Of a stretch of DNA of 64,000 nucleotides, positions 1 to 64,000 are shown piece after piece (position 1 is the first letter of the stretch; each line of letters opens with the position of its first letter). Source of the DNA: an uncultured Ignavibacteriota bacterium (GTDB lineage: Bacteria; Bacteroidota; Ignavibacteria; Palsa-1295); NCBI GenBank assembly GCA_903900335.1, contig CAIUMP010000004.1, forward strand, positions 1-64,000, written 5' to 3'. The position numbers were made by a program, and so were the translations under genes. The notes below the pieces were generated by a model. The model was not told the DNA's origin, did no database searches, and saw only the letters and a list, made by a program, of their open reading frames with translations.

Positions 1-1950
1 GCAACCAATTTCCTTCATTTCACGAGCCCGGGGCACACGGGAAAGTGGGCAGACGATGGTACGATCAGTGTTGAAGGAATCAATGTCGCGAATATCAACA
101 CCTTCCCTCCGGCCACCGACGTTGCTTTCAGCACGGACGTTCACATGTTCCAGAATCTCCAGGTTGATGGAGATGTAAACATGAATTCCAACGCTACCGT
201 CGGCGGCGACCTCAGCTGGAGCGGTGTTGGATCAGGTGATGGATCCGGGATCACTGGTACGGACGCTGCTAAGCTACAGGGACATTCGGTATCCGGTACA
301 GCACCCACAAACGGTCAGGTTTTGACCTATAACGGTAGTGCATGGACCCCAACCAATGCTCCTTATGGCCCAACGGGTCCGACTGGTCCACAAGGCCCGA
401 TCGGTAACACCGGTGCGACTGGTCCACAAGGCCCGATCGGTAACACCGGTGCGACAGGCCCACAAGGCCCGATCGGTAACACCGGTGCGACAGGCCCACA
501 AGGCCCGATCGGTAACACAGGTGCGACAGGCCCACAAGGCCCGATCGGTAACACAGGCGCGACAGGCCCACAAGGCCCGATCGGTAACACAGGTGCGACA
601 GGCCCGCAAGGTACCATCGGTAACACCGGCGCGACCGGCCCGCAGGGCCCGATCGGCAACACTGGTGCGACTGGCCCACAGGGTCCGATCGGCAACACGG
701 GTGCAACAGGCCCACAGGGTCCGATTGGTAACACTGGTGCAACAGGCCCACAGGGTCCAATAGGCAACACTGGTGCGACCGGCCCACAGGGTCCGATCGG
801 TAACACTGGTGCGACTGGCCCACAGGGTCCGCAGGGAACGATCGGTAACACTGGTGCGACCGGCCCACAGGGTCCGATCGGCAACACAGGTGCTACTGGC
901 CCACAGGGTCCAATTGGTAACACTGGTGCGACCGGCCCACAGGGTCCGATCGGTAACACAGGTGCGACAGGCCCACAGGGTCCGATTGGTAACACTGGTG
1001 CGACTGGTCCTCAGGGTCCGATCGGTAACACTGGTGCGACTGGCCCTCAGGGTCCGATCGGTAACACTGGTGCGACTGGCCCTCAGGGTCCGATCGGCAA
1101 TACGGGTGCAACCGGCCCACAAGGTACAATTGGCAATACTGGAGCCACCGGTCCTCAAGGCCCGATTGGTAACACCGGTGCAACCGGCCCACAGGGTCCG
1201 ATCGGTAACACAGGTGCGACTGGCCCACAAGGTCCAATTGGTAACACCGGTGCCACCGGCCCACAGGGTCCAATCGGTAACACAGGTGCGACTGGTCCAC
1301 AAGGTCCAATCGGTAACACCGGTGCCACCGGCCCGCAAGGCCCGATTGGTAACACAGGTGCCACCGGACCGCAGGGAACGATCGGCAATACTGGCGCGAC
1401 AGGCCCACAAGGTCCTGCTGGAGACCCAGGTGCAACCGGTCCTCAAGGCCCTGCCGGCGCGACTGGCCCACAAGGCCCGATCGGCAACACTGGTTCAACA
1501 GGCCCGCAAGGTCCTGCCGGTGATCCAGGTGCAACGGGCCCGACAGGCCCAACCGGAGCTGCTGGCGCGACTGGCCCAACAGGTCCGACGGGTCCAAACA
1601 CCTACGGTTCAGGCTCGACTGCAGCATTTTCAGCAGGCTCTTTGGCGTCTCCTCAGAATGGAAACGACGGTAAGACCCTCGGTACTTCGCAGTCTGGTTT
1701 CGCCGGTAAGGTTGCCTTCACGACGACGGCCGTTGCTACTCAGCAGCAGGTGATCTACAATACGAACGTCACTGCCAATAGCATCATTGTCGTGAGCATT
1801 TCTGGCGCACAGAACTCCTTCGGTAACTTCACGGCTCAAGTAACGACCGTGCCGAGTTCCGGGCAGTTCACCGTAACAGTAGGATCACGCTCCGCATCGG
1901 CATGGGGCGCTGGCGTTAACGCATACATCAACTACGTTATCATTAACTAA
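1..1950 (+). CDS. Collagen-like repeat protein ([12 protein letters not shown])n with C-terminal globular domain; 5' end outside the window
   Basis: Frame +1 is open from base 1 ([20 protein letters not shown]...) into the 601-aa ORF; about 28 units of 12-aa Gly-X-Y repeats, then a ~115-aa non-repetitive C-terminus. Confidence 0.93.
388..1420 (+). repeat. Coding tandem repeat, 36-bp unit encoding GPQ-G(P/T)I-GNT-GAT
   Basis: Near-identical 36-bp units seen directly; variation mostly at third codon positions. Confidence 0.95.
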
Positions 1951-1992
1951 TGATGGCGCAAGCTTGAGAAGGTTGTTTTTGTAGCGCTTTGG

Positions 1993-2017
1993 CCGGCCCC
2001 GGTGTACCCGGGGCCGG
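1993..2017. other. GC-rich hairpin CCGGCCCCGG-TGTAC-CCGGGGCCGG
   Basis: Perfect 10-bp inverted repeat downstream of the collagen-like gene; no T-tract follows. Confidence 0.6.
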
Positions 2018-2120
2018 GTAGGCGCTCAACAGGGCCTAACCCTAGCTTGCGAGTTGCTGAATAGCACAATTATTTTTCCTCGTACTCCTTCTGGGAGTCG
2101 AGCGTCAGAGAGAGTTCAAA

Positions 2121-2160
2121 CAAAAGCCCCGGCGAGATTCGCCGGGGCTTTTGTTTTTTT
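2121..2160 (+). terminator. Intrinsic terminator after the collagen-like gene
   Basis: CAAAAGCCCCGGCGA-gat-TCGCCGGGGCTTTTG followed by TTTTTTT. Confidence 0.9.
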
Positions 2161-2205
2161 AGTTCTAATGGGAATTGGAGCGAAATACCACCGGGCGGGG
2201 TGGTT

Positions 2206-2709
2206 CTAATTACCCCGTAACTTGCGCTTCATGGCTTGTGACAGCGCGAGGTTATTCTTTGCCAGAGGGTAATTGGGCTTGATCCGAAGTGCTTGGCGCA
2301 AAGCATCGATCGATGCGTCCCAATCATGTAGTCCTTGATAGCCGGCTGCGATATTATTGTAGGCCTCTGCATAATTCGGTCGAAGCTTCAGTGCGTGCCG
2401 TGCAGCGCTAACACAGTCGTTAAAGCGTCCTGCGTTGTAATACTCGAGAGAAAGTTGAAGGAAATTCTCCGCAGATGGTCGCAAACTTACCGTGTGCTCA
2501 GCAGCGGCGATCGCGCTATCCGTGCCGGCTCTACTCGCAAAGCCACGCTGCGAAGCGCCACCTTCTGGTGTAGGGAGATGCTTCCATGTCTCCTGGTTCG
2601 ACGCCAAGGTCGCAGTGCCTGAAGGCTGCTCGCTGATTTCCGGCCCACCGGCACCTGTTGAGGTAGGTTCTTCGCTCGCTGCTCGAACTGTGGGGGTTAG
2701 ATCGGCCAT
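2206..2709 (-). CDS. TPR-repeat protein
   Basis: C-terminal TPR motifs (NFLQLSLEYYNAGRFNDCVSAARHALKLRPNYAEAYNNIAAGYQGLHDWDASIDALRQALRIKPNYPLAKNNLA). Confidence 0.8.
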   Translation of the reverse strand: MADLTPTVRAASEEPTSTGAGGPEISEQPSGTATLASNQETWKHLPTPEGGASQRGFASRAGTDSAIAAAEHTVSLRPSAENFLQLSLEYYNAGRFNDCVSAARHALKLRPNYAEAYNNIAAGYQGLHDWDASIDALRQALRIKPNYPLAKNNLALSQAMKRKLRGN

Positions 2710-2833
2710 AGGAGTATGAAAGTTCGTAGGTAGTGTGTTAATTTACGCGTCCTGGATGCCGTGTGTAACCCGTGAGGAGCGGTGGAGTCAGTCGGAAAGA
2801 GTCCGTTTGCCCTCGTGTTTCATCGCCTCCATT

Positions 2834-3871
2834 TCACTTGCAAAAGCTAAGATTACGGTTAAGCCGTTCCATATCGGTAGGGCTCAATTGATATTGGGTC
2901 ATCACGCGAAGAAAGTAGTCACGAGCTTCATCCTTTTTGCCGATGTAGTATGCGGCTACTGCGTGCTCCTCAAGGATTTGCCACTCCGCATTCGTGTTGA
3001 TGAAAAGTGTGTCTTTTGGCGGTCGGGGGTCGACAAGAGATATTCGATAACTCTCCTCCCATCGCTGGTTCTGCCCCAGCAGATTACAAAGCGACGCTAA
3101 CGCTTCATGCCTGGTTGGCCTGTACATGTAGGCGGCGAATAGAGCGCCGGCGGTCTCGTGAAATGGTCTAGCAAGCCGTCGTTTGCACTCGGCTGCTCTC
3201 CACAGTGAATAATACACTTCCTCTTCCCAGCCTCCAAGGGCGACTCGCTCATAGTACTTAGCCTCGGCCTCCTCGATACGCTGTAAATCCCAGAGAGTCC
3301 CCGCCAGGTAAAAGACATTGCGAGGTGTCATCTCGCCCGTCTCAAGCAGATATAAGTCGTTGACCAACTTCTGGCCAGTCTGTCTGCGAGAGGAATCATC
3401 GAGCGAAGAAATGAAGAGGTTGTTCAGCTGCTGCAGCTTGGGGTTGCCGTCGTAGGTCAAGTACTCGTGTGTGCGCTCTTTCCATGTCCATTTCGAGTCA
3501 TTTCGGACGATCCTTGTCTGCCACATAGACAGATTGAACTGCTCAACCTGCACCAGGAATCCATCAAATTCCAACGGAAGTGAAAGGCTTCCCGTGGTGC
3601 ACCGAATGGTCTCATCTGCATCGAGTCGAATGGCATAGTCCCCAGTGCAGCGTGACAACGAAAGATTCCGATTCGTCCCAAAATCCTCCCATGGGTCACT
3701 CGTCAGGATCCCGGGTATTCCAGCCATTTCCTCTCGGATCAGATCCATGGTGTTATCTGTGGAACCTGTGTCGCTGATGGAGTAGCTGTCGATGATCGGT
3801 TTAACCGAGCGCAGGCATCGCTGAATGATGTGCGCTTCGTTCTTGACGATCATGCTAAGGCAAAGAGACAT
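2834..3871 (-). CDS. GT2-family glycosyltransferase with C-terminal TPR-like region (paralog of 5109..6164)
   Basis: MSLCLSMIVKNEAHIIQRCLRSV...SDTGSTDNT...RLDADETI (GT-A fold, DxD-like). Start at ~3871 chosen by alignment to the paralog; the ORF track extends to 4057. Confidence 0.85.
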   Translation of the reverse strand: MSLCLSMIVKNEAHIIQRCLRSVKPIIDSYSISDTGSTDNTMDLIREEMAGIPGILTSDPWEDFGTNRNLSLSRCTGDYAIRLDADETIRCTTGSLSLPLEFDGFLVQVEQFNLSMWQTRIVRNDSKWTWKERTHEYLTYDGNPKLQQLNNLFISSLDDSSRRQTGQKLVNDLYLLETGEMTPRNVFYLAGTLWDLQRIEEAEAKYYERVALGGWEEEVYYSLWRAAECKRRLARPFHETAGALFAAYMYRPTRHEALASLCNLLGQNQRWEESYRISLVDPRPPKDTLFINTNAEWQILEEHAVAAYYIGKKDEARDYFLRVMTQYQLSPTDMERLNRNLSFCK

Positions 3872-4199
3872 GAAAATTTGCGAATTAATGGGATGTCTGA
3901 ACAGGAAATAGAGTAGATACATAGCGGAATGATGCCGCAATGCGTTCCCGCTGTCCGGCATCTGCTCCGACCTGTTTGTGGCAAGATGATGATCTCGACG
4001 TTTTGGAATGAGTGCGTTTTCGATAGATAGTGGCAGAGTGATTTGACGATCAGCCATGATGGAACTTTCTAATTGATGGTGTGGTCAATTGTCTTTACCC
4101 GCGTAAGGTACCACATCTGTGACCCGATATGCTTGTCCTTGGCCTGGTGGTGGGTTAATATCCAGGAAATTGTTGATGATTAGCTTCTTCAGAGACTGA

Positions 4200-4763
4200 A
4201 TGACTCCTACACTTTTGCTCGTTGATGATTTCTACTCGAATGCTCTCGGCGTTCGGGAGTTCGCGCTATCACTCCCGTTCACGGTGAAGGGCAATTACCC
4301 TGGAGCCCGCACTGAAATTTTGCCAGAGCCACACTTCAGCAATACAAAGGCCCTTTTCGAGGAATTGCTAGGGAAAAAGATCACGTATTGGCCCACGGAA
4401 TATAACACCTCTTATCAGTACACTACCAAGGACTCGAAAAGTTGGATCCATCATGACCCCACGAACTGGGCGGCGGTTTTATACCTTACACCGGACGCCC
4501 CATTGGAATCTGGCACTGCCATCTATCGAAACAAAGAGTCCCGCATCCTGAGGTTTGATCCCCAAGATCCCGCGACGGAGTACAATAACAAGTCTGACTA
4601 CACAACGGATGAGGACAAGTGGGAGCGCGTCGTGACCGTTTCAAATATCTTTAACCGCTTGGTTATGTATCGGGGTGAGTACTACCATCGAAGCATGCTC
4701 GCTGGTTTTGGGGATGATCAATTCAACGGCAGACTCTTTCAGACATTCTTCTTTGACACCTAA
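4200..4763 (+). CDS. 2OG-Fe(II) oxygenase-like protein (DUF6445-like)
   Basis: WIHHDPTNWAAVLYLTPDAPLESGTAIYRNK...NRLVMYRGEYYHRSMLAGFG...GRLFQTFFFD: HxD, distal H and R arrangement of a double-stranded beta-helix oxygenase. Confidence 0.7.
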   Translation: MTPTLLLVDDFYSNALGVREFALSLPFTVKGNYPGARTEILPEPHFSNTKALFEELLGKKITYWPTEYNTSYQYTTKDSKSWIHHDPTNWAAVLYLTPDAPLESGTAIYRNKESRILRFDPQDPATEYNNKSDYTTDEDKWERVVTVSNIFNRLVMYRGEYYHRSMLAGFGDDQFNGRLFQTFFFDT

Positions 4764-4921
4764 GCGAAATTAGTAGTCCTCGCTATCGGGTACATCTCGA
4801 TGGAACTGATGACGATTATCGCATAGTTACTAGCTGAGTCAACAGGCGCACAATCAAAGCGTCTGTGAGGTTCGTCAATATTTATAGTCAGCAAACCGAT
4901 CTAGCGTTGCGGGGCGCAAAT

Positions 4922-4939
4922 GCGGTGCTCGAGCACCGC
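4922..4939. other. 18-bp perfect palindrome GCGGTGCTCGAGCACCGC
   Basis: Self-complementary sequence in the intergenic region between the oxygenase-like gene and the GT2 gene. Confidence 0.6.
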
Positions 4940-5108
4940 GGATAATCCATGCTTGCCGAGGGCAGGCCGTACCATTAGGTTCGTCATTCCGCTTTCTACT
5001 AAGGTGATTTACGGGTGGCCCGTTCGTCACGAAAGCGGCAAAAATGGTCAGTTATGCCCCGCGCATCAGGTCGCGGAATCGGGAAGTTCAACTTCATAGG
5101 GGGATACC

Positions 5109-6164
5109 TTGTCTCTGTGTTTAAGTATGATCGTTAAGAACGAGGCACACGTTATTCGACGATGCCTTCGTTCGGTGCGTCCTTTTATTGATAGTTACTC
5201 GATAAGTGACACTGGTTCCACCGACAACACTATGGAGATCATCCGCGAGGAGCTCGCTGGGTTACCAGGGGTGCTGAAGAGTGATTCCTGGCGGGGGTTT
5301 GGACCGAGCAGGAATGTCGCTCGCTCACGAACTACCGGAGATTACATCCTATCTATCGACGCAGATGAAGTGCTGGAGCATCTTGGGGGTCCCAGTCGGC
5401 TCTCTCCGGAGTATGACTTCTTTATGCTAAAGCAGGTCCACGCGGATATGATCTTCTGGATCACCCGGATCACTCGCAATGATCCACGCTGGGAGTGGAA
5501 GGACAAGGTTCACAACTATTTGGAGTTTCACGGAGAATCGAAGGGTACTCATCTTGAAAATCTTCAGATCAGGCCCTATTTCGATTCCCACCAAAATATC
5601 TCAGGCAATAAGTTCTTGGGGCACCTGGCCCACTACGAATCAGCCCCAATTACTCCGCGAAACGTATTCTATCATGCTCAGACTTTAGCCGCTCTGAACC
5701 GCAATGATGAGGCGATCGAGAAGTACCTTCATCGTGCCGCGATGGGCGGGTGGCAGGAGGAGATCTACTACTCCATGTGGAAAGCGGGCGAGTTAATGCA
5801 ACTGAGCGGACGCCCCGTGGAGGAGGTGACTCGGATGCTATGGAAGGCATATACCTACAGGCCTTCTCGCTATGAAGCATTGGTGCACCTCTGTGAGATC
5901 CACTCGCGGAACAGGAATTGGGACGAATGTTACAGAATTTCACTGGTACAGCCAGAGCCCTCCAGCGATATACTGTTTATTGACCCACGGGCCGAATGGC
6001 GTGTTCTAGAAGAGCACGCATTGGCGGCGTACTATCTCGGTAAGATTGCAGAGGCCAGACAGTTCTTTCAACGCGTAGCCAGATACAATCTCTCACCTGT
6101 CGATAGGGAACGAACGGAAAAGAATCTTAGCTTCTGCGATACCCGCGAGATGGCGCACGCGTGA
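5109..6164 (+). CDS. GT2-family glycosyltransferase with C-terminal TPR-like region
   Basis: TTG start; MSLCLSMIVKNEAHVIRRCLRSVRPFIDSYSISDTGSTDNT...LSIDADE, collinear with the 2834..3871 product. Confidence 0.87.
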   Translation: MSLCLSMIVKNEAHVIRRCLRSVRPFIDSYSISDTGSTDNTMEIIREELAGLPGVLKSDSWRGFGPSRNVARSRTTGDYILSIDADEVLEHLGGPSRLSPEYDFFMLKQVHADMIFWITRITRNDPRWEWKDKVHNYLEFHGESKGTHLENLQIRPYFDSHQNISGNKFLGHLAHYESAPITPRNVFYHAQTLAALNRNDEAIEKYLHRAAMGGWQEEIYYSMWKAGELMQLSGRPVEEVTRMLWKAYTYRPSRYEALVHLCEIHSRNRNWDECYRISLVQPEPSSDILFIDPRAEWRVLEEHALAAYYLGKIAEARQFFQRVARYNLSPVDRERTEKNLSFCDTREMAHA

Positions 6165-6375
6165 CTCTGTACGAATGCATATTCTGACAAGAGCCATCGT
6201 TTCCCACGTTCTTCGTTTTTGGGAAAGCTTGGCCCTTCGATAGATGCGGATAGTGAATGGCTGGTGGAACTTCCGGAAGGACAATTCTATTGTTCGTTGA
6301 GTCTCACGCATCGGTGAGCATATTCAAGCCAAACCACAGATTCAGTAATCCCTACTTCAATCTTCGAAGCTACGA

Positions 6376-6792
6376 ATGGTCAGTTCACCAGATATGCCTT
6401 TTGCCCTCTCCATCGATGCAGTCGTAGAAAAGTGTGTTGCCTTCCGTTCGGAGGAAAAGTGGGAAGAGTCGTACGCTCTATCCTCGGAGGGGATCGCGAG
6501 TGTTGATTTTGCGAAGGCCGCAGCAAGAACCCAATGGCGATTGCTCGAGGAGCATGCACTTGCTTCACTGTGGCTGGGCAAGAAGGATGAAGCTCGAATT
6601 CACTTCGACCGTGTTCTTGAGTACGATCTGGCTGACGAAGATATTGAGCGTACGTTGTCAAATCTTGGATACTGTCCAGAACCGGAGAAACCATTCCGAA
6701 TAGATTGGAAGAAGTACTGGATCGGCCTTCTATTCGCAATCCTGACCGCGTTCATCTTAATAGGACCGGGCCTCCTGAAGGGTTGCAAGTAA
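6376..6792 (+). CDS. Orphan GT-associated TPR-like module with C-terminal transmembrane anchor
   Basis: KWEESYALSS...AARTQWRLLEEHALASLWLGKKDEARIHFDRVLEYDLADEDIERTLSNLGYC matches the C-terminal module of both GT2 paralogs; C-terminal YWIGLLFAILTAFILIGPGLL helix. Confidence 0.7.
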   Translation: MVSSPDMPFALSIDAVVEKCVAFRSEEKWEESYALSSEGIASVDFAKAAARTQWRLLEEHALASLWLGKKDEARIHFDRVLEYDLADEDIERTLSNLGYCPEPEKPFRIDWKKYWIGLLFAILTAFILIGPGLLKGCK

Positions 6793-6828
6793 TCTCTGCC
6801 TTACAAATCCTGTAGTTTCGAGTCGCAC

Positions 6829-8997
6829 ATGACCAGTACACCAGAGCATGATATCGCGATTTCCATTCATGCCTTCTACTCCGATGAACTTGAGGCCGGA
6901 CTTAGGGCGTGTGAGCGTGCACTAATGCATCCTCTCAACCCGAAGCAGGAATCGCTGGTACGATACAATCGAACGTGGTACACCCCCAGATTGGAAACGA
7001 TGGTTTCCACGCGCTTCAATCAGATATTAGTTGAGCCGTATTATCCAAACTGGACTCTTTTTAATCCGACAATTGCGGTATTCGAGGAAGGGTATCTACT
7101 GGTTGTTCGCTCAAGCAACTATAGAATAGTCGATGGCGCGTATGTTTCGCAGGAGGAAGACAAATCGATCCGCACCGAGAACATTCTGCTTAAAATGTCA
7201 ACCGACTTGGCATTCAGCGATGCGAGGAAGATTGTAAGTCCGCCCTATGAAAAAACAGGGTTTAGGATACAGGGCCTAGAAGATGCACGACTCTTAAGTA
7301 AGGATGGAGAGTACTACGTCTCCGCGACTGTTCAGGATGTTGCTCCTCACGATCATGTTTGTCGGATGGCACTCGCAAAGTTGGAAACGGCCGCAGCAGA
7401 GCTGTCAGATTTGAAAGTGTTGGATTCGCCCGAGGCAGGTCGGTATGAGAGGAACTGGATGCCGATCGAGGGGAGGCTGCAATGGATCTACCGCCACGCA
7501 CCCCTTTCCGTAATCGATTCGCAGGGGTTGCAAACGGTTGGAGGAGGTGAACCACTACTGACGCGTGCCTGGCGGGGTGGAAGCCAGTATGTGAAGGTGG
7601 ACGATGGATATCTTGGTCTGATCCATGAGGTCGCATACCCTGCGACGGGTCGAGTTTACGAACATCGCTTCGTGTTACTTAACGAGCAATTTCAACTTGC
7701 CGGTTGGTCTCCAGTGTTCTCCTTCAAGGAGAATAGAGCGATAGAATTCGCGACAGGCTTGGCCCGGCGTGGCTCGCAGCTCATCGCGAGCTTTGGTGTT
7801 CGCGATGTCGAAGCATGGGTCGTCGAATTATCCTTGGACGAAATTCTGCGGCTCGTGGAGCAGCCCGTTCCGTGGGGCCACCCTCCGGATAGAATGGAAA
7901 TCCTCGAAGGGCAGAATAGCTTTGTCGATACGCTTGAAAAGGGTTTTAAGGCTGAGCACGACTTCGCTCTTTGTGTTCACGCATTCCATGGTGGCGAATT
8001 TGAGCTCGGCCGCCGCGCGGCGGAGAGAGCTCTGATGACGGAGTTACCTCCGAGCGTTGAAGCTCTCGTTCGGCGCAATCGGACATGGTACACGCCTACA
8101 CTGGACAGACTGCTGAACACGAAGTACGTAAAGTATGATGGCGCGCCGTTTCGGGAAGGATGGAGCCTCTTTAATCCTACGATCATTCCGTATGAGGATA
8201 ACTACCTCATGCTCGTGCGCTCTAGTAACTATCGGGGATTCAATGGACGATTTTTTTATGTCGATGTTGACAAAGACCTAATTCGTACGGAGAATCTTCT
8301 GGTTCACGTTTCCAAGCAGATGGAATTCTCTAACCGGAGAATCATCTCAAATCCGGTTTACGAGAAGTCCGGCATACCTATTGAGGGATTTGAGGATGTG
8401 AGACTTTTTTCGTTAGAAGATCGTGTCTTCGGCTCATTTTCGATTTGGGATAATTCACCCACTCTGGGGCATTGCCAAATCGCCATGGCCCAATTAGATG
8501 TTGGAATCGCCGCCTTCAAGGAGCTTCATGTCATCCCGCCACCAGTTCGCGGAAGGCATGAGAAGAATTGGATGCCAATCGAAGGTTTGCCCAGGTGGGT
8601 GTACATTCATTCACCACTTCAAGTGATTGACCGGCACTCTCACTGGCTAACGCAGGATACTCACAATTGGCGCATTCCCAGCGCATGGCGAGGTGGAACG
8701 CAATACATCAAGATTGAGCGTGGATATCTTGGGCTTGTTCACGAGGTAAGCTCGGAAGGCGCGGGGTATATGTATGAGCATCGATTCGTCCTGCTCGACG
8801 ATGGACTCAAAATCATCGGTTGGTCCCCAATCTTTTCGTTTCGAGAGACTCGCGCGGTGGAGTTCGCTGCCGGGCTCTCTTGTCATGGCGACCAAATTCT
8901 GGTATCCTTCGGCGTGCGCGATTGGGAAGCGTGGATCGTAGAGCTTTCCCTTACTGAAGTGCTTTCGATTATCAGACCGCCCGGCGTACTCGAGTAA
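6829..8997 (+). CDS. Tandem-duplicated TPR-like + beta-propeller (GH130/GH43-like) protein
   Basis: Two ~360-aa collinear halves (RTWYTP, LFNPTI, LVRSSNY, EDxRL, KNWMPIEG, AWRGG.QY.K, YEHRFVLL, SFGVRDxEAWxVELSL in both). Confidence 0.75.
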   Translation: MTSTPEHDIAISIHAFYSDELEAGLRACERALMHPLNPKQESLVRYNRTWYTPRLETMVSTRFNQILVEPYYPNWTLFNPTIAVFEEGYLLVVRSSNYRIVDGAYVSQEEDKSIRTENILLKMSTDLAFSDARKIVSPPYEKTGFRIQGLEDARLLSKDGEYYVSATVQDVAPHDHVCRMALAKLETAAAELSDLKVLDSPEAGRYERNWMPIEGRLQWIYRHAPLSVIDSQGLQTVGGGEPLLTRAWRGGSQYVKVDDGYLGLIHEVAYPATGRVYEHRFVLLNEQFQLAGWSPVFSFKENRAIEFATGLARRGSQLIASFGVRDVEAWVVELSLDEILRLVEQPVPWGHPPDRMEILEGQNSFVDTLEKGFKAEHDFALCVHAFHGGEFELGRRAAERALMTELPPSVEALVRRNRTWYTPTLDRLLNTKYVKYDGAPFREGWSLFNPTIIPYEDNYLMLVRSSNYRGFNGRFFYVDVDKDLIRTENLLVHVSKQMEFSNRRIISNPVYEKSGIPIEGFEDVRLFSLEDRVFGSFSIWDNSPTLGHCQIAMAQLDVGIAAFKELHVIPPPVRGRHEKNWMPIEGLPRWVYIHSPLQVIDRHSHWLTQDTHNWRIPSAWRGGTQYIKIERGYLGLVHEVSSEGAGYMYEHRFVLLDDGLKIIGWSPIFSFRETRAVEFAAGLSCHGDQILVSFGVRDWEAWIVELSLTEVLSIIRPPGVLE

Positions 8998-9066
8998 CAT
9001 TCTAGTCTGATAACGGACGGCGGTGCCTGCGGTGGCGAACTCCTATTTGTTAATAAGTGCAAGGTG

Positions 9067-10257
9067 CTACGTTTCTAAAGCTCTTACCCCGGGCAGAATC
9101 TTCCCCTCCAGAAACTCAAGACTTGCTCCACCGCCAGTCGAGACGTGTGACATCCTGTCTGCGAGACCTGCTTGTTCCAGCGCGGCGACGCTGTCGCCGC
9201 CTCCAACGACTGTCGTGGTACCATTCGCGGTAGCTGTCGCCATAGCTTCGGCGATGCCGAGCGTTCCATGTGCGAAGTTTGACATCTCAAAGACCCCCAT
9301 CGGGCCGTTCCAAACAACGGTCTTAGCTCCAGCTATCTCTTTGCCGAATCGAAGAATAGTCTCGGGTCCAATATCAAGACCGAGCCACCCAGTAGGAATC
9401 TGATCGGTGCTCACTGTTCGATGTTCAGCTTCGTTCTTGAATTCCGATGCAATGACAGTATCGGTTGGCAACATAAGTTTGTCACCTGCACGCTCGATTA
9501 AGGATTTCGCGAGGACTATCTTGTCCTCTTCCACGAGGGACAAGCCAATTTCCTTGCCCTGTGCTTTCAAGAAGGTGAACATCATTCCGCCGCCGATGAG
9601 AACACGATCCGCCCGTTGCAGTAGGCTTTCAATAACATCGATCTTGCCGCTGATCTTGGCACCACCAATTATCGCAACGAGAGGTCGCGCTGGGTTTGTA
9701 AGGACCCCGCCGAGGTACTTTAGCTCCTTGTCCATTAAGTACCCTGCAGCTTTGTTGGCAACGAAGTGTGTTATGCCTTCGATCGATGCGTGAGCACGGT
9801 GTGCCGCGCCAAATGCATCATCTACGTACACATCCGCGAGCCGAGCCAAGGATTGGGAAAAGGCCCCATCATTCTTTTCTTCCTCAGGATGAAAACGTAA
9901 GTTTTCCAGTAGTAGAGCTTCGCCGGACTTCAGTCCATTTGCGAGTGTTTCTACATTCTGCCCAATGCAATCATGAGCGAATGTTAGCGGCCCGTGAAGG
10001 AGATTGCTAAGGTGGGTGAAGACGGGTTGGAGCGAGTATCTTGCTTCCGGTCCGCCTTTTGGGCGCCCAAGATGGCTTGCTATGATTAGCCGAGCTCCGC
10101 GTTGAAGTAACGATTCAATCGTAGGCATTGCCGCGCGAATTCGCGTATCATCCGTAATAGTGTAGGGTGCTTCCTTTGTGAGTGGAACGTTGAAATCAAC
10201 TCGCAGGAAGACACGCAAGCCGCGCACTTCGACTTCGTCAATGGTCTTGTAATTCAT
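9067..10257 (-). CDS. pgk: Phosphoglycerate kinase
   Basis: [73 protein letters not shown]. Confidence 0.98.
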
Positions 10258-11525
10258 GGTAGGTTTTGAATTAGCTCATCAAATCGTGGGTTCCAAACGT
10301 GCTCGCTAAAGTTGTTGAGAATCGCTTTTCGCGAGGCTTCGCTGATTCTCGCCCGCAGCAAGCTATCTGTAGCCACAGTCGCCATCGTTCTTGCGATCAT
10401 ATTCGCATCATCAGTAACAAGAAAGCCAGAAATATTGTCTTCGATAAATGTTTCTGGGCCGCCACACCGTGTTGAGATAACCGGTAGACCGCACGCCATC
10501 GCCTCCATCGCAGCAATGCCTAAGCCCTCTTGTTCGCTCGTCAGAACGAGTGCAGTGGCCTGCCTGTATAATCCGATTAACTCCTCCCGCGACACGAGCG
10601 GGATATACTCGACTTCGAACGTCCTTCCGAGGCTCGAAGGTCGAATCTGAGAAATCACTTGTGCGCGGAAAGAAAGTGCGGGATGTGCTGTGCGGAGTTT
10701 GTCGCAGGAGTCGAAAAAGAGATCGATCCGTTTACGAGGGTCGTTGGCGCGACCGACGAATAAGAAGGTAGCAGCTGATGTATCGTTTGAGTGCGAGGTA
10801 CTCTGGACAGGAATCTCGTTGGAGAGCGCTCCAGGTTGCGGAGCAAATAGATCTGTGTCAATCGGGAAGGTCGCAACTTCTACTGGTTTGGATGAAAGTT
10901 GCGAGACTTCATCTCGTGCGTTGTTACTCACCGCAAGTACCCTGGACGCGTGGTTGAGCACCAACTGTTCCGCTTTCTTTACCCGGCTCAATCCGAAGCG
11001 CTCACTTAGGGCCGCAATCCCTGCTTGGTGTTTGAGTCGTTCGCGCCTATCGCTCTCCACCGTGGATGAGACCCATGCAACGAAAGGCCTGTTGCATTGA
11101 ACGAGTGGTAGTCCCGTATGCGCGGAGCCCGTGACAAGGATAAATCCATCGAAGAGATTCAGAACCCTCTTCCATAGATGGTTTGTGCGAATTCGATTTG
11201 GCTCCCATTCGGGCAGACATGCGCCGATCGCAATTGCACGCATGTCTTGAAAATCGTATCGCACGAAGCGCGGCCAGAGGTTCAACTCAACTCGAAGGAG
11301 ATTCAGCGAGGAGGCATTCAGTTCAGGGTGTACTGAGAATCGCGCGTAATGAACCAGGGTGGGTTCAATACCGCCAGCAACAGCGCGCCGATAGAGGTAC
11401 TCAACGAGTCGCAGAACCCCACCGTAGTTAGTGGGATCCTGGGTGACGATTGCGAGACTTTGGCCCGGCTGCACAAACGTTCTTTGCCAACAAGGGTTAA
11501 CGCTTCTTGCCGCTCTTCTTGGCAA
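10254..11525 (-). CDS. Glycosyltransferase family 4/GT1-like
   Basis: LFVGRANDPRKRIDLF, EQEGLGIAAMEAMACGLPVISTRCGGPETFIEDNISGFLV; overlaps the pgk start by ATGA. True start probably downstream of the 11525 Met. Confidence 0.88.
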   Translation of the reverse strand: MPRRAARSVNPCWQRTFVQPGQSLAIVTQDPTNYGGVLRLVEYLYRRAVAGGIEPTLVHYARFSVHPELNASSLNLLRVELNLWPRFVRYDFQDMRAIAIGACLPEWEPNRIRTNHLWKRVLNLFDGFILVTGSAHTGLPLVQCNRPFVAWVSSTVESDRRERLKHQAGIAALSERFGLSRVKKAEQLVLNHASRVLAVSNNARDEVSQLSSKPVEVATFPIDTDLFAPQPGALSNEIPVQSTSHSNDTSAATFLFVGRANDPRKRIDLFFDSCDKLRTAHPALSFRAQVISQIRPSSLGRTFEVEYIPLVSREELIGLYRQATALVLTSEQEGLGIAAMEAMACGLPVISTRCGGPETFIEDNISGFLVTDDANMIARTMATVATDSLLRARISEASRKAILNNFSEHVWNPRFDELIQNLP

Positions 11526-12483
11526 CGACCTTTGCCTTCGCCTTTGGCACCGGCTTCGCGGCAGTTTTCTTCCTTACAGGAGTATGCTTCGCAGCGGAGT
11601 GTGGCTTGATTGATTTCGCGGTCGCCTTTGGTTTCGGGGCTGCTTTCGTTTTGGTTGGCTTCGCAGGTGCCTTCTTTGAGATTGCCTTTGCAGGTTTATG
11701 CGATGTCGCAGGTGCGGCCTTTACTGCTGGTTTGGCCTTGACTTTATCACTCTTAGCAGCCGCGACCTCTTCCTTGGCACTCTCCTTCTTCCCAGAAGTG
11801 CCGGACCTATGCGGATGCGCGGTTCCAGAGCTATCACCCAGATCCTTAAGGTCTTTCTCCGCAGCTTCAAGGTCTTTCTTGTCGACCTTCTTCTTGCCTC
11901 CAAACAATTCCATTTCTTCGCGGATGTCGCGCTCCTCTGGCGTTTCTGATTTGAGCGATTCCAATATGGCCAGTTCTTCGGCTGTCGGCGGCAAAGGTTG
12001 TCGTTTCTGTATCGTGCGCGGTACCAGTGGAACCGGTGGCGTCTTAGTAACAGTGGAGAGCATGCGTGCGCCAGGAACAGCGGCCTTGTGCTCAATTACC
12101 AGGTCAATAAAACGCTTCCTTGGTACCGGTGCAAGAATTTGCAGCCCGCGTTTCGTTACCTCAATTGAAAACAGATTCTCCGTTCCATCACTCTTTATAA
12201 GCTTCACGGTATACACACCGAGCGGCAATAAGGGTATCTTCAGGACGGAGCGTGCCGTACCGAAGGCGGGCATCATCGTTCGAGTTGCCGTCATCCCCAA
12301 TACCTTGAACTCCAAAGATCCAGGCTGGATGCGGTAGCGAACCGCGATCTCGTATCGGAAGCTCGAGAATTCTTTTGCTGTCTCGAAGGCGAATGTGATA
12401 AATTCGCTACCGGAGAGTTCATCGAATATCTTTCCAATGATACAACGGTATTCGACTTCTTTTACTGGTGGTAATGGCTCCAT
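11497..12483 (-). CDS. Uncharacterised protein with Lys/Ala/Pro-rich histone H1-like C-terminal tail
   Basis: C-terminal ~100 aa of KAKP/AAPKPKATAK-type low complexity; N-terminal ~130 aa not recognised. Confidence 0.75.
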   Translation of the reverse strand: MEPLPPVKEVEYRCIIGKIFDELSGSEFITFAFETAKEFSSFRYEIAVRYRIQPGSLEFKVLGMTATRTMMPAFGTARSVLKIPLLPLGVYTVKLIKSDGTENLFSIEVTKRGLQILAPVPRKRFIDLVIEHKAAVPGARMLSTVTKTPPVPLVPRTIQKRQPLPPTAEELAILESLKSETPEERDIREEMELFGGKKKVDKKDLEAAEKDLKDLGDSSGTAHPHRSGTSGKKESAKEEVAAAKSDKVKAKPAVKAAPATSHKPAKAISKKAPAKPTKTKAAPKPKATAKSIKPHSAAKHTPVRKKTAAKPVPKAKAKVVAKKSGKKR

Positions 12484-12509
12484 GTCTATATAGAATTAGG
12501 TAGTAGAAA

Positions 12510-13805
12510 TTAACGGGTGGTGGCTAGCAGCCTCTCTGCGATGGAATCGAAACCCACCTTCTCTTGCTCACCAGACTCCATAGTCTTTAGCATTCCGGCA
12601 CCTTCAGCAAGTTCGGACTCGCCGATAATAAAAACAAACTTCGCCTGCTCGCGATTGGCTTCACGCATTTGCGCTTTCATCGAGCGGCCGTTCAGATCAA
12701 ACAATGAAGCAATGCCCGCTCGCCGAAGGGATTGTGATACCTCATACGTCTTCAATCTCGCCACAGGACTCTGGGCAATCACGTAGACAGAAGTTCGCGA
12801 GCTTGCCGACTTGTTGCCACGAACCTTCTCAAGTGCTATCAAGAGTCGCTCGATTCCAGCACCAAATCCTACCGCCGGTGTGGCGGGTCCCCCAAGCTGC
12901 TCGACAAGATTGTCGTAGCGTCCTCCTCCGCACAACGCGTCCTGAGAACCAAGATCGCTGGAAGTGATCTCGAACACGGTACGAGTGTAGTAATCGATTC
13001 CGCGAACCAGCAGAGGATCTACAGTAAACTCAATTCCACTGGTCGTAAGAGCGGATTTCAGCTCCTCAAAGTGAGCACGATCTTCCTCGCTCAAATATTC
13101 AAGAATTATCGGCGCGTTTCGGATGATCGGCTGATCTTCTGGAGATTTGGAATCAAGCACACGCATCGGGTTTGTTTCAGTGCGGCGTTGGCTCTCCTTT
13201 GATAGCTGGCCAATGTTCTGTCTTAAATAGGGCACCAATACCTGTTTCCAGGCCTCACGCGCAGCTGGTGAAGCAAGGGAGTTCAAACGGACCCTAAAAT
13301 TATCGAGTCCCAGCTCACGAAATACAGAAATTGCAAACGAGATCGTCTCTGCGTCGGCGAATGCACTCGATGGCCCAAGTAGCTCTGTGCCAAATTGGTG
13401 GTGTTGTCGTAGCCGTCCAAGTTGTGGCTTCTCATAGCGGAAGTTCGGATCGCCGTTGTAGAACAATCGCAGGCAGTCCGCTTGGCCAGTGATGAGATGG
13501 TGTTCCAGTGCCGCTCGAACAACGGGTGCAGTGAGTTCGGCACGCAAGGCGATCTCCTCACCTCCCTTGTCGGTGAACACATACATCTCTTTCGAGACAA
13601 TGTCTGTTTCCTCACCTACGGATCGCTTGAAGAGGCGTGCTGCTTCAATGATCGGGGTTCTGATCTGACCATACCCGTATCGGCCAGCAACGGTCGCAAC
13701 GGCATCTTCTACTTCAAGCCAAGCCTTTGCGTCGGCAGGAAGTAAATCCTTTGTACCTCGGAGCGCTTGAATCGCCTGAATTGAATGTGATTGATTACTC
13801 TCCAA
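12510..13805 (-). CDS. hisS: Histidine--tRNA ligase
   Basis: ALRGTKDLLP, RYGYGQIRTPIIE, ALRAELTAPVVRA, LVRGIDYYTRTVFE, LCGGGRYDNLVEQLGG, GFGAGIERL. Start (TTG ~13805) inferred; the ORF track extends to 13874. Confidence 0.95.
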   Translation of the reverse strand: MESNQSHSIQAIQALRGTKDLLPADAKAWLEVEDAVATVAGRYGYGQIRTPIIEAARLFKRSVGEETDIVSKEMYVFTDKGGEEIALRAELTAPVVRAALEHHLITGQADCLRLFYNGDPNFRYEKPQLGRLRQHHQFGTELLGPSSAFADAETISFAISVFRELGLDNFRVRLNSLASPAAREAWKQVLVPYLRQNIGQLSKESQRRTETNPMRVLDSKSPEDQPIIRNAPIILEYLSEEDRAHFEELKSALTTSGIEFTVDPLLVRGIDYYTRTVFEITSSDLGSQDALCGGGRYDNLVEQLGGPATPAVGFGAGIERLLIALEKVRGNKSASSRTSVYVIAQSPVARLKTYEVSQSLRRAGIASLFDLNGRSMKAQMREANREQAKFVFIIGESELAEGAGMLKTMESGEQEKVGFDSIAERLLATTR

Positions 13806-14262
13806 TGCGATCCTCTTCGGTCTGAAAGATTGCGAGTACCTCATCTGCCGACTTTGCGTTGATAAGTGCCGCACGCGCAGTGTCGGAGTTCATGACCTTT
13901 GATGCGCGACTCAGCAGCTTGAGTCGCTGCCCAACGAGGCTTTCCTTACTCACAAGCAAGAGGACTAGCCTTACCGGTTCGTTGTCCATTGAGGAGTAAT
14001 CCACAGGCTCTTCGGTGACGGCAAAGGCAAGGATAATATCATCGACCGCGTCGGTTTTGCCGTGCGGTATCGCAAGGCTTTTCCCTACGCCAGTGGACAT
14101 GATCTTCTCTCGCTCCAAGACGGAGGCGCGCAGCTTCTTGGCGTCGAGCACATGCGGGTTCTTCGCCGCTAATTCAAACATCCCATCCAGCAAGTCTTCT
14201 TTCGAATTCGCTTTGAGACCGATGGAAATGTATTCTGGCTTTAGATAGTCGGTTAGCTTCAA
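13795..14262 (-). CDS. PTS EIIA (PtsN/fructose-type) domain protein
   Basis: REKIMSTGVGKSLAIPHGKTDAVDDIILAFAVTEEPVDYSSMDNEPVRLVLLLVS: EIIA(Fru/Ntr) active-site region with GxxxAIPHGK. Confidence 0.88.
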   Translation of the reverse strand: MKLTDYLKPEYISIGLKANSKEDLLDGMFELAAKNPHVLDAKKLRASVLEREKIMSTGVGKSLAIPHGKTDAVDDIILAFAVTEEPVDYSSMDNEPVRLVLLLVSKESLVGQRLKLLSRASKVMNSDTARAALINAKSADEVLAIFQTEEDRIGE

Positions 14263-14415
14263 TTGCGCTAAACATTAGATAAGCTTACATCCTGCACGCG
14301 GGGTTGCTGCTGTGTAACAACAGCGAGTTCCCGATGCCACTTTGCTAGTAGTACCGAATATTTGAAGCTCGGTCGACCTCCGGCTCGATCTAAATCCTGA
14401 AGAAAAGCTAGGGAT

Positions 14416-14880
14416 CTAGCTAACCTCAATTATCTTCTCACAAATGTTAGACAAGCTGCGAACTTCATCCTCGGACAATTTGGATCTAAGCTCCTCTTCG
14501 AATAGATGGATCTTTGGTGCAATGCTGTCAAGCACAGAGATTCCTTGCTCGGTGATCCGAACCTTTACAACTCGTCGATCATCGGTGGAACGTTCGCGAG
14601 ACACGAGTCCCTGCTTCTCAAGGGCATCGATCCGGCGTGTGACATCCGAGGCCCGATCCATCATTCTCTCCCCGATTTCGCCGCATGGGTGCCCACACTC
14701 CGTAGCACCGCGCAAAATGCGAAGGATATTGTATTGCTCCCCGGTCAAGCCAGCGGAGGCGAGCGTTCTATCCATATTGGCTCTCAACTGGCTTGCGGAG
14801 ACCATTAGACCGAGAATCGCCTCTTGGTAAGGTGACTCGAACTTTGACATCTTCAGTCGCTTCTTTAATATTTCTCCCAT
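14416..14880 (-). CDS. MarR-family transcriptional regulator
   Basis: LTGEQYNILRILRGA...IGERMMDRASDVTRRIDALEKQGLVSRERSTDDRRVVKVRITEQG. Confidence 0.9.
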   Translation of the reverse strand: MGEILKKRLKMSKFESPYQEAILGLMVSASQLRANMDRTLASAGLTGEQYNILRILRGATECGHPCGEIGERMMDRASDVTRRIDALEKQGLVSRERSTDDRRVVKVRITEQGISVLDSIAPKIHLFEEELRSKLSEDEVRSLSNICEKIIEVS

Positions 14881-14937
14881 GGTAGCATGGCCAACACAAA
14901 TGTCACAACAACTATTGCAGCTACTGGAGAAAATCTC

Positions 14938-16407
14938 TTAGCGCGAAGTCTCAACTGCTGAGTTGCCTCGAAGCCGCTCACGTTCGGTCAGTGGGTGCTC
15001 CGCTAGAATTTCGTCCTTGATTTGTACCAGGTAATCTCTGGCAGCTTCATATTCGTTTGGAATATGCCCTTCGATGATCGCCTCTTCGATCGCAGACTTG
15101 AGGATCCCGACAGTCTTCGAAGGGGGGAGTCCGCAAATCTCCATAATCTCCTCACCACGGACAGGAGAGTGAAACGAACGCATTTGATCCTTGGCTTCCA
15201 CTTCCGCCATCTTTTGGGCGACAATGTCGTAGTTACTCTGATACCGATTGACAAGTCGCGGATTCTTCGAGGTAATATCGGCTCGGCAGAGTGTTAGCAG
15301 GTCATCAATTTCCTCTCCAGCTTCGAAGAGTACGCGTCGAACTGCAGAATCGGTGACCCCTTCGTCAACGAGCGCCATTGGGCGCATGTGAAGTCGGACA
15401 AGCTTCGATACCCTCTCGGCGGCATCGAGCGGCAGTTTCATTCGTCGAAAGATTTTGTGTACCCAGCGTGCGCCGACCATATCATGGCCGTAGAACGTCC
15501 AGCCGATGCCTTCGCGGAATTCCTTAGTTCGCGGTTTGGCAACATCATGCAGCAGGGCGGCAAAGCGGAGCCAGAGGTCATCTGTCATCTCCGCTGCATT
15601 GTCAACCACCTGCATGGTATGCTTGAAGACATCTTTATGAGCATACTCCTGAACTCCAACCGTTCGAAGTTCGGCTCCACCAAGATCATTCACTTCGGGA
15701 AAGACATGCTGCATTAGGCCGGCCTCGTAGAGTATCTTCAGCCCTACGGAAGGCTTCGGACTTTGCATGATCTTGACGAATTCATCTGTTATCCGCTCTT
15801 GACTAACAATGCGAATCCTCTCCGCCATACGCTGCATTGCCTCGATCGAGTGCCAATCCACAATGAAGCCCAATTGAGAAGCGAACCGCGCGGCACGCAT
15901 CATGCGAAGTGGGTCATCTGAAAATGTTTGTTCGGGCTCAAGCGGCGTCCGGAGAAGACGATCCTTCAGATCATCAAGGCCTCCGAAACGATCGACCAAT
16001 TCGCCAAACGAGGCCTGATTGATAGAGACCGCAAGCGCATTCACGGTGAAATCTCGACGGAGGAGATCGTCTTCGAGTGTTCCCTCTTCGGTGATCGGCT
16101 TTCTAGTGTGAGCTCGGTAGGACTCCCGCCGTGCTCCGACAATTTCGACCGTGTGTTCACCGATCTGCAGCGCAGCGGTTCGGAAGTTCTCGTACACCGC
16201 TAGCCGGGCATTCTCAAACTGGCTCGCGACAAGAGTGGCAAATCCCACCCCATCGCCAATGACCGTGATGTCAATGTCCTTCCTCAGTCCCCGATTCAGG
16301 AGTTGGTCGCGAACGAAGCCACCAACTACATACGCTTCAATGCCTGCTTCGTCTGCAGCGGCACCAATAGCAAAGAGCAGTGGATCGGTAATCGGGAAAC
16401 TGTGCAT
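14938..16407 (-). CDS. CCA tRNA nucleotidyltransferase / poly(A) polymerase family with HD domain
   Basis: YVVGGFVRDQLLNRGLRKDIDITVIGDG, RRDFTVNALA, DDPLRMMRAARFASQLGF, FAALLHDVAKP, TFYGHDMVGA. Confidence 0.93.
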   Translation of the reverse strand: MHSFPITDPLLFAIGAAADEAGIEAYVVGGFVRDQLLNRGLRKDIDITVIGDGVGFATLVASQFENARLAVYENFRTAALQIGEHTVEIVGARRESYRAHTRKPITEEGTLEDDLLRRDFTVNALAVSINQASFGELVDRFGGLDDLKDRLLRTPLEPEQTFSDDPLRMMRAARFASQLGFIVDWHSIEAMQRMAERIRIVSQERITDEFVKIMQSPKPSVGLKILYEAGLMQHVFPEVNDLGGAELRTVGVQEYAHKDVFKHTMQVVDNAAEMTDDLWLRFAALLHDVAKPRTKEFREGIGWTFYGHDMVGARWVHKIFRRMKLPLDAAERVSKLVRLHMRPMALVDEGVTDSAVRRVLFEAGEEIDDLLTLCRADITSKNPRLVNRYQSNYDIVAQKMAEVEAKDQMRSFHSPVRGEEIMEICGLPPSKTVGILKSAIEEAIIEGHIPNEYEAARDYLVQIKDEILAEHPLTERERLRGNSAVETSR

Positions 16408-16408
16408 G

Positions 16409-19400
16409 TTATTGAATCTTCAACCGCACATCGACGCCTGCCATGATAAGCCGGGTGGGTGGGCTGATAAGGCCACTTGCCGCCGGTGTGGTACGCTCGT
16501 AGCGATAGAACCCTTCAAGCGTCAGTTGCGAGTTTACAGTGTAGGAGACGCGTGGCTCAAGAGTTGTCTTGGTCAAACCACCATTACTGATTCCGTCCGG
16601 TGTTCCTGGGTCGATCGACCAGAAATTGTAGTAACTGTCTCCGGAGATCGTCTCACTGAACGTGAGGGATGCGCCAAACTCATTTTTCAAATTTAGCTTA
16701 AGAAATGGGATGGACATTCCCTGCCGTTGATAGTTCGCCGTGACGCCGATCGTTGTTGAGAGTCGTTTCGTAATGCGCGCCGAGGAGTAGTCCGCTGCCC
16801 ACTCTGTCTGAGTATCATAATTGAGGCTGGCAGTCATCTTGCCATTCATCAACTTATCCCAAGACATGTCCAGCGCGATGAGGGGCCGGAATCCGTAAAC
16901 GATCGTTTGCAGAGCTGTCAAGTTCAGTGAGTCCCCGGCATTTTGACGGAAGGACCGCTTGTACGTGCCATTGTAAGCATTCCTGAAGCTCATGTGATCG
17001 CAGAAGCTAAACAGGAAGAATTTCTCTAGCCCTGTTTGGCTAAATGAGTAATTTAGTCGTGGTAGATACTCTCTCAGAATTCCCGTGAAGAACGGCAGTG
17101 TTTCGAAGCCCTGCATGAATGCCTCGCGCTCAATGCGATTGTGTACGTCCGGAGGTAGCATCGCTCGCGCTGTGTCCACATTTGGTGCACCCGCGGCGAG
17201 CACAGCATCGCGATACTTCTCACCGACGCGCAGAATGCCGCTCTGAAGCACGTTGAAGAAGGGCAGTGGTGGAATGGACAAGAATGTCCGCGAGACATCG
17301 CCGGCCTTGACTGCGTACATGAGGGAGTCGGCGCCGAACGAATTGACGTGCAGAGCATCGCGCTCATCAAATCCAAACGACAACTTCCAATTAAGATTGA
17401 TCTGAGCACCGCTCCAAAGTGGTCTGCTTGTGGTAAGTTCGAAGTTGTTCGTCTGGGTGAAGGCGTCCGTAATGTCAATGGAGCCCCCAAGTGGATCGGC
17501 TGCGCGCAATCCATGACGCACGCTGTAATACAAGAATGGGAAATGATTTTGCCAGTGGAACAGAAGTCTTCCGCTGGGATCGGTGATAAGCCCCAGTTGA
17601 TATGCGCGGGATGGTCCGTTCATGTCGTCCTCTGGCGCAAATATTCCGCGAGCCAGGAAGTTGGTAATACCCGAGTTGTTACCCATGAGCGCCCCGTTAA
17701 GGCTCGAATTCGTTTGTGTAAAATTAAAACGCGTTCCGTTCCAATCGAAGAACGGCTTCTGGATGAGCGCTTGGGCGATCTTTTGAATGGTTATTGGAGG
17801 GGTGGATTCAACAAAGATCGGTACGGGAATCTCGATAGGTGGTGCCACAGGCGTCAGAACGGTATCAACCGCAAATTCACCACCAGGCTCACCCGCCGTT
17901 CCGACGCCGCGCGAGTGTATCTTACCAACCGTGTCAAGCGGCACTGGTTGTGGGTTGCGATGCATCGTGTCAGTGATGTACTTGGTGCGCCCAAGGGGGT
18001 TACCACGCGACGTCAGTCGCATATCTTCGCCACGGTCAACGGGGTTTCTTCCTTCCTCCCTGGGATTCGGAAATGGCGATGCACGTTCCTCGCCGCCATG
18101 CTCCGGCAACTCTTCAGGGATCATCCCAATTTCGCCACGATCTCGGCTGTCTCGTCCGTGGCCGCGCTGCACAGGTGCTTCTTCAGTTATGGGTTTACCG
18201 AAGAGAATAATACCCAGATCGCGCATATTGAATTCAAGGCCTGTCGTTATGGTGTTATTCCATGCGCCCTGCTTCGCATTTTGTTGCGTGGTCTGGGAGT
18301 TTTGCCATCGATACTCGACGCGATAGTCAAAGACTGGCCGTACTAGTTTCTCGAAACCGAAGAGCCCTGGCAACTTTGGCGAAGTACCCATGTGCAGCTT
18401 CTGACTCGCATTGAAATCCTGGCCCGGGTTCACAAGTGAACCGTTCTTCGGAAAAATGTCATGCAGAATATCGCTCACGCTTCGCTGATAGACATAGACG
18501 CTATCATAATCATAAATTGGGTTTCCATTCGCATCGTACCGGGTCGGTTTGTTGAAGGTCGAATACGTTTCGAATGGTGCAAGGTTGGAAGAAACATCCA
18601 GCGCATATTCGAAGCTGGGTGAGAGCATTCCACCTTCGAAGGGCTTCCAATTCATGGACATCCCGCGAGTAGCCGTGAAGATACGATTGATCGTGGGTAC
18701 TCGGCTACGCAGCACTGCGAGTGTGTCTTCTTGCTGACTTCCCTCCGGTGGAAGCGTTAAAGTTGACAGCCGATTGAGGGAGTTATCCCGCCCGCGGGTT
18801 GCGCTCAATATGAAATTGACATTCGATGGAAGGGGAGTGATCTTCCAGCCCGTATAGGGCCCGATGAATGGGAATGTGTTGCCGATCCACGTAAAGGGCG
18901 CGAAGCCCCAGGATGGAAGCGGAGGTAAGGAATAGCGAATGGAGCCAGTCCACGACCACTTGCGGTCGTATTCGTACTGCGGTGATCGGAGATACGTCTC
19001 GGCATAGCCGGCACCAAAACTGAGCCTGTTCACAAAACCTGGTATCAGGAAGAAGGAGCCGGGGAAGCGCAACGCAATATCACTAGCACCGATAGAGTTC
19101 TTGACTTGCAGCGTTTCGTTGTTGAGTTGTAAGGAGTCGATCAGGTACTGATCCACAGCGGCGTTTGCGGGGTTCGCTGCCTTATCGGCCTGCAATGTTG
19201 CAACGGTCTGGTTCAAATCAATGTCCGTGTTAACGATGTACTTCGGACGTAGAATCGACTCAGCGTGGGAGATAGTCAGCGGCAGCTTCGTCTGTTTGTC
19301 TTCCATCCACTTCGGCAGAAGCTTCTCCAGTGCAAATTCACCCGTGACGTTCCAATTCAAATTTAACGCGCGTGTCGCGCTGAATCGCTCATCGACACGA

Positions 19401-22400
19401 TGGAAATCCGGGCGTTCGTTCGTCATGCCAGCGGTAATACGGCCGAACTCGGCAAGCTTCATCTGCATCGAGGCGTTGTAGGCGTAATCTACACTGTTAT
19501 TCGCGTCGAGCAGGCGAAGTTCATCCCACCACACATTTGTCGTTAATGGTTTGTGCTCATGATTCTCAACTCCAAGCACGAAATACGGTGCGTTTGTGAG
19601 CGTGGGTCCGCCTACAACTCTGTATGTCGCATACTGAGAACCATCCGTGCCGTCGTTGACCACCTTCGTCATGATGGAGTCCGGACGAATCCTGCTCGCC
19701 TTCAAAGCGGTCAGAGTTGCGAAGTCAATGTGAATATTTTGCCATCCGCAATTCCCGTTGTCTGTGGGTGCGATAAGAGGTCGGCGATATTCGTAATAAT
19801 TATATTGATCGCTACCAAACCGCACGTACACCCACGTGCATGCAGCAGTGTCCGCGGGTGAATTCGTGAAGGTCTGTGGATACTTGGTCGGATCACCGTG
19901 CACCCAGATAGCCATTGAACGATAATTAAAGATGTCGTTCGGCGTGGGAAACAATCGCTCGGCTTGGCGCCGACCAGTATCTTCAACATTGTTGAGCTCC
20001 ATGTTGAGAGATTGCTCATTTCCCTGAATGTACGTTGTCTGACCAGGCACAAGTTCACGCTGCACACCGGGAGGACCGCAATAATTCGTGGGTGGGCCAG
20101 AGTTGTCTTCGAAGTCAACGTATCCCACCTTCAACGATTGATCGCCAACGGGGTTTGTTTGACTCAAACCAACCGAGCCGCGTGTCCATTGGCTGCCGAC
20201 GAGCATCAGTTCGTACATTTGCACGTCAACCGGCTTGTTTACGCCTTCCATCCAAATGCGGTAGTAGGCAATGTTGCTAAAGGAGCTATCTTGGGTTCCG
20301 ACGATCCGGTTGTAGTCCGCGAGGGGAATACGAAGCTGGTACCAACCTGTCCCTGCCGTATTGCCAACGACGTACTTGTTTGATTGCAAGTTCAGTGGTA
20401 TCTCATATTCATAATATCCATTGTCCAGATTCAAGGATCCGTTTCCGTCCAGATCCTCCGTTCCAGGCTTAAGCCCGGATTGTGCATCTGTCTCGTTACC
20501 CTGCTCTCCATTCAGATGATCGAAGGATGGGTCAGCCGTGTAGTCCTGGTAATTGTCGTTACTCGGATCGTTGTGGTCCACCGCACCGGGGAAGGCCGCC
20601 CGCTCCTGGTCGTCCGTCATCCCGTCAAGGCCAATGTCCTCACCGTCATCGTATCGTCCGTTACCATTCTTATCTTCGAAGTCAAGGCGCTTATTGGGAA
20701 TAATGTCTTCGGAAATTCGGCCAAGGTCGAATCGGAGAACCGCATTGGGTGCGTCAGCCGGATCCATTCCGTTGATCTTGAGCCAAACCGAGACGGCATC
20801 CGTATTCGTCGAAGCAACATTGAGCCCCGGTGCGTATTGCATCATACCACCCCACTTATCGGTGTTGGGTGCGTTCGCTGGTTGGGGATTGTAGATACCT
20901 GGTCGTGTTGGGTCGAAGACGAAATCCATCACTTGTGCCACATCACTCGGCGTGGCCGTCTGCTTATTCGGCTTGATATCATGAATCGACGGCAAGGGGT
21001 TGGGCGAGTACCATTTCGTCTTTCCCTTTATCTGGTTGACGGGATTCAACCAATACTCTGAATCTACCGCCGTTGGTGATGGTGCATACTTCGCCTGCAT
21101 GGCGCTATCGGCTGGCTGGGAAGCTGGGACCCAGCGGCCGTAGTTCATGTACAATGGAAACTGGTTGAGCCCGCCCTCGAAATCGTCCAGATATGCTATG
21201 GAGGCGTTGTTGTCCACTGCCATTGGCGATTTCTCCGTATTCGGGTTCGGCAACGACAACGCCGCATCGCCGCGAATGCTCAACTCAGACTTGTCTTTCA
21301 GGTTGAAGATTGGCAGAAAATTCAACGCGTCTGTCAAGAATGGCGCATCAACCTTGTAGCTTCCATCAACACCCCAGATCCAATTCGAAAGCGGCTCCTC
21401 ACCTTGTCGCGTCTTTAGCGTCGGAAGGTGCATAGAGTAGTTCATGAGGGTTGTCCCGATCACACCCTTATCCGCAAGTGGCATCTCAGCTCGCAGCCCG
21501 AGAACATTCTTTGTCGCGTTCGTGAAGATGTCATGCACATCGTACTCCACGTTGATCTGTCCGGTTTGCACAAGATCAGGCTTCAGAATTGTGACAGTTC
21601 CGCTGTTATAGTCCACTCGGAAGTCCGTATTCTCAACAAGCGGCGTTCCGTTGATGGTTACTCTCACACTGCCTTCGACAAGATTGAAGGCATTCAAGTT
21701 GAGCGTGCTTGACACACCTCCAGTGAACTTCACATTGATAGAGACTTGCTTGGTCTCGCGATATCGCAACACATCCTGAGTCGTGTTGTAAATCTCAGGC
21801 ATGTAGAATGTGGTGTCAGCCTGGTATTTCGAACTAATGTTGTGCTGAAGCGTGTCGAAATCGCGAATGCGCTTACCAAACGGCTCAAGGTAGGGGAATA
21901 CCAATGTCCCGGTCTTCTTCTCAACGACAGGGCTTGTCTGGAACTGGCTTCCGAAGTCGACAAGCCCATCGGGGGTCTTTACTCCGGATCCGGATGAGTT
22001 TTGGTATCGATCGAGACCGAGAACGGAAATCGCTTTCTGTGGACTCTGTTTATTAGCGAGCCTAAAGTACTCCGCCTGATGTCCTCCAGGTTGTTGTGCG
22101 ATGATTCGAACGGAGAAGTCCTTCTCATCGAAGTTCGCACCTCCGATATAATACGTGTTCTTCAGTATATTCTTCCACGATGGAATAGTCGTGGATTGAA
22201 AGCCCTTGATCGGCTTCAAGAGCTTCAGAACAAGATTGCTATCCGTGGTGACTTCGGGATCCCCATATTGCTTTGTTCCCCGAGTTGTTTTGTAGCTGAC
22301 CGCCAATAGTTGTCCGTCATCCGGCTCCTGATTAAGTACAAGTACGCCCGTGTAGGGCTCAACGTAGTACCGATTCGTGTCGGTGATCTTTGTGAAATAT

Positions 22401-23791
22401 CCTTGCGCGACAAGGTTGGAATCCGTGCCAGAGCCAGTGAAATAGCGAAGCGTGGCAGGATACCCACCTTGGGGCTGAGGACCGAGGTTGTACCACGCGA
22501 CAGCGTGGCGCTTGTTCACCGCGGTGATGTTCGTGGTTCCTACCCAAACTTCAACGGACTTGGGGTCGTCCACGTATTCCTGACCGCTATTCGTAACCGC
22601 ATCGGAATTCGGTGGGATAGTTGCGTAGTAGGATTCGTAATAATGCGAGAATGCGGTGTCAAGGAAGAAGCGGTTACGACGGTACTCAATTGGTCTAATA
22701 ACATGCTCGGTCGCGACACCTGAACCCCCACCGAACGACCGATTCTGACGTTCACCCTTCTTCTGCGCCGCCAGTAATGTGACGTAAACAGGGCCAAACC
22801 GCGTTACGGCTTTGAGTCCGAACAGATCTTGTTGCGCACCAATATACTGCGAAGGTGTATTAAAGGTGACATTACCTGCATCGAAATTCTGCAGGATCTC
22901 ATCAGGAAATCCGACGTAGTTGAATTTCAGAAGATTGTCGAACTGGAACATACGATCCGAGCCCCAGTCGGCACCAATTTTCAGTTTATCACCGATGGTG
23001 CCGTTCGTCGAGACGTTGATCTCTTGCTTAAAGTCAAGACCTTGTTCAGACCCGTAAAAATTCGCTCCGCTTGTTGCATATGTCTGGTTGTCCCGATAGG
23101 CAAGGTGCACTGCGACATCACCGGATACGCGGAGATTGATCGAAGGCCGTCCGAATATCGTAGGGACGATGCTTGGCGGTATAGGTATCTGGATATTTCC
23201 GTAGTCACCGAGAATCCCTGTAGTAGCTTCGACGGTCTTGCCCGTATCCTGCTGCTTCTTGATCATCGCCTTGAAGGACTGTGTCAAGGCATCTTCTTGC
23301 TGCCTCTTCAGGTAATCGGCAAAGGAGACGCTGGATGGAGTTCTGATATCGGCGCCAAGGAAAACATCATGTTCGATCACTTTACCGCCGCTGTCGAACT
23401 CGATCTTGCGCTTAATCGCAGGACTTAGAAATCCCGGCTCGGAAGGAGGTGGGCCAGAAACCGTTGGTGGAGTAAGCCCGGATGGCGGAGAGGTCTGGAT
23501 GATCGCTGCCGCGATGGTGTCGTGCTTCGGCGGCAGCAGCGAAGAGAAGAATTTCGAAACCTTGTTCGATAGCGAGTCATACTCTTTGGAGATGATACCC
23601 TTCGCGGAGTCGACCAGAGTAATCGAGCTGTCCCGAGGAGTGGTGGTGCCGTCGTTTTTCTGCGCTTGCTTGGCATGACGGCAAGAGTCGAGCGTGAGCG
23701 ATGACAGTGCAAGCAGTACGACCAGAACCGATGGGGCATGCCGCAGCTTGCTCCAGTTACCGAAATGACAAAACGCTCGCTGTCGGTTCAA
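16409..23791 (-). CDS. sprA: SprA-type T9SS outer-membrane translocon / gliding motility protein
   Basis: 2460 aa, TTG start; size, composition and segments (IPIPPSIVPTIFGRPSINLRVSGDVAVHLAYRDNQT, MNLDQTV-like and C-terminal barrel FGASLTFSETISGDSYYNFWSIDP...RVSYTVNSQLTLEGFYRYER) recognised as SprA. Confidence 0.95.
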   Translation of the reverse strand: MNRQRAFCHFGNWSKLRHAPSVLVVLLALSSLTLDSCRHAKQAQKNDGTTTPRDSSITLVDSAKGIISKEYDSLSNKVSKFFSSLLPPKHDTIAAAIIQTSPPSGLTPPTVSGPPPSEPGFLSPAIKRKIEFDSGGKVIEHDVFLGADIRTPSSVSFADYLKRQQEDALTQSFKAMIKKQQDTGKTVEATTGILGDYGNIQIPIPPSIVPTIFGRPSINLRVSGDVAVHLAYRDNQTYATSGANFYGSEQGLDFKQEINVSTNGTIGDKLKIGADWGSDRMFQFDNLLKFNYVGFPDEILQNFDAGNVTFNTPSQYIGAQQDLFGLKAVTRFGPVYVTLLAAQKKGERQNRSFGGGSGVATEHVIRPIEYRRNRFFLDTAFSHYYESYYATIPPNSDAVTNSGQEYVDDPKSVEVWVGTTNITAVNKRHAVAWYNLGPQPQGGYPATLRYFTGSGTDSNLVAQGYFTKITDTNRYYVEPYTGVLVLNQEPDDGQLLAVSYKTTRGTKQYGDPEVTTDSNLVLKLLKPIKGFQSTTIPSWKNILKNTYYIGGANFDEKDFSVRIIAQQPGGHQAEYFRLANKQSPQKAISVLGLDRYQNSSGSGVKTPDGLVDFGSQFQTSPVVEKKTGTLVFPYLEPFGKRIRDFDTLQHNISSKYQADTTFYMPEIYNTTQDVLRYRETKQVSINVKFTGGVSSTLNLNAFNLVEGSVRVTINGTPLVENTDFRVDYNSGTVTILKPDLVQTGQINVEYDVHDIFTNATKNVLGLRAEMPLADKGVIGTTLMNYSMHLPTLKTRQGEEPLSNWIWGVDGSYKVDAPFLTDALNFLPIFNLKDKSELSIRGDAALSLPNPNTEKSPMAVDNNASIAYLDDFEGGLNQFPLYMNYGRWVPASQPADSAMQAKYAPSPTAVDSEYWLNPVNQIKGKTKWYSPNPLPSIHDIKPNKQTATPSDVAQVMDFVFDPTRPGIYNPQPANAPNTDKWGGMMQYAPGLNVASTNTDAVSVWLKINGMDPADAPNAVLRFDLGRISEDIIPNKRLDFEDKNGNGRYDDGEDIGLDGMTDDQERAAFPGAVDHNDPSNDNYQDYTADPSFDHLNGEQGNETDAQSGLKPGTEDLDGNGSLNLDNGYYEYEIPLNLQSNKYVVGNTAGTGWYQLRIPLADYNRIVGTQDSSFSNIAYYRIWMEGVNKPVDVQMYELMLVGSQWTRGSVGLSQTNPVGDQSLKVGYVDFEDNSGPPTNYCGPPGVQRELVPGQTTYIQGNEQSLNMELNNVEDTGRRQAERLFPTPNDIFNYRSMAIWVHGDPTKYPQTFTNSPADTAACTWVYVRFGSDQYNYYEYRRPLIAPTDNGNCGWQNIHIDFATLTALKASRIRPDSIMTKVVNDGTDGSQYATYRVVGGPTLTNAPYFVLGVENHEHKPLTTNVWWDELRLLDANNSVDYAYNASMQMKLAEFGRITAGMTNERPDFHRVDERFSATRALNLNWNVTGEFALEKLLPKWMEDKQTKLPLTISHAESILRPKYIVNTDIDLNQTVATLQADKAANPANAAVDQYLIDSLQLNNETLQVKNSIGASDIALRFPGSFFLIPGFVNRLSFGAGYAETYLRSPQYEYDRKWSWTGSIRYSLPPLPSWGFAPFTWIGNTFPFIGPYTGWKITPLPSNVNFILSATRGRDNSLNRLSTLTLPPEGSQQEDTLAVLRSRVPTINRIFTATRGMSMNWKPFEGGMLSPSFEYALDVSSNLAPFETYSTFNKPTRYDANGNPIYDYDSVYVYQRSVSDILHDIFPKNGSLVNPGQDFNASQKLHMGTSPKLPGLFGFEKLVRPVFDYRVEYRWQNSQTTQQNAKQGAWNNTITTGLEFNMRDLGIILFGKPITEEAPVQRGHGRDSRDRGEIGMIPEELPEHGGEERASPFPNPREEGRNPVDRGEDMRLTSRGNPLGRTKYITDTMHRNPQPVPLDTVGKIHSRGVGTAGEPGGEFAVDTVLTPVAPPIEIPVPIFVESTPPITIQKIAQALIQKPFFDWNGTRFNFTQTNSSLNGALMGNNSGITNFLARGIFAPEDDMNGPSRAYQLGLITDPSGRLLFHWQNHFPFLYYSVRHGLRAADPLGGSIDITDAFTQTNNFELTTSRPLWSGAQINLNWKLSFGFDERDALHVNSFGADSLMYAVKAGDVSRTFLSIPPLPFFNVLQSGILRVGEKYRDAVLAAGAPNVDTARAMLPPDVHNRIEREAFMQGFETLPFFTGILREYLPRLNYSFSQTGLEKFFLFSFCDHMSFRNAYNGTYKRSFRQNAGDSLNLTALQTIVYGFRPLIALDMSWDKLMNGKMTASLNYDTQTEWAADYSSARITKRLSTTIGVTANYQRQGMSIPFLKLNLKNEFGASLTFSETISGDSYYNFWSIDPGTPDGISNGGLTKTTLEPRVSYTVNSQLTLEGFYRYERTTPAASGLISPPTRLIMAGVDVRLKIQ

Positions 23792-24084
23792 AGACGATCG
23801 ACTCGAAGTAAGACATCACCAGTTGTGCCACTCATCTGGTGGCCCCAACCGGGAAACAGTAACCATACTAATTTGCCGCCCGAACTGACGGCTTGCATTG
23901 TCTCAAAGGGTCGATAATCGTCTCCAGAATTAGTTGCCGAATCCCCGCTTGACAGGAGATTGCTGAAATTGACCGAGGGCCTGTGTCGCGGGCCGTAATC
24001 TTTGGTTTGTAGAAGTGCAAAGAAAGGAATACGGTGGGCCATTAGCGGGGTTTCAACAGGCACGGAAAGCCGTGTGTTCCGCAT
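23788..24084 (-). CDS. Hypothetical 98-aa protein between rsmI and sprA
   Basis: Starts ~8 nt after the rsmI stop and overlaps the sprA TTG start (TTGA); position fits an operon but the sequence is not recognised. Confidence 0.4.
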   Translation of the reverse strand: MRNTRLSVPVETPLMAHRIPFFALLQTKDYGPRHRPSVNFSNLLSSGDSATNSGDDYRPFETMQAVSSGGKLVWLLFPGWGHQMSGTTGDVLLRVDRL

Positions 24085-24092
24085 TCGAAGTG

Positions 24093-24830
24093 TTATAGCA
24101 TTTCATCCTCATCCACGGCGTCGACAAGGTCGTACTCCCGCAGCTCCTCGTTCTTTGACCGCCCCTCCAGCACAATGACGCATTCCCCTTTAACGGACTC
24201 CGGAAATTTCTCTGTTAATCGAGCGATGACCTCCGGTATCGTGCCACGCAAAAATTCTTCGAAGTGCTTCGTTAGCTCGCGCGCAAGCGCGATGTGACGC
24301 TCCGGGCCACAGGCCTCCAGAAGCTCACCCAGCAGCCGCTTGATGCGATGAGGCGATTCGTAAATCACAACCGTTCGGTCTTCAGCGGCTAATCCCGCGA
24401 TGCGCTTTTTCCGGCCTTTTTTCAGAGGAAGGAAGCCTTCGAAGGCAAAACGGGTGGTATCCATCCCGCTTGCGGACAGTGCTGCAATGGCCGCGCAGGC
24501 TCCCGGCACCGGGACGACATCAATTCCAAGTTGCAACGCCTCCCGTACCAAGGCCCACGCCGGATCGGATATACCCGGAGTACCCGCATCGGTCACCACC
24601 GCGACGCTCGCCCCGCCCCGCAGATCATCGGCTAGCTCGGCGGCACGCGACCGCTCATTATGGGAGTGGTAGCTCACCAGACGGCGCGGCCGGATCCCGT
24701 GCCGCTCGAAGAGCACCCGCGCATGACGCGTATCCTCGCAGGCCACGATATCCGTTTCCTGCAGCAGGCGGATCGCCCGGAGCGAGATGTCCTCTAAATT
24801 CCCGATGGGGGTCGCTACCAAGTAGAGCAT
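24093..24830 (-). CDS. rsmI: 16S rRNA (cytidine(1402)-2'-O)-methyltransferase
   Basis: MLYLVATPIGNLEDISLRAIRLLQETDIVACEDTRHARVLFERHGI, VTDAGTPGISDPAW, PGACAAIAALSASGM, YESPHRIKRLL. Confidence 0.97.
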   Translation of the reverse strand: MLYLVATPIGNLEDISLRAIRLLQETDIVACEDTRHARVLFERHGIRPRRLVSYHSHNERSRAAELADDLRGGASVAVVTDAGTPGISDPAWALVREALQLGIDVVPVPGACAAIAALSASGMDTTRFAFEGFLPLKKGRKKRIAGLAAEDRTVVIYESPHRIKRLLGELLEACGPERHIALARELTKHFEEFLRGTIPEVIARLTEKFPESVKGECVIVLEGRSKNEELREYDLVDAVDEDEML

Positions 24831-24939
24831 AATAATTCTTTCTGGTGAGTTCCGAAGCGGCTATCTCAGCCTGGCGATACTCTGGCCTAATTTTGCGTTA
24901 GCATCCCAGCAGCCGCCTTAACCTAATGCACCGTTTCGC

Positions 24940-25608
24940 ATGACCCCCAACACTTCCGCATTCGCCAGTGACTCCCACCGCCAGCCGCTTTTCTCGTCAT
25001 TTGGCGGTCTTGCCGCACTCTTTCTCTCTTTCTGTACGGCCGGTTGCGCCTCCTGGTTCACCTATTCCGTGCCACCAAACCCGGACAAGTACCATCTCGC
25101 GGAACACGGCTGGCTCGCGGATGCTCGGTCATCCGACGACTCCATCTACTTCCGGCTTTATCGTACCTCCGAGCCCACGGCTGCCAACCCCTCTTTGCCA
25201 ACCGTCACCGTGGACTGCCGCTCCTGCAACCTCATCGAGGAGCCCCTTCCGGTACAATTCGACCCGACTGGCACTGCCCGCGTCTTCATTCCCGAGGCAC
25301 GCCAGCTTCTCAGCGTCAGGCTACACATACACGGAAGCGGTATAGACACCACGTTCGTCCAGAAGCAGCCGGCACCAGAACAGGCCACTTCTATCTACAA
25401 ACTGGCTACGCCGCTAAAGGGCCGCGTCCTCGTTACACAACTCGCCATTCTGGCACCGGATACCACCCTCGACCGCGCTATCTGCACCGCCCAGATTGGC
25501 GACGAACTCAATATCTTCGGAGAGCGCTCCGGCTTCTACCTCGTCCATCACCCTCTTTTCCACGAGCCATTATATCTCCTTAAGGAAAATGCGGTGCGAA
25601 TAAATTAA
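24940..25608 (+). CDS. Putative lipoprotein with C-terminal SH3-like segment
   Basis: N-terminal hydrophobic stretch ending FCTAGC (lipobox-like); C-terminus IGDELNIFGERSGFYLVHHPLFHEPLYLLKENAVRI. Confidence 0.65.
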   Translation: MTPNTSAFASDSHRQPLFSSFGGLAALFLSFCTAGCASWFTYSVPPNPDKYHLAEHGWLADARSSDDSIYFRLYRTSEPTAANPSLPTVTVDCRSCNLIEEPLPVQFDPTGTARVFIPEARQLLSVRLHIHGSGIDTTFVQKQPAPEQATSIYKLATPLKGRVLVTQLAILAPDTTLDRAICTAQIGDELNIFGERSGFYLVHHPLFHEPLYLLKENAVRIN

Positions 25609-25722
25609 CTTCGGATCGGCAAGTCGGAGTAAAGCCCCAATCAGCAGACACGGAGCACGCACGGGGCAATTGAGGAGACTGCCACAAGCACCGATAGCGC
25701 CCCGCGCGCGTTCTGCTGCTTA

Positions 25723-27339
25723 ATGTCAAAAGAATGTTCTATATCACTCTCACCCGCCGAGGCCACCGAAGAGTCACGCATCCGTGCGGCAGCAGCGGGG
25801 GAGCTTGCTCTGCCCGAAGAGCGGATCACCTCGCTCCGCATCCTCCGCCGTTCGATTGATGCGCGCAAGCGACAAGTCAAGGTTCAACTGAAGGTCGAAG
25901 TCTATTTAGATGGCGAGTCCGCACCGCCGCTCCTCGCGGAGGGAGTTGCACCGCGAGAGTATCCGTCTGTTGCCGACAAAGAACCCGTCATAATCATCGG
26001 TGCTGGACCAGCAGGACTCTTCGCCGCATTGAAGCTCATCGCGTGTGGACGCAAGCCGATCATGCTCGAACGCGGCAAGGATGTCCGCGCTCGCCGCCGC
26101 GATATTGCCGCGATACACAAGGAGCATCTCGTCGATCCCGACTCGAACTACTGTTTCGGCGAAGGTGGCGCGGGCACGTACTCGGACGGTAAGCTCTACA
26201 CGCGTAGCGATAAGCGCGGGGATGTCCGCCGCGTGCTCGAAACGCTGGTCGCGCATGGTGCCAGCCCGGATATTCTCGTTGATGCCCACCCGCATATCGG
26301 CACGAACAATCTGCCGCGCATCATCACCAATATCCGACAAACCATCCTCGACGCCGGTGGGGAGATTCACTTCAATACGAGAGCTGCCGATCTCATCATC
26401 GAAGGCTTCGCTCCATTAGAGGACGAAGTCCGCGTGGCTGGTGGCGCCCCCGCCACCAGCGGCAAAGTCAAAGGAGTAATCACCGCCAACGGCGATAGCA
26501 TCGAAGCCAGCGCCGTCATACTCGCCACGGGTCACTCCGCCCGCGACATCTTCGAACTCCTGCACCGCAAAGGCATACTCATCGAGGCAAAACCCTTCGC
26601 ACTTGGTGTGCGCGTCGAGCATCCGCAGGACTTGATTGATGAGATACAGTACAAGTGCTCGCCGCGCGATCCATTGCTTCCGCCAGCATCGTATGCACTG
26701 GTCGATCAAGTGCGCGGGAAAGGTGTGTATTCATTCTGCATGTGTCCCGGCGGGATCATCGCGCCGTGCGCGACGAAACCGGGGGAGATCGTGACGAACG
26801 GATGGTCGCCAAGCAAGCGGAATAATCCGTTCGCGAATTCGGGGATCGTATGTCAGGTGGAGTTGGATGATGTGAAGGGCTTCTCCAGCGCGGGACCGCT
26901 GGCATTCCTCCGTTTCCAACAGCACATCGAACAGCTTGCCTGGAAAGTCGGAGGTCAAACCCAAACTGCTCCGGCCCAGCGGATGATCGACTTCGTCACG
27001 AACAAAGTCTCGACAGATTTGCCGAAGAACTCCTACCAACCCGGCACCGCGAGCGTCTCGCTCCGCGATGTGCTGCCGAAGTTCATCGCAACGCGCTTGC
27101 AGGAGGCCTTCAAAGATTTCGGACAAAAGATGCGCGGCTATTACACGAACGAAGCGGTGCTCGTCGCGCCGGAAAGCCGCACGTCCTCGCCCGTCCGCAT
27201 CCCGCGCGACGCCGAAACGCTTGAGCACCCGCAAATCGCCGGACTCTACCCCTGCGGCGAAGGCGGTGGCTACGCCGGCGGCATCGTCTCCGCCGCAATG
27301 GATGGGGAAAGGGTGGCGGGGAGGATAGGTGGGAAATGA
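25723..27339 (+). CDS. FAD-dependent dehydrogenase (COG2509-like)
   Basis: PVIIIGAGPAGLFAALKLI, YCFGEGGAGTYSDGKLYTR, VILATGHSARDIFELL, CMCPGGIIAP, IAGLYPCGEGGGYAGGIVSAAMDGERVAG. Confidence 0.93.
   Translation: MSKECSISLSPAEATEESRIRAAAAGELALPEERITSLRILRRSIDARKRQVKVQLKVEVYLDGESAPPLLAEGVAPREYPSVADKEPVIIIGAGPAGLFAALKLIACGRKPIMLERGKDVRARRRDIAAIHKEHLVDPDSNYCFGEGGAGTYSDGKLYTRSDKRGDVRRVLETLVAHGASPDILVDAHPHIGTNNLPRIITNIRQTILDAGGEIHFNTRAADLIIEGFAPLEDEVRVAGGAPATSGKVKGVITANGDSIEASAVILATGHSARDIFELLHRKGILIEAKPFALGVRVEHPQDLIDEIQYKCSPRDPLLPPASYALVDQVRGKGVYSFCMCPGGIIAPCATKPGEIVTNGWSPSKRNNPFANSGIVCQVELDDVKGFSSAGPLAFLRFQQHIEQLAWKVGGQTQTAPAQRMIDFVTNKVSTDLPKNSYQPGTASVSLRDVLPKFIATRLQEAFKDFGQKMRGYYTNEAVLVAPESRTSSPVRIPRDAETLEHPQIAGLYPCGEGGGYAGGIVSAAMDGERVAGRIGGK
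27220..27328 (+). repeat. Repeat copy A: native 3' end of the FAD dehydrogenase gene
   Basis: cttgagcacccgcaaatcgccggactctacccctgcggcgaaggc...gtggcggggaggatag. Confidence 0.9.
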
Positions 27340-27365
27340 ATGACCGCAATTCCGGGTTTTGACAC

Positions 27366-27671
27366 TTGATGATCCCTAATTTACCTATTTCCGCGATTCA
27401 TGCGCTTTGTGAAGAACACAAGGTGCGCGAACTCGCGCTCTTTGGCTCCGCTGCTCGTGGTGATTTTGAGTCCGCGACGAGCGACTACGATTTTCTCGTT
27501 GAGTTTCTCGACCCCACCACGCGTGATCTTTTCCATCACTTCGATTTGCAGGACGCCCTTGAAGATTTATTAAAGCGCAAAGTCGATCTCGTTTCCAAGC
27601 GCGGATTGAAATCGTGGGTGCGGGAGCGTGTGTTGGCCGAGACGAAACCGGTCTATTATGCGAGCGCCTGA
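27366..27671 (+). CDS. MNT-type nucleotidyltransferase (MntA-like antitoxin)
   Basis: LALFGSAARGDFESATSDYDFLVEF (GS...DxD minimal nucleotidyltransferase motif). Confidence 0.9.
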   Translation: MMIPNLPISAIHALCEEHKVRELALFGSAARGDFESATSDYDFLVEFLDPTTRDLFHHFDLQDALEDLLKRKVDLVSKRGLKSWVRERVLAETKPVYYASA

Positions 27672-28008
27672 ACTTCGCCTACGAGATATTCTCGAAGCAG
27701 CGGATGCGATTCGGGAGTTCGTTGAGGAGGTCGAAACCTTTGAGTACTTCGACCGCTCCGTTCTCTATCGAAGCGCGCTTGTCTATCAACTTGTAATTAT
27801 TGGCGAAGCGTGTGCGCATCTCGACGATGAGTTTAAAGACGCACACCCAGAGGTGCCGTGGGACAAGATGAAACGCTTCCGAAATTTCATGGTCCACCAA
27901 TACTTCGGCGTTGATTACCAGGAGGTGTGGAATTCTGCTCACCGAATGCTTGATGAGATTGAAGATCAGGTGATTGCGATCATGGCGAAGGATTTTCCAG
28001 ACTTCTGA
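27658..28008 (+). CDS. HEPN-domain toxin (HepT-like, DUF86)
   Basis: KRFRNFMVHQYFGVDYQEVW contains Rx4HxY; overlaps the MNT gene by ~14 nt. ORF track starts at 27628; the Met at 27658 is preferred. Confidence 0.9.
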   Translation: MRAPELRLRDILEAADAIREFVEEVETFEYFDRSVLYRSALVYQLVIIGEACAHLDDEFKDAHPEVPWDKMKRFRNFMVHQYFGVDYQEVWNSAHRMLDEIEDQVIAIMAKDFPDF

Positions 28009-28013
28009 TACAT

Positions 28014-28106
28014 TCGCCGGACTCTACCCTTACGGCGAAGGCGGCGGCTACGCCGGCGGCATCGTCTCCGCCGCAATGGATGGGGAGCGGGTGGCGGGGA
28101 GGATAG
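28014..28106 (+). repeat. Repeat copy B: duplicated 3' end of the FAD dehydrogenase gene, after the HEPN toxin
   Basis: 93 bp, 5 mismatches to 27236..27328 by eye; in frame encodes FAGLYPYGEGGGYAGGIVSAAMDGERVAGRI. Confidence 0.93.
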
Positions 28107-28153
28107 CTCCTCGACAGTAGCACTTTCTTGATTCCGACGTTGTATTATTTAGC

Positions 28154-28372
28154 ATGACACACACAGTTGAAGAAGTAATTGAGCAAGCCATGCACCTGGA
28201 TTCCTCCGGCCGTTTACTGGTCGCCGAGCGTTTGTATGCGAGCCTCGATCGCACGCGTGAACCCTGGATTGCCGAGGCCGAACGAAGACTTGACGATTAC
28301 CGAAATGGACGGGTCGAGAGCTTTAGCGCCGAGGAGGTTCGGAGGGAGATGGATTCGCTTCTTGGCAGATGA
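28154..28372 (+). CDS. Addiction-module antitoxin (TIGR02574-like)
   Basis: MTHTVEEVIEQAMHLDSSGRLLVAERLYASLD...EAERRLDDYRNGRVESFSAEEV; ATGA overlap with the downstream toxin. Confidence 0.87.
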   Translation: MTHTVEEVIEQAMHLDSSGRLLVAERLYASLDRTREPWIAEAERRLDDYRNGRVESFSAEEVRREMDSLLGR

Positions 28373-28674
28373 CGTATCGGCTGATCGGTCCTGCAAAAAT
28401 AGAATACCGAGATTCGATTCTGTATTACCTTGAGGAAGCCGGAAGCCAGATAGCATCCGATTTCGACGAAGCGATTGAAGCCACGCTGGGATTGATTTGT
28501 GAAGCGCCGATTCTTGCAAAGCAAATTGTACCTGACATTCGGCAGCGATTTGTCGATGGATTTCCCTTCTCGATTATTTATGCGGTCGAAGATGATGAGG
28601 TAGTTGTACTCAGTGTCAAACACGACAGCCGCGCCGACGAGCACTGGCAGGCGCGACTGCAGAACCCCCAATAA
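28369..28674 (+). CDS. RelE/ParE-family toxin
   Basis: YRLIGPAKIEYRDSILYYLEEAGSQIASDFDEAIEATLGLICEAPILAKQIVPDIRQRFVDGFPFSIIYAVEDDEVVVLSVKHDSR. Confidence 0.9.
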   Translation: MTYRLIGPAKIEYRDSILYYLEEAGSQIASDFDEAIEATLGLICEAPILAKQIVPDIRQRFVDGFPFSIIYAVEDDEVVVLSVKHDSRADEHWQARLQNPQ

Positions 28675-28675
28675 A

Positions 28676-28770
28676 CTGGAGCACCCACAGATCGCCAGAC
28701 TCTACCCCTGCGGCGAAGGCGGCGGCCTCTTCTCCGCCGCAACGGATGGGGAGAGGGTGGCGGGGAGGAT
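28676..28770 (+). repeat. Repeat copy C: duplicated 3' end of the FAD dehydrogenase gene, after the RelE/ParE toxin
   Basis: ctggagcacccacagatcgccagactctacccctgcggcgaaggcggcggcctcttctcc...gtggcggggaggat; encodes LEHPQIARLYPCGEGGG(4-aa deletion)LFSAATDGERVAGRI. Confidence 0.92.
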
Positions 28771-28816
28771 TACTATTCGAGCTTGACCATCCACGTCCAA
28801 CTGCGCTCGCTCTTGA

Positions 28817-28862
28817 CCTGGTAGGATGGTAGGAATCTTTACCCTCATGCCATCCTACCAGG
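28817..28862 (-). repeat. 46-bp hairpin repeat, copy 1 (inverted)
   Basis: CCTGGTAGGATGG...CCATCCTACCAGG; perfect inverted arms. Confidence 0.9.
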
Positions 28863-29147
28863 TCTCATGGCTTCGATGGGTGTTGGACTGAAGTCGCTGA
28901 TACAATTGGACAAGTGCAAGTAGTGGGAAAATCGTCGACAATGCTACTATCTTCACTTTTGAGCTCACATTGGAACGACTATGACAAATCAACTACCATC
29001 ACCGTAAGCTATGTCTGAACAATGGTGAAGAATATTGGTGAGCCCTCTCCCGAGAGATGGCTCCACAGAAATGGCTCCACAGAAGAAGATTGTATTTCGA
29101 TTAAATTAACCATTTGACGAGTATACAGTTCGAACGGTAAGCTCCGC

Positions 29148-29193
29148 CCTGGTAGGATGGCATGTGGGTAGGGATATATACCATCCTGCCAGG
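29148..29193 (+). repeat. 46-bp hairpin repeat, copy 2
   Basis: CCTGGTAGGATGGCATGTGGGTAGGGATATATACCATCCTGCCAGG. Confidence 0.9.
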
Positions 29194-29263
29194 TTCATCC
29201 GGTACTCCACCGATGTGAATGGGCATCGTGCAAGTAACTCCGTTTTGCAGGTCTGTATAAGAA

Positions 29264-29309
29264 GTTGGCAGGATGGCATGAGGGTAGGGATACGTGCCAT
29301 CCTGCCAGG
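29264..29309 (+). repeat. 46-bp hairpin repeat, copy 3
   Basis: GTTGGCAGGATGGCATGAGGGTAGGGATACGTGCCATCCTGCCAGG. Confidence 0.9.
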
Positions 29310-29550
29310 TAGAGCAGTCAGTTTAGCGCAGTTTGAGTTATCATCGCCCGAATGCAAGTGGGATGAAACCCGTGGCAGCCTCACTGCATCGGACTGAGCG
29401 CTTCTCCCAGAATGGCTTTGAATGGGACTGCTTCCGACCGAGCCATTTGCTAATCATTATTCCATCGAACTTATGCCCAGAGTGACTCGTTTTCGCGGCC
29501 TCGTTAAACCTGGGAGCCCTTTTTATGAGGGCCGAATTGTTAGGATAATT

Positions 29551-30669
29551 ATGGGCCTGTTTTCGAAGTCATCTTCCTCTGTTTCGCAGTCCGACGTACT
29601 GGACGCGCTACGCACCGTCATCGACCCCGATATTCACCGCGATGTTGTCAGCCTTGGCATGATCAAGGATGTGATGATCGATGGGAAGACCGTGCATTTT
29701 ACATTCGAACTTACGACGCCGTCGTGTCCGATCAAGGGCGAGTTGGAGCGGCAGGCTACGCAGGCTGTCGAGGCGGTTGCCGGTGCGGGGAATGTGCATG
29801 TGAAGATGACCGCCCGTGTGCCGCAAGGTCCGCAGAATTCGTCCGGTGAGATTTTGCGCGGGGTGAAGAATACGATTGCGGTGGCCTCTGGTAAGGGCGG
29901 CGTGGGTAAGTCAACGGTGGCAGCGAATCTTGCGGTGCAGCTTGCCCGTGATGGCGCGAAAGTCGGGCTGCTGGACGCGGATATTTATGGTCCGAGCATT
30001 CCGCTGATGTTCGGACTGCAGAACGCCAAGCCCGCTGCCAAGCAAGTCACCGAGACGAAGGTGATGATGGTGCCGCTCGAAGCCGAGGGCATTAAGATCA
30101 TGTCGATCGGCTTTCTGGTCGATCCCGATACGGCGGTGGTCTGGCGTGGCCCGATGGCTTCCGGCGCGCTGAAGCAGTTCATCACCGATGTCGATTGGGG
30201 TGAGCTGGATTATCTGATTTTCGATCTTCCGCCCGGGACTGGTGATATTCAGCTTACGCTCGTGCAGTCGATTTCCCTGACCGGCGCGCTGATCGTTACG
30301 ACGCCGCAGGACATCGCGCTGGCGGATGCAACCAAGGGTATCCGGATGTTCGAGAAGGTGCATGTGCCGGTGCTCGGCATTGTTGAGAACATGAGCTATT
30401 TCATCTGCGGACATTGCGGCGAGCGCGAGGAAATATTTGCGCACGGCGGTGGACGTACTGCCGCAGCCAGTTTTGGTGTCCCCTTCTTAGGGGAGCTTCC
30501 GATCAACACCGCCATTCGCATTGGTTCGGATACGGGACACCCGATTGTGGCAACGGCACCGGATTCTCCGTCGGGCAAGGCCTTCTCGGAGATTGCTTCC
30601 GCGATGGCACGTCAGGTTTCGATTCTGTCATTCGCGCCGGATAATCAGATGGTGCAGATCGATATTTAG
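29551..30669 (+). CDS. mrp: Mrp/NBP35-family Fe-S cluster carrier ATPase with N-terminal MIP18/DUF59 domain
   Basis: VLDALRTVIDPDIHRDVVSLGMI; VASGKGGVGKSTVAANLAVQLARDGAKVGLLDADIYGPSIP; VENMSYFICGHCGEREEIF. Start at 29551 chosen; ORF track starts at 29422. Confidence 0.95.
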   Translation: MGLFSKSSSSVSQSDVLDALRTVIDPDIHRDVVSLGMIKDVMIDGKTVHFTFELTTPSCPIKGELERQATQAVEAVAGAGNVHVKMTARVPQGPQNSSGEILRGVKNTIAVASGKGGVGKSTVAANLAVQLARDGAKVGLLDADIYGPSIPLMFGLQNAKPAAKQVTETKVMMVPLEAEGIKIMSIGFLVDPDTAVVWRGPMASGALKQFITDVDWGELDYLIFDLPPGTGDIQLTLVQSISLTGALIVTTPQDIALADATKGIRMFEKVHVPVLGIVENMSYFICGHCGEREEIFAHGGGRTAAASFGVPFLGELPINTAIRIGSDTGHPIVATAPDSPSGKAFSEIASAMARQVSILSFAPDNQMVQIDI

Positions 30670-30682
30670 TATTTTTGTTAGC

Positions 30683-30766
30683 TGTCATTCCCGCGAAAAC
30701 GGGAATCCAGACCCCGATGGTCTAGCACTAATTGGAACCTGGATTCCCGCATCCGCGGGAATGACA
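30683..30766. repeat. 84-bp MITE/REP-like inverted repeat with ~28-bp arms
   Basis: TGTCATTCCCGCGAAAACGGGAATCCAG ... CTGGATTCCCGCATCCGCGGGAATGACA. Confidence 0.85.
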
Positions 30767-30813
30767 AGATGAGGAATTTTGTCGCGTTCTTAGTTAAGTA
30801 GTCGGCTGAAGTC

Positions 30814-31140
30814 TTGGCAATCATCGCAGAAATATCGCGCAACGGGCAGAGCGCAGTTATCGAGGACATTGAGGTGCGCGTCCGTCGTGCGCTGGATCAT
30901 GTTCGGCCCTATCTGCATGTCGATGGCGGCAGCGTGGAACTTGTCCGGATCGACATGGAGTCGCACGTCGTGGAGGTCTGTCTTGTTGGTGCATGTAGGA
31001 CGTGTTCGATGGCTTCGATGACCTTACGTGCGGGTATAGAGCGAGCTATTTTGCATGATGCTCCGGAGATTCGCCGGGTCGAGGCCGTCTCCAGGCCGGA
31101 GATCGAGCAGCTTTATGAGCTTAAGTATCGGCACCACTAA
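30814..31140 (+). CDS. NifU-like (C-terminal domain) Fe-S scaffold protein
   Basis: VRRALDHVRPYLHVDGGSVELVRID...VVEVCLVGACRTCSMASMTLRAGIERAIL (CxxC). Confidence 0.92.
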   Translation: MAIIAEISRNGQSAVIEDIEVRVRRALDHVRPYLHVDGGSVELVRIDMESHVVEVCLVGACRTCSMASMTLRAGIERAILHDAPEIRRVEAVSRPEIEQLYELKYRHH

Positions 31141-31256
31141 AGCGGTAATTTGAGCTTTTTTGCCAGTTGGTGTGTTATATTTGTGCTTCGAATCTTCAAC
31201 TCTGTTCTCGTAGAAGAATCGTCAGTCTTTCAATTCGTTAGAACCCAGGTTCAAAC

Positions 31257-31607
31257 ATGATCGTCGATCTCGCAACGCAGTTATGGCCCCGCACTTCTAC
31301 CCGCTTCGATACGGGCAGAATGTCAACCGTTGAAACCCTTCCCGAAATAGACTTCTTCGGCGAGACCGATACACTGCTCGGAGTTCTCTCTCGCGTGGTG
31401 CTCTATAACGACCATCATCATTCTTTTGATGAGGTGATTCATCAGGTAAGCAAAGCCACCGGCTGCTCACGCGATGAGGCCGAGGGAATTGCGTGGGAAG
31501 TTCACACACGCGGACACGCACTCGTGTTTGAAGGGGAGCTGATCGATTGCCTCAGCGTGAGTTCGGTGCTGGAAGAGATCGCACTGAATACACAGGTGAT
31601 GACCTGA
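31257..31607 (+). CDS. clpS: ClpS-family ATP-dependent Clp protease adaptor
   Basis: SRVVLYNDHHHSFDEVIHQVSKATGCSRDEAEGIAWEVHTRGHALVFEGELIDC. Confidence 0.88.
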   Translation: MIVDLATQLWPRTSTRFDTGRMSTVETLPEIDFFGETDTLLGVLSRVVLYNDHHHSFDEVIHQVSKATGCSRDEAEGIAWEVHTRGHALVFEGELIDCLSVSSVLEEIALNTQVMT

Positions 31608-31614
31608 GTCAGCC

Positions 31615-32421
31615 TCAGACCGATCCCGAAAGAGAATACGAGTAGGATTCTGTCTCGAATCCAAGCGAGCGATAGACCCGAATGGAGGAATTGTCCTTGT
31701 CGGTCACAATCACCTGCGTGTGATTTGGAAATTCTTCCAGACCAACAAGCGCCGATTCATAGATGAGCGTCGAAGCAATTCCCTTCCTTTGATGAGCAGG
31801 GATGACTGCGATTTCCTGATAGCGAAGAAGCCCATCGCCTTCGAATATTCCCAGGCTGCCTACAAGTTCTCCGGCGAGGAATGCGCCGTACCAATGTCCG
31901 CCACCTTTCGCGACCATTTCTTTGTACTGCTTATTCCTGCGCGATGCAAAGATGTGATAGTTGGGATTGTTGGCTTCGGCACCAAAACACGCGACGTCGA
32001 GCGCGAGCACTGCATCCCAATCTGAGTCCGAATCGTCGAGTTGCAGCACTTCGATCTCAGAGTTGTAGAAATTCGGTTGTTCCAATTCTCGTAGGGTGAG
32101 GACATCCATTGATCGGAACTTCCATCCGTCGGCTTCATACGCTTGAAGAGTGGAGGGATCGAGAGCAGGGCCATCCCAGAGCAACATTCGATGAGGCGTC
32201 AATTGATGGGGACCAATACACGTTGCATGAATCTCTCGCCAGTGTGCAACTCCCTCCGCTTGTGGTGGTCCATGCAGCACGAGCACATGCCCCCAGCGCC
32301 AGGCTGGGTTCGATGGTGTGGTGATAACATGAGCATCACCGATGTCCTCAACTCTGCTGAATTCTTCCCAGAAGATGAACTCTGATTGAAGGAAAAGTCC
32401 GGAAGGTCGCCATTCATTCAT
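31615..32421 (-). CDS. GNAT-family N-acetyltransferase
   Basis: GELVGSLGIFEGDGLLRYQEIAVIPAHQRKGIASTLIYESALVG...DNSSIRVYRSLGFE. Confidence 0.85.
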   Translation of the reverse strand: MNEWRPSGLFLQSEFIFWEEFSRVEDIGDAHVITTPSNPAWRWGHVLVLHGPPQAEGVAHWREIHATCIGPHQLTPHRMLLWDGPALDPSTLQAYEADGWKFRSMDVLTLRELEQPNFYNSEIEVLQLDDSDSDWDAVLALDVACFGAEANNPNYHIFASRRNKQYKEMVAKGGGHWYGAFLAGELVGSLGIFEGDGLLRYQEIAVIPAHQRKGIASTLIYESALVGLEEFPNHTQVIVTDKDNSSIRVYRSLGFETESYSYSLSGSV

Positions 32422-32531
32422 GGGGCGATAAACGCGGAGATATTAAAGAATGGTGCTAATCTGAATTGGGAATGCGCAACCAAGAGAGCTATGATTGAAC
32501 ATTATGACCTCTTTGGTGTTCTTAGCACCCT

Positions 32532-35099
32532 ATGACTTCCAAAGAAATCCGCCAGAGCTTTATCGAGTTTTTCCGTGCGCGCGGCCATGAGATCGTGCCA
32601 AGCGCGCCAGTAATTCCCCATGGTGATAAGACGTTGCTCTTCACGAATGCCGGAATGAACCAGTTCAAGGATGTTTTCCTCGGTGAAGGCTCGCGCGCCT
32701 ATACTCGTGCCGCCGACACGCAGAAGGTCATCCGCGTTTCCGGCAAGCACAATGATCTCGAAGAGGTGGGGCATGACACCTACCATCACACCTTCTTCGA
32801 GATGCTGGGAAATTGGTCTTTCGGCGATTACTACAAGAAGGAAGCCATCGGCTGGGCGTGGGAGCTTCTGACCAAAGTGTGGGGGCTCGATAAATCCCGC
32901 CTCTATGCAACCTTCTACGACACCGACGAAGAGACCGCCGAGTTGTGGCGAACAGTCACGGACATAGACCATTCCCACATCCTCCGCTTCGGCGCGAAGG
33001 ATAACTTTTGGGAGATGGGCGAGACAGGCCCGTGCGGTCCTTGTTCGGAGATTCACTACGACCACACGCCAGACAAGAGCGGCGGCGCACTGGTGAACGC
33101 TGGTGTGCCTGAAGTCATCGAGATCTGGAATCTCGTCTTCATCCAGTACAATCGCGGTGCCGATGGCACGCTCACGGATTTGCCGATGAAGCATGTCGAT
33201 ACCGGGATGGGCTTCGAACGCGCGTGCGCCGTGCTGCAAGGTAAGCCTTCGAACTATGATACGGACGTATTCTCTCCCTATATCAACAGGGTTGCACAGC
33301 TTTCGAACAAGCGTTACGGAGAGTCCGACCGCGATGATATTGCTATGCGTGTTATCGCCGATCACGTTCGAACATTAACAGCGGCGATTGCCGATGGAGC
33401 GCTTCCAGGTAACGACGGTCGTGGCTACGTTCTGCGCCGCATTCTTCGTCGTGCTGCAAGATATGGTAGAAATCTTGGATTCAAAGAGCCTTTCTTGTTT
33501 GTGCTCTCGGGCGTTGTTGCCGAACAGATGGGTCACGTCTTCCCCGAGATGCGCGACAGACTCGACCTCGTGCAGAAAGTGATTCGCGCTGAGGAAGAGA
33601 GCTTTAATGTCACGCTCGATCGCGGACTCCAACTCTTCGAAGAGATCGCAATTCTAGCCGAAGGTTCTGAATCACCTACCATCTCGGGTGAGCACGCGTT
33701 CAAACTGTACGACACCTTTGGCTTCCCGATCGACCTCACGCAGGTTCTCGCACGCGAGCGTGGCCTTTCCGTCGAAATGGATCGCTTCGAAGCGCTTCTC
33801 CAAGAACAAAAGGATCGCTCGCTGCGCGTTCATGCTTCGAAAAAGCAAGTGATTACAGCGACAACGGAGCTATCTGATGTTGAGTCGTTATTCACCGGAT
33901 ACGAAGCATTCGAGGATACAGGGCGCACACTTGTCGTTGAAGGCAATACCGTTATTTTGAATCGCACGCCATTCTATGCTGAGTCCGGCGGACAAGTTTC
34001 AGACACGGGCGTTCTCATCATTGATGGCAACCCGCATCGTGTGAAGGATGTCCGCAAAGCCGGATCAGCAATTGCACATATTCTTGAAGAGGAGACCATC
34101 GTCGCTGGCGAAGGCGCAGTCACTCATGCCTCCATCGACAGGCCGCGCCGCATCGACATCATGCGCAATCACTCAGCGACGCATCTCATGCACTCCGCGC
34201 TTCGCAAAGTGCTGGGCGAGCATGTGCATCAGTCCGGTTCGCTTGTGACGGAGAATCACCTGCGCTTCGATTTCAGTCACTATCAAAAAGTGACGAACGA
34301 GGAGCTTCGCGAGATCGAAGCAATGGTCAACGAGAAGATTCGCGAGTCCATCCGGCTCATCCACCATCGCAACATCCCCTTCGATGAAGCGACCAAGATG
34401 GGCGCGCTCATGTTTTTCGGTGATAAGTATGGTGCGAAAGTGAACGTGGTTGATTTCGGCCCGTTCTCCCGCGAGTTCTGCGGTGGTACGCACATTGCAA
34501 ACACGGCGGAGATCGGGCTCTTCAAGTTCGTGAGCGAAGGCAGTATTGCGAGCGGCGTGCGGCGCGTGGAAGCGGTGACGGGCCGTGGTGTTGAGGGCTG
34601 GTTGCTTGAACAGGAAACGAAACACTCCGAACTCAGCCGTGAGTACGAAACGCTACAAACGGAAAAGCAACGATTAGAGAAAGAACTTACCAAACTCCGC
34701 CTCGAAGGCCGCCGTGAGGAAATGAAACGTCTCGTTGCTGCGTCGAAACCAATCGCGGGTACCAACGTCAACCTTATTACTGCTGAGATCGCCGTTCGGG
34801 ATGCCGACGAACTTAAATCGCTCGGCGAAATGATGCTCTCTGAGCTTAAGTCCGCCACTGTCGCCGTACTTGGCGCGAAGCTTGCAGATGATAAGGTGTC
34901 ACTGATGGCAATGGTGACCGATGATCTTATCAAAGAGAAGAAGATCCAGGCCGGTAAGCTTGTTGGTCGCGTTGCAGAGATCGTTGGTGGCAAAGGCGGC
35001 GGCAGGCCTCAGATCGCACAGGCCGGTGGGAAGTTACCCGAGCGGCTTGGCGAAGCACTAACAAGTGTTGAAGCCATCGTCAAAGAGGGTTTGGCCTAA
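32532..35099 (+). CDS. alaS: Alanine--tRNA ligase
   Basis: IRQSFIEFFRARGHEIVPSAPVIPHGDKTLLFTNAGMNQFKDVFLG, FGAKDNFWEMGETGPCGPCSEIHYD, DTGMGFERACAVLQGKPSNYDTDVF, NHSATHLMHSALR, FCGGTH. Confidence 0.99.
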   Translation: MTSKEIRQSFIEFFRARGHEIVPSAPVIPHGDKTLLFTNAGMNQFKDVFLGEGSRAYTRAADTQKVIRVSGKHNDLEEVGHDTYHHTFFEMLGNWSFGDYYKKEAIGWAWELLTKVWGLDKSRLYATFYDTDEETAELWRTVTDIDHSHILRFGAKDNFWEMGETGPCGPCSEIHYDHTPDKSGGALVNAGVPEVIEIWNLVFIQYNRGADGTLTDLPMKHVDTGMGFERACAVLQGKPSNYDTDVFSPYINRVAQLSNKRYGESDRDDIAMRVIADHVRTLTAAIADGALPGNDGRGYVLRRILRRAARYGRNLGFKEPFLFVLSGVVAEQMGHVFPEMRDRLDLVQKVIRAEEESFNVTLDRGLQLFEEIAILAEGSESPTISGEHAFKLYDTFGFPIDLTQVLARERGLSVEMDRFEALLQEQKDRSLRVHASKKQVITATTELSDVESLFTGYEAFEDTGRTLVVEGNTVILNRTPFYAESGGQVSDTGVLIIDGNPHRVKDVRKAGSAIAHILEEETIVAGEGAVTHASIDRPRRIDIMRNHSATHLMHSALRKVLGEHVHQSGSLVTENHLRFDFSHYQKVTNEELREIEAMVNEKIRESIRLIHHRNIPFDEATKMGALMFFGDKYGAKVNVVDFGPFSREFCGGTHIANTAEIGLFKFVSEGSIASGVRRVEAVTGRGVEGWLLEQETKHSELSREYETLQTEKQRLEKELTKLRLEGRREEMKRLVAASKPIAGTNVNLITAEIAVRDADELKSLGEMMLSELKSATVAVLGAKLADDKVSLMAMVTDDLIKEKKIQAGKLVGRVAEIVGGKGGGRPQIAQAGGKLPERLGEALTSVEAIVKEGLA

Positions 35100-35143
35100 T
35101 CGAATAACCCGCGGTCGTCGCAAGCGATGTGGAATGCTGATAA

Positions 35144-37024
35144 TTGTTTAGCGTGCTTAAGTATCTGAAAAATCTTTCCTTTGGTGATTGGTGCCAGGCG
35201 GTATCACCGTTTGGTGTCGTCCTACTTGCGCTCATGCTGCATACGGGCGCGCAGGGTGTCGTGCGAGGGCCGATGTCGCTCAAGAAGACGCTTGCAAGCG
35301 AGCCGTATGTGGATACTTCCGCGTACCCGATGCACCCGTCTTTCAAGGGGTGGAGCGGCGACACCTCGCGCGCACTCAACGCACTTCGCGCCGAGCTGAA
35401 CGAGATCTTTTCCGAGCGCGAATTTCGCAATGTTATTGCCAGTGCGAAAATCGTCTTCTTCGATACGAACAATTTCGTGCATGATGTTTATTCGCACAAC
35501 GCGAACGAAGCCATCATGCCGGCATCTGTTGAGAAGCTCTTCACATCCTCCTCAACGATCTGGGCTCTCGGTTCGAAGTATGCTTTCACGACAAAGATCG
35601 ACCTAGCGCCGGGTGCGTCCATCCAAGGCACGAAGGTGATCGGCAATGTCTATCTGCGACCCAGTGGCGATCCAACACTTCGCTCCTCCGATCTGGATCT
35701 TCTGACAGAGCAACTCCGCGCCAAAGGTATAACCGCTATCCAAGGCGATATCATCAGTGATCTTGATGGCGAAAGCAGCCTCAGCAGCGAGGCGAAGGCA
35801 TTCATTGCCGAACACGACGCACCGACACACGTGACGGTTCGCGATTCGATAGTTGGCGAAAATGGACTGATGGTCAGCGCCGATACTGCCGCCAACTCGG
35901 ACTCCAGCGCCGATGAAGAAGATGAGGATACACAGGCCGGTGCTCTTTCCATGTTCCCAAACTTTGCACTCGATAGAAACATCGTTACCGTTACGGTTAG
36001 TGCAGGTGTGACGAAAGGCTCACCTCTTAGCGTGAGAGTCTATCCTCCAATTTCGACGGTGGTCATTTCAAATCATGGATCATCCAGTGCACCTGCAGCC
36101 GTACGAGTCAAGAAGATTGGGCGCGGTCGTCACAAGCGAACAGTACGAACCGTTGTGCGCGGCACGATGACGCTCCATGTGAGTTCGACGGGCGAGCCGA
36201 TGGATCCGCAGCAGACCGTTTATATATCAGGTCAGCTTCCAGCGCGCCAGCAGCGTACCTACCGCTTCCCGTTGCGCAACGTACCGCTCGCAATGGCAGC
36301 AGTAATGAGGTGGCGGTTGCAGCAAGGTGGCATCGCTGTCTCAGGAAGACCCCGTGTGGAGCGGGCGTCCACGCCCGCTGTAGAACAGCCGTCCTCGGCT
36401 CTTCAAACCCTCGCATTAAAGCAGACAAGCCTGCTCGATCTTCTCGAACAAATGAATAAGCGGAGCGATAACTACCTCGCCGAGTGCATGTTCCACAAGC
36501 TCTCCTCGATCGTGCAAGTGGCCGCAACTGCGCCCGAGGAACGCGCACGCAAACTCATGCGCTCGTGGCTTCAGGTTTGTAACGTCGATGGCAACTCCTG
36601 CACATTCATTGATGGCTCCGGTTTATCGCATATGAATCGTACTTCTGCGCAATCCGTCGTAGATTTACTGACCGCAATTCGCCAGCAAGGAATGTTCGAA
36701 TTGTTCTCACACACGCTTTCCGTTGCTGGTTATGATGGTACGCTTCGACATAGAATGATTGGAACACCTGCCCAGTACAACGCTCATGGCAAGACAGGCA
36801 CTCTCAATGGCGTCACCGCACTTGCTGGTTACGTCCTCACGGCAGATGGACAGCTTGCAGCATATTTTATCACGATGCAGAAATTTCGCGGCGGTGCGGC
36901 CATTTACAAGCGCGATCAAAATGAGATCGTGGAGGCACTTGCAAGCTTTAAGTATGATGATTATGTGAAACCGATTCCGGTACCGGAACCGGGAGCTATC
37001 GGTAAAGTCGGGCGTTCAAAGTAA
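35144..37024 (+). CDS. dacB: D-alanyl-D-alanine carboxypeptidase/endopeptidase (PBP4/DacB family)
   Basis: IMPASVEKLFTSSSTIWALG (SxxK), GNVYLRPSGDPTL, NKRSDNYLAECMF (SxN), AHGKTGTLNGVTALAGYV (KTG). Confidence 0.93.
   Translation: MFSVLKYLKNLSFGDWCQAVSPFGVVLLALMLHTGAQGVVRGPMSLKKTLASEPYVDTSAYPMHPSFKGWSGDTSRALNALRAELNEIFSEREFRNVIASAKIVFFDTNNFVHDVYSHNANEAIMPASVEKLFTSSSTIWALGSKYAFTTKIDLAPGASIQGTKVIGNVYLRPSGDPTLRSSDLDLLTEQLRAKGITAIQGDIISDLDGESSLSSEAKAFIAEHDAPTHVTVRDSIVGENGLMVSADTAANSDSSADEEDEDTQAGALSMFPNFALDRNIVTVTVSAGVTKGSPLSVRVYPPISTVVISNHGSSSAPAAVRVKKIGRGRHKRTVRTVVRGTMTLHVSSTGEPMDPQQTVYISGQLPARQQRTYRFPLRNVPLAMAAVMRWRLQQGGIAVSGRPRVERASTPAVEQPSSALQTLALKQTSLLDLLEQMNKRSDNYLAECMFHKLSSIVQVAATAPEERARKLMRSWLQVCNVDGNSCTFIDGSGLSHMNRTSAQSVVDLLTAIRQQGMFELFSHTLSVAGYDGTLRHRMIGTPAQYNAHGKTGTLNGVTALAGYVLTADGQLAAYFITMQKFRGGAAIYKRDQNEIVEALASFKYDDYVKPIPVPEPGAIGKVGRSK
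36360..36400. repeat. REP-like palindromes inside the dacB coding sequence
   Basis: AGCGGGCGT-cc-ACGCCCGCT followed by AGCCG-tcct-CGGCT. Confidence 0.65.
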
Positions 37025-37038
37025 CCGCCTAATCCGAT

Positions 37039-37734
37039 TCACTTAACAGCACTTTTTGCTTTCGCCCGTCCCACCATCGCATTCAACGAATCCGCCAAAT
37101 CCGCACCAGCATCATAAACAGCGCACTGAAGCGCGCTGAGTTGCTCATCCTCTGTTAGTTTGTGATACCGATCCTTCGTAATCGCAGGCCCCGAAGTTGA
37201 GACAGTATCCTGCACGGATCCACAATACCGCAACGGAACTTCCAGCGTTCTGTCTTCATCGAACACCACGTTGCCCGATGCTGTATGTGTGATCTTTAGC
37301 GTTTCCTTCACCCGCACATTCGATCCTGAATCCGTTGGGTTGAAATCACACAAAGCTATATGTGTGTCAACGAGGAATCGCGAATCATCAGGCATTTCTA
37401 CTGGCTTGATCCACAATCTGTCCTCAAGTTCGGCGGAGAGCCCGTTCGAGAAATAGACGGGCAAAGACGCGTCGTCCCCGAACGGAATTGGCCAGTGACG
37501 AAATGGCAGCGAGAGTAATGCGAAGAAGAGCTTCGCCCATATCGTTGTGGAGTCATCGTCGCTCGAAGAGTCGTCCGACCCCTGAGATGGATGATCGATG
37601 TTCGCTGTGAAGTACATCGGTGCACCCTTGAGATCGTATTGGTCGAGATGATTGGTCGTCCCACACGCGGAGACGACCATCAAACACACTCCGATCCACG
37701 ATTGCCGCAGTCGTCTCACTCCGAGAACCAGCAA
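37039..37734 (-). CDS. Putative lipoprotein, unknown function
   Basis: N-terminal LMVVSACGTT lipobox-like motif; overlaps the SBP gene upstream in the same direction. Confidence 0.65.
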   Translation of the reverse strand: MLVLGVRRLRQSWIGVCLMVVSACGTTNHLDQYDLKGAPMYFTANIDHPSQGSDDSSSDDDSTTIWAKLFFALLSLPFRHWPIPFGDDASLPVYFSNGLSAELEDRLWIKPVEMPDDSRFLVDTHIALCDFNPTDSGSNVRVKETLKITHTASGNVVFDEDRTLEVPLRYCGSVQDTVSTSGPAITKDRYHKLTEDEQLSALQCAVYDAGADLADSLNAMVGRAKAKSAVK

Positions 37735-39428
37735 TACTTCATTTCCAACTGATACATCGCGTTCGATGGAAAATCCCGAACGTTCGGCTGGAGCACATGG
37801 TAGTCCTCATCATAATACAGCACAACCATCGGTGCATCCTGAATGGCGATGTTCTCCGCCTCAGCAAAGAGTTGTAGGACTTTCGCGTGATCCGTCTCGG
37901 CAATCGCTGCGGCGAAGAGACGGTCGAACTCGGGATTGTTATAGCGCGTCGAGTTAATAGTGCTTGGACCCGATGGTGGAATATTCTTGCCGTAGAGAAG
38001 ATTCAGGAAATTCTCAGGATCAGGATAATCTGCAATCCAGCCTAAACGGAAGAACGGAGCCTTGCCATCATCAATACGAGGTGTGAGTTGCGAGAACTCG
38101 AGCATCTGCAAGTTTACCGTGATGCCGAGATTCTCCTTAATCTGGGATTGCACCGCTTCCGCAACCTCTGTGTTTCGTCCACCGCCAGCGTTGAGATACA
38201 GCGTTAACTCGGGCAGCGTCCCTCCCAACTCCTTCTTCGCCATCGCTAACTCGGCAAGCGCGCTATCTGGATTAAACGAGAATCCATGCACCCGATCCAC
38301 AGGATACCCCGGCATTGCCGGCGGCACGATCCCGTGGTTGCCCGGTCCCGCGGCTTGGTCCTTCAAGATGTACTTAATGATCTTCTCGCGGTCCACAGCG
38401 AACGCAATTGCGCGGCGCAGATGCCTATTATTCACGCCGGGATTCGTCGTATTAAATCCGTAGAACTGCACAGCCATGGCGGGCAAATGCACGATGTGGT
38501 ACTTTTTGTACTTCCCCTTTGCTTCTTTGTGCTCATCGACGACATCATGGAAAAACTCATTCGGGATGCGATATACATGGTCGAGCTTGCCCGCCATGAA
38601 TTGCTGCAACTCCACTTTGTTATCGAGGATGAACGACACTTGCAACGTATCCAGATATGGAAGCTGGTTTCCATCTGCATCATGCCGCCAGTAGGTAGGA
38701 TTGCGAACAAGCGTGCAATGCTGCGCTTGCTTGTATTCTACGAACCGGAATGCTCCCGTTCCGACAGGATGAAATACAAAATCGCGACCGTACTTCTCAA
38801 CCGCCTCATGCGGATAGATGAACGCAAACCCGACTGCGGGATAATTCAGGAATGGGGAGAATGGCTTCTCCAATGTGATGACCACCGTCGAGTCATTCGG
38901 TGCCTGCAACCCGGGCAGGCCACCGGGTGGCAATTTATTACTTGTGTAGTACGCGAGCCCACCCTTGATGTACTTGAAGTACGGCTCCGCGCCGGTGTTC
39001 GTCGTGCGATCGAGTGCGCGAGTGTAGCAATATACCACGTCAGACGAAGTGAACTTCCGTCCCTTGCCATTCGGGAAGCAGGGGTCGTCATGGAAAGTGA
39101 CATCGCTTCGCAGATGGAATGTGTAGGTGAGACCATCAGGCGAAATCTCCGGCATCGCGGAGAGCGCGGGGATGAGATGCAGTCCCGAATCGAATTCGAG
39201 CAAACGATCGTACACGTTCTCACCGATCTGAACCGAGGTTTGATCGTTCATCTGCACAGGATCGAACGAGCGCAGATCCGCGCTCTCATTCACACGGAAT
39301 GTCCCACCGAGCTTCTTCCCACCCTTGCCTTCGCGGAGCGAATGCTGGAGATCGCCGCGATGTCCGCATGAGGCAACGAAGAGAACTGCGAAAACACCAA
39401 TACCGAGAAATCCAAGTTTTGAAATCAT
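37716..39428 (-). CDS. ABC transporter substrate-binding protein, peptide/nickel family 5
   Basis: LGGTFRVNESADLRSFDPVQMNDQTSVQIGENVYDRLLEFD...LTYTFHLRSDVTFHDDP...GTGAFRFVEYKQ...RRAIAFAVDREKI. Confidence 0.93.
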   Translation of the reverse strand: MISKLGFLGIGVFAVLFVASCGHRGDLQHSLREGKGGKKLGGTFRVNESADLRSFDPVQMNDQTSVQIGENVYDRLLEFDSGLHLIPALSAMPEISPDGLTYTFHLRSDVTFHDDPCFPNGKGRKFTSSDVVYCYTRALDRTTNTGAEPYFKYIKGGLAYYTSNKLPPGGLPGLQAPNDSTVVITLEKPFSPFLNYPAVGFAFIYPHEAVEKYGRDFVFHPVGTGAFRFVEYKQAQHCTLVRNPTYWRHDADGNQLPYLDTLQVSFILDNKVELQQFMAGKLDHVYRIPNEFFHDVVDEHKEAKGKYKKYHIVHLPAMAVQFYGFNTTNPGVNNRHLRRAIAFAVDREKIIKYILKDQAAGPGNHGIVPPAMPGYPVDRVHGFSFNPDSALAELAMAKKELGGTLPELTLYLNAGGGRNTEVAEAVQSQIKENLGITVNLQMLEFSQLTPRIDDGKAPFFRLGWIADYPDPENFLNLLYGKNIPPSGPSTINSTRYNNPEFDRLFAAAIAETDHAKVLQLFAEAENIAIQDAPMVVLYYDEDYHVLQPNVRDFPSNAMYQLEMKYCWFSE

Positions 39429-39444
39429 GCCGTTCGAACGCCTG

Positions 39445-39843
39445 TCAGGATAAGATAATTGCCTCTGCTTCGATCTCCACCAGCATCGCTGGGTCGATCA
39501 ATCGCACCACTTCCACCATGCTCGTTGCTGGTCGAATGTCCCGGAAGAACTCCCCATGCACTCGCCCAATCGCTTCCCAATCGCGAGTGATGTCGATGAC
39601 GAACATTCGAGTCCGAACTACATCCGCGAGTGTACCACCAAGCGCAAGCAGCGCTTTTTCCATATTACGAATACACTGCGTGGCCTGTGCAGAAGCATCG
39701 CCAGCACCGATGACATTGCCCGAATCATCCGTTGCGGTAGTCCCAGAAACATGAATGATATTGCCGACGCGAACAGCGCGTGAGTATCCCACAATTGGCT
39801 CCCAGGTTGTTCCACTAGAGTAATGTTGTCGAGACTCGCTCAT
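39445..39843 (-). CDS. RidA-family protein
   Basis: [64 protein letters not shown]...[26 protein letters not shown]. Confidence 0.92.
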
Positions 39844-40181
39844 GATTTATTGACCTCTTTCTCCTCATACAAATTGAATACAAATCCGAATGGATCGCGG
39901 ACGTAATTGGGCTTACCGGGCCCGTCCCATCGTAGAACAGTGCAGCCCTTCGCTTCCAAGTCGGCTCGCGCTGCATCTAAATCAGAAACATAGAATTCGA
40001 AAATCGGGCCGGGAATAGAAGTGTCTTCATCGAAGTAGATGTGAAAGTTGTCGGACTTTAGATGTGAGTATGTGGACGTACTGTTACCTTCCTCCATTCC
40101 CATGACATCCTTGTAGAATGCGGTCGCTTCCTTCCATTGTCCGGTCGGGAAGTTGACGTTACCGGAGAATTTGTATTTCAT
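39840..40181 (-). CDS. VOC/glyoxalase-family protein
   Basis: [15 protein letters not shown]...[46 protein letters not shown]. Confidence 0.88.
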
Positions 40182-40281
40182 GCCACGAAAATACGACGAC
40201 TTTTCACGACGGGTTAGAAATATTTCGGGAAGAGGAATTCTATCAACCGCGTTTGGATGCCATCGCTTTCCTTAACATTAC

Positions 40282-40803
40282 ATGGACCTGCAACCAACCC
40301 TCACCGGCGACCTCCTCCTCCTCCGGCCCCTAAGACATGAGGATTTCGAGGCGCTATATCTCGCCGCGTCCGATCCGCTCATTTGGGAGCTACATCCCCA
40401 GCAGGACAGATACACGCGTCCTGTTTTTCAGAAGTATTTTGACAGCGGCATCGAATTGAAGGGCGCCTTCGCCATCATCGACCGCAAGACGGGAGAGATC
40501 ATCGGTAGCTCGCGATACCATGACTACGATCCAGTTGGGAAGAGTGTCGAGATCGGATACACGTTCCTCACGCGCGCGTATTGGGGCGGCGAGTACAACC
40601 GCGAGTTAAAGGGGTTGATGCTGGAACACGCTTACAAATGGGTTGACGTTGCTCGCTTCTTCATCGGTGGGAATAACTTTCGCTCCCAACGGGCTGTCGA
40701 GAAGATCGGCGCAATTCGCGTGGGTTCCAAATCCGATGAGAGGGGTGTCACGCTTCAGTACAATCTCCCGCGCGAACTGGCGGATTCGATTCTCAAGATG
40801 TGA
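40282..40803 (+). CDS. GNAT-family N-acetyltransferase (RimJ/RimL-like)
   Basis: LLRPLRHEDFEALYLAASDPLIWELHP...GYTFLTRAYWGGEYNRELKGLMLEHAYK...NNFRSQRAVEKIGA. Confidence 0.9.
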   Translation: MDLQPTLTGDLLLLRPLRHEDFEALYLAASDPLIWELHPQQDRYTRPVFQKYFDSGIELKGAFAIIDRKTGEIIGSSRYHDYDPVGKSVEIGYTFLTRAYWGGEYNRELKGLMLEHAYKWVDVARFFIGGNNFRSQRAVEKIGAIRVGSKSDERGVTLQYNLPRELADSILKM

Positions 40804-40804
40804 C

Positions 40805-41353
40805 CTACTTCTTAAATCGCTCGGCCCATTCCTTAAGCGATGCCATGAACGTCGTGAGAATCTTGCGCGTCATTTCATCGGTCAGCTTGCCCGTCTCATC
40901 GAATTTCTCATGCGCTTTTGCGATCATCACTTCCGGCTTGTTCATCGGATAAAGATTGACAAACACGCACACCTGCCGCAGGTGATATTGCGCCCGAGCA
41001 CCTCCCAACAGCCCGGTCGATGCGGTGATGATCCCGCACGGCTTCCCATTGAATGGATTGTCCGCTGGTGGTCGCGAAGCCCAGTCGATCGCGTTTTTTA
41101 ACACACCCGGCAGTGAGTAATTGTATTCCGGGGTTACAAAAAGAATCGCATCGGCCGCACGAATTTGAGTCTTGAGTCGAGTCACGGAGGCCGGGTCGCC
41201 AGCATCCTGCATGTCCTGATTGTAGAGCGGAAGATCGGATATGTCCGCGATCTCGAACGTCATGTCCGGCGGCGCAAGCTCCATGGCGGCATTCAGCGCT
41301 TTGCGGTTGAATGATTCAGTGCGGAGGCTTCCGAGAATTGCGAGGATGTGCAT
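40805..41353 (-). CDS. NADPH-dependent FMN reductase family
   Basis: ILAILGSLRTESFNRKALNAAMELAP...ADAILFVTPEYNYSLPGVLKNAIDWASRP...GKPCGIITAS. Confidence 0.92.
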   Translation of the reverse strand: MHILAILGSLRTESFNRKALNAAMELAPPDMTFEIADISDLPLYNQDMQDAGDPASVTRLKTQIRAADAILFVTPEYNYSLPGVLKNAIDWASRPPADNPFNGKPCGIITASTGLLGGARAQYHLRQVCVFVNLYPMNKPEVMIAKAHEKFDETGKLTDEMTRKILTTFMASLKEWAERFKK

Positions 41354-41470
41354 GATAGGTGGTGAGTAGCGAATAGTCAATTACTATTGAAAAGTAACGA
41401 GCAGCGATTGGATTAGGTGCTATATCAAGTGTACTCACTCGTTACCCGTTACTCGATACTCGTTACGATG

Positions 41471-42175
41471 CTATCCCAGATCGAACAGCAGAAACTCCGC
41501 TCGTTCATCGGATGGGTTGGTTATGGCGATCTCGGCTTCGTTCTCGATGGCGATGCTGTCGCCCGCGGTTAGCGTTTCGCCGTTGACGACGATGCCTCCG
41601 AGAGCCACTTGCAGGAAGCCACCGCGTCCCGCATCGAACGAATGCCTTACGGATGCACCCGTATCCATCAAACTTGCATACACCTTAGCATCCTGATTGA
41701 TAGTGACGGAGCCATCGTTCCCGTCGGGAGAGGCAACAAGACGGAGTGCATTTAGCCGCTGCTCCACCGGGAAATTCTTCTGCTCATAGCTCGGTGCGAT
41801 TCCACGTCGGTTCGGCAGAATCCAAATTTGAAGCAGATGCACCGGCTCCGTTTCGGACGGGTTCGCCTCGCTGTGAAACACGCCTGTGCCGGCGCTCATG
41901 CGCTGCACATCACCGGGACGAATCACATCGCCATTCCCCATCGAATCGCGATGCTCCAGCGCACCAGACATGATATAGGTAATGATCTCCATATCCCGGT
42001 GCGGATGCATCCCGAAGCCCTGACCAGCTGCAACGCGGTCATCATTGATCACACGGAGCGTGCGAAAGTGCATGTGCGCCGGATCGTGATAATCCGCAAA
42101 GGAAAAGGTGTGGTACGTGTTCAGCCAGCCATGATCAAAATGGCCGCGCTCTTCGGAAGGTCGTTTTGTAAGCAT
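41471..42175 (-). CDS. Pirin-family protein
   Basis: HFDHGWLNTYHTFSFADYHDPAHMHFRTLRVINDDRVAAGQGFGMHPHRDMEIITYIMSGALEHRDSMGNGDVIRPGDVQRMSAGTGVFHSE. Confidence 0.95.
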   Translation of the reverse strand: MLTKRPSEERGHFDHGWLNTYHTFSFADYHDPAHMHFRTLRVINDDRVAAGQGFGMHPHRDMEIITYIMSGALEHRDSMGNGDVIRPGDVQRMSAGTGVFHSEANPSETEPVHLLQIWILPNRRGIAPSYEQKNFPVEQRLNALRLVASPDGNDGSVTINQDAKVYASLMDTGASVRHSFDAGRGGFLQVALGGIVVNGETLTAGDSIAIENEAEIAITNPSDERAEFLLFDLG

Positions 42176-42295
42176 AAAAATAGTTGTCTTCCCGTACAAC
42201 AATGCGGCGTTCCCCCGGCATTCCCTGGCAAGGTGGGGAATGAGTGTTGGGAGTCGGATGGTTATACCTGCCAATTACAGAGTTGATCTTTAATT

Positions 42296-43543
42296 ATGAG
42301 AAAGCTGTCTTCGATCTTTTTACGCACAGCACTGGTGGTGCTCTTGCTGCCGTCTTTCTCGAAGTCGGTTCTATCCCAAGGCAGCTGGGCTGCCGATTCC
42401 TCTATTGGGTTCTTCCCGCGTATGGGACATACCGCGACGGTCATCGGGGGCAAAATTTATGTGATTGGAGGTCGTTTTGGTAGTCCTGCTGATACCGTAC
42501 AGTTATTTGATCCCGAAACGCACACTTGGACGTCATTGGCAACTCTGGGTAAATTCACGTCCCGGCAAGGTCACACTTCAAGTGTGGTCAATGGAAAGAT
42601 ATACGTGATAGGTGGCGACAGCGGAAAATGGTCACCATCTGGTGGACTCGTTAACTCAGTTGAAGTTTTTGACCCTTCGACAAATTCCTGGAGCACTCCG
42701 CAGACCAAGGGGACCTTCATTAACAGACATTGGCATACTTCTGAAGTAGTTGGCGGCAAAATCTATGTCATCGGAGGATATGGAGACACAAGCATTCTTG
42801 GCGCAATCCAGGTGTTCGACCCCACAACAGACGAATGGCAGACGCCCTCAACTAGTGGGACGTTTACTGCTCGGTACGGCTTGGGCTCAGGGGTAATAGA
42901 CGGAAAAATATTCGCTCTCGGTGGCGCGGATAAAGATAGCAATATCGGGATTGTTCAAGTCTTTGATCCCATGACGAGCACGTGGAGTACTCTCGAAACA
43001 ACAGGGACGTTTACACCGCGATCTGGTTTTGCCTCAAGTGTACTCAATAATCGTATTTATGTATTTGGAGGACTTATTCCGCCTTGGGGATGGACTAGTC
43101 TTGTAGAGGTCTTAGACTGCTACTCGAACCAATGGAGTTCCCCTGCCAGGAGTGGCCACTTCTCACCACGCTCCGGGTTGACTGCATCCTCCTTAAATGG
43201 CGAGATCTATGCCCTTGGCGGATTGATGTGTGACGTGGTTCCAAATTGTGTAGTCAACACAAATGAGGTCTTCACCCCCGGCCCGCTTGAAGTAGCAATA
43301 CCGGCTGCCACCACCATTTCTCTCTCTCCCAACCCCACAAGCGGCCCCATCACCATCTCTGGTCTTCCCAATACTGCCTCAAGCCTTTCCATTTTGAACC
43401 TCCTCGGCGAATCCATTCTCTCATTGTCGAACTCAGGTGCGGCGAGATTAACCCTCGATCTCTCAAAACTTCCCCCCAGTTTTTACTATCTCAAAGTGCA
43501 GTCCAGCGAAGGAACCCAACTCCAGAAGCTTTTGAAAAAGTAA
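42296..43543 (+). CDS. Kelch-repeat secreted protein with T9SS C-terminal sorting domain
   Basis: Repeated GKIYVIGG...VEVFDP/T..W kelch motifs; C-terminus ISLSPNPTSGPITISGLP...LNLLGESILS...LPPSFYYLKVQSSEGTQLQKLLKK. Confidence 0.9.
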   Translation: MRKLSSIFLRTALVVLLLPSFSKSVLSQGSWAADSSIGFFPRMGHTATVIGGKIYVIGGRFGSPADTVQLFDPETHTWTSLATLGKFTSRQGHTSSVVNGKIYVIGGDSGKWSPSGGLVNSVEVFDPSTNSWSTPQTKGTFINRHWHTSEVVGGKIYVIGGYGDTSILGAIQVFDPTTDEWQTPSTSGTFTARYGLGSGVIDGKIFALGGADKDSNIGIVQVFDPMTSTWSTLETTGTFTPRSGFASSVLNNRIYVFGGLIPPWGWTSLVEVLDCYSNQWSSPARSGHFSPRSGLTASSLNGEIYALGGLMCDVVPNCVVNTNEVFTPGPLEVAIPAATTISLSPNPTSGPITISGLPNTASSLSILNLLGESILSLSNSGAARLTLDLSKLPPSFYYLKVQSSEGTQLQKLLKK

Positions 43544-43647
43544 CGCCTTCGCACAGGGAGGTGTGGGTGGAATTATTTCCCGGAACACGGGCTTGGTATC
43601 TGACGGTATGCCCCACGTTTGCCGCTTGTCACTAAAATAATCACACC

Positions 43648-44220
43648 ATGAAAAATCACTACACTACCCGCACACCCGGGATCGTGCTCTTCGCAGCCAT
43701 CGCACTTCTGTTTGCATCGAATGCCTTTGCTAGTTTTAACGCCTATCTCGATTTCAAAGATGAGAAGACCGGCAAAGTCACCAAAGTCAAATTGGCACAG
43801 GATGGATCGTTCGAGTCGCCGGTAATGCCAGCAGGGACGTACATTTGCAGCTGGTCATTCGGCACATCGAATCAAACGACCGTCGGCAGCGGCGGCATGA
43901 GTTCGGGCCGCGCTGTAGGTACCTTTAGCGATGGTACGTCGGCAACCCAGTCAGTGTCACCCGCGGCTGCCACCCTAACCTACACCGTCCAAGCACCTCG
44001 CGAATCCAGTTCCGGCATGGCAAGTGGTAAACGTCAACACCAACCGGTCACTGTCAGCAAGAGTATCGACAAGGCCTCGCCGAATCTCTTCAACTTCGAG
44101 AAGATCACCATTGACAATGGCGATAAGATCAGCGGGAAGCTCGAACTGCAGGATGCTGCAGGTAAGGCCTGCTCAATTGCAGCTGTTGCCGGGTATGACG
44201 TGAAGTCCGTGAAGAAGTAA
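43648..44220 (+). CDS. Secreted protein of unknown function
   Basis: Signal peptide-like N-terminus (IVLFAAIALLFASNAFA). Confidence 0.65.
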   Translation: MKNHYTTRTPGIVLFAAIALLFASNAFASFNAYLDFKDEKTGKVTKVKLAQDGSFESPVMPAGTYICSWSFGTSNQTTVGSGGMSSGRAVGTFSDGTSATQSVSPAAATLTYTVQAPRESSSGMASGKRQHQPVTVSKSIDKASPNLFNFEKITIDNGDKISGKLELQDAAGKACSIAAVAGYDVKSVKK

Positions 44221-44246
44221 AGCAAGCAGAACGCATTTCAGTACAG

Positions 44247-44269
44247 AGCCGGGCAACCCCCGGCTTTTG
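44247..44269 (+). terminator. Intrinsic terminator
   Basis: AGCCGGG-caacc-CCCGGCT followed by TTTG. Confidence 0.65.
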
Positions 44270-44330
44270 TCTTCTGTGCGAGGCCGGAATTCTCCAATCA
44301 CTGAGTTCCCGATGTACTCAACCCAAATAC

Positions 44331-44355
44331 AAAGAGGCCCACGAGGGACCTCTTT
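44331..44355 (-). terminator. Terminator downstream of rpsT
   Basis: AAAGAGG...CCTCTTT inverted repeat flanking rpsT. Confidence 0.6.
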
Positions 44356-44379
44356 TAAAAAACTATTTTGATAATTTGC

Positions 44380-44637
44380 TTAAGCCGCGACCTTCGCCTT
44401 GTTGATCGAGCGAGCGAGCTGCGACTTCTTATTCGCCGCGTAATTCTTGTGGACGAGTCCCTTAGCCGCAAGCTTATCGAGCTTGCTCTGGAGTGCCTGA
44501 AGCTGATCGCCAGAGGTCGTCGCCGTGGCGTCGAACGTCTTGAAAAGTTTGCGTAATTCTACTTTTTGGCCCTTATTAGCGATGCGGCGCTTCTCGGAGA
44601 GCCTTACGCGGCGGACTGCGCCTTTATGTCTTGGCAT
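44380..44637 (-). CDS. rpsT: 30S ribosomal protein S20
   Basis: MPRHKGAVRRVRLSEKRRIANKGQKVELRKLFKTFD...LDKLAAKGLVHKNYAANKKSQLARSINK. Confidence 0.95.
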   Translation of the reverse strand: MPRHKGAVRRVRLSEKRRIANKGQKVELRKLFKTFDATATTSGDQLQALQSKLDKLAAKGLVHKNYAANKKSQLARSINKAKVAA

Positions 44638-44761
44638 GAGCTGTTTCTATTCTGCGATTCCAAAATCCTCGATGGGCACATTGCCCAGCTTCTTATTGAG
44701 TGCCGAGTAACGACGTACACCCACGGTTTAGTTCGTGGAAAATAGGATTCCCGGCCACTTC

Positions 44762-46126
44762 CTATGTCTTCAGCTTCTTCTTCTTTGCCGCTGGAAAAAG
44801 CACGTTATTCAGGATCAAACGGTATCCCGGCGAATTCTTGTGCAATTTCAGATCCGTCGCTGGATCCCCGACCTGATGCTGGTAATCCTCTGGGTCATGA
44901 CCACCATAGAACGCGAAGAATCCTTTGCCGAAATTCGAGTAGAGATACCGCACCTGGCCGGCCCCTTCGCGCTCGGCAAGGATCGTCACACTCTTCTTCA
45001 CAAACTGCTTGTGGAACATTGTCGTCTGACCCATGAAGCCCTTAATGACGTTAACATGGTCTTGCGTCAGCATGGTCGGCACGGGATCATATTTAGCGGA
45101 GAACTCGAACAGTGTAAAGTAATCATTGTCCCGCGCGCCGATCTCACTCGGCTGCACATCAATGTCGCTATACTCATAGACGAAGGGGTTCGGGTCGACC
45201 TTAAAATTCTCAAATGCAAAGCATTTCGAATAATCCAGCTTCTTCTGATAACTCGGATCGACCGGATCACCATCGAAGACCTGATCGCAGATGTCATCGT
45301 TCTCCGCCGAAAGGGCAATGTCATACGAATCTGTCGCGGAGCACATCGCGAACATGAACCCACCCGCACCGACGAACTCCTTGATCTTTCTCGCTACCGC
45401 TTTCTTTTCCTCGCTGACTTTCGCAAAGCCCAACTTCTTTGCTTCCGCCTCCAGTTGCCGCACCTGCGCCTGATACCACGGGGCAGTGCTATAACTACCA
45501 AAGAACTTCCCATACTGCCCGGTGAAGTCCTCGTGATGCAAATGCAGCCAGTCATAGCTCTTTAGCTTGTCGCCGATCACTTCATCATCCCACACTTTTT
45601 CGTACGGCACCTCGGCATACTCCAGTACCAGCGTAACGGCATCGTCCCACGGCTGAAACCCTGGGGGCACATAGACCGCGATCTTCGGCGGCTTCTCCAA
45701 CTTAACCACATCCATGTTCTTTGCCTCCGACTGAACAAGAGAATAGATCGAATTCGCCGCTGCTGCATCGATCGTCTCGAACGAAACGCCACGTATCCGA
45801 CACTCGGCGGCCAGCAGATCGGAGTAATCCGCCATGAAACTGCCACCGCGATAATTCAGCAGCCAGTCAACAGCGGTCGCATGTTGCAGCGCCCAAAAGG
45901 TAATGCCGTATGCCTTGAGATGATCGGTCTGATCCAGATCCATCGGGATTAGCAGCTTTTGCTGCGCACGAACAGCCACGGGCGAGACCAGCGCCGTGGA
46001 AGTAATTAACGAGAAGAGAAGGATACGTAAGAATTTCATCTGCTTCAAAACCGGTATTGACCACAAAGTATTACTCTGACGACAGCCAGTCACCTCCGGT
46101 TTCATCCTATTAATTCGTACCACCAC
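44762..46126 (-). CDS. Secreted protein of a family often labelled 'asparagine synthetase B' in Bacteroidota; function uncertain
   Basis: QQKLLIPMDLDQTDHLKAYGITFWALQHATAVDWLLNYRGGSFM; signal peptide near MKFLRILLFSLITSTALVSPVAVRA; no glutaminase or AsnB motifs seen. Confidence 0.65.
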   Translation of the reverse strand: MVVRINRMKPEVTGCRQSNTLWSIPVLKQMKFLRILLFSLITSTALVSPVAVRAQQKLLIPMDLDQTDHLKAYGITFWALQHATAVDWLLNYRGGSFMADYSDLLAAECRIRGVSFETIDAAAANSIYSLVQSEAKNMDVVKLEKPPKIAVYVPPGFQPWDDAVTLVLEYAEVPYEKVWDDEVIGDKLKSYDWLHLHHEDFTGQYGKFFGSYSTAPWYQAQVRQLEAEAKKLGFAKVSEEKKAVARKIKEFVGAGGFMFAMCSATDSYDIALSAENDDICDQVFDGDPVDPSYQKKLDYSKCFAFENFKVDPNPFVYEYSDIDVQPSEIGARDNDYFTLFEFSAKYDPVPTMLTQDHVNVIKGFMGQTTMFHKQFVKKSVTILAEREGAGQVRYLYSNFGKGFFAFYGGHDPEDYQHQVGDPATDLKLHKNSPGYRLILNNVLFPAAKKKKLKT

Positions 46127-46259
46127 CCCGCCAAACCTTCTCGCACCCGAACCTGCTACCTTTTTTGCATTCGAAAATTCATAAAGGCACCATTTTCTTG
46201 AAAACGGGTGCCCCTATTCTCTCAATTGTGTTTTCATTTAATGAACGCCCACTCCTTTC

Positions 46260-46287
46260 TGTCATTCCCGCGGATGGGGGAATCCAG
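46260..46287 (+). repeat. Solo arm of the TGTCATTCCCGCG repeat
   Basis: TGTCATTCCCGCGGATGGGGGAATCCAG, matching an arm of the 30683..30766 element. Confidence 0.75.
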
Positions 46288-46536
46288 TTCCAGCATGAAT
46301 AAGTGCCCAATTGAAAGCAGGTGCCCATAGCCCATCCTACAACATAACATATCCAAAACCCAAAGTCAAGAGTGTTCAGAACATTTTCTGAATTTCGCTT
46401 CCTTGCGTGGCTCGGCGCTTCCTCGCCCGGGATCCAATATTCTGAACCGAACTCAGTGCGTAGACGTGAACTGCCCACAGCCTAGCTGAATGCGATGGAT
46501 GATGGAACGGAGGTGCAGCGAAAAATAACTTAGCCG

Positions 46537-46896
46537 TTACGATTTCAGGGGCTGCGCTGCCGCTCTTTTCGCTGTTCGCGATGCTACGATCGCCCCGGCA
46601 ACCGTGCCCGCGAGTGTCGGGAGCAGAAATCTCGGACCCTGTGACAGGATCACTTCCTGCTTCTCCACTGCAATCATGATCAAGACCACAACCACCGGAA
46701 TGCTATCAAGAGCCAGCATGATACGCCAGTCCTTGCTAAGAGCATCGGCATGGCCTCGGGAAAGCAGTAGTTGGCAGGCGAAGAAGTAGAGCAACAGTAC
46801 AACAGCCATCGCATCAAGCCCGGCCGACTCTCCCACGAACATCCCCACGAGAAATGAACCAACACCAAGTAAAAACGCAATCCACGTTTTACCCAT
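46537..46896 (-). CDS. Small integral membrane protein
   Basis: Multiple hydrophobic segments (WIAFLLGVGSFLVGMFVG, AMAVVLLLYFFACQLLL, IPVVVVLIMIAV). Confidence 0.6.
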   Translation of the reverse strand: MGKTWIAFLLGVGSFLVGMFVGESAGLDAMAVVLLLYFFACQLLLSRGHADALSKDWRIMLALDSIPVVVVLIMIAVEKQEVILSQGPRFLLPTLAGTVAGAIVASRTAKRAAAQPLKS

Positions 46897-47164
46897 TTCT
46901 TCCTGCTATTTATTTGAGCACCGGCATCAAAAACACCTCGCGAATGCGCTCGGTGCCCATTTGAACGAGTGTGTCCTCGCCCCGCGTGGTTAGGCGTCTC
47001 CGCCCGACATCTACGTTCATCTTTTACCTTTTTCCCCAAGGGGCGGTGTAAAACGAGCGGCAATAGGTACTTCGTCCTTCCAGGACTCCACCCCGTCTCG
47101 CTTCCAGCACCCTGCATTCCGCTGCGCTACATGCATGGCTGCGAGCACGCCGTCGCTCCGCGAC

Positions 47165-47336
47165 TCGATACCGCGGTGATCTGTACGTCGCTCTCGTGTC
47201 CCTTGGGCGCCTTGAAGAGCAGGGAGTAGCCCCGCTTCGAATTAAACGGCGGATCGAGATAGATGAGGTGAGCACTCTCCGAGGGGATGTAGTCTCAGAG
47301 AATGTGGAGATCGTCGCCGAAGTAGAGTTTGTTCAC
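47165..47336 (-). pseudogene. Remnant of a site-specific DNA (adenine) methyltransferase N-terminus
   Basis: Reverse strand reads (V/M)NKLYFGDDLHIL*DYIPSESAHLIYLDPPFNSKRGYSLLFKAPKGHESDVQITA; internal TGA then abrupt divergence. Confidence 0.7.
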
Positions 47337-47394
47337 AGGGTGCAAATTTACGGAATAAGCTCTGCCGGGTTGTCATGCGCACTTATTGCACCCC

Positions 47395-49404
47395 CTAAAA
47401 CGCATCCCCTCTGAGCTTCCTCGCTCGCTCGCGCGCGTCCGTGGTGAAGTTGGAGTTGGGATAGTGTGCGAGGAATTCCTCGTAGAGCTTCTGTGCTTTG
47501 GCTTTGTCGTGCAGTTCGCGCTCGACGATCTCCGCTTCGCGGAATGCTGCTTCGTCCAATAGTGGACTGGTGAGCATCGTCTCCTGCATCTTCGCCAGGG
47601 TTTGCGTTGCTTCTATTGCGCGGCTGAGCTTCACCAGCATCTCTGCGTGACGAAGCGTGGCGTCATCCGAGAGCGGGGAAGCCGCCATCAGCTGCGCTAG
47701 CGCCGCATAGCCCGAATCCGCCTCGGCATACTTGCGCGAATACTCGAGGAGAGCCGAGCGTGCGAAGATCCCGAGCGATCCGCGTCCGGCAACTGTGTTG
47801 TTCTCTTGAATCAGCGCGGAGAGCGCAATGGCATCGTTAGCAAAATCACTTCCGGCATCACTAGCAACCGCTTGTAGCTTCACGAGCGCGGTATCAAAAT
47901 TCATCTGATAATAGTCACACAACGCACGCTCATAAAGGATATGGCTGCGGATCTCTCCGTCATTGGGCATTCGTCGAACCATCATTATCTGTTCGATCTT
48001 TTGCAGCCGTTGCTCTGCCAGCGGGAAGTTCTGAGCGGCGATCGCGATATCAACGAGTCCGAAGGCGGATGTCTTCGCATACTCCGTCAGTCCCATCGTA
48101 GAGTGCTCGAGCACGCTCTCGTAATCCTTTGTCGCTCTTCCCAGATCGAAGAGCTGATGGAATGCAAGATTGCCCGCGTGTGTCAGTGCTTCGAGCGGCA
48201 AGTCCATCATGCCCTGACCGGCGGGCTGCGTTGCCGCGTATGCCTCGAAATCTGAAGCGATTTGAAGCAGCGAATCCTTTGGCAATGTGCGCGAGAGATA
48301 ATAACTCTCCGCAGTCTTCAGTGCTCCAAGCTCTGCCTGCCCGATGAAGAAACGTTGTTGCGGAGCGTTGCCCGTCTTGAACCGCGCTATCGCTTGACGA
48401 TATGCCTCCACAGCGACATCCAGCGCCCCTTCGCTGCGCACGCGGTCTGCGAATTGCAGCAGCTCGAATCCCTGCCCGGTACGATCGGCCTGACCAGACT
48501 GGTCATCTAGCTTGAGCATCGTAGCAAGCGACTTCGTGTAGTCTTTCTTCTCCGCATACAACCAGGAGAGCAACCGCATGTTCGCGCGCACGGGTCCAGC
48601 AGCAAGAATGACCTTCTCCAGCGCTGTGAGTACGGTCGTACGTGAAAGTGAATCGGTCATGTATTGCGCCAACTGTTGCTCGACCAACCCAAGATTGCCC
48701 TCATTCACCTTCAATAGATTCAGAAACTCCTGCGAAGCACGGTCGAAATTACCCAGCCGCAGATAGAGCCCTGCCATTTGGCTCGAACACATATCCGCAT
48801 CCGCGCCCGCAAGCTTTCGCATCTGGTCAAGCACTTCCAGCGCATCCTGATTATAGGAGACATCCATCATCGCATAGACGATGGGGAAGAGCTGGGCACA
48901 ATCTGTTGCACTGACAGCGTCCTGTGCTTTATGGAATGCATCAAGCGCTTGGGTGCGCTTGTTCATTCGTGCTTCGATCCGAGCATACGTAAGCAGTACA
49001 TCGAGCGAGCCATCTTGCGCCAAACGATAGTTGACGATCTTCTCGGCCTCGTCATAGCGCTTGAGTTGCACGAGCGTCCTGGTGAGGCCATCGAAGACGA
49101 TCTCGTCAGTTGGATTGGTATGATAGAGTATCTCGTAAATGCGGCACGCGTTCTGGATGTCACGCGTCTCTTCATAGACTTCCGCAAGCCGCATCTTTTG
49201 TTGATACTCCTGCGGATTCATGGGCGGCGCGTTTCGCTCATCATCTGGAGGTGTTTGTGCCACCGCAAGCTGAGTTATGCAGAGTAGCAGCACCGCAGCC
49301 ACAATGCCTCGGCGGATGATCCTGCCCAAACGGTTATATGATGACCAATACATTGTTCGACCCCAAAAAAAACGACTTCGAAAAGAGAGAGGGATACGCC
49401 GCAC
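47395..49404 (-). CDS. TPR-repeat protein with signal peptide
   Basis: MRLAEVYEETRDIQNACRIYEILYHTNPTDE...; C-terminal KAQKLYEEFLAHYPNSNFTTDARERARKLRG. Confidence 0.8.
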   Translation of the reverse strand: MRRIPLSFRSRFFWGRTMYWSSYNRLGRIIRRGIVAAVLLLCITQLAVAQTPPDDERNAPPMNPQEYQQKMRLAEVYEETRDIQNACRIYEILYHTNPTDEIVFDGLTRTLVQLKRYDEAEKIVNYRLAQDGSLDVLLTYARIEARMNKRTQALDAFHKAQDAVSATDCAQLFPIVYAMMDVSYNQDALEVLDQMRKLAGADADMCSSQMAGLYLRLGNFDRASQEFLNLLKVNEGNLGLVEQQLAQYMTDSLSRTTVLTALEKVILAAGPVRANMRLLSWLYAEKKDYTKSLATMLKLDDQSGQADRTGQGFELLQFADRVRSEGALDVAVEAYRQAIARFKTGNAPQQRFFIGQAELGALKTAESYYLSRTLPKDSLLQIASDFEAYAATQPAGQGMMDLPLEALTHAGNLAFHQLFDLGRATKDYESVLEHSTMGLTEYAKTSAFGLVDIAIAAQNFPLAEQRLQKIEQIMMVRRMPNDGEIRSHILYERALCDYYQMNFDTALVKLQAVASDAGSDFANDAIALSALIQENNTVAGRGSLGIFARSALLEYSRKYAEADSGYAALAQLMAASPLSDDATLRHAEMLVKLSRAIEATQTLAKMQETMLTSPLLDEAAFREAEIVERELHDKAKAQKLYEEFLAHYPNSNFTTDARERARKLRGDAF

Positions 49405-49418
49405 CTTCTATGGAATGA

Positions 49419-50612
49419 TTAGCGCGCAACCACCAGATGCTTTACTTCATGGCGCGCGCCACAATCATACGTGTACGTGTACATCCCGTTCGGCAGCGAC
49501 GACGCATCGACCGCTATCGAATACGTACCCGGCGGTTGCTCGGCATCCACAAGATTGCGAACAATCTCCCCAACAGAATTATACAAGCGGACACGAACCT
49601 GTGACGACGGCTCCTCTGTCCCGCCAATGTAGTACGTGATCTCCGTGCTGGTCGTTACAGGGTTCGGCGTATTCTGTCGGATGCTGTTCGAGGCCGAGCC
49701 GCTGTTCACAAAGACAGGGTTGCAATTGTCCTTTACGCGGACCAGCCCGTTCATCACACGCATGATCGGCTCGAATCCGTTGCTGAACTTACTGCTGTCC
49801 ACGCCGAGATAGGAAGAGTCGAGAACCTTAGCTAGGTTATTCACATGGAATTCCAACCGAAGCAAAACGCCCTTGCCTTTGAGCGCCCGTCCGCTCGAAC
49901 CTGCCGTCACGTTCAGATGTCCGGGAGTGAGTATATTATGAACGATGGACCAATCGGGTGAAGGAAGCAGATCCCCATTCGTCACATTGATGAGATCGAG
50001 AACGTTCTTGTTGTAACGGATCGTCTCATGGAAACTCCAGACCGAGTCCAACGTGCTATCCGGACTCGAAAGAAGATCCTGTGTAACGATGATGCGCGTC
50101 CCAGCGGCACCCCAGTAGTTTCGTGAGAACTTGAGTGTGTCGATCAGCGGGACGTGATCGTATCCAACCAAGTAAATGGTCTTCTGTCCTTGGTCTGTTG
50201 TGAACGTGAGATTCCCGACATGTTTGCCGCTAGGAGCGGAATGGGTTTGTGGTGAGAAGGTCACGAAGTAGGCCCGGACACTGTCCGGATCCAGGTTGTA
50301 GGGACCATTCGGGCCCTGGACGCTAAAATCCACATTGTTGGCAAGGCCCACTCCAATAATAGTTGAGATGGCGGTGCCGTAGTTCTTGATCGTCGAGCCG
50401 AGCGTCTTCGAGTCCTTCAGGACAACCGCGCCGAAATCGAGCGTGTCGGGTGAGAGCCGTGGATCGGATCCGACTGGCAATAGCGACGTTGCGCGGAGAA
50501 GCTGCGCGTTGGCCTCTGGAGTAATCGAGAGCGCAAAGCTCGCGCAGAGGGCATAGAGCACAATTTTGAAGGTAGGTGTCATTAGGTTTGCAACAGTGGT
50601 CGGACGCATCAC
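49419..50612 (-). CDS. Secreted protein with T9SS C-terminal sorting domain and choice-of-anchor-D-like region
   Basis: LDFGAVVLKDSKTLGSTIKNYGTAISTI; C-terminus NTPNPVTTSTEITYYI...VRVRLYNSVGEIVRNLVDAEQPPGTYSIAVDASSLPNGMYTYTYDCG..HEVKHLVVAR. Confidence 0.85.
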   Translation of the reverse strand: MMRPTTVANLMTPTFKIVLYALCASFALSITPEANAQLLRATSLLPVGSDPRLSPDTLDFGAVVLKDSKTLGSTIKNYGTAISTIIGVGLANNVDFSVQGPNGPYNLDPDSVRAYFVTFSPQTHSAPSGKHVGNLTFTTDQGQKTIYLVGYDHVPLIDTLKFSRNYWGAAGTRIIVTQDLLSSPDSTLDSVWSFHETIRYNKNVLDLINVTNGDLLPSPDWSIVHNILTPGHLNVTAGSSGRALKGKGVLLRLEFHVNNLAKVLDSSYLGVDSSKFSNGFEPIMRVMNGLVRVKDNCNPVFVNSGSASNSIRQNTPNPVTTSTEITYYIGGTEEPSSQVRVRLYNSVGEIVRNLVDAEQPPGTYSIAVDASSLPNGMYTYTYDCGARHEVKHLVVAR

Positions 50613-50772
50613 AGTTCTATAATGAAGATTGTGAGCCTTTCGTTTACCCCGTTCCTTTCCCGAGCTCTCTCCCGAACTGGGTGCCGGCCTTGCGCCCCAG
50701 CAAATCTCTGCAAACTAAACCGCACTCAACCGAAGTTTACGGGACTCCAAACATAGCGGCACTACCCAAAAT

Positions 50773-51360
50773 ATGAATATCATTCTCTTCGGACCTCCTG
50801 GCGCGGGCAAAGGCACACAAGCGACGCAGCTCGCTACCAACCACAATCTCCTTCACATTTCCACTGGAGACATCCTCCGCGCTGCTATTAAGGAAGGCAC
50901 GCCGCTCGGCATTGAGGCAAAGCATTATGTAGAGTCCGGTGGGCTCGTGCCGGATTCTGTCATCATCGGTCTCGTCCGCGAGGTATTGCAGGCCAATATC
51001 GGCCCCGACAGGGGATTCTTGCTCGATGGTTTTCCCCGCACTGTGGAGCAGGCCCGTGCGCTGGATACGCTATTCCGGGATATTGATATTAAGGACGTAC
51101 GTATTGTAATCCTCATCGCCCCTGAAGAGGAGCTTGTCGGGAGGATGCTCAAGCGAGGCGTGGAACTGGGCCGCAAGGACGACACAGAAGAGACCATCCG
51201 CCACCGCCTCGAAGTATATACTGCCCAGACCTCCCCCGTCCGCGCTTATTACGAGGAGACCCGCCAGGTCTCCGAGGTGGACGGATTGGGGAGGGTGGAA
51301 GAGGTGGCGGCCAGAATTGATAAGGCATTGCGGCAGTCACCTCCGGCACTGCATTGGTAA
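50773..51360 (+). CDS. adk: Adenylate kinase
   Basis: MNIILFGPPGAGKGTQATQLATNHNLLHISTGDILRAAIKEGTPLG, FLLDGFPRTVEQARALD, RLEVYTAQTSPVRAYYEE. Confidence 0.98.
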   Translation: MNIILFGPPGAGKGTQATQLATNHNLLHISTGDILRAAIKEGTPLGIEAKHYVESGGLVPDSVIIGLVREVLQANIGPDRGFLLDGFPRTVEQARALDTLFRDIDIKDVRIVILIAPEEELVGRMLKRGVELGRKDDTEETIRHRLEVYTAQTSPVRAYYEETRQVSEVDGLGRVEEVAARIDKALRQSPPALHW

Positions 51361-51531
51361 TGGAAATGATTCTCACTCTTTCTCACTTTTGTGACAATCT
51401 TTTTGCACTGCCTTTCGTTTTCCGCCCCGTTGGATGCGCCTCCCCGTTTGCACCAACACCAGGCTGCGCTGGAAATGGATCGTCATTTGTCAGGCGCACG
51501 TGGATACTGTAGGATGTAACATCTATAAAGA

Positions 51532-53190
51532 ATGAGCGAAACGCGAACTCAGGGTTCTGCTGGTGCCTCCACCACAGCGCCACTCACCCCCTCATTAGTC
51601 CTCGGAGTGCCGAAGGAGATCCGCGCAGGCGAGCGCCGCGTGGCAGCCACTCCGGAAACGGCCCTCCGTCTTCAAAAGCTTGGCTTCTCCGTGCTTGTCG
51701 AGTCCGGCGCTGGTGCGCTTGCGGATTTCGATGATGCCCGCTACGTTGCAGCCGGTTGCACCATTGCCAAGGATGCGAAGAGCCTTTGGGAAACCGCTGA
51801 CATCATCCTGAAGGTGCGCGCTCCAGAGGCCAACCCTGCTCTCGGCGGACAGGATGAGCTGGAACTCCTCGGCGAAGGCAAACTGCTCATTTCTTATCTC
51901 GCGCCTGCGCAAAACCCCGAGCTGCTTCAGCGCATTATGAAGCGCAAGGCCAATGCCATTGCCATTGACACCATCCCGCGCATTTCCCGCGCACAGAAGA
52001 TGGACGCGCTGTCATCCATGGCGAATATCTCCGGCTATCGCGCTATCATTGAGGCAGCAAATCTCTTCCCACGATTTTTCACCGGCCAGATCACTGCCGC
52101 CGGTAAAGTACCCCCCGGAAAGATTCTCGTGATCGGTGCCGGTGTTGCTGGTCTCGCCGCTATTGGCGCAGGACGTGCATTGGGTGCGATCGTCCGCGCT
52201 TTTGACGTCCGTCCTGCGGTCAAGGAGCAGATAAACAGCATGGGGGCTGAATTCCTCGAAGTCAAACTCGAAGAGAGCGGCGAAGGGGAGGGCGGATACG
52301 CGAAGGAGATGAGCAAGGAGTTCATCGAGGCCGAAATGGCTCTCTTTGCAGCACAGGCGAAAGATGTTGACATTATTGTCACCACTGCTCTCATTCCTGG
52401 TCGTCCGGCGCCGAAGCTTATTACCAAAGCAATGGTCGAGAGCATGACTCCAGGTTCCGTAATTGTCGATCTCGCAAGCGAGCAAGGTGGCAACTGCGAA
52501 CTCACAGTGCCCGGCACAGTTGTTAATCACAATGGCGTCTCTATCGTCGGTTACACAGATCTCCCGAGCCGAATGGCAACGCAGGCCAGCCAGCTCTATG
52601 GAATGAACCTCTATCATCTCCTCGATGATATGGGCGGTTCGGCGAAATTCCGCATTAACTTGGAAGATGAAGTAGTACGCGGTGCGCTCGTCGTGCACAA
52701 TGGCGAACTCACCTGGCCACCGCCCAAGCAAAAGGCCGCACCGGCACCTCCCCCAAAACCAGCGGTAGCTGCCGCACCGGTTCAGTCCTCCGCACCCTCG
52801 GGGCACGGACATGGGCACGGAAAGAAGAAGGAAGCGCCTCCGGCATCAATGGCCAGCCAGATTACCAAGGTTGCGGTAGCTGCTCTGGTGCTTGTGGGCC
52901 TCGCGCTTGGAGCGCCGCCATCCTTCCTGACACACTTTACGGTTTTCGTTCTTGCTGTCTTCGTAGGATGGCAAGTGATCTGGAATGTGACTCCCGCACT
53001 CCACACCCCGCTTATGAGCGTTACGAATGCAATTAGCGGAATCATCATCATCGGCGGTATGGTGCAGATCGGCGGCGACGCTCCGACCTCAGTCATGTGG
53101 CTCGGATTTGCTGCGATTCTGCTCGCTACTATCAATATCGCCGGCGGCTTCCTGGTTACCCAGCGAATGCTTAAGATGTTCAGACGCTAA
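51532..53190 (+). CDS. pntA: NAD(P) transhydrogenase subunit alpha
   Basis: [72 protein letters not shown], plus C-terminal membrane segment. Confidence 0.97.
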
Positions 53191-53223
53191 TCCTCCTCAC
53201 GCCCAGTAAAGCCCAGTACAAAT

Positions 53224-54648
53224 ATGGATCTCAGAATTAGTTTTGCGACTGTCAGCTATATAGCGGCGATCGCCCTCTTCATCCTCAGTCTCAGCGGTCT
53301 TTCGCAGCACGAGTCCTCCCGTCGTGGCAACACGATGGGTATCGTCGGCATGTTGCTGGCGATGATCGCCACCGCTGCGCTCGTTCCCATGGATGGCTAT
53401 CCTGCGCTCTTCGGTGCGCTGATTCCCGGAGCGCTGATCGGCAGTCTGCTCGCATCACGAGTGGCGATGACCTCGATGCCCGAGCTTGTTGCAATGCTCC
53501 ACAGCTTTGTCGGCATGGCCGCAGTCCTCGTCGGTATCAGCAATTATCTCGGACCGAATCATGGCCTCTCCGGCACCGAGCTCACGATCCACGATGTCGA
53601 GATCTACGTCGGCATCTTTATCGGCGCCCTGACCTTCACCGGCTCTGTGATGGCGTTCGGTAAGCTTAATGGCAAGATCAGCGGTAAGCCGCTCATGCTT
53701 CCGGGGCGCCACCTGCTCAACATTGCGATGATCATCGCGGTGGTCATCTTTGGTGTGATGTTCATGCAGAGCGCTCACACTGGCGGCGAGATGGCGCACG
53801 AAGGCCTGATGCCACTGCTTATCATGACAGGAATTGCTGGCGTGCTTGGCATCCACATGGTTATGGCCATCGGCGGCGCGGATATGCCGGTCGTGGTATC
53901 CATGCTGAATAGCTATTCTGGCTGGGCTGCTGCTGCTGCCGGCTTCATGCTTTCGAATGATCTTCTCATCGTAACTGGCGCTCTTGTCGGAAGCTCCGGC
54001 GCGATTCTTTCCTTCATCATGTGCCGCGCAATGAACCGCTCCTTTATTAGCGTTATCCTTGGTGGCTTTGGAACCGGTGAAGGAACAGCTCCCGCAATGA
54101 GCGCTGAACAGCAAGCAGGCACCTACACATCGGCTGAAGTCGATGAAGTGGCCGACATGCTGGAGACAGCAAAGAGTGTCATCATCGTCCCAGGTTACGG
54201 CGTTGCGGTCGCGCAGGCGCAGCACACGCTGGCTGAGATGGTAAAGCTTCTCCGTGCGAAGAATGTCAACGTCCGATTCGGAATTCACCCCGTTGCCGGA
54301 CGATTACCCGGACACATGAACGTGCTCCTTGCTGAAGCGAATGTCCCTTATGACATCGTCTTCGAGATGGACGAACTCAATCACGATTTCCCCACAACCG
54401 ACGTCGCTCTTGTCATTGGCGCGAACGACATCGTTAACCCAGCCGCACAGGAAGACCCGACGAGCCCCATCGCTGGAATGCCCGTGCTTGAGGTCTGGAA
54501 GGCGAAGATCGCCGTCGTCATGAAGCGCTCAATGGCTTCCGGTTACGCTGGCATTGACAATCCGCTCTTCTACAAAGAGAACACCCGCATGCTCTTCGGT
54601 GACGCAAAGAAGAATGTGGATGCTCTCGTTGCGAAGCTGAAGGGGTAG
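53224..54648 (+). CDS. pntB: NAD(P) transhydrogenase subunit beta
   Basis: [106 protein letters not shown]. Confidence 0.98.
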
Positions 54649-54655
54649 CCAGAGG

Positions 54656-55138
54656 CTACTTCTTCGGCTGCTGCGGCAGCGAGTCAACGTTCACCATTGG
54701 TTTCTTGTGACCCTGGTGACAGGAGACGCAGGTGATCTCCTCGAATCCCCGCTCGATCTTCTGAAGATACTTCGCATTGATGTCCTTCGTCATCAGGATC
54801 ATCTTGCGCGCGTTCCGTTTCTCGTCTTTTGAATCCGAGACGAAATCCAGATCAGGCTTCTGCCCAGCAGGCGTCTCGTTCTCCACGTGACAGAATCCAC
54901 AGCGTACACCGAGCGATTTCGAATACGTGCGCATTGTATTTTGTAGATCTTCCGGGGATATCTTTTTTGGCAATACCTTCAAATTTTTCGGATGCTCGAA
55001 GAGCGCAAGCATCTTGCGCTGCTGTTCTGCCTTTGCCTCGGGAGTCTGGGAGGGAGTTTGCTGGGCGCTGAGGGGCGCGATCAATATGGTACCAATTGTC
55101 AGTGAAGCGAGAACCGTAACGACACTCTTCTTATTCAT
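54656..55138 (-). CDS. Small c-type cytochrome (two CxxCH motifs)
   Basis: MNKKSVVTVLASLTIGTILIAPLSAQ signal; VRCGFCHVENE and ITCVSCHQGHKKP. ORF track extends to 55609 but the signal peptide supports ~55138. Confidence 0.88.
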   Translation of the reverse strand: MNKKSVVTVLASLTIGTILIAPLSAQQTPSQTPEAKAEQQRKMLALFEHPKNLKVLPKKISPEDLQNTMRTYSKSLGVRCGFCHVENETPAGQKPDLDFVSDSKDEKRNARKMILMTKDINAKYLQKIERGFEEITCVSCHQGHKKPMVNVDSLPQQPKK

Positions 55139-55192
55139 CATAGCGTTGTTGAAAAATAGACCATTCATAATAAAGCGAGCAAAAGCAACAGC

Positions 55193-55798
55193 ATGGCAGG
55201 GAAGAGGAGTTCGGTGATAGAGGAAAATGTGCTTCGGCGATGTGGCTGGGTCTCGGCTGACGCGCTCTATATCAACTACCACGACACTGAGTGGGGCACC
55301 CCCGAGCACGATGATGCCAAACTCCTCGAAAAGCTCATTCTCGATGGCGCACAAGCCGGCCTGAGTTGGATCACGATTCTGCGTAAGCGCGATGGCTATC
55401 GAAGAGCATTTCACGGATTTGATGCGGAAAGGGTCTCTCGATATGGCAAACGGGATTTCGACCGATTGATAAAGGATGAGGGAATCGTCCGAAATAAGTT
55501 GAAGATACGTGCGGCTATCGGCAATGCCCAGGCATACCTGAAGCTGAAAGACGGAGGCGAAAGCTTCAACGACTTCATCTGGCAGTTCACTGGAGGCAAA
55601 ACTCTTCAAAACAGACGAGCTTCGCTGAAGGAAATCCCGACGAGCACGAAGGAATCAGAATTGCTGAGCAAGGAGCTAAAGCGCGCCGGATTCAAGTTTG
55701 TCGGCCCCACCATAATCTATGCGTTCATGCAAGCGATCGGCATGGTCAACGACCACACCTTGGATTGCTTCCGACACCCCGAATGTGGGGGACACTAA
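55193..55798 (+). CDS. tag: DNA-3-methyladenine glycosylase I
   Basis: RCGWVSADALYINYHDTEWGTPEHDDAKLLEKLILDGAQAGLSWITILRKRDGYRRAFHGFD...FKFVGPTIIYAFMQAIGMVNDH. Confidence 0.96.
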   Translation: MAGKRSSVIEENVLRRCGWVSADALYINYHDTEWGTPEHDDAKLLEKLILDGAQAGLSWITILRKRDGYRRAFHGFDAERVSRYGKRDFDRLIKDEGIVRNKLKIRAAIGNAQAYLKLKDGGESFNDFIWQFTGGKTLQNRRASLKEIPTSTKESELLSKELKRAGFKFVGPTIIYAFMQAIGMVNDHTLDCFRHPECGGH

Positions 55799-55855
55799 AG
55801 CGCGGCTGGAGTTGTATCACTGAAGGCAGAATAGTCATATCTATCTAATAGAGTT

Positions 55856-56290
55856 ATGAAATCTCACGCAAAACTTGGTGGTCTTCTCGCTGCTGCATTC
55901 TTGCTATTGCTCGGCTCGTGCAGAAGCACGCCGAGTACATCCGGAGGGACGGACACGACCGGCAACAACACTGGATTGACCTCTGCAATAGATGGCTCTG
56001 TGCTCCGCGGCCCCATCTCGCCAGTTAGCCGCCCAGGTGTTCCGAACGATGCGCCTCTTGCGGGAGCGACGATCTCCATTGCGCAGACGAACGCCGCTGC
56101 GAATCCAACGAATGTAGTGAGCGACACCGCCGGAAAATTCTACCTGAAGGTTTCTCCAGGCACTTATATGCTTACGCCGAACGGCTTTCCGAATAGTGTT
56201 TGGCCACGACCGCAAGCGCCAGTTACTATTCAAGTACCTGCAAATACGATCGTGAAAGACACGCTCAATTACGATACGGGCATTCGATAA
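55856..56290 (+). CDS. Lipoprotein with carboxypeptidase-regulatory-like domain
   Basis: LLLLGSCRS lipobox; GATISIAQTNAAANPTNVVSDTAGKFYLKVSPGTYMLTPN. Confidence 0.75.
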   Translation: MKSHAKLGGLLAAAFLLLLGSCRSTPSTSGGTDTTGNNTGLTSAIDGSVLRGPISPVSRPGVPNDAPLAGATISIAQTNAAANPTNVVSDTAGKFYLKVSPGTYMLTPNGFPNSVWPRPQAPVTIQVPANTIVKDTLNYDTGIR

Positions 56291-56369
56291 GGATCTTCCA
56301 GTTTTTAATAAAGCGGGCTTGGGATAGTCCGCTTTTCTTTTTTGCAACGCACACCTATATCCCGACACA

Positions 56370-57545
56370 TTGAATAAGACCATCCTCCTCCTCGGCTCCG
56401 GAGAACTCGGCAAGGAATTCGCCATCGCAGTTAAACGCCTCGGGCATCGGCTGATCGCCGTGGATTCCTACGACTACGCACCCGCGATGCAGGTCACACA
56501 CGAACGAGAGGTGATCGACATGCTCGATGGCGATGCGCTTGACCGTACTGTTTCGAAATACCAGCCGGACATCATCGTCCCCGAGATCGAAGCGATCCGC
56601 ACGGAGCGGTTCTACGACTACGAGAAGCAGGGCATCCAAGTCGTGCCCAGCGCACGTGCAGCGAACTTCACGATGAATCGCAAAGCCATACGTGATCTCG
56701 CATCGAAGGAGTTGGGCTTGAAGACGGCAAAGTATGCTTACGCCAAGACTCGTGAAGAGTTTGGCGAAGCAATTGCGAAGATCGGAATTCCCTGTGTTGT
56801 TAAGCCGCTAATGTCCTCGTCCGGTAAGGGACAATCCTACGTGCGAAATGTTGACGATGTCGATCATGCGTGGGAAGCTGGCATGACAAAAGGTCGTGGC
56901 AAAGAGAATGAAGTGATTGTAGAGGAGTTCATTCAATTCGATTCCGAGATCACGTTGTTAACCGTAACCCAGAAAAATGGCGTCACGCTCTTCTGTCCTC
57001 CCATCGGCCACCGACAAGAACGTGGCGATTACATGGAGAGCTGGCAACCAGCCACTATCAGCTCCGAGCATCTCGCGGAAGCGCAGCGCATGGCGGGTGC
57101 AGTGACAAAGTCGCTCACAGGGTTCGGTATCTGGGGTGTCGAATTCTTCCTGTCCGACACAAACGGCGTCTATTTCTCCGAACTCTCGCCGCGCCCACAT
57201 GACACCGGCATGGTTACACTGAGCGGATCACAAAACCTCACCGAATTCGAGCTTCATGCCCGCGCTGTGCTCGGCCTGCCAATACCCGAGATCACCCTCG
57301 AACGCACCGGCGCCAGCGCCGTCATCCTTGCTCCCGAGGCATCTGAATCTGAGCCGCAGTACACCGGAATTGAGGAGGCCTTAGCAATGCCTCGCGTGGA
57401 CATTCGCATCTTCGGCAAACCCACATCGCGAAAGTATCGACGCATGGGGGTGGCGCTTGCGCATGAGGTGATTGGCGCTTCGACGGACGGGGTGCGGGAG
57501 CGGGCGAAGGAGGCAGCTGGGAAGGTCAGTGTGATTGCAGGTTAA
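56370..57545 (+). CDS. purT: Formate-dependent phosphoribosylglycinamide formyltransferase
   Basis: [98 protein letters not shown]. Confidence 0.97.
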
Positions 57546-58150
57546 ATGTCTTCGTGTGAAGTCTCGTCTTCGCCTGAATTTCGGAATTTAGCAATCCAAT
57601 CCTGTAGTTGCCATGGGCGCAATAGGAGCCACAGCCCAACGCCAAATTGGAAGAGCATTGGCAGGATTTGATCGAGTGTGAAGGTATGATACGCTCCCTC
57701 TGCAAAATACCCCTGCAATTCTCTGGTTATTTCGGGCAAGGCGTTTAGCACTTCGTGCAGTCCGAAAAGACCAAACGCAACCAATTCAATGGATTCAGCA
57801 GAAAGGGGTGTCTCGTAATATTCGATGATTTCTACTTTTGTTTCGACGGTGACCTCACCTTCGGAAATTTCGGGAGCTTTATCCTGGAGACTTGGAACCG
57901 CAAATATCTTTTTCATTAACCACTCGCTCTTACGCCATAGTAACGAGACGAAAAATAGCACTGCGGCAAAAACGAAGAGGGATAGGATTAGTCCTGTCGA
58001 ACCTTCCATCCTGCTCGCGCTGATAAACGAGCCTAGGCGTTCAATAAAATTAAAACTGAAATACAACGCAAATAGCCGAAATGCGAGAACAGTAAACTGG
58101 CGCTTGGTCATAGTTTTCAGGAAAAGTGCACCGTGCAAACATACGCACAT
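57542..58150 (-). CDS. Membrane protein, unknown function
   Basis: Several hydrophobic segments. Confidence 0.6.
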
Positions 58151-58186
58151 GTCGTCCGCGCCTCTTCATTTACTGCGAAGCATCAC

Positions 58187-58360
58187 TCAGCTTCCCAGCC
58201 AATAAGCGATCCCCGCGCACCACAGAAGCATGAACGTAATGAAGCCGAACCAGGCAAACACGAATAATTGCTGTTTTTCATACGGGGCGTCCTCTGGCAC
58301 GGCGGAGATACCGACTGCTGTATGAATTCCGCGGAAGAAACGAGCGAGTGCTGTGATCAT
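58187..58360 (-). CDS. 57-aa single-pass membrane protein (not in the ORF track)
   Basis: Read from the sequence: MITALARFFRGIHTAVGISAVPEDAPYEKQQLFVFAWFGFITFMLLWCAGIAYWLGS*; clean Met-to-stop frame. Confidence 0.5.
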   Translation of the reverse strand: MITALARFFRGIHTAVGISAVPEDAPYEKQQLFVFAWFGFITFMLLWCAGIAYWLGS

Positions 58361-58427
58361 TGAATAGGATACAAGTTACCGTTCAACTGCTGTTGTGCCT
58401 CGAAATTAATCGAATGAGAACTTATGC

Positions 58428-59426
58428 TCACACGCGGTCCCACAGGTCTGTGAGTTTATGGATGTGCCGACTAATATCGGAACGCTGCGCGACCTCGAAG
58501 CCTAACTCTCGCATCTCTGCGGGATACGGTTTAGAGAGAATCTCGATCGCCTCTTCAAGGGAAGTATACACAAAGCCCGCGCCGCCAACATATTCCGCCA
58601 CGTCTGGCCGAATGCCCGGAATGCAGACTCCCACGCCGGATGCTTGTGCTTCCGCCACACAAACTGGAAGCCCGAATGACTTGAACTTCGGATGCTCGTT
58701 AATAAAAAGCCATTCGTGACGCTTATATTCCGCGGGCATCAGGTCAGGCTGCACAGGGGAATGAATCTCTGTTGCACCGCCAAGCTGTGCGTTGAGATCA
58801 TGAAGCTGAGGAGTGCCGTATGCCAATGGGTAAAGTCGAAACTTCCTATCGATTCTTCTATCTGCGGCTACCTGAAGAAATTGCTCCATATTCTTTTTCG
58901 GAATCGCGGCTCCAACATTTAACACATCCTTCCCATTCGGCGATCGGTTCAGGAAATGCGACACATTCACTACTGGTGGCACTACATGGAATTTCTCCAT
59001 CGGAAGTCCCGCTTCGGCGAACCGTTGCTGAACGTACTGAAAGCCGAGAATTCCGAGACAGAGTTCGTGGTGCAGTGGCTTAATGGCATTCGTCACGTAG
59101 TCTGGAGGTGGTGGCGACCAGTAGGTGTCAAACGAGTGCGAGCGAAGGGTAAATGGGAGCCCTTTCTGGATCGCAATATTCGGGACCATCTCGTTCAGCC
59201 AGTGCGTGTGTAGAATGTCGGGCTTGAACTCGTCGATCGCTGCATAGGCCTCCTGGTAAGAAGTGATACGCCGAAAGGGGAAGGCATCATCATAGACAAG
59301 ATGCGCTGGCGAGGTGCTCAGAATACTAAGCTCATACCGCTCGCGAACGGCCTCTATCTCCGTGCGGATATAGGTCTCTGAGTGCTCGGGGTATTGCTGA
59401 AGGATATAGAGGATGCGTTTTGGCAT
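58428..59426 (-). CDS. Glycosyltransferase family 4
   Basis: ILYILQQYPEHSETYIRTEIEAV...DILHTHWLNEMVPNIAIQ...GLPVCVAEAQASGVGVCIPGIRPDVAEYVGGAGFVY. Confidence 0.85.
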   Translation of the reverse strand: MPKRILYILQQYPEHSETYIRTEIEAVRERYELSILSTSPAHLVYDDAFPFRRITSYQEAYAAIDEFKPDILHTHWLNEMVPNIAIQKGLPFTLRSHSFDTYWSPPPPDYVTNAIKPLHHELCLGILGFQYVQQRFAEAGLPMEKFHVVPPVVNVSHFLNRSPNGKDVLNVGAAIPKKNMEQFLQVAADRRIDRKFRLYPLAYGTPQLHDLNAQLGGATEIHSPVQPDLMPAEYKRHEWLFINEHPKFKSFGLPVCVAEAQASGVGVCIPGIRPDVAEYVGGAGFVYTSLEEAIEILSKPYPAEMRELGFEVAQRSDISRHIHKLTDLWDRV

Positions 59427-59545
59427 GATACCTATTCGAATGTGATAAATGGGGTTTTTCGGGATTCAACACAAATAAAGTAGCGACTTGCACGTAACAT
59501 GAGGTTGCGCCAATTTAGTGCGATGCTTGTCTCGAAAAGCACCGA

Positions 59546-59579
59546 TGCATAGTTATGCAACTTTTTGCATAACTATGCG
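59546..59579. promoter_or_regulatory. Putative ArgR operator: two ARG-box-like palindromes upstream of argC
   Basis: TGCATAGTTATGCA and TGCATAACTATGCG, centres 20 bp apart, ending ~11 bp before the argC GTG. Confidence 0.75.
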
Positions 59580-59590
59580 TTTACGCGTCC

Positions 59591-60610
59591 GTGAAGAAAT
59601 TACGGGCGGCAATATTCGGGGCATCGGGATACGCGGGCGGAGAGCTCGTGCGGATCCTGTCGCGGCATCCTTCGGTCAAACTGGAGCAGATGTTTGCGCA
59701 GTCTTCCGTTGGAGCGCTTGTGAGCGATCTGCATCCTTGGCATGATGAGGAGGGCCGAACGTTCGAAGCCTTCTCTGGTAGTGCAGAGACCGATGCAGAG
59801 ATTTGCTTTCTTGCCCTTCCTCACGGAGAAGCCATGGAAGTCGCTCCGGCCCTGCTCGAAGACGGGAAGATCGTTATTGATCTGAGCGGCGATCATCGCC
59901 TGATGGACACCGCCCTGTTTGAGCGGTATTACGGAAGGGCGCAGAAGTCGCCGGAGATCTTGTCGCAAGCCGTGTACGGACTTCCCGAGTGGTCGTTCGA
60001 AAAGATCAGTGCAGCGCGCTTCATTTCGAATCCTGGCTGTTACGCAACGAGTGCCATTCTCGCGCTCGCTCCGTTGCTTGTCGATGGGTTGATCGAACCA
60101 ACTTCGATCATCATCAACTCCATGTCTGGCGTTTCTGGCGCAGGTCGCAGGGCGGCGCTGGAGTACTCCTTCGCCGAAGTGAATGAAAACGTAAGATCGT
60201 ATCGCGTGGGCGATCACCAGCACACACCGGAGATCGAGACAGTGCTGGGTGGGCTGTCATCACAACCAGTGCAGGTCACGTTCATTCCGCACCTCATTCC
60301 GATCACACGCGGCATTTACACCACGATCGTCGCAAATGTGAAAGATGGAACCACAAAGGAAAAGCTGGAAATGTCCATTCACAATCAATACTTCAACAAG
60401 CCATTCGTGCGCTTCTCGCCCACGCGAATCCCAGAGATACGCCGTGTGGCTAGCACCAATTTCATCGACATCGGGCTCCGCTACCAACCGGAGCGCGGAC
60501 AGGTCATTGTCATCTCTTCCATAGACAATCTTATCAAGGGAGCTGCGGGGCAAGCTGTGCAGAACATGAACATCGTCTGCGGATTCAACGAGACCGAGGG
60601 ACTCGTATAA
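59591..60610 (+). CDS. argC: N-acetyl-gamma-glutamyl-phosphate reductase
   Basis: LRAAIFGASGYAGGELVRILSRHPSVKL, FLALPHGEAMEVAPALL, ISNPGCYATSAILALAPL, VSGAGR. Confidence 0.97.
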   Translation: MKKLRAAIFGASGYAGGELVRILSRHPSVKLEQMFAQSSVGALVSDLHPWHDEEGRTFEAFSGSAETDAEICFLALPHGEAMEVAPALLEDGKIVIDLSGDHRLMDTALFERYYGRAQKSPEILSQAVYGLPEWSFEKISAARFISNPGCYATSAILALAPLLVDGLIEPTSIIINSMSGVSGAGRRAALEYSFAEVNENVRSYRVGDHQHTPEIETVLGGLSSQPVQVTFIPHLIPITRGIYTTIVANVKDGTTKEKLEMSIHNQYFNKPFVRFSPTRIPEIRRVASTNFIDIGLRYQPERGQVIVISSIDNLIKGAAGQAVQNMNIVCGFNETEGLV

Positions 60611-60651
60611 ACACCGCACCTTTTTCCACCACTAGGACAACAACCATTGCT

Positions 60652-61878
60652 ATGAGCGAAGCCATTCTCGAGTTTACCGAGATCGACGGAGGCATCACCG
60701 CCCCCAATGGCTTTCGCGCGTCCGGGGTCTATTGTGGTATCCGAAAAGTCAAGAAGGACATCGCGCTTATCACAAGCGACGTACCTGCGAGCGTTGCGGC
60801 TGTCTTTACGCTCAACAAGGTGCTCGCAGCGCCTGTCGTTGTTGATAAGCTACTGCTCAAACAGGGATCCGGCACCTGCTCGGCTATTGTCGTCAACAGC
60901 GGCAATGCGAATGCCTGCACTGGGGAACAGGGAATGAAGGATGCCTGGGAAATGGTGAAGGCCACTTCCACGGCGCTTCAGATTCCCGAAGCCGAAGTCT
61001 TGATCTCGTCCACAGGTGTCATCGGTCAATATCTCCCTATGGACAACGTCCGTCAGGGCATCGAGCAACTCCCGTTTCTGCTGTCAGAAGAAGGCAGCAA
61101 CGATGCCGCTCTTGCTATTATGACCACGGACACCTATGCGAAGGAAGTCGCCGTACTTTTAGAAGTTGGTGGCGTGCCCGTTCGAATCGGTGGAATCGCT
61201 AAAGGCTCAGGCATGATAGCTCCGAACATGGCGACGATGCTTGCATTCCTCTCGACAGATGCGAATGTTCCCCAACCCTTGCTACAGAAGACATTCGGCA
61301 GGCTGATCGACCGCTCTTTCAATCGCATCTCGGTTGATGGGGACACCAGCACGAACGACATGGCGGTGCTGCTTGCTAATGGGATGTCCGGTGCTCCGGC
61401 GTTAAGCGAGGGCACTGTGGACATGAAGCGATTCACGACGGCTCTCGAATTCGTTTTGGTCAAACTCGCCAAGATGATCGCTCGCGATGGCGAAGGCGCG
61501 ACAAAGCTGGTCGAGGTCGTGGTCAGTGGGGCCAGCAGCGAGTCACAAGCGCTTATGGCAGCGCGATCGGTCGCCAACAGCAATCTTGTAAAGACGGCTA
61601 TTCATGGCGAGGATGCCAATTGGGGTCGAATTCTTTGCGCTGTTGGCTATGCTGGAATTGTGTTCGACCCTGCGCAGGTGCAGCTCTCTTTGAACGGTGT
61701 GCCGATTCTTGAAAAGAACTACGGCATCGTCATTGATGAAGCAAAAGCGAAAGACGCCTTTGCCAGCGAGAACATCACGATCAAGATCAATCTCAATCAA
61801 GGCGGCGAAAGCGCAACATTCTGGACCTGTGATCTCTCGAAAGAATACGTCCACATCAACGCCAGTTATCGTTCGTAA
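60652..61878 (+). CDS. argJ: Bifunctional glutamate N-acetyltransferase/amino-acid acetyltransferase
   Basis: AIVVNSGNANACTGEQGMKDAWEM, VLISSTGVIGQYLPMDNV, IGGIAKGSGMIAPNMATMLAFLSTDA, DGDTSTNDMAVLLANG, HGEDANWGRILCAVGYAG. Confidence 0.97.
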   Translation: MSEAILEFTEIDGGITAPNGFRASGVYCGIRKVKKDIALITSDVPASVAAVFTLNKVLAAPVVVDKLLLKQGSGTCSAIVVNSGNANACTGEQGMKDAWEMVKATSTALQIPEAEVLISSTGVIGQYLPMDNVRQGIEQLPFLLSEEGSNDAALAIMTTDTYAKEVAVLLEVGGVPVRIGGIAKGSGMIAPNMATMLAFLSTDANVPQPLLQKTFGRLIDRSFNRISVDGDTSTNDMAVLLANGMSGAPALSEGTVDMKRFTTALEFVLVKLAKMIARDGEGATKLVEVVVSGASSESQALMAARSVANSNLVKTAIHGEDANWGRILCAVGYAGIVFDPAQVQLSLNGVPILEKNYGIVIDEAKAKDAFASENITIKINLNQGGESATFWTCDLSKEYVHINASYRS

Positions 61879-61893
61879 GTAGAACATCGGAAC

Positions 61894-63786
61894 ATGATAG
61901 ATATTCAAACAAAGGAAGACATCCTCATTGGTGCCCTGCCCTATATCCAACGGTATGAGGGAAAGACCTTCGTTATCAAGTATGGTGGCGCGGCGATGAC
62001 CGATGCGGCGCTCAAGGAGTCCTTCGCCAAGGATGTAACACTTCTCAAGAAGATCGGCATCAATGTCGTCATTGTACATGGCGGTGGCAATGCGGTCAGC
62101 GAGCTTTCCACACGACTTGGCATCGAACCGCGTTTCGTCGGCGGGCAACGGTACACAGATCCGGAGACGCTTAAGATGGTGGTTATGACGCTCACCGGGA
62201 CTGTGAACAAGGATGTGGTCGGTCTCATCAATCATGCCGGCGGAAACGCGCTGGGCCTTTCAGGCATTGACAACAATCTTATCACGGCGAAGAAGCACGC
62301 GCCTAAAGGTATTGATCTAGGGCTCGTCGGCGAAGTGGAGTCCGTGAACGCAGAATTCCTCAACTCGCTTATCTCCACTGGTATCATCCCGGTGATCGCT
62401 CCGCTTGGTGTTTCGGCCGACGGAGAGGTCTATAACATCAACGCTGATATAGCCGCCAGCGGCATTGCCCAGGCGCTCTGTGCAGAAAAGCTGTTCTTCT
62501 TGAGCGACACCGAAGGTGTTTTGGTCGAGGGTGAGCTTGTCCCGACGCTGACGAATGCCCGCGCGCAACAGTACATTAAGCAAGGCATCATCTCCGGCGG
62601 GATGATACCCAAGGTGAACGCGGCATTTGAAGCACTCGCCAATGGAGTACATAAGGTTCACTTGATCAACGGGGCTGCCAAGCACTCCTTGTTGCTTGAG
62701 ATCTTCACGCATGAAGGCGTCGGCACACAGATCATCCGTGAGGAGCGCGTCTTCGCAAGTCGCAGCACTGGCGAGCATGTGGCGAAAGGCCTCACACCCA
62801 AGCAAGACCTGCTCGATTTCTCCAACATGACAAAGCAGGATGTCGAAGATTTGCTGCACCTCACGGATGTGCTGAAGAAGTCCGATGCAAAGCCACTCGC
62901 TGGTAAACACGTGACTCTGCTCTTCCAGAAGCCATCTCTGCGGACACGAGTCTCCTTTGAGGTTGGTGTTTCGCAGCTTGGAGGAACCTCGCTCTACCTT
63001 TCCAACGAAGGTATTGGCCTCGGAGAACGGGAGTCGGTTAAAGATGTTGCGCGCGTGTTGTCGTCCTATTCGGATTGCATTGTAGCACGACTATTCGATC
63101 ACAACGTGTTGCTCGGGCTCGCGGAGTATTCGACTGTTCCTGTGGTCAATGCGCTCACGGATCTTTCTCATCCGTGCCAGATACTCGCGGACATGTACAC
63201 CGTGCGCCAGTTTGGGAAACTGCGTCCAGGTCTGAAGGTCGCCTTTATCGGTGATGGGAATAACGTTGCGAATTCATGGATCGAGATGGCGGCGATCTAT
63301 CCAATGCATCTTTCCATCGCCGCGCCGGCAGGGTATCATCCCGATCCGCGCTTGATGGAAAGCGCCAACCGCAGCGGCATCAGTACGATCGAGATCGTCA
63401 GCGACCCGCGCATCGCCGCCGACAGCGCCGACGTGATCTACACCGATGTCTGGACCAGCATGGGACAGGAGGAGGAAAAGCAGGAGCGACTCGCGGCATT
63501 TAAGGACTATCAAGTGAACAAGCCGCTCATCCAGCTCGCGCATCCGAATGCACTCATTATGCACTGCCTTCCAGCGCATCGTGGTGAAGAGATAACAGAT
63601 GAAGCAATGGAATCGAAGAACTCAGTGGTGTTCGTACAAGCGGAGAACCGCCTTCATGTCCAGAAGGCCTTGTTGGCAACGCTTCTTTCGGACACTTCCA
63701 CGCTGGCCGCACTTGGTGTAGATGAGTCGAACGATCCGTCGATGGAGAATTATGAACAAACAGAAACGTCAGTTTACCATTCGTGA
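61894..63786 (+). CDS. argB-argF: Fused acetylglutamate kinase-ornithine carbamoyltransferase
   Basis: N-half FVIKYGGAAM...VVIVHGGGNAVSELSTRLGIEPRFVGGQRYTD...GMIPKVNAA; C-half LLFQKPSLRTRVSFEVG...DLSHPCQILADM...FIGDGNNVANSW...MHCLPAHRGEEI; one uninterrupted 630-aa ORF. Confidence 0.95.
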   Translation: MIDIQTKEDILIGALPYIQRYEGKTFVIKYGGAAMTDAALKESFAKDVTLLKKIGINVVIVHGGGNAVSELSTRLGIEPRFVGGQRYTDPETLKMVVMTLTGTVNKDVVGLINHAGGNALGLSGIDNNLITAKKHAPKGIDLGLVGEVESVNAEFLNSLISTGIIPVIAPLGVSADGEVYNINADIAASGIAQALCAEKLFFLSDTEGVLVEGELVPTLTNARAQQYIKQGIISGGMIPKVNAAFEALANGVHKVHLINGAAKHSLLLEIFTHEGVGTQIIREERVFASRSTGEHVAKGLTPKQDLLDFSNMTKQDVEDLLHLTDVLKKSDAKPLAGKHVTLLFQKPSLRTRVSFEVGVSQLGGTSLYLSNEGIGLGERESVKDVARVLSSYSDCIVARLFDHNVLLGLAEYSTVPVVNALTDLSHPCQILADMYTVRQFGKLRPGLKVAFIGDGNNVANSWIEMAAIYPMHLSIAAPAGYHPDPRLMESANRSGISTIEIVSDPRIAADSADVIYTDVWTSMGQEEEKQERLAAFKDYQVNKPLIQLAHPNALIMHCLPAHRGEEITDEAMESKNSVVFVQAENRLHVQKALLATLLSDTSTLAALGVDESNDPSMENYEQTETSVYHS

Positions 63787-64000
63787 ACTACTCGCGCAAA
63801 AGCGCGTCAGTTCTCAGGAAGATCTGGTCAAGGCGCTCAAGCATGCGGGTATTGAGATTACCCAGGCTACGCTTTCGCGGGATCTGAACGAAATGGGAAT
63901 CGCCCGTATCAGCACACCAGAGGGGCACCGCTATGTCAGCTCTGAAGCAGACGATCTGCGCGTGCACGCACTGGTGAGCTATGAGATCACATCCATTCAG
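63752..64000 (+). CDS. argR: Arginine repressor, 3' end outside the window
   Basis: Read from the sequence: MNKQKRQFTIRELLAQKRVSSQEDLVKALKHAGIEITQATLSRDLNEMGIARISTPEGHRYV; overlaps the end of argB-argF. Confidence 0.93.
   Translation, partial: MNKQKRQFTIRELLAQKRVSSQEDLVKALKHAGIEITQATLSRDLNEMGIARISTPEGHRYVSSEADDLRVHALVSYEITSIQ

Follow-up and report, generated by a model that had tools for sequence, protein, structure and literature searches.

A family-conserved in-frame fusion of acetylglutamate kinase and ornithine carbamoyltransferase in the arginine operon of an uncultured Ignavibacteriota bacterium

Why would a bacterium join two enzymes of arginine biosynthesis that do not act one after the other? 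The question is raised by a locus in a 64,000-nucleotide stretch of DNA (contig CAIUMP010000004.1, positions 1 to 64,000; hereafter the window), where a single forward-strand ORF at 61894-63786 runs from an ATG at 61894 to a TGA ending at 63786, through 630 codons with no internal stop. Its predicted product, a 67.9-kDa protein, consists of an acetylglutamate kinase (AGK, ArgB), a linker, and an ornithine carbamoyltransferase (OTC, ArgF), and the gene is referred to here as argBF. As an earlier note on this DNA rightly observed, the two enzymes catalyze the second and sixth steps of the pathway.

The domain layout is clear. On the forward strand, the AGK domain spans residues 1-282 (61894..62739), a flexible linker covers residues 285-303 (62746..62802), the OTC domain follows at residues 301-600 (62794..63693), and a C-terminal tail of residues 601-630 (63694..63786) closes the protein, with low structural confidence at 613-630. 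Pfam matches to the 630-residue protein are all nearly full length and comprise AA_kinase at 24-259 (158 bits), OTCace_N at 305-439 (146 bits), and OTCace at 446-596 (194 bits). The TIGR00761 argB model matches with 251.7 bits (cut-off 151.3) over model positions 1-230 of 231, and the TIGR00658 OTC model matches with 357.5 bits (cut-off 280.9) over positions 2-303 of 304, in agreement with the earlier note's description of a whole kinase and a whole carbamoyltransferase in one unbroken frame. An error of assembly or sequencing can be ruled out as the source of the join, since 11 separately assembled genomes read alike, and a complete AGK and a complete OTC in one frame are thereby confirmed, at the level of sequence, as a real and family-conserved fusion.

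The kinase half carries the catalytic and substrate-binding motifs of AGK, including K29 within VIKYGG, HGGG, R86, NINAD, and GGMIPK, and residues K29, G31, G32, H62-G65, R86, N181, N183, D185, and K240 are invariant in 11 of 11 fusions. In the AlphaFold model an N-terminal helix (residues 7-19) precedes the strand at 25-30. The AGK half aligns with the structures 2bty and 2buf from residue 9, and the arginine-insensitive E. coli enzyme (1gs5) aligns with it only from residue 26. At the other end of the domain, the C-terminal segment LLEIFTHEGVGTQI, aligned with 2bty, 2jj4, and 2buf, is of the LLEIFTxxGxGT type that lies beside the arginine site; the corresponding motif, EIFTHEGVGTQI at residues 269-280, is invariant among the fusions. 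Arginine-inhibited hexameric AGKs share an N-terminal extension and form D3 rings, with arginine bound beside the N-helix, in a site also close to the last helix and strand (PMC3329491). By these features, the AGK half is probably of the arginine-inhibited hexameric type and the enzyme probably arginine-sensitive, which suits the earlier proposal of arginine feedback or stoichiometry as possible reasons for the fusion. As a separate observation, relatives of family f4 (L021/L085 of G052, L022 of G034, and L030 of G025) carry an OTC of the f1 kind next to a divergent AGK; this kinase shows no alignment over the N-terminal helix region and is without the EIFTxEGxGT motif, which suggests that an arginine-sensitive kinase was replaced or lost there.

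The second half is readily identified as an OTC, scoring 401 and 357 bits as such versus 140 bits as an aspartate transcarbamylase, 164 as an acetylornithine transcarbamylase, and 264 as a putrescine transcarbamylase (cut-off 500). The motifs SLRTR, HPCQ, and HCLPAHRGEE, reported in the earlier note, were found at residues 348, 426, and 557, along with DVWTSMG at 518, and SLRTR, HPCQ, SMG, and HCLP are invariant in all 11 fusions. The AlphaFold monomer shows two confident domains separated by a disordered linker at 285-303, with a TM score of 0.90 between the AGK half and the arginine-complexed Thermotoga enzyme 2bty, and of 0.94 between the OTC half and plant OTC 8qeu. The pTM of 0.58 means that the relative placement of the two domains is not predicted. 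The linker, first put at about ten residues, is instead about 19 residues long, judging from a pLDDT below 50 at 285-303 and from the 18 residues that lie between the query segments, and both its length and its sequence vary among relatives.

The fusion gene sits in an arginine operon of the order argC-argJ-argBF-argR-argG-argH, with argG and argH just past the window end. Upstream on the same strand are argC (59591..60610; N-acetyl-gamma-glutamyl-phosphate reductase, TIGR01850) and argJ (60652..61878; bifunctional ornithine acetyltransferase/N-acetylglutamate synthase, NF003802 and TIGR00120), and 15 nt separate the end of argJ from the start of argBF. Downstream, the arginine repressor gene argR (63752..64000, +, continuing past the window end) likely starts at an ATG at 63752, inside the fusion tail, whose last 12 codons overlap it; over this overlap (63752-63786) argR is read in another frame than argBF. 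Although most of the tail varies, its closing YEQTxxTVxHS is conserved, probably on account of the argR overlap. Elsewhere in the window, the C-terminal part of a reverse-strand product (54656-55609) matches PF02276, the photosynthetic reaction-centre cytochrome c family, over only 50 residues; the protein is likely to be a small cytochrome of the c type, and the match is no sign of photosynthesis.

In the whole source genome, which is 4.0 Mb in size and 100% complete, no second AGK was found, the other amino-acid kinases being two aspartokinase-like proteins and a UMP kinase. Nor was a second OTC found there, the sole other transcarbamylase being the aspartate carbamoyltransferase PyrB, which adjoins pyrC (identified by reading). 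The fusion is therefore the only candidate for both steps, and probably carries on the ordinary jobs of both enzymes. A second, divergent aspartokinase-like protein (L003:931-2367, reverse strand) scores 181 bits with TIGR00657, below the cut-off of 208.7.

How widespread is the arrangement? A stop-free fusion was found in all 11 genomes of family f1 with an intact locus (G000-G008, G010, and G012), representing four genera and proteins 58-91% identical. Two f1 members were left out: in G009 the contig ends inside OTC, and in G011 (93% complete) argJ, argG, and argBF are all missing, though same-genus G007 has them. The whole cluster may be absent from G011 or simply unassembled, making it possibly an arginine auxotroph or a genome with a lost assembly piece. 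In G003, a second full fusion (G003:C27:3849-5753), 76% identical to that of the window, was encountered; the contamination estimate for this genome is 7%, and the extra copy probably belongs to another member of the genus that was binned with it.

The genomes covered were 100 relatives, 391 of the class, 396 from the phylum, and 98 of the sister class (the class of G398). Any fused match would head the match list, and among the matches listed for the 100 relatives and the 391 class, 396 phylum, and 98 sister-class genomes, no stop-free fusion was seen outside f1. In those other lineages argB and argF are often neighbours, with stop codons between them. Beyond the phylum, no fusion was found in a peptide-pattern scan of genome contigs, a method that finds close relatives, or in plasmid records. 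The same domain order, looked for elsewhere, is kept in one family, and the searched collections yielded no example beyond it.

Several candidates were set aside along the way. Single long matches in G097, G203, G315, G241, G176, G222, G367, and the f37/f50 genomes proved to be separate genes; every junction read among them has a stop between the domains, and the remaining matches were listed with internal stops. A one-piece match in Aeromonas caviae (18-590) consists of two unfused ORFs, argB at 4010-4789 and argF at 4814-5731 of L109. In a Planctomycetota locus (L052) argF precedes argB in a different frame, again unfused, and in Persicobacter (L110) a separate carbamoyltransferase gene lies ahead of argB.

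Whether the continuous frame actually yields one polypeptide deserves particular attention. Two proteins could conceivably persist if translation also began internally, at the OTC domain or close to it, or if the product were processed; the fusion would then be only apparent. The window does have an in-frame GTG (residue 290) and ATG (residue 309) near the junction, and an ATG occurs at the position equivalent to 309 across the whole genus g1. Against this, no Shine-Dalgarno-like sequence precedes either codon, and the ATG of the 309 type sits within the OTC domain itself. Moreover, the junctions of L015 and L016 contain no ATG, GTG, or TTG, and L014 is without a common start codon near the OTC start. 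Two separate products are quite improbable on this evidence, and internal initiation in genus g1 is unlikely. The linkers of the 11 fusions, 258 codons in all, contain no stop, whereas shuffling their letters would lead one to expect about 10. If each genus is represented by a single sequence, 2.2 linker stops are expected and the chance of finding none is 0.10, so that this is a modest test alone. Because the ancestral OTC start codon was lost in every fusion, the sequences are best read as encoding one polypeptide.

That ancestral state can be recognized in related families. In f3, f17, f18, f37, and f50, argB and argF are adjacent yet separate, with TAA, TAG, or TGA between them and a spacing of -4 to about 97 nt; the stop follows ...EIFTDEGIGT.., and the OTC typically begins M(K/N)KDF(L/I)S. 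Where examined, the gene order of these unfused neighbours is the same as in the fusion operon, and their arrangement would represent the expected pre-fusion state. The fusion junction, ...EIFTHEGVGTQII-linker-KQDLLDF, contains neither the stop of the kinase gene nor the OTC start, and the ancestral start M(K/N)KDFLS has been replaced in 11 of 11 fusions. In three f37 loci (L112, L115, and L118) argB and argF lie 6 nt apart in the same frame, a near-fusion state, and the OTC of these loci has an N-terminal extension of about 12 residues ahead of a conserved KRDFL start.

In the AGK tree the fused forms make up one clade (SH-aLRT 97). In the free OTC tree, four fused members fall with another group at a moderate bootstrap of 84, hinting at two origins of the fusion, but an OTC tree constrained to a single fused clade is not rejected (AU p = 0.248). 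A single fusion event is the simplest reading of the trees. Among the pairs measured, dN is 0.035-0.126 in both domains and dS is near-saturated, silent sites being near saturation even within a genus, and the linker has a dN of 0.28-0.97. By this measure, both domains are under strong purifying selection and the linker is far less constrained.

Taken together, the best explanation, and one held with good confidence, is that argBF is a fusion-born, bifunctional ArgB-ArgF enzyme, probably with an arginine-sensitive second step, that holds its two activities at a fixed 1:1 stoichiometry and is plausibly assembled from an AGK hexamer and OTC trimers. Neighbouring argB and argF genes of an argC-J-B-F-R-G-H operon would have fused once, in the common ancestor of one family, through loss of the argB stop codon and of the start codon of argF, and the stretch between the two domains is now a disordered linker of roughly 14-30 residues. 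One chain would then be made with both activities retained, and arginine would bind the AGK half and inhibit step 2. AGKs of the arginine-inhibited type form D3 hexamers, and OTC, like other transcarbamylases, forms trimers (PMC4581275). A particle of six chains would therefore be compatible with the symmetry and could comprise one AGK hexamer bearing two OTC trimers, and step 2, which controls flux, and step 6 would thereby be fixed at 1:1. A precedent for trimers on an AGK ring is offered by the cyanobacterial PII protein, whose trimers cap both ends of the ring (PMC6243067).

Did the fusion bring any benefit? It is conceivable that it did not, and that a stop codon was simply lost from a closely packed operon. 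Each domain, held by a flexible linker, could still fold and oligomerize alone, so the change would have been tolerated; drift would have fixed it, and reversal would be difficult. Such a neutral account shares its origin and bifunctionality with the best explanation and differs in the benefit alone. It is in keeping with a linker that is disordered and fast-evolving, with argB and argF already adjacent in relatives and sometimes overlapping by 4 nt, and with an argR start that also overlaps the fusion, so that the operon appears generally compacted. The lack of any re-splitting in 11 genomes with near-saturated silent sites counts against it, although retention alone is no proof of benefit because re-splitting needs a new stop, a new start, and a new ribosome site. 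A neutral fusion of this kind has a chance only a little short of even.

A further possibility is allosteric coupling, in which the binding of arginine or of a substrate at the C-terminal lobe of AGK would be signalled through the linker to OTC, or OTC trimers would limit expansion of the AGK ring in the manner of PII. The arginine-site region of such AGKs directly precedes the linker (PMC3329491), its motif is present and invariant here, and PII trimers on the ring are known to relieve arginine inhibition (PMC6243067). However, between its conserved ends the linker has anywhere from 17 to 31 residues and no conserved sequence, and coupling of this kind is unlikely. One can also picture, speculatively, a symmetric twelve-domain enzyme in which an arginine-sensing AGK hexamer holds a covalently attached OTC trimer docked on each of its faces, and in which arginine binding or OTC docking alters the other activity. 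If true, this unlikely assembly would be a covalent counterpart of PII-AGK, and through it the regulated entry step would be coupled to the step consuming carbamoyl phosphate.

Substrate channelling, finally, would draw on physical linkage only. Three enzymes, ArgC, ArgD, and ArgJ, work at steps between the kinase and the carbamoyltransferase, and channelling is therefore no reason for the fusion, as the earlier note had also held of simple channelling; what step 2 makes is not what step 6 consumes, and argC and argJ are separate genes here. Direct transfer between the two active sites is accordingly far-fetched. With a linker that looks too variable for rigid allosteric coupling, any benefit is likelier to lie in stoichiometry, co-localization, or stability. 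Stoichiometry, co-assembly, and a neutral fusion stand as live options, which sequence alone cannot separate.

Other arginine-pathway fusions provide a useful context. The fungal ARG5,6 kinase has an extra DUF619 domain. Like argBF, ARG5,6 carries AGK in one frame with another arginine-pathway enzyme, but its partner is acetylglutamyl-phosphate reductase (step 3) and not OTC (step 6), and since argC stands apart from the fusion, the AGK-reductase joining of ARG5,6 is not found here. The fungal polyprotein is, moreover, cleaved in mitochondria (PMC3329491), whereas the argBF product is not known to be cleaved. NAGS-K (argA-B) of Xanthomonas and Maricaulis is likewise a bacterial bifunctional enzyme with an AGK-type domain (PMC1865377). 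It pairs the kinase with an acetyltransferase domain, covering steps 1 and 2, and has no transcarbamylase; Pfam found no C-terminal acetyltransferase domain of the NAGS-K type in argBF. ArgH(A) combines argininosuccinate lyase with acetylglutamate synthase, components unlike those of argBF. Found in marine gammaproteobacteria, it resembles argBF as a fusion of non-consecutive arginine enzymes (PMC1382215). In the pyrimidine pathway, the fused catalytic-regulatory aspartate transcarbamylase of Thermotoga maritima also places a trimeric transcarbamylase covalently on a partner of different oligomeric state (cited in PMC6022934), but that partner is a regulatory chain and not an enzyme. The cyanobacterial PII-AGK complex, with trimers on both faces of the hexamer ring (PMC6243067), is a possible analogue of argBF assembly, although it is non-covalent and PII is a signalling protein. 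A last comparison is with the separate, adjacent argB and argF genes of f3, f17, f37, and f50. These have the same gene order and domains mostly 54-62% identical, but they are two distinct genes, the first closed by a stop and the second opened by its own start.

No report of an AGK-OTC fusion was found in the open-access literature, and none appears in the passages retrieved by keyword from two transcarbamylase reviews. AGK-OTC is a new pairing beside the known AGK-reductase, AGK-acetyltransferase, and ArgH-ArgA fusions, and it seems to be undescribed. Automatic protein databases may already label such entries multifunctional fusion proteins. The argBF gene also shows that best-hit annotation may name just one of two joined enzymes and count its partner as missing, which is a general problem (PMC7311316).

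With argBF, the small set of arginine-pathway fusions gains a pairing of the step usually under feedback control with one that comes four reactions further on. This amounts to a natural test of what a fusion is for when channelling plays no part, be it stoichiometry, assembly, cross-regulation, or nothing, and the relatives with separate, adjacent genes offer a ready before-and-after comparison.
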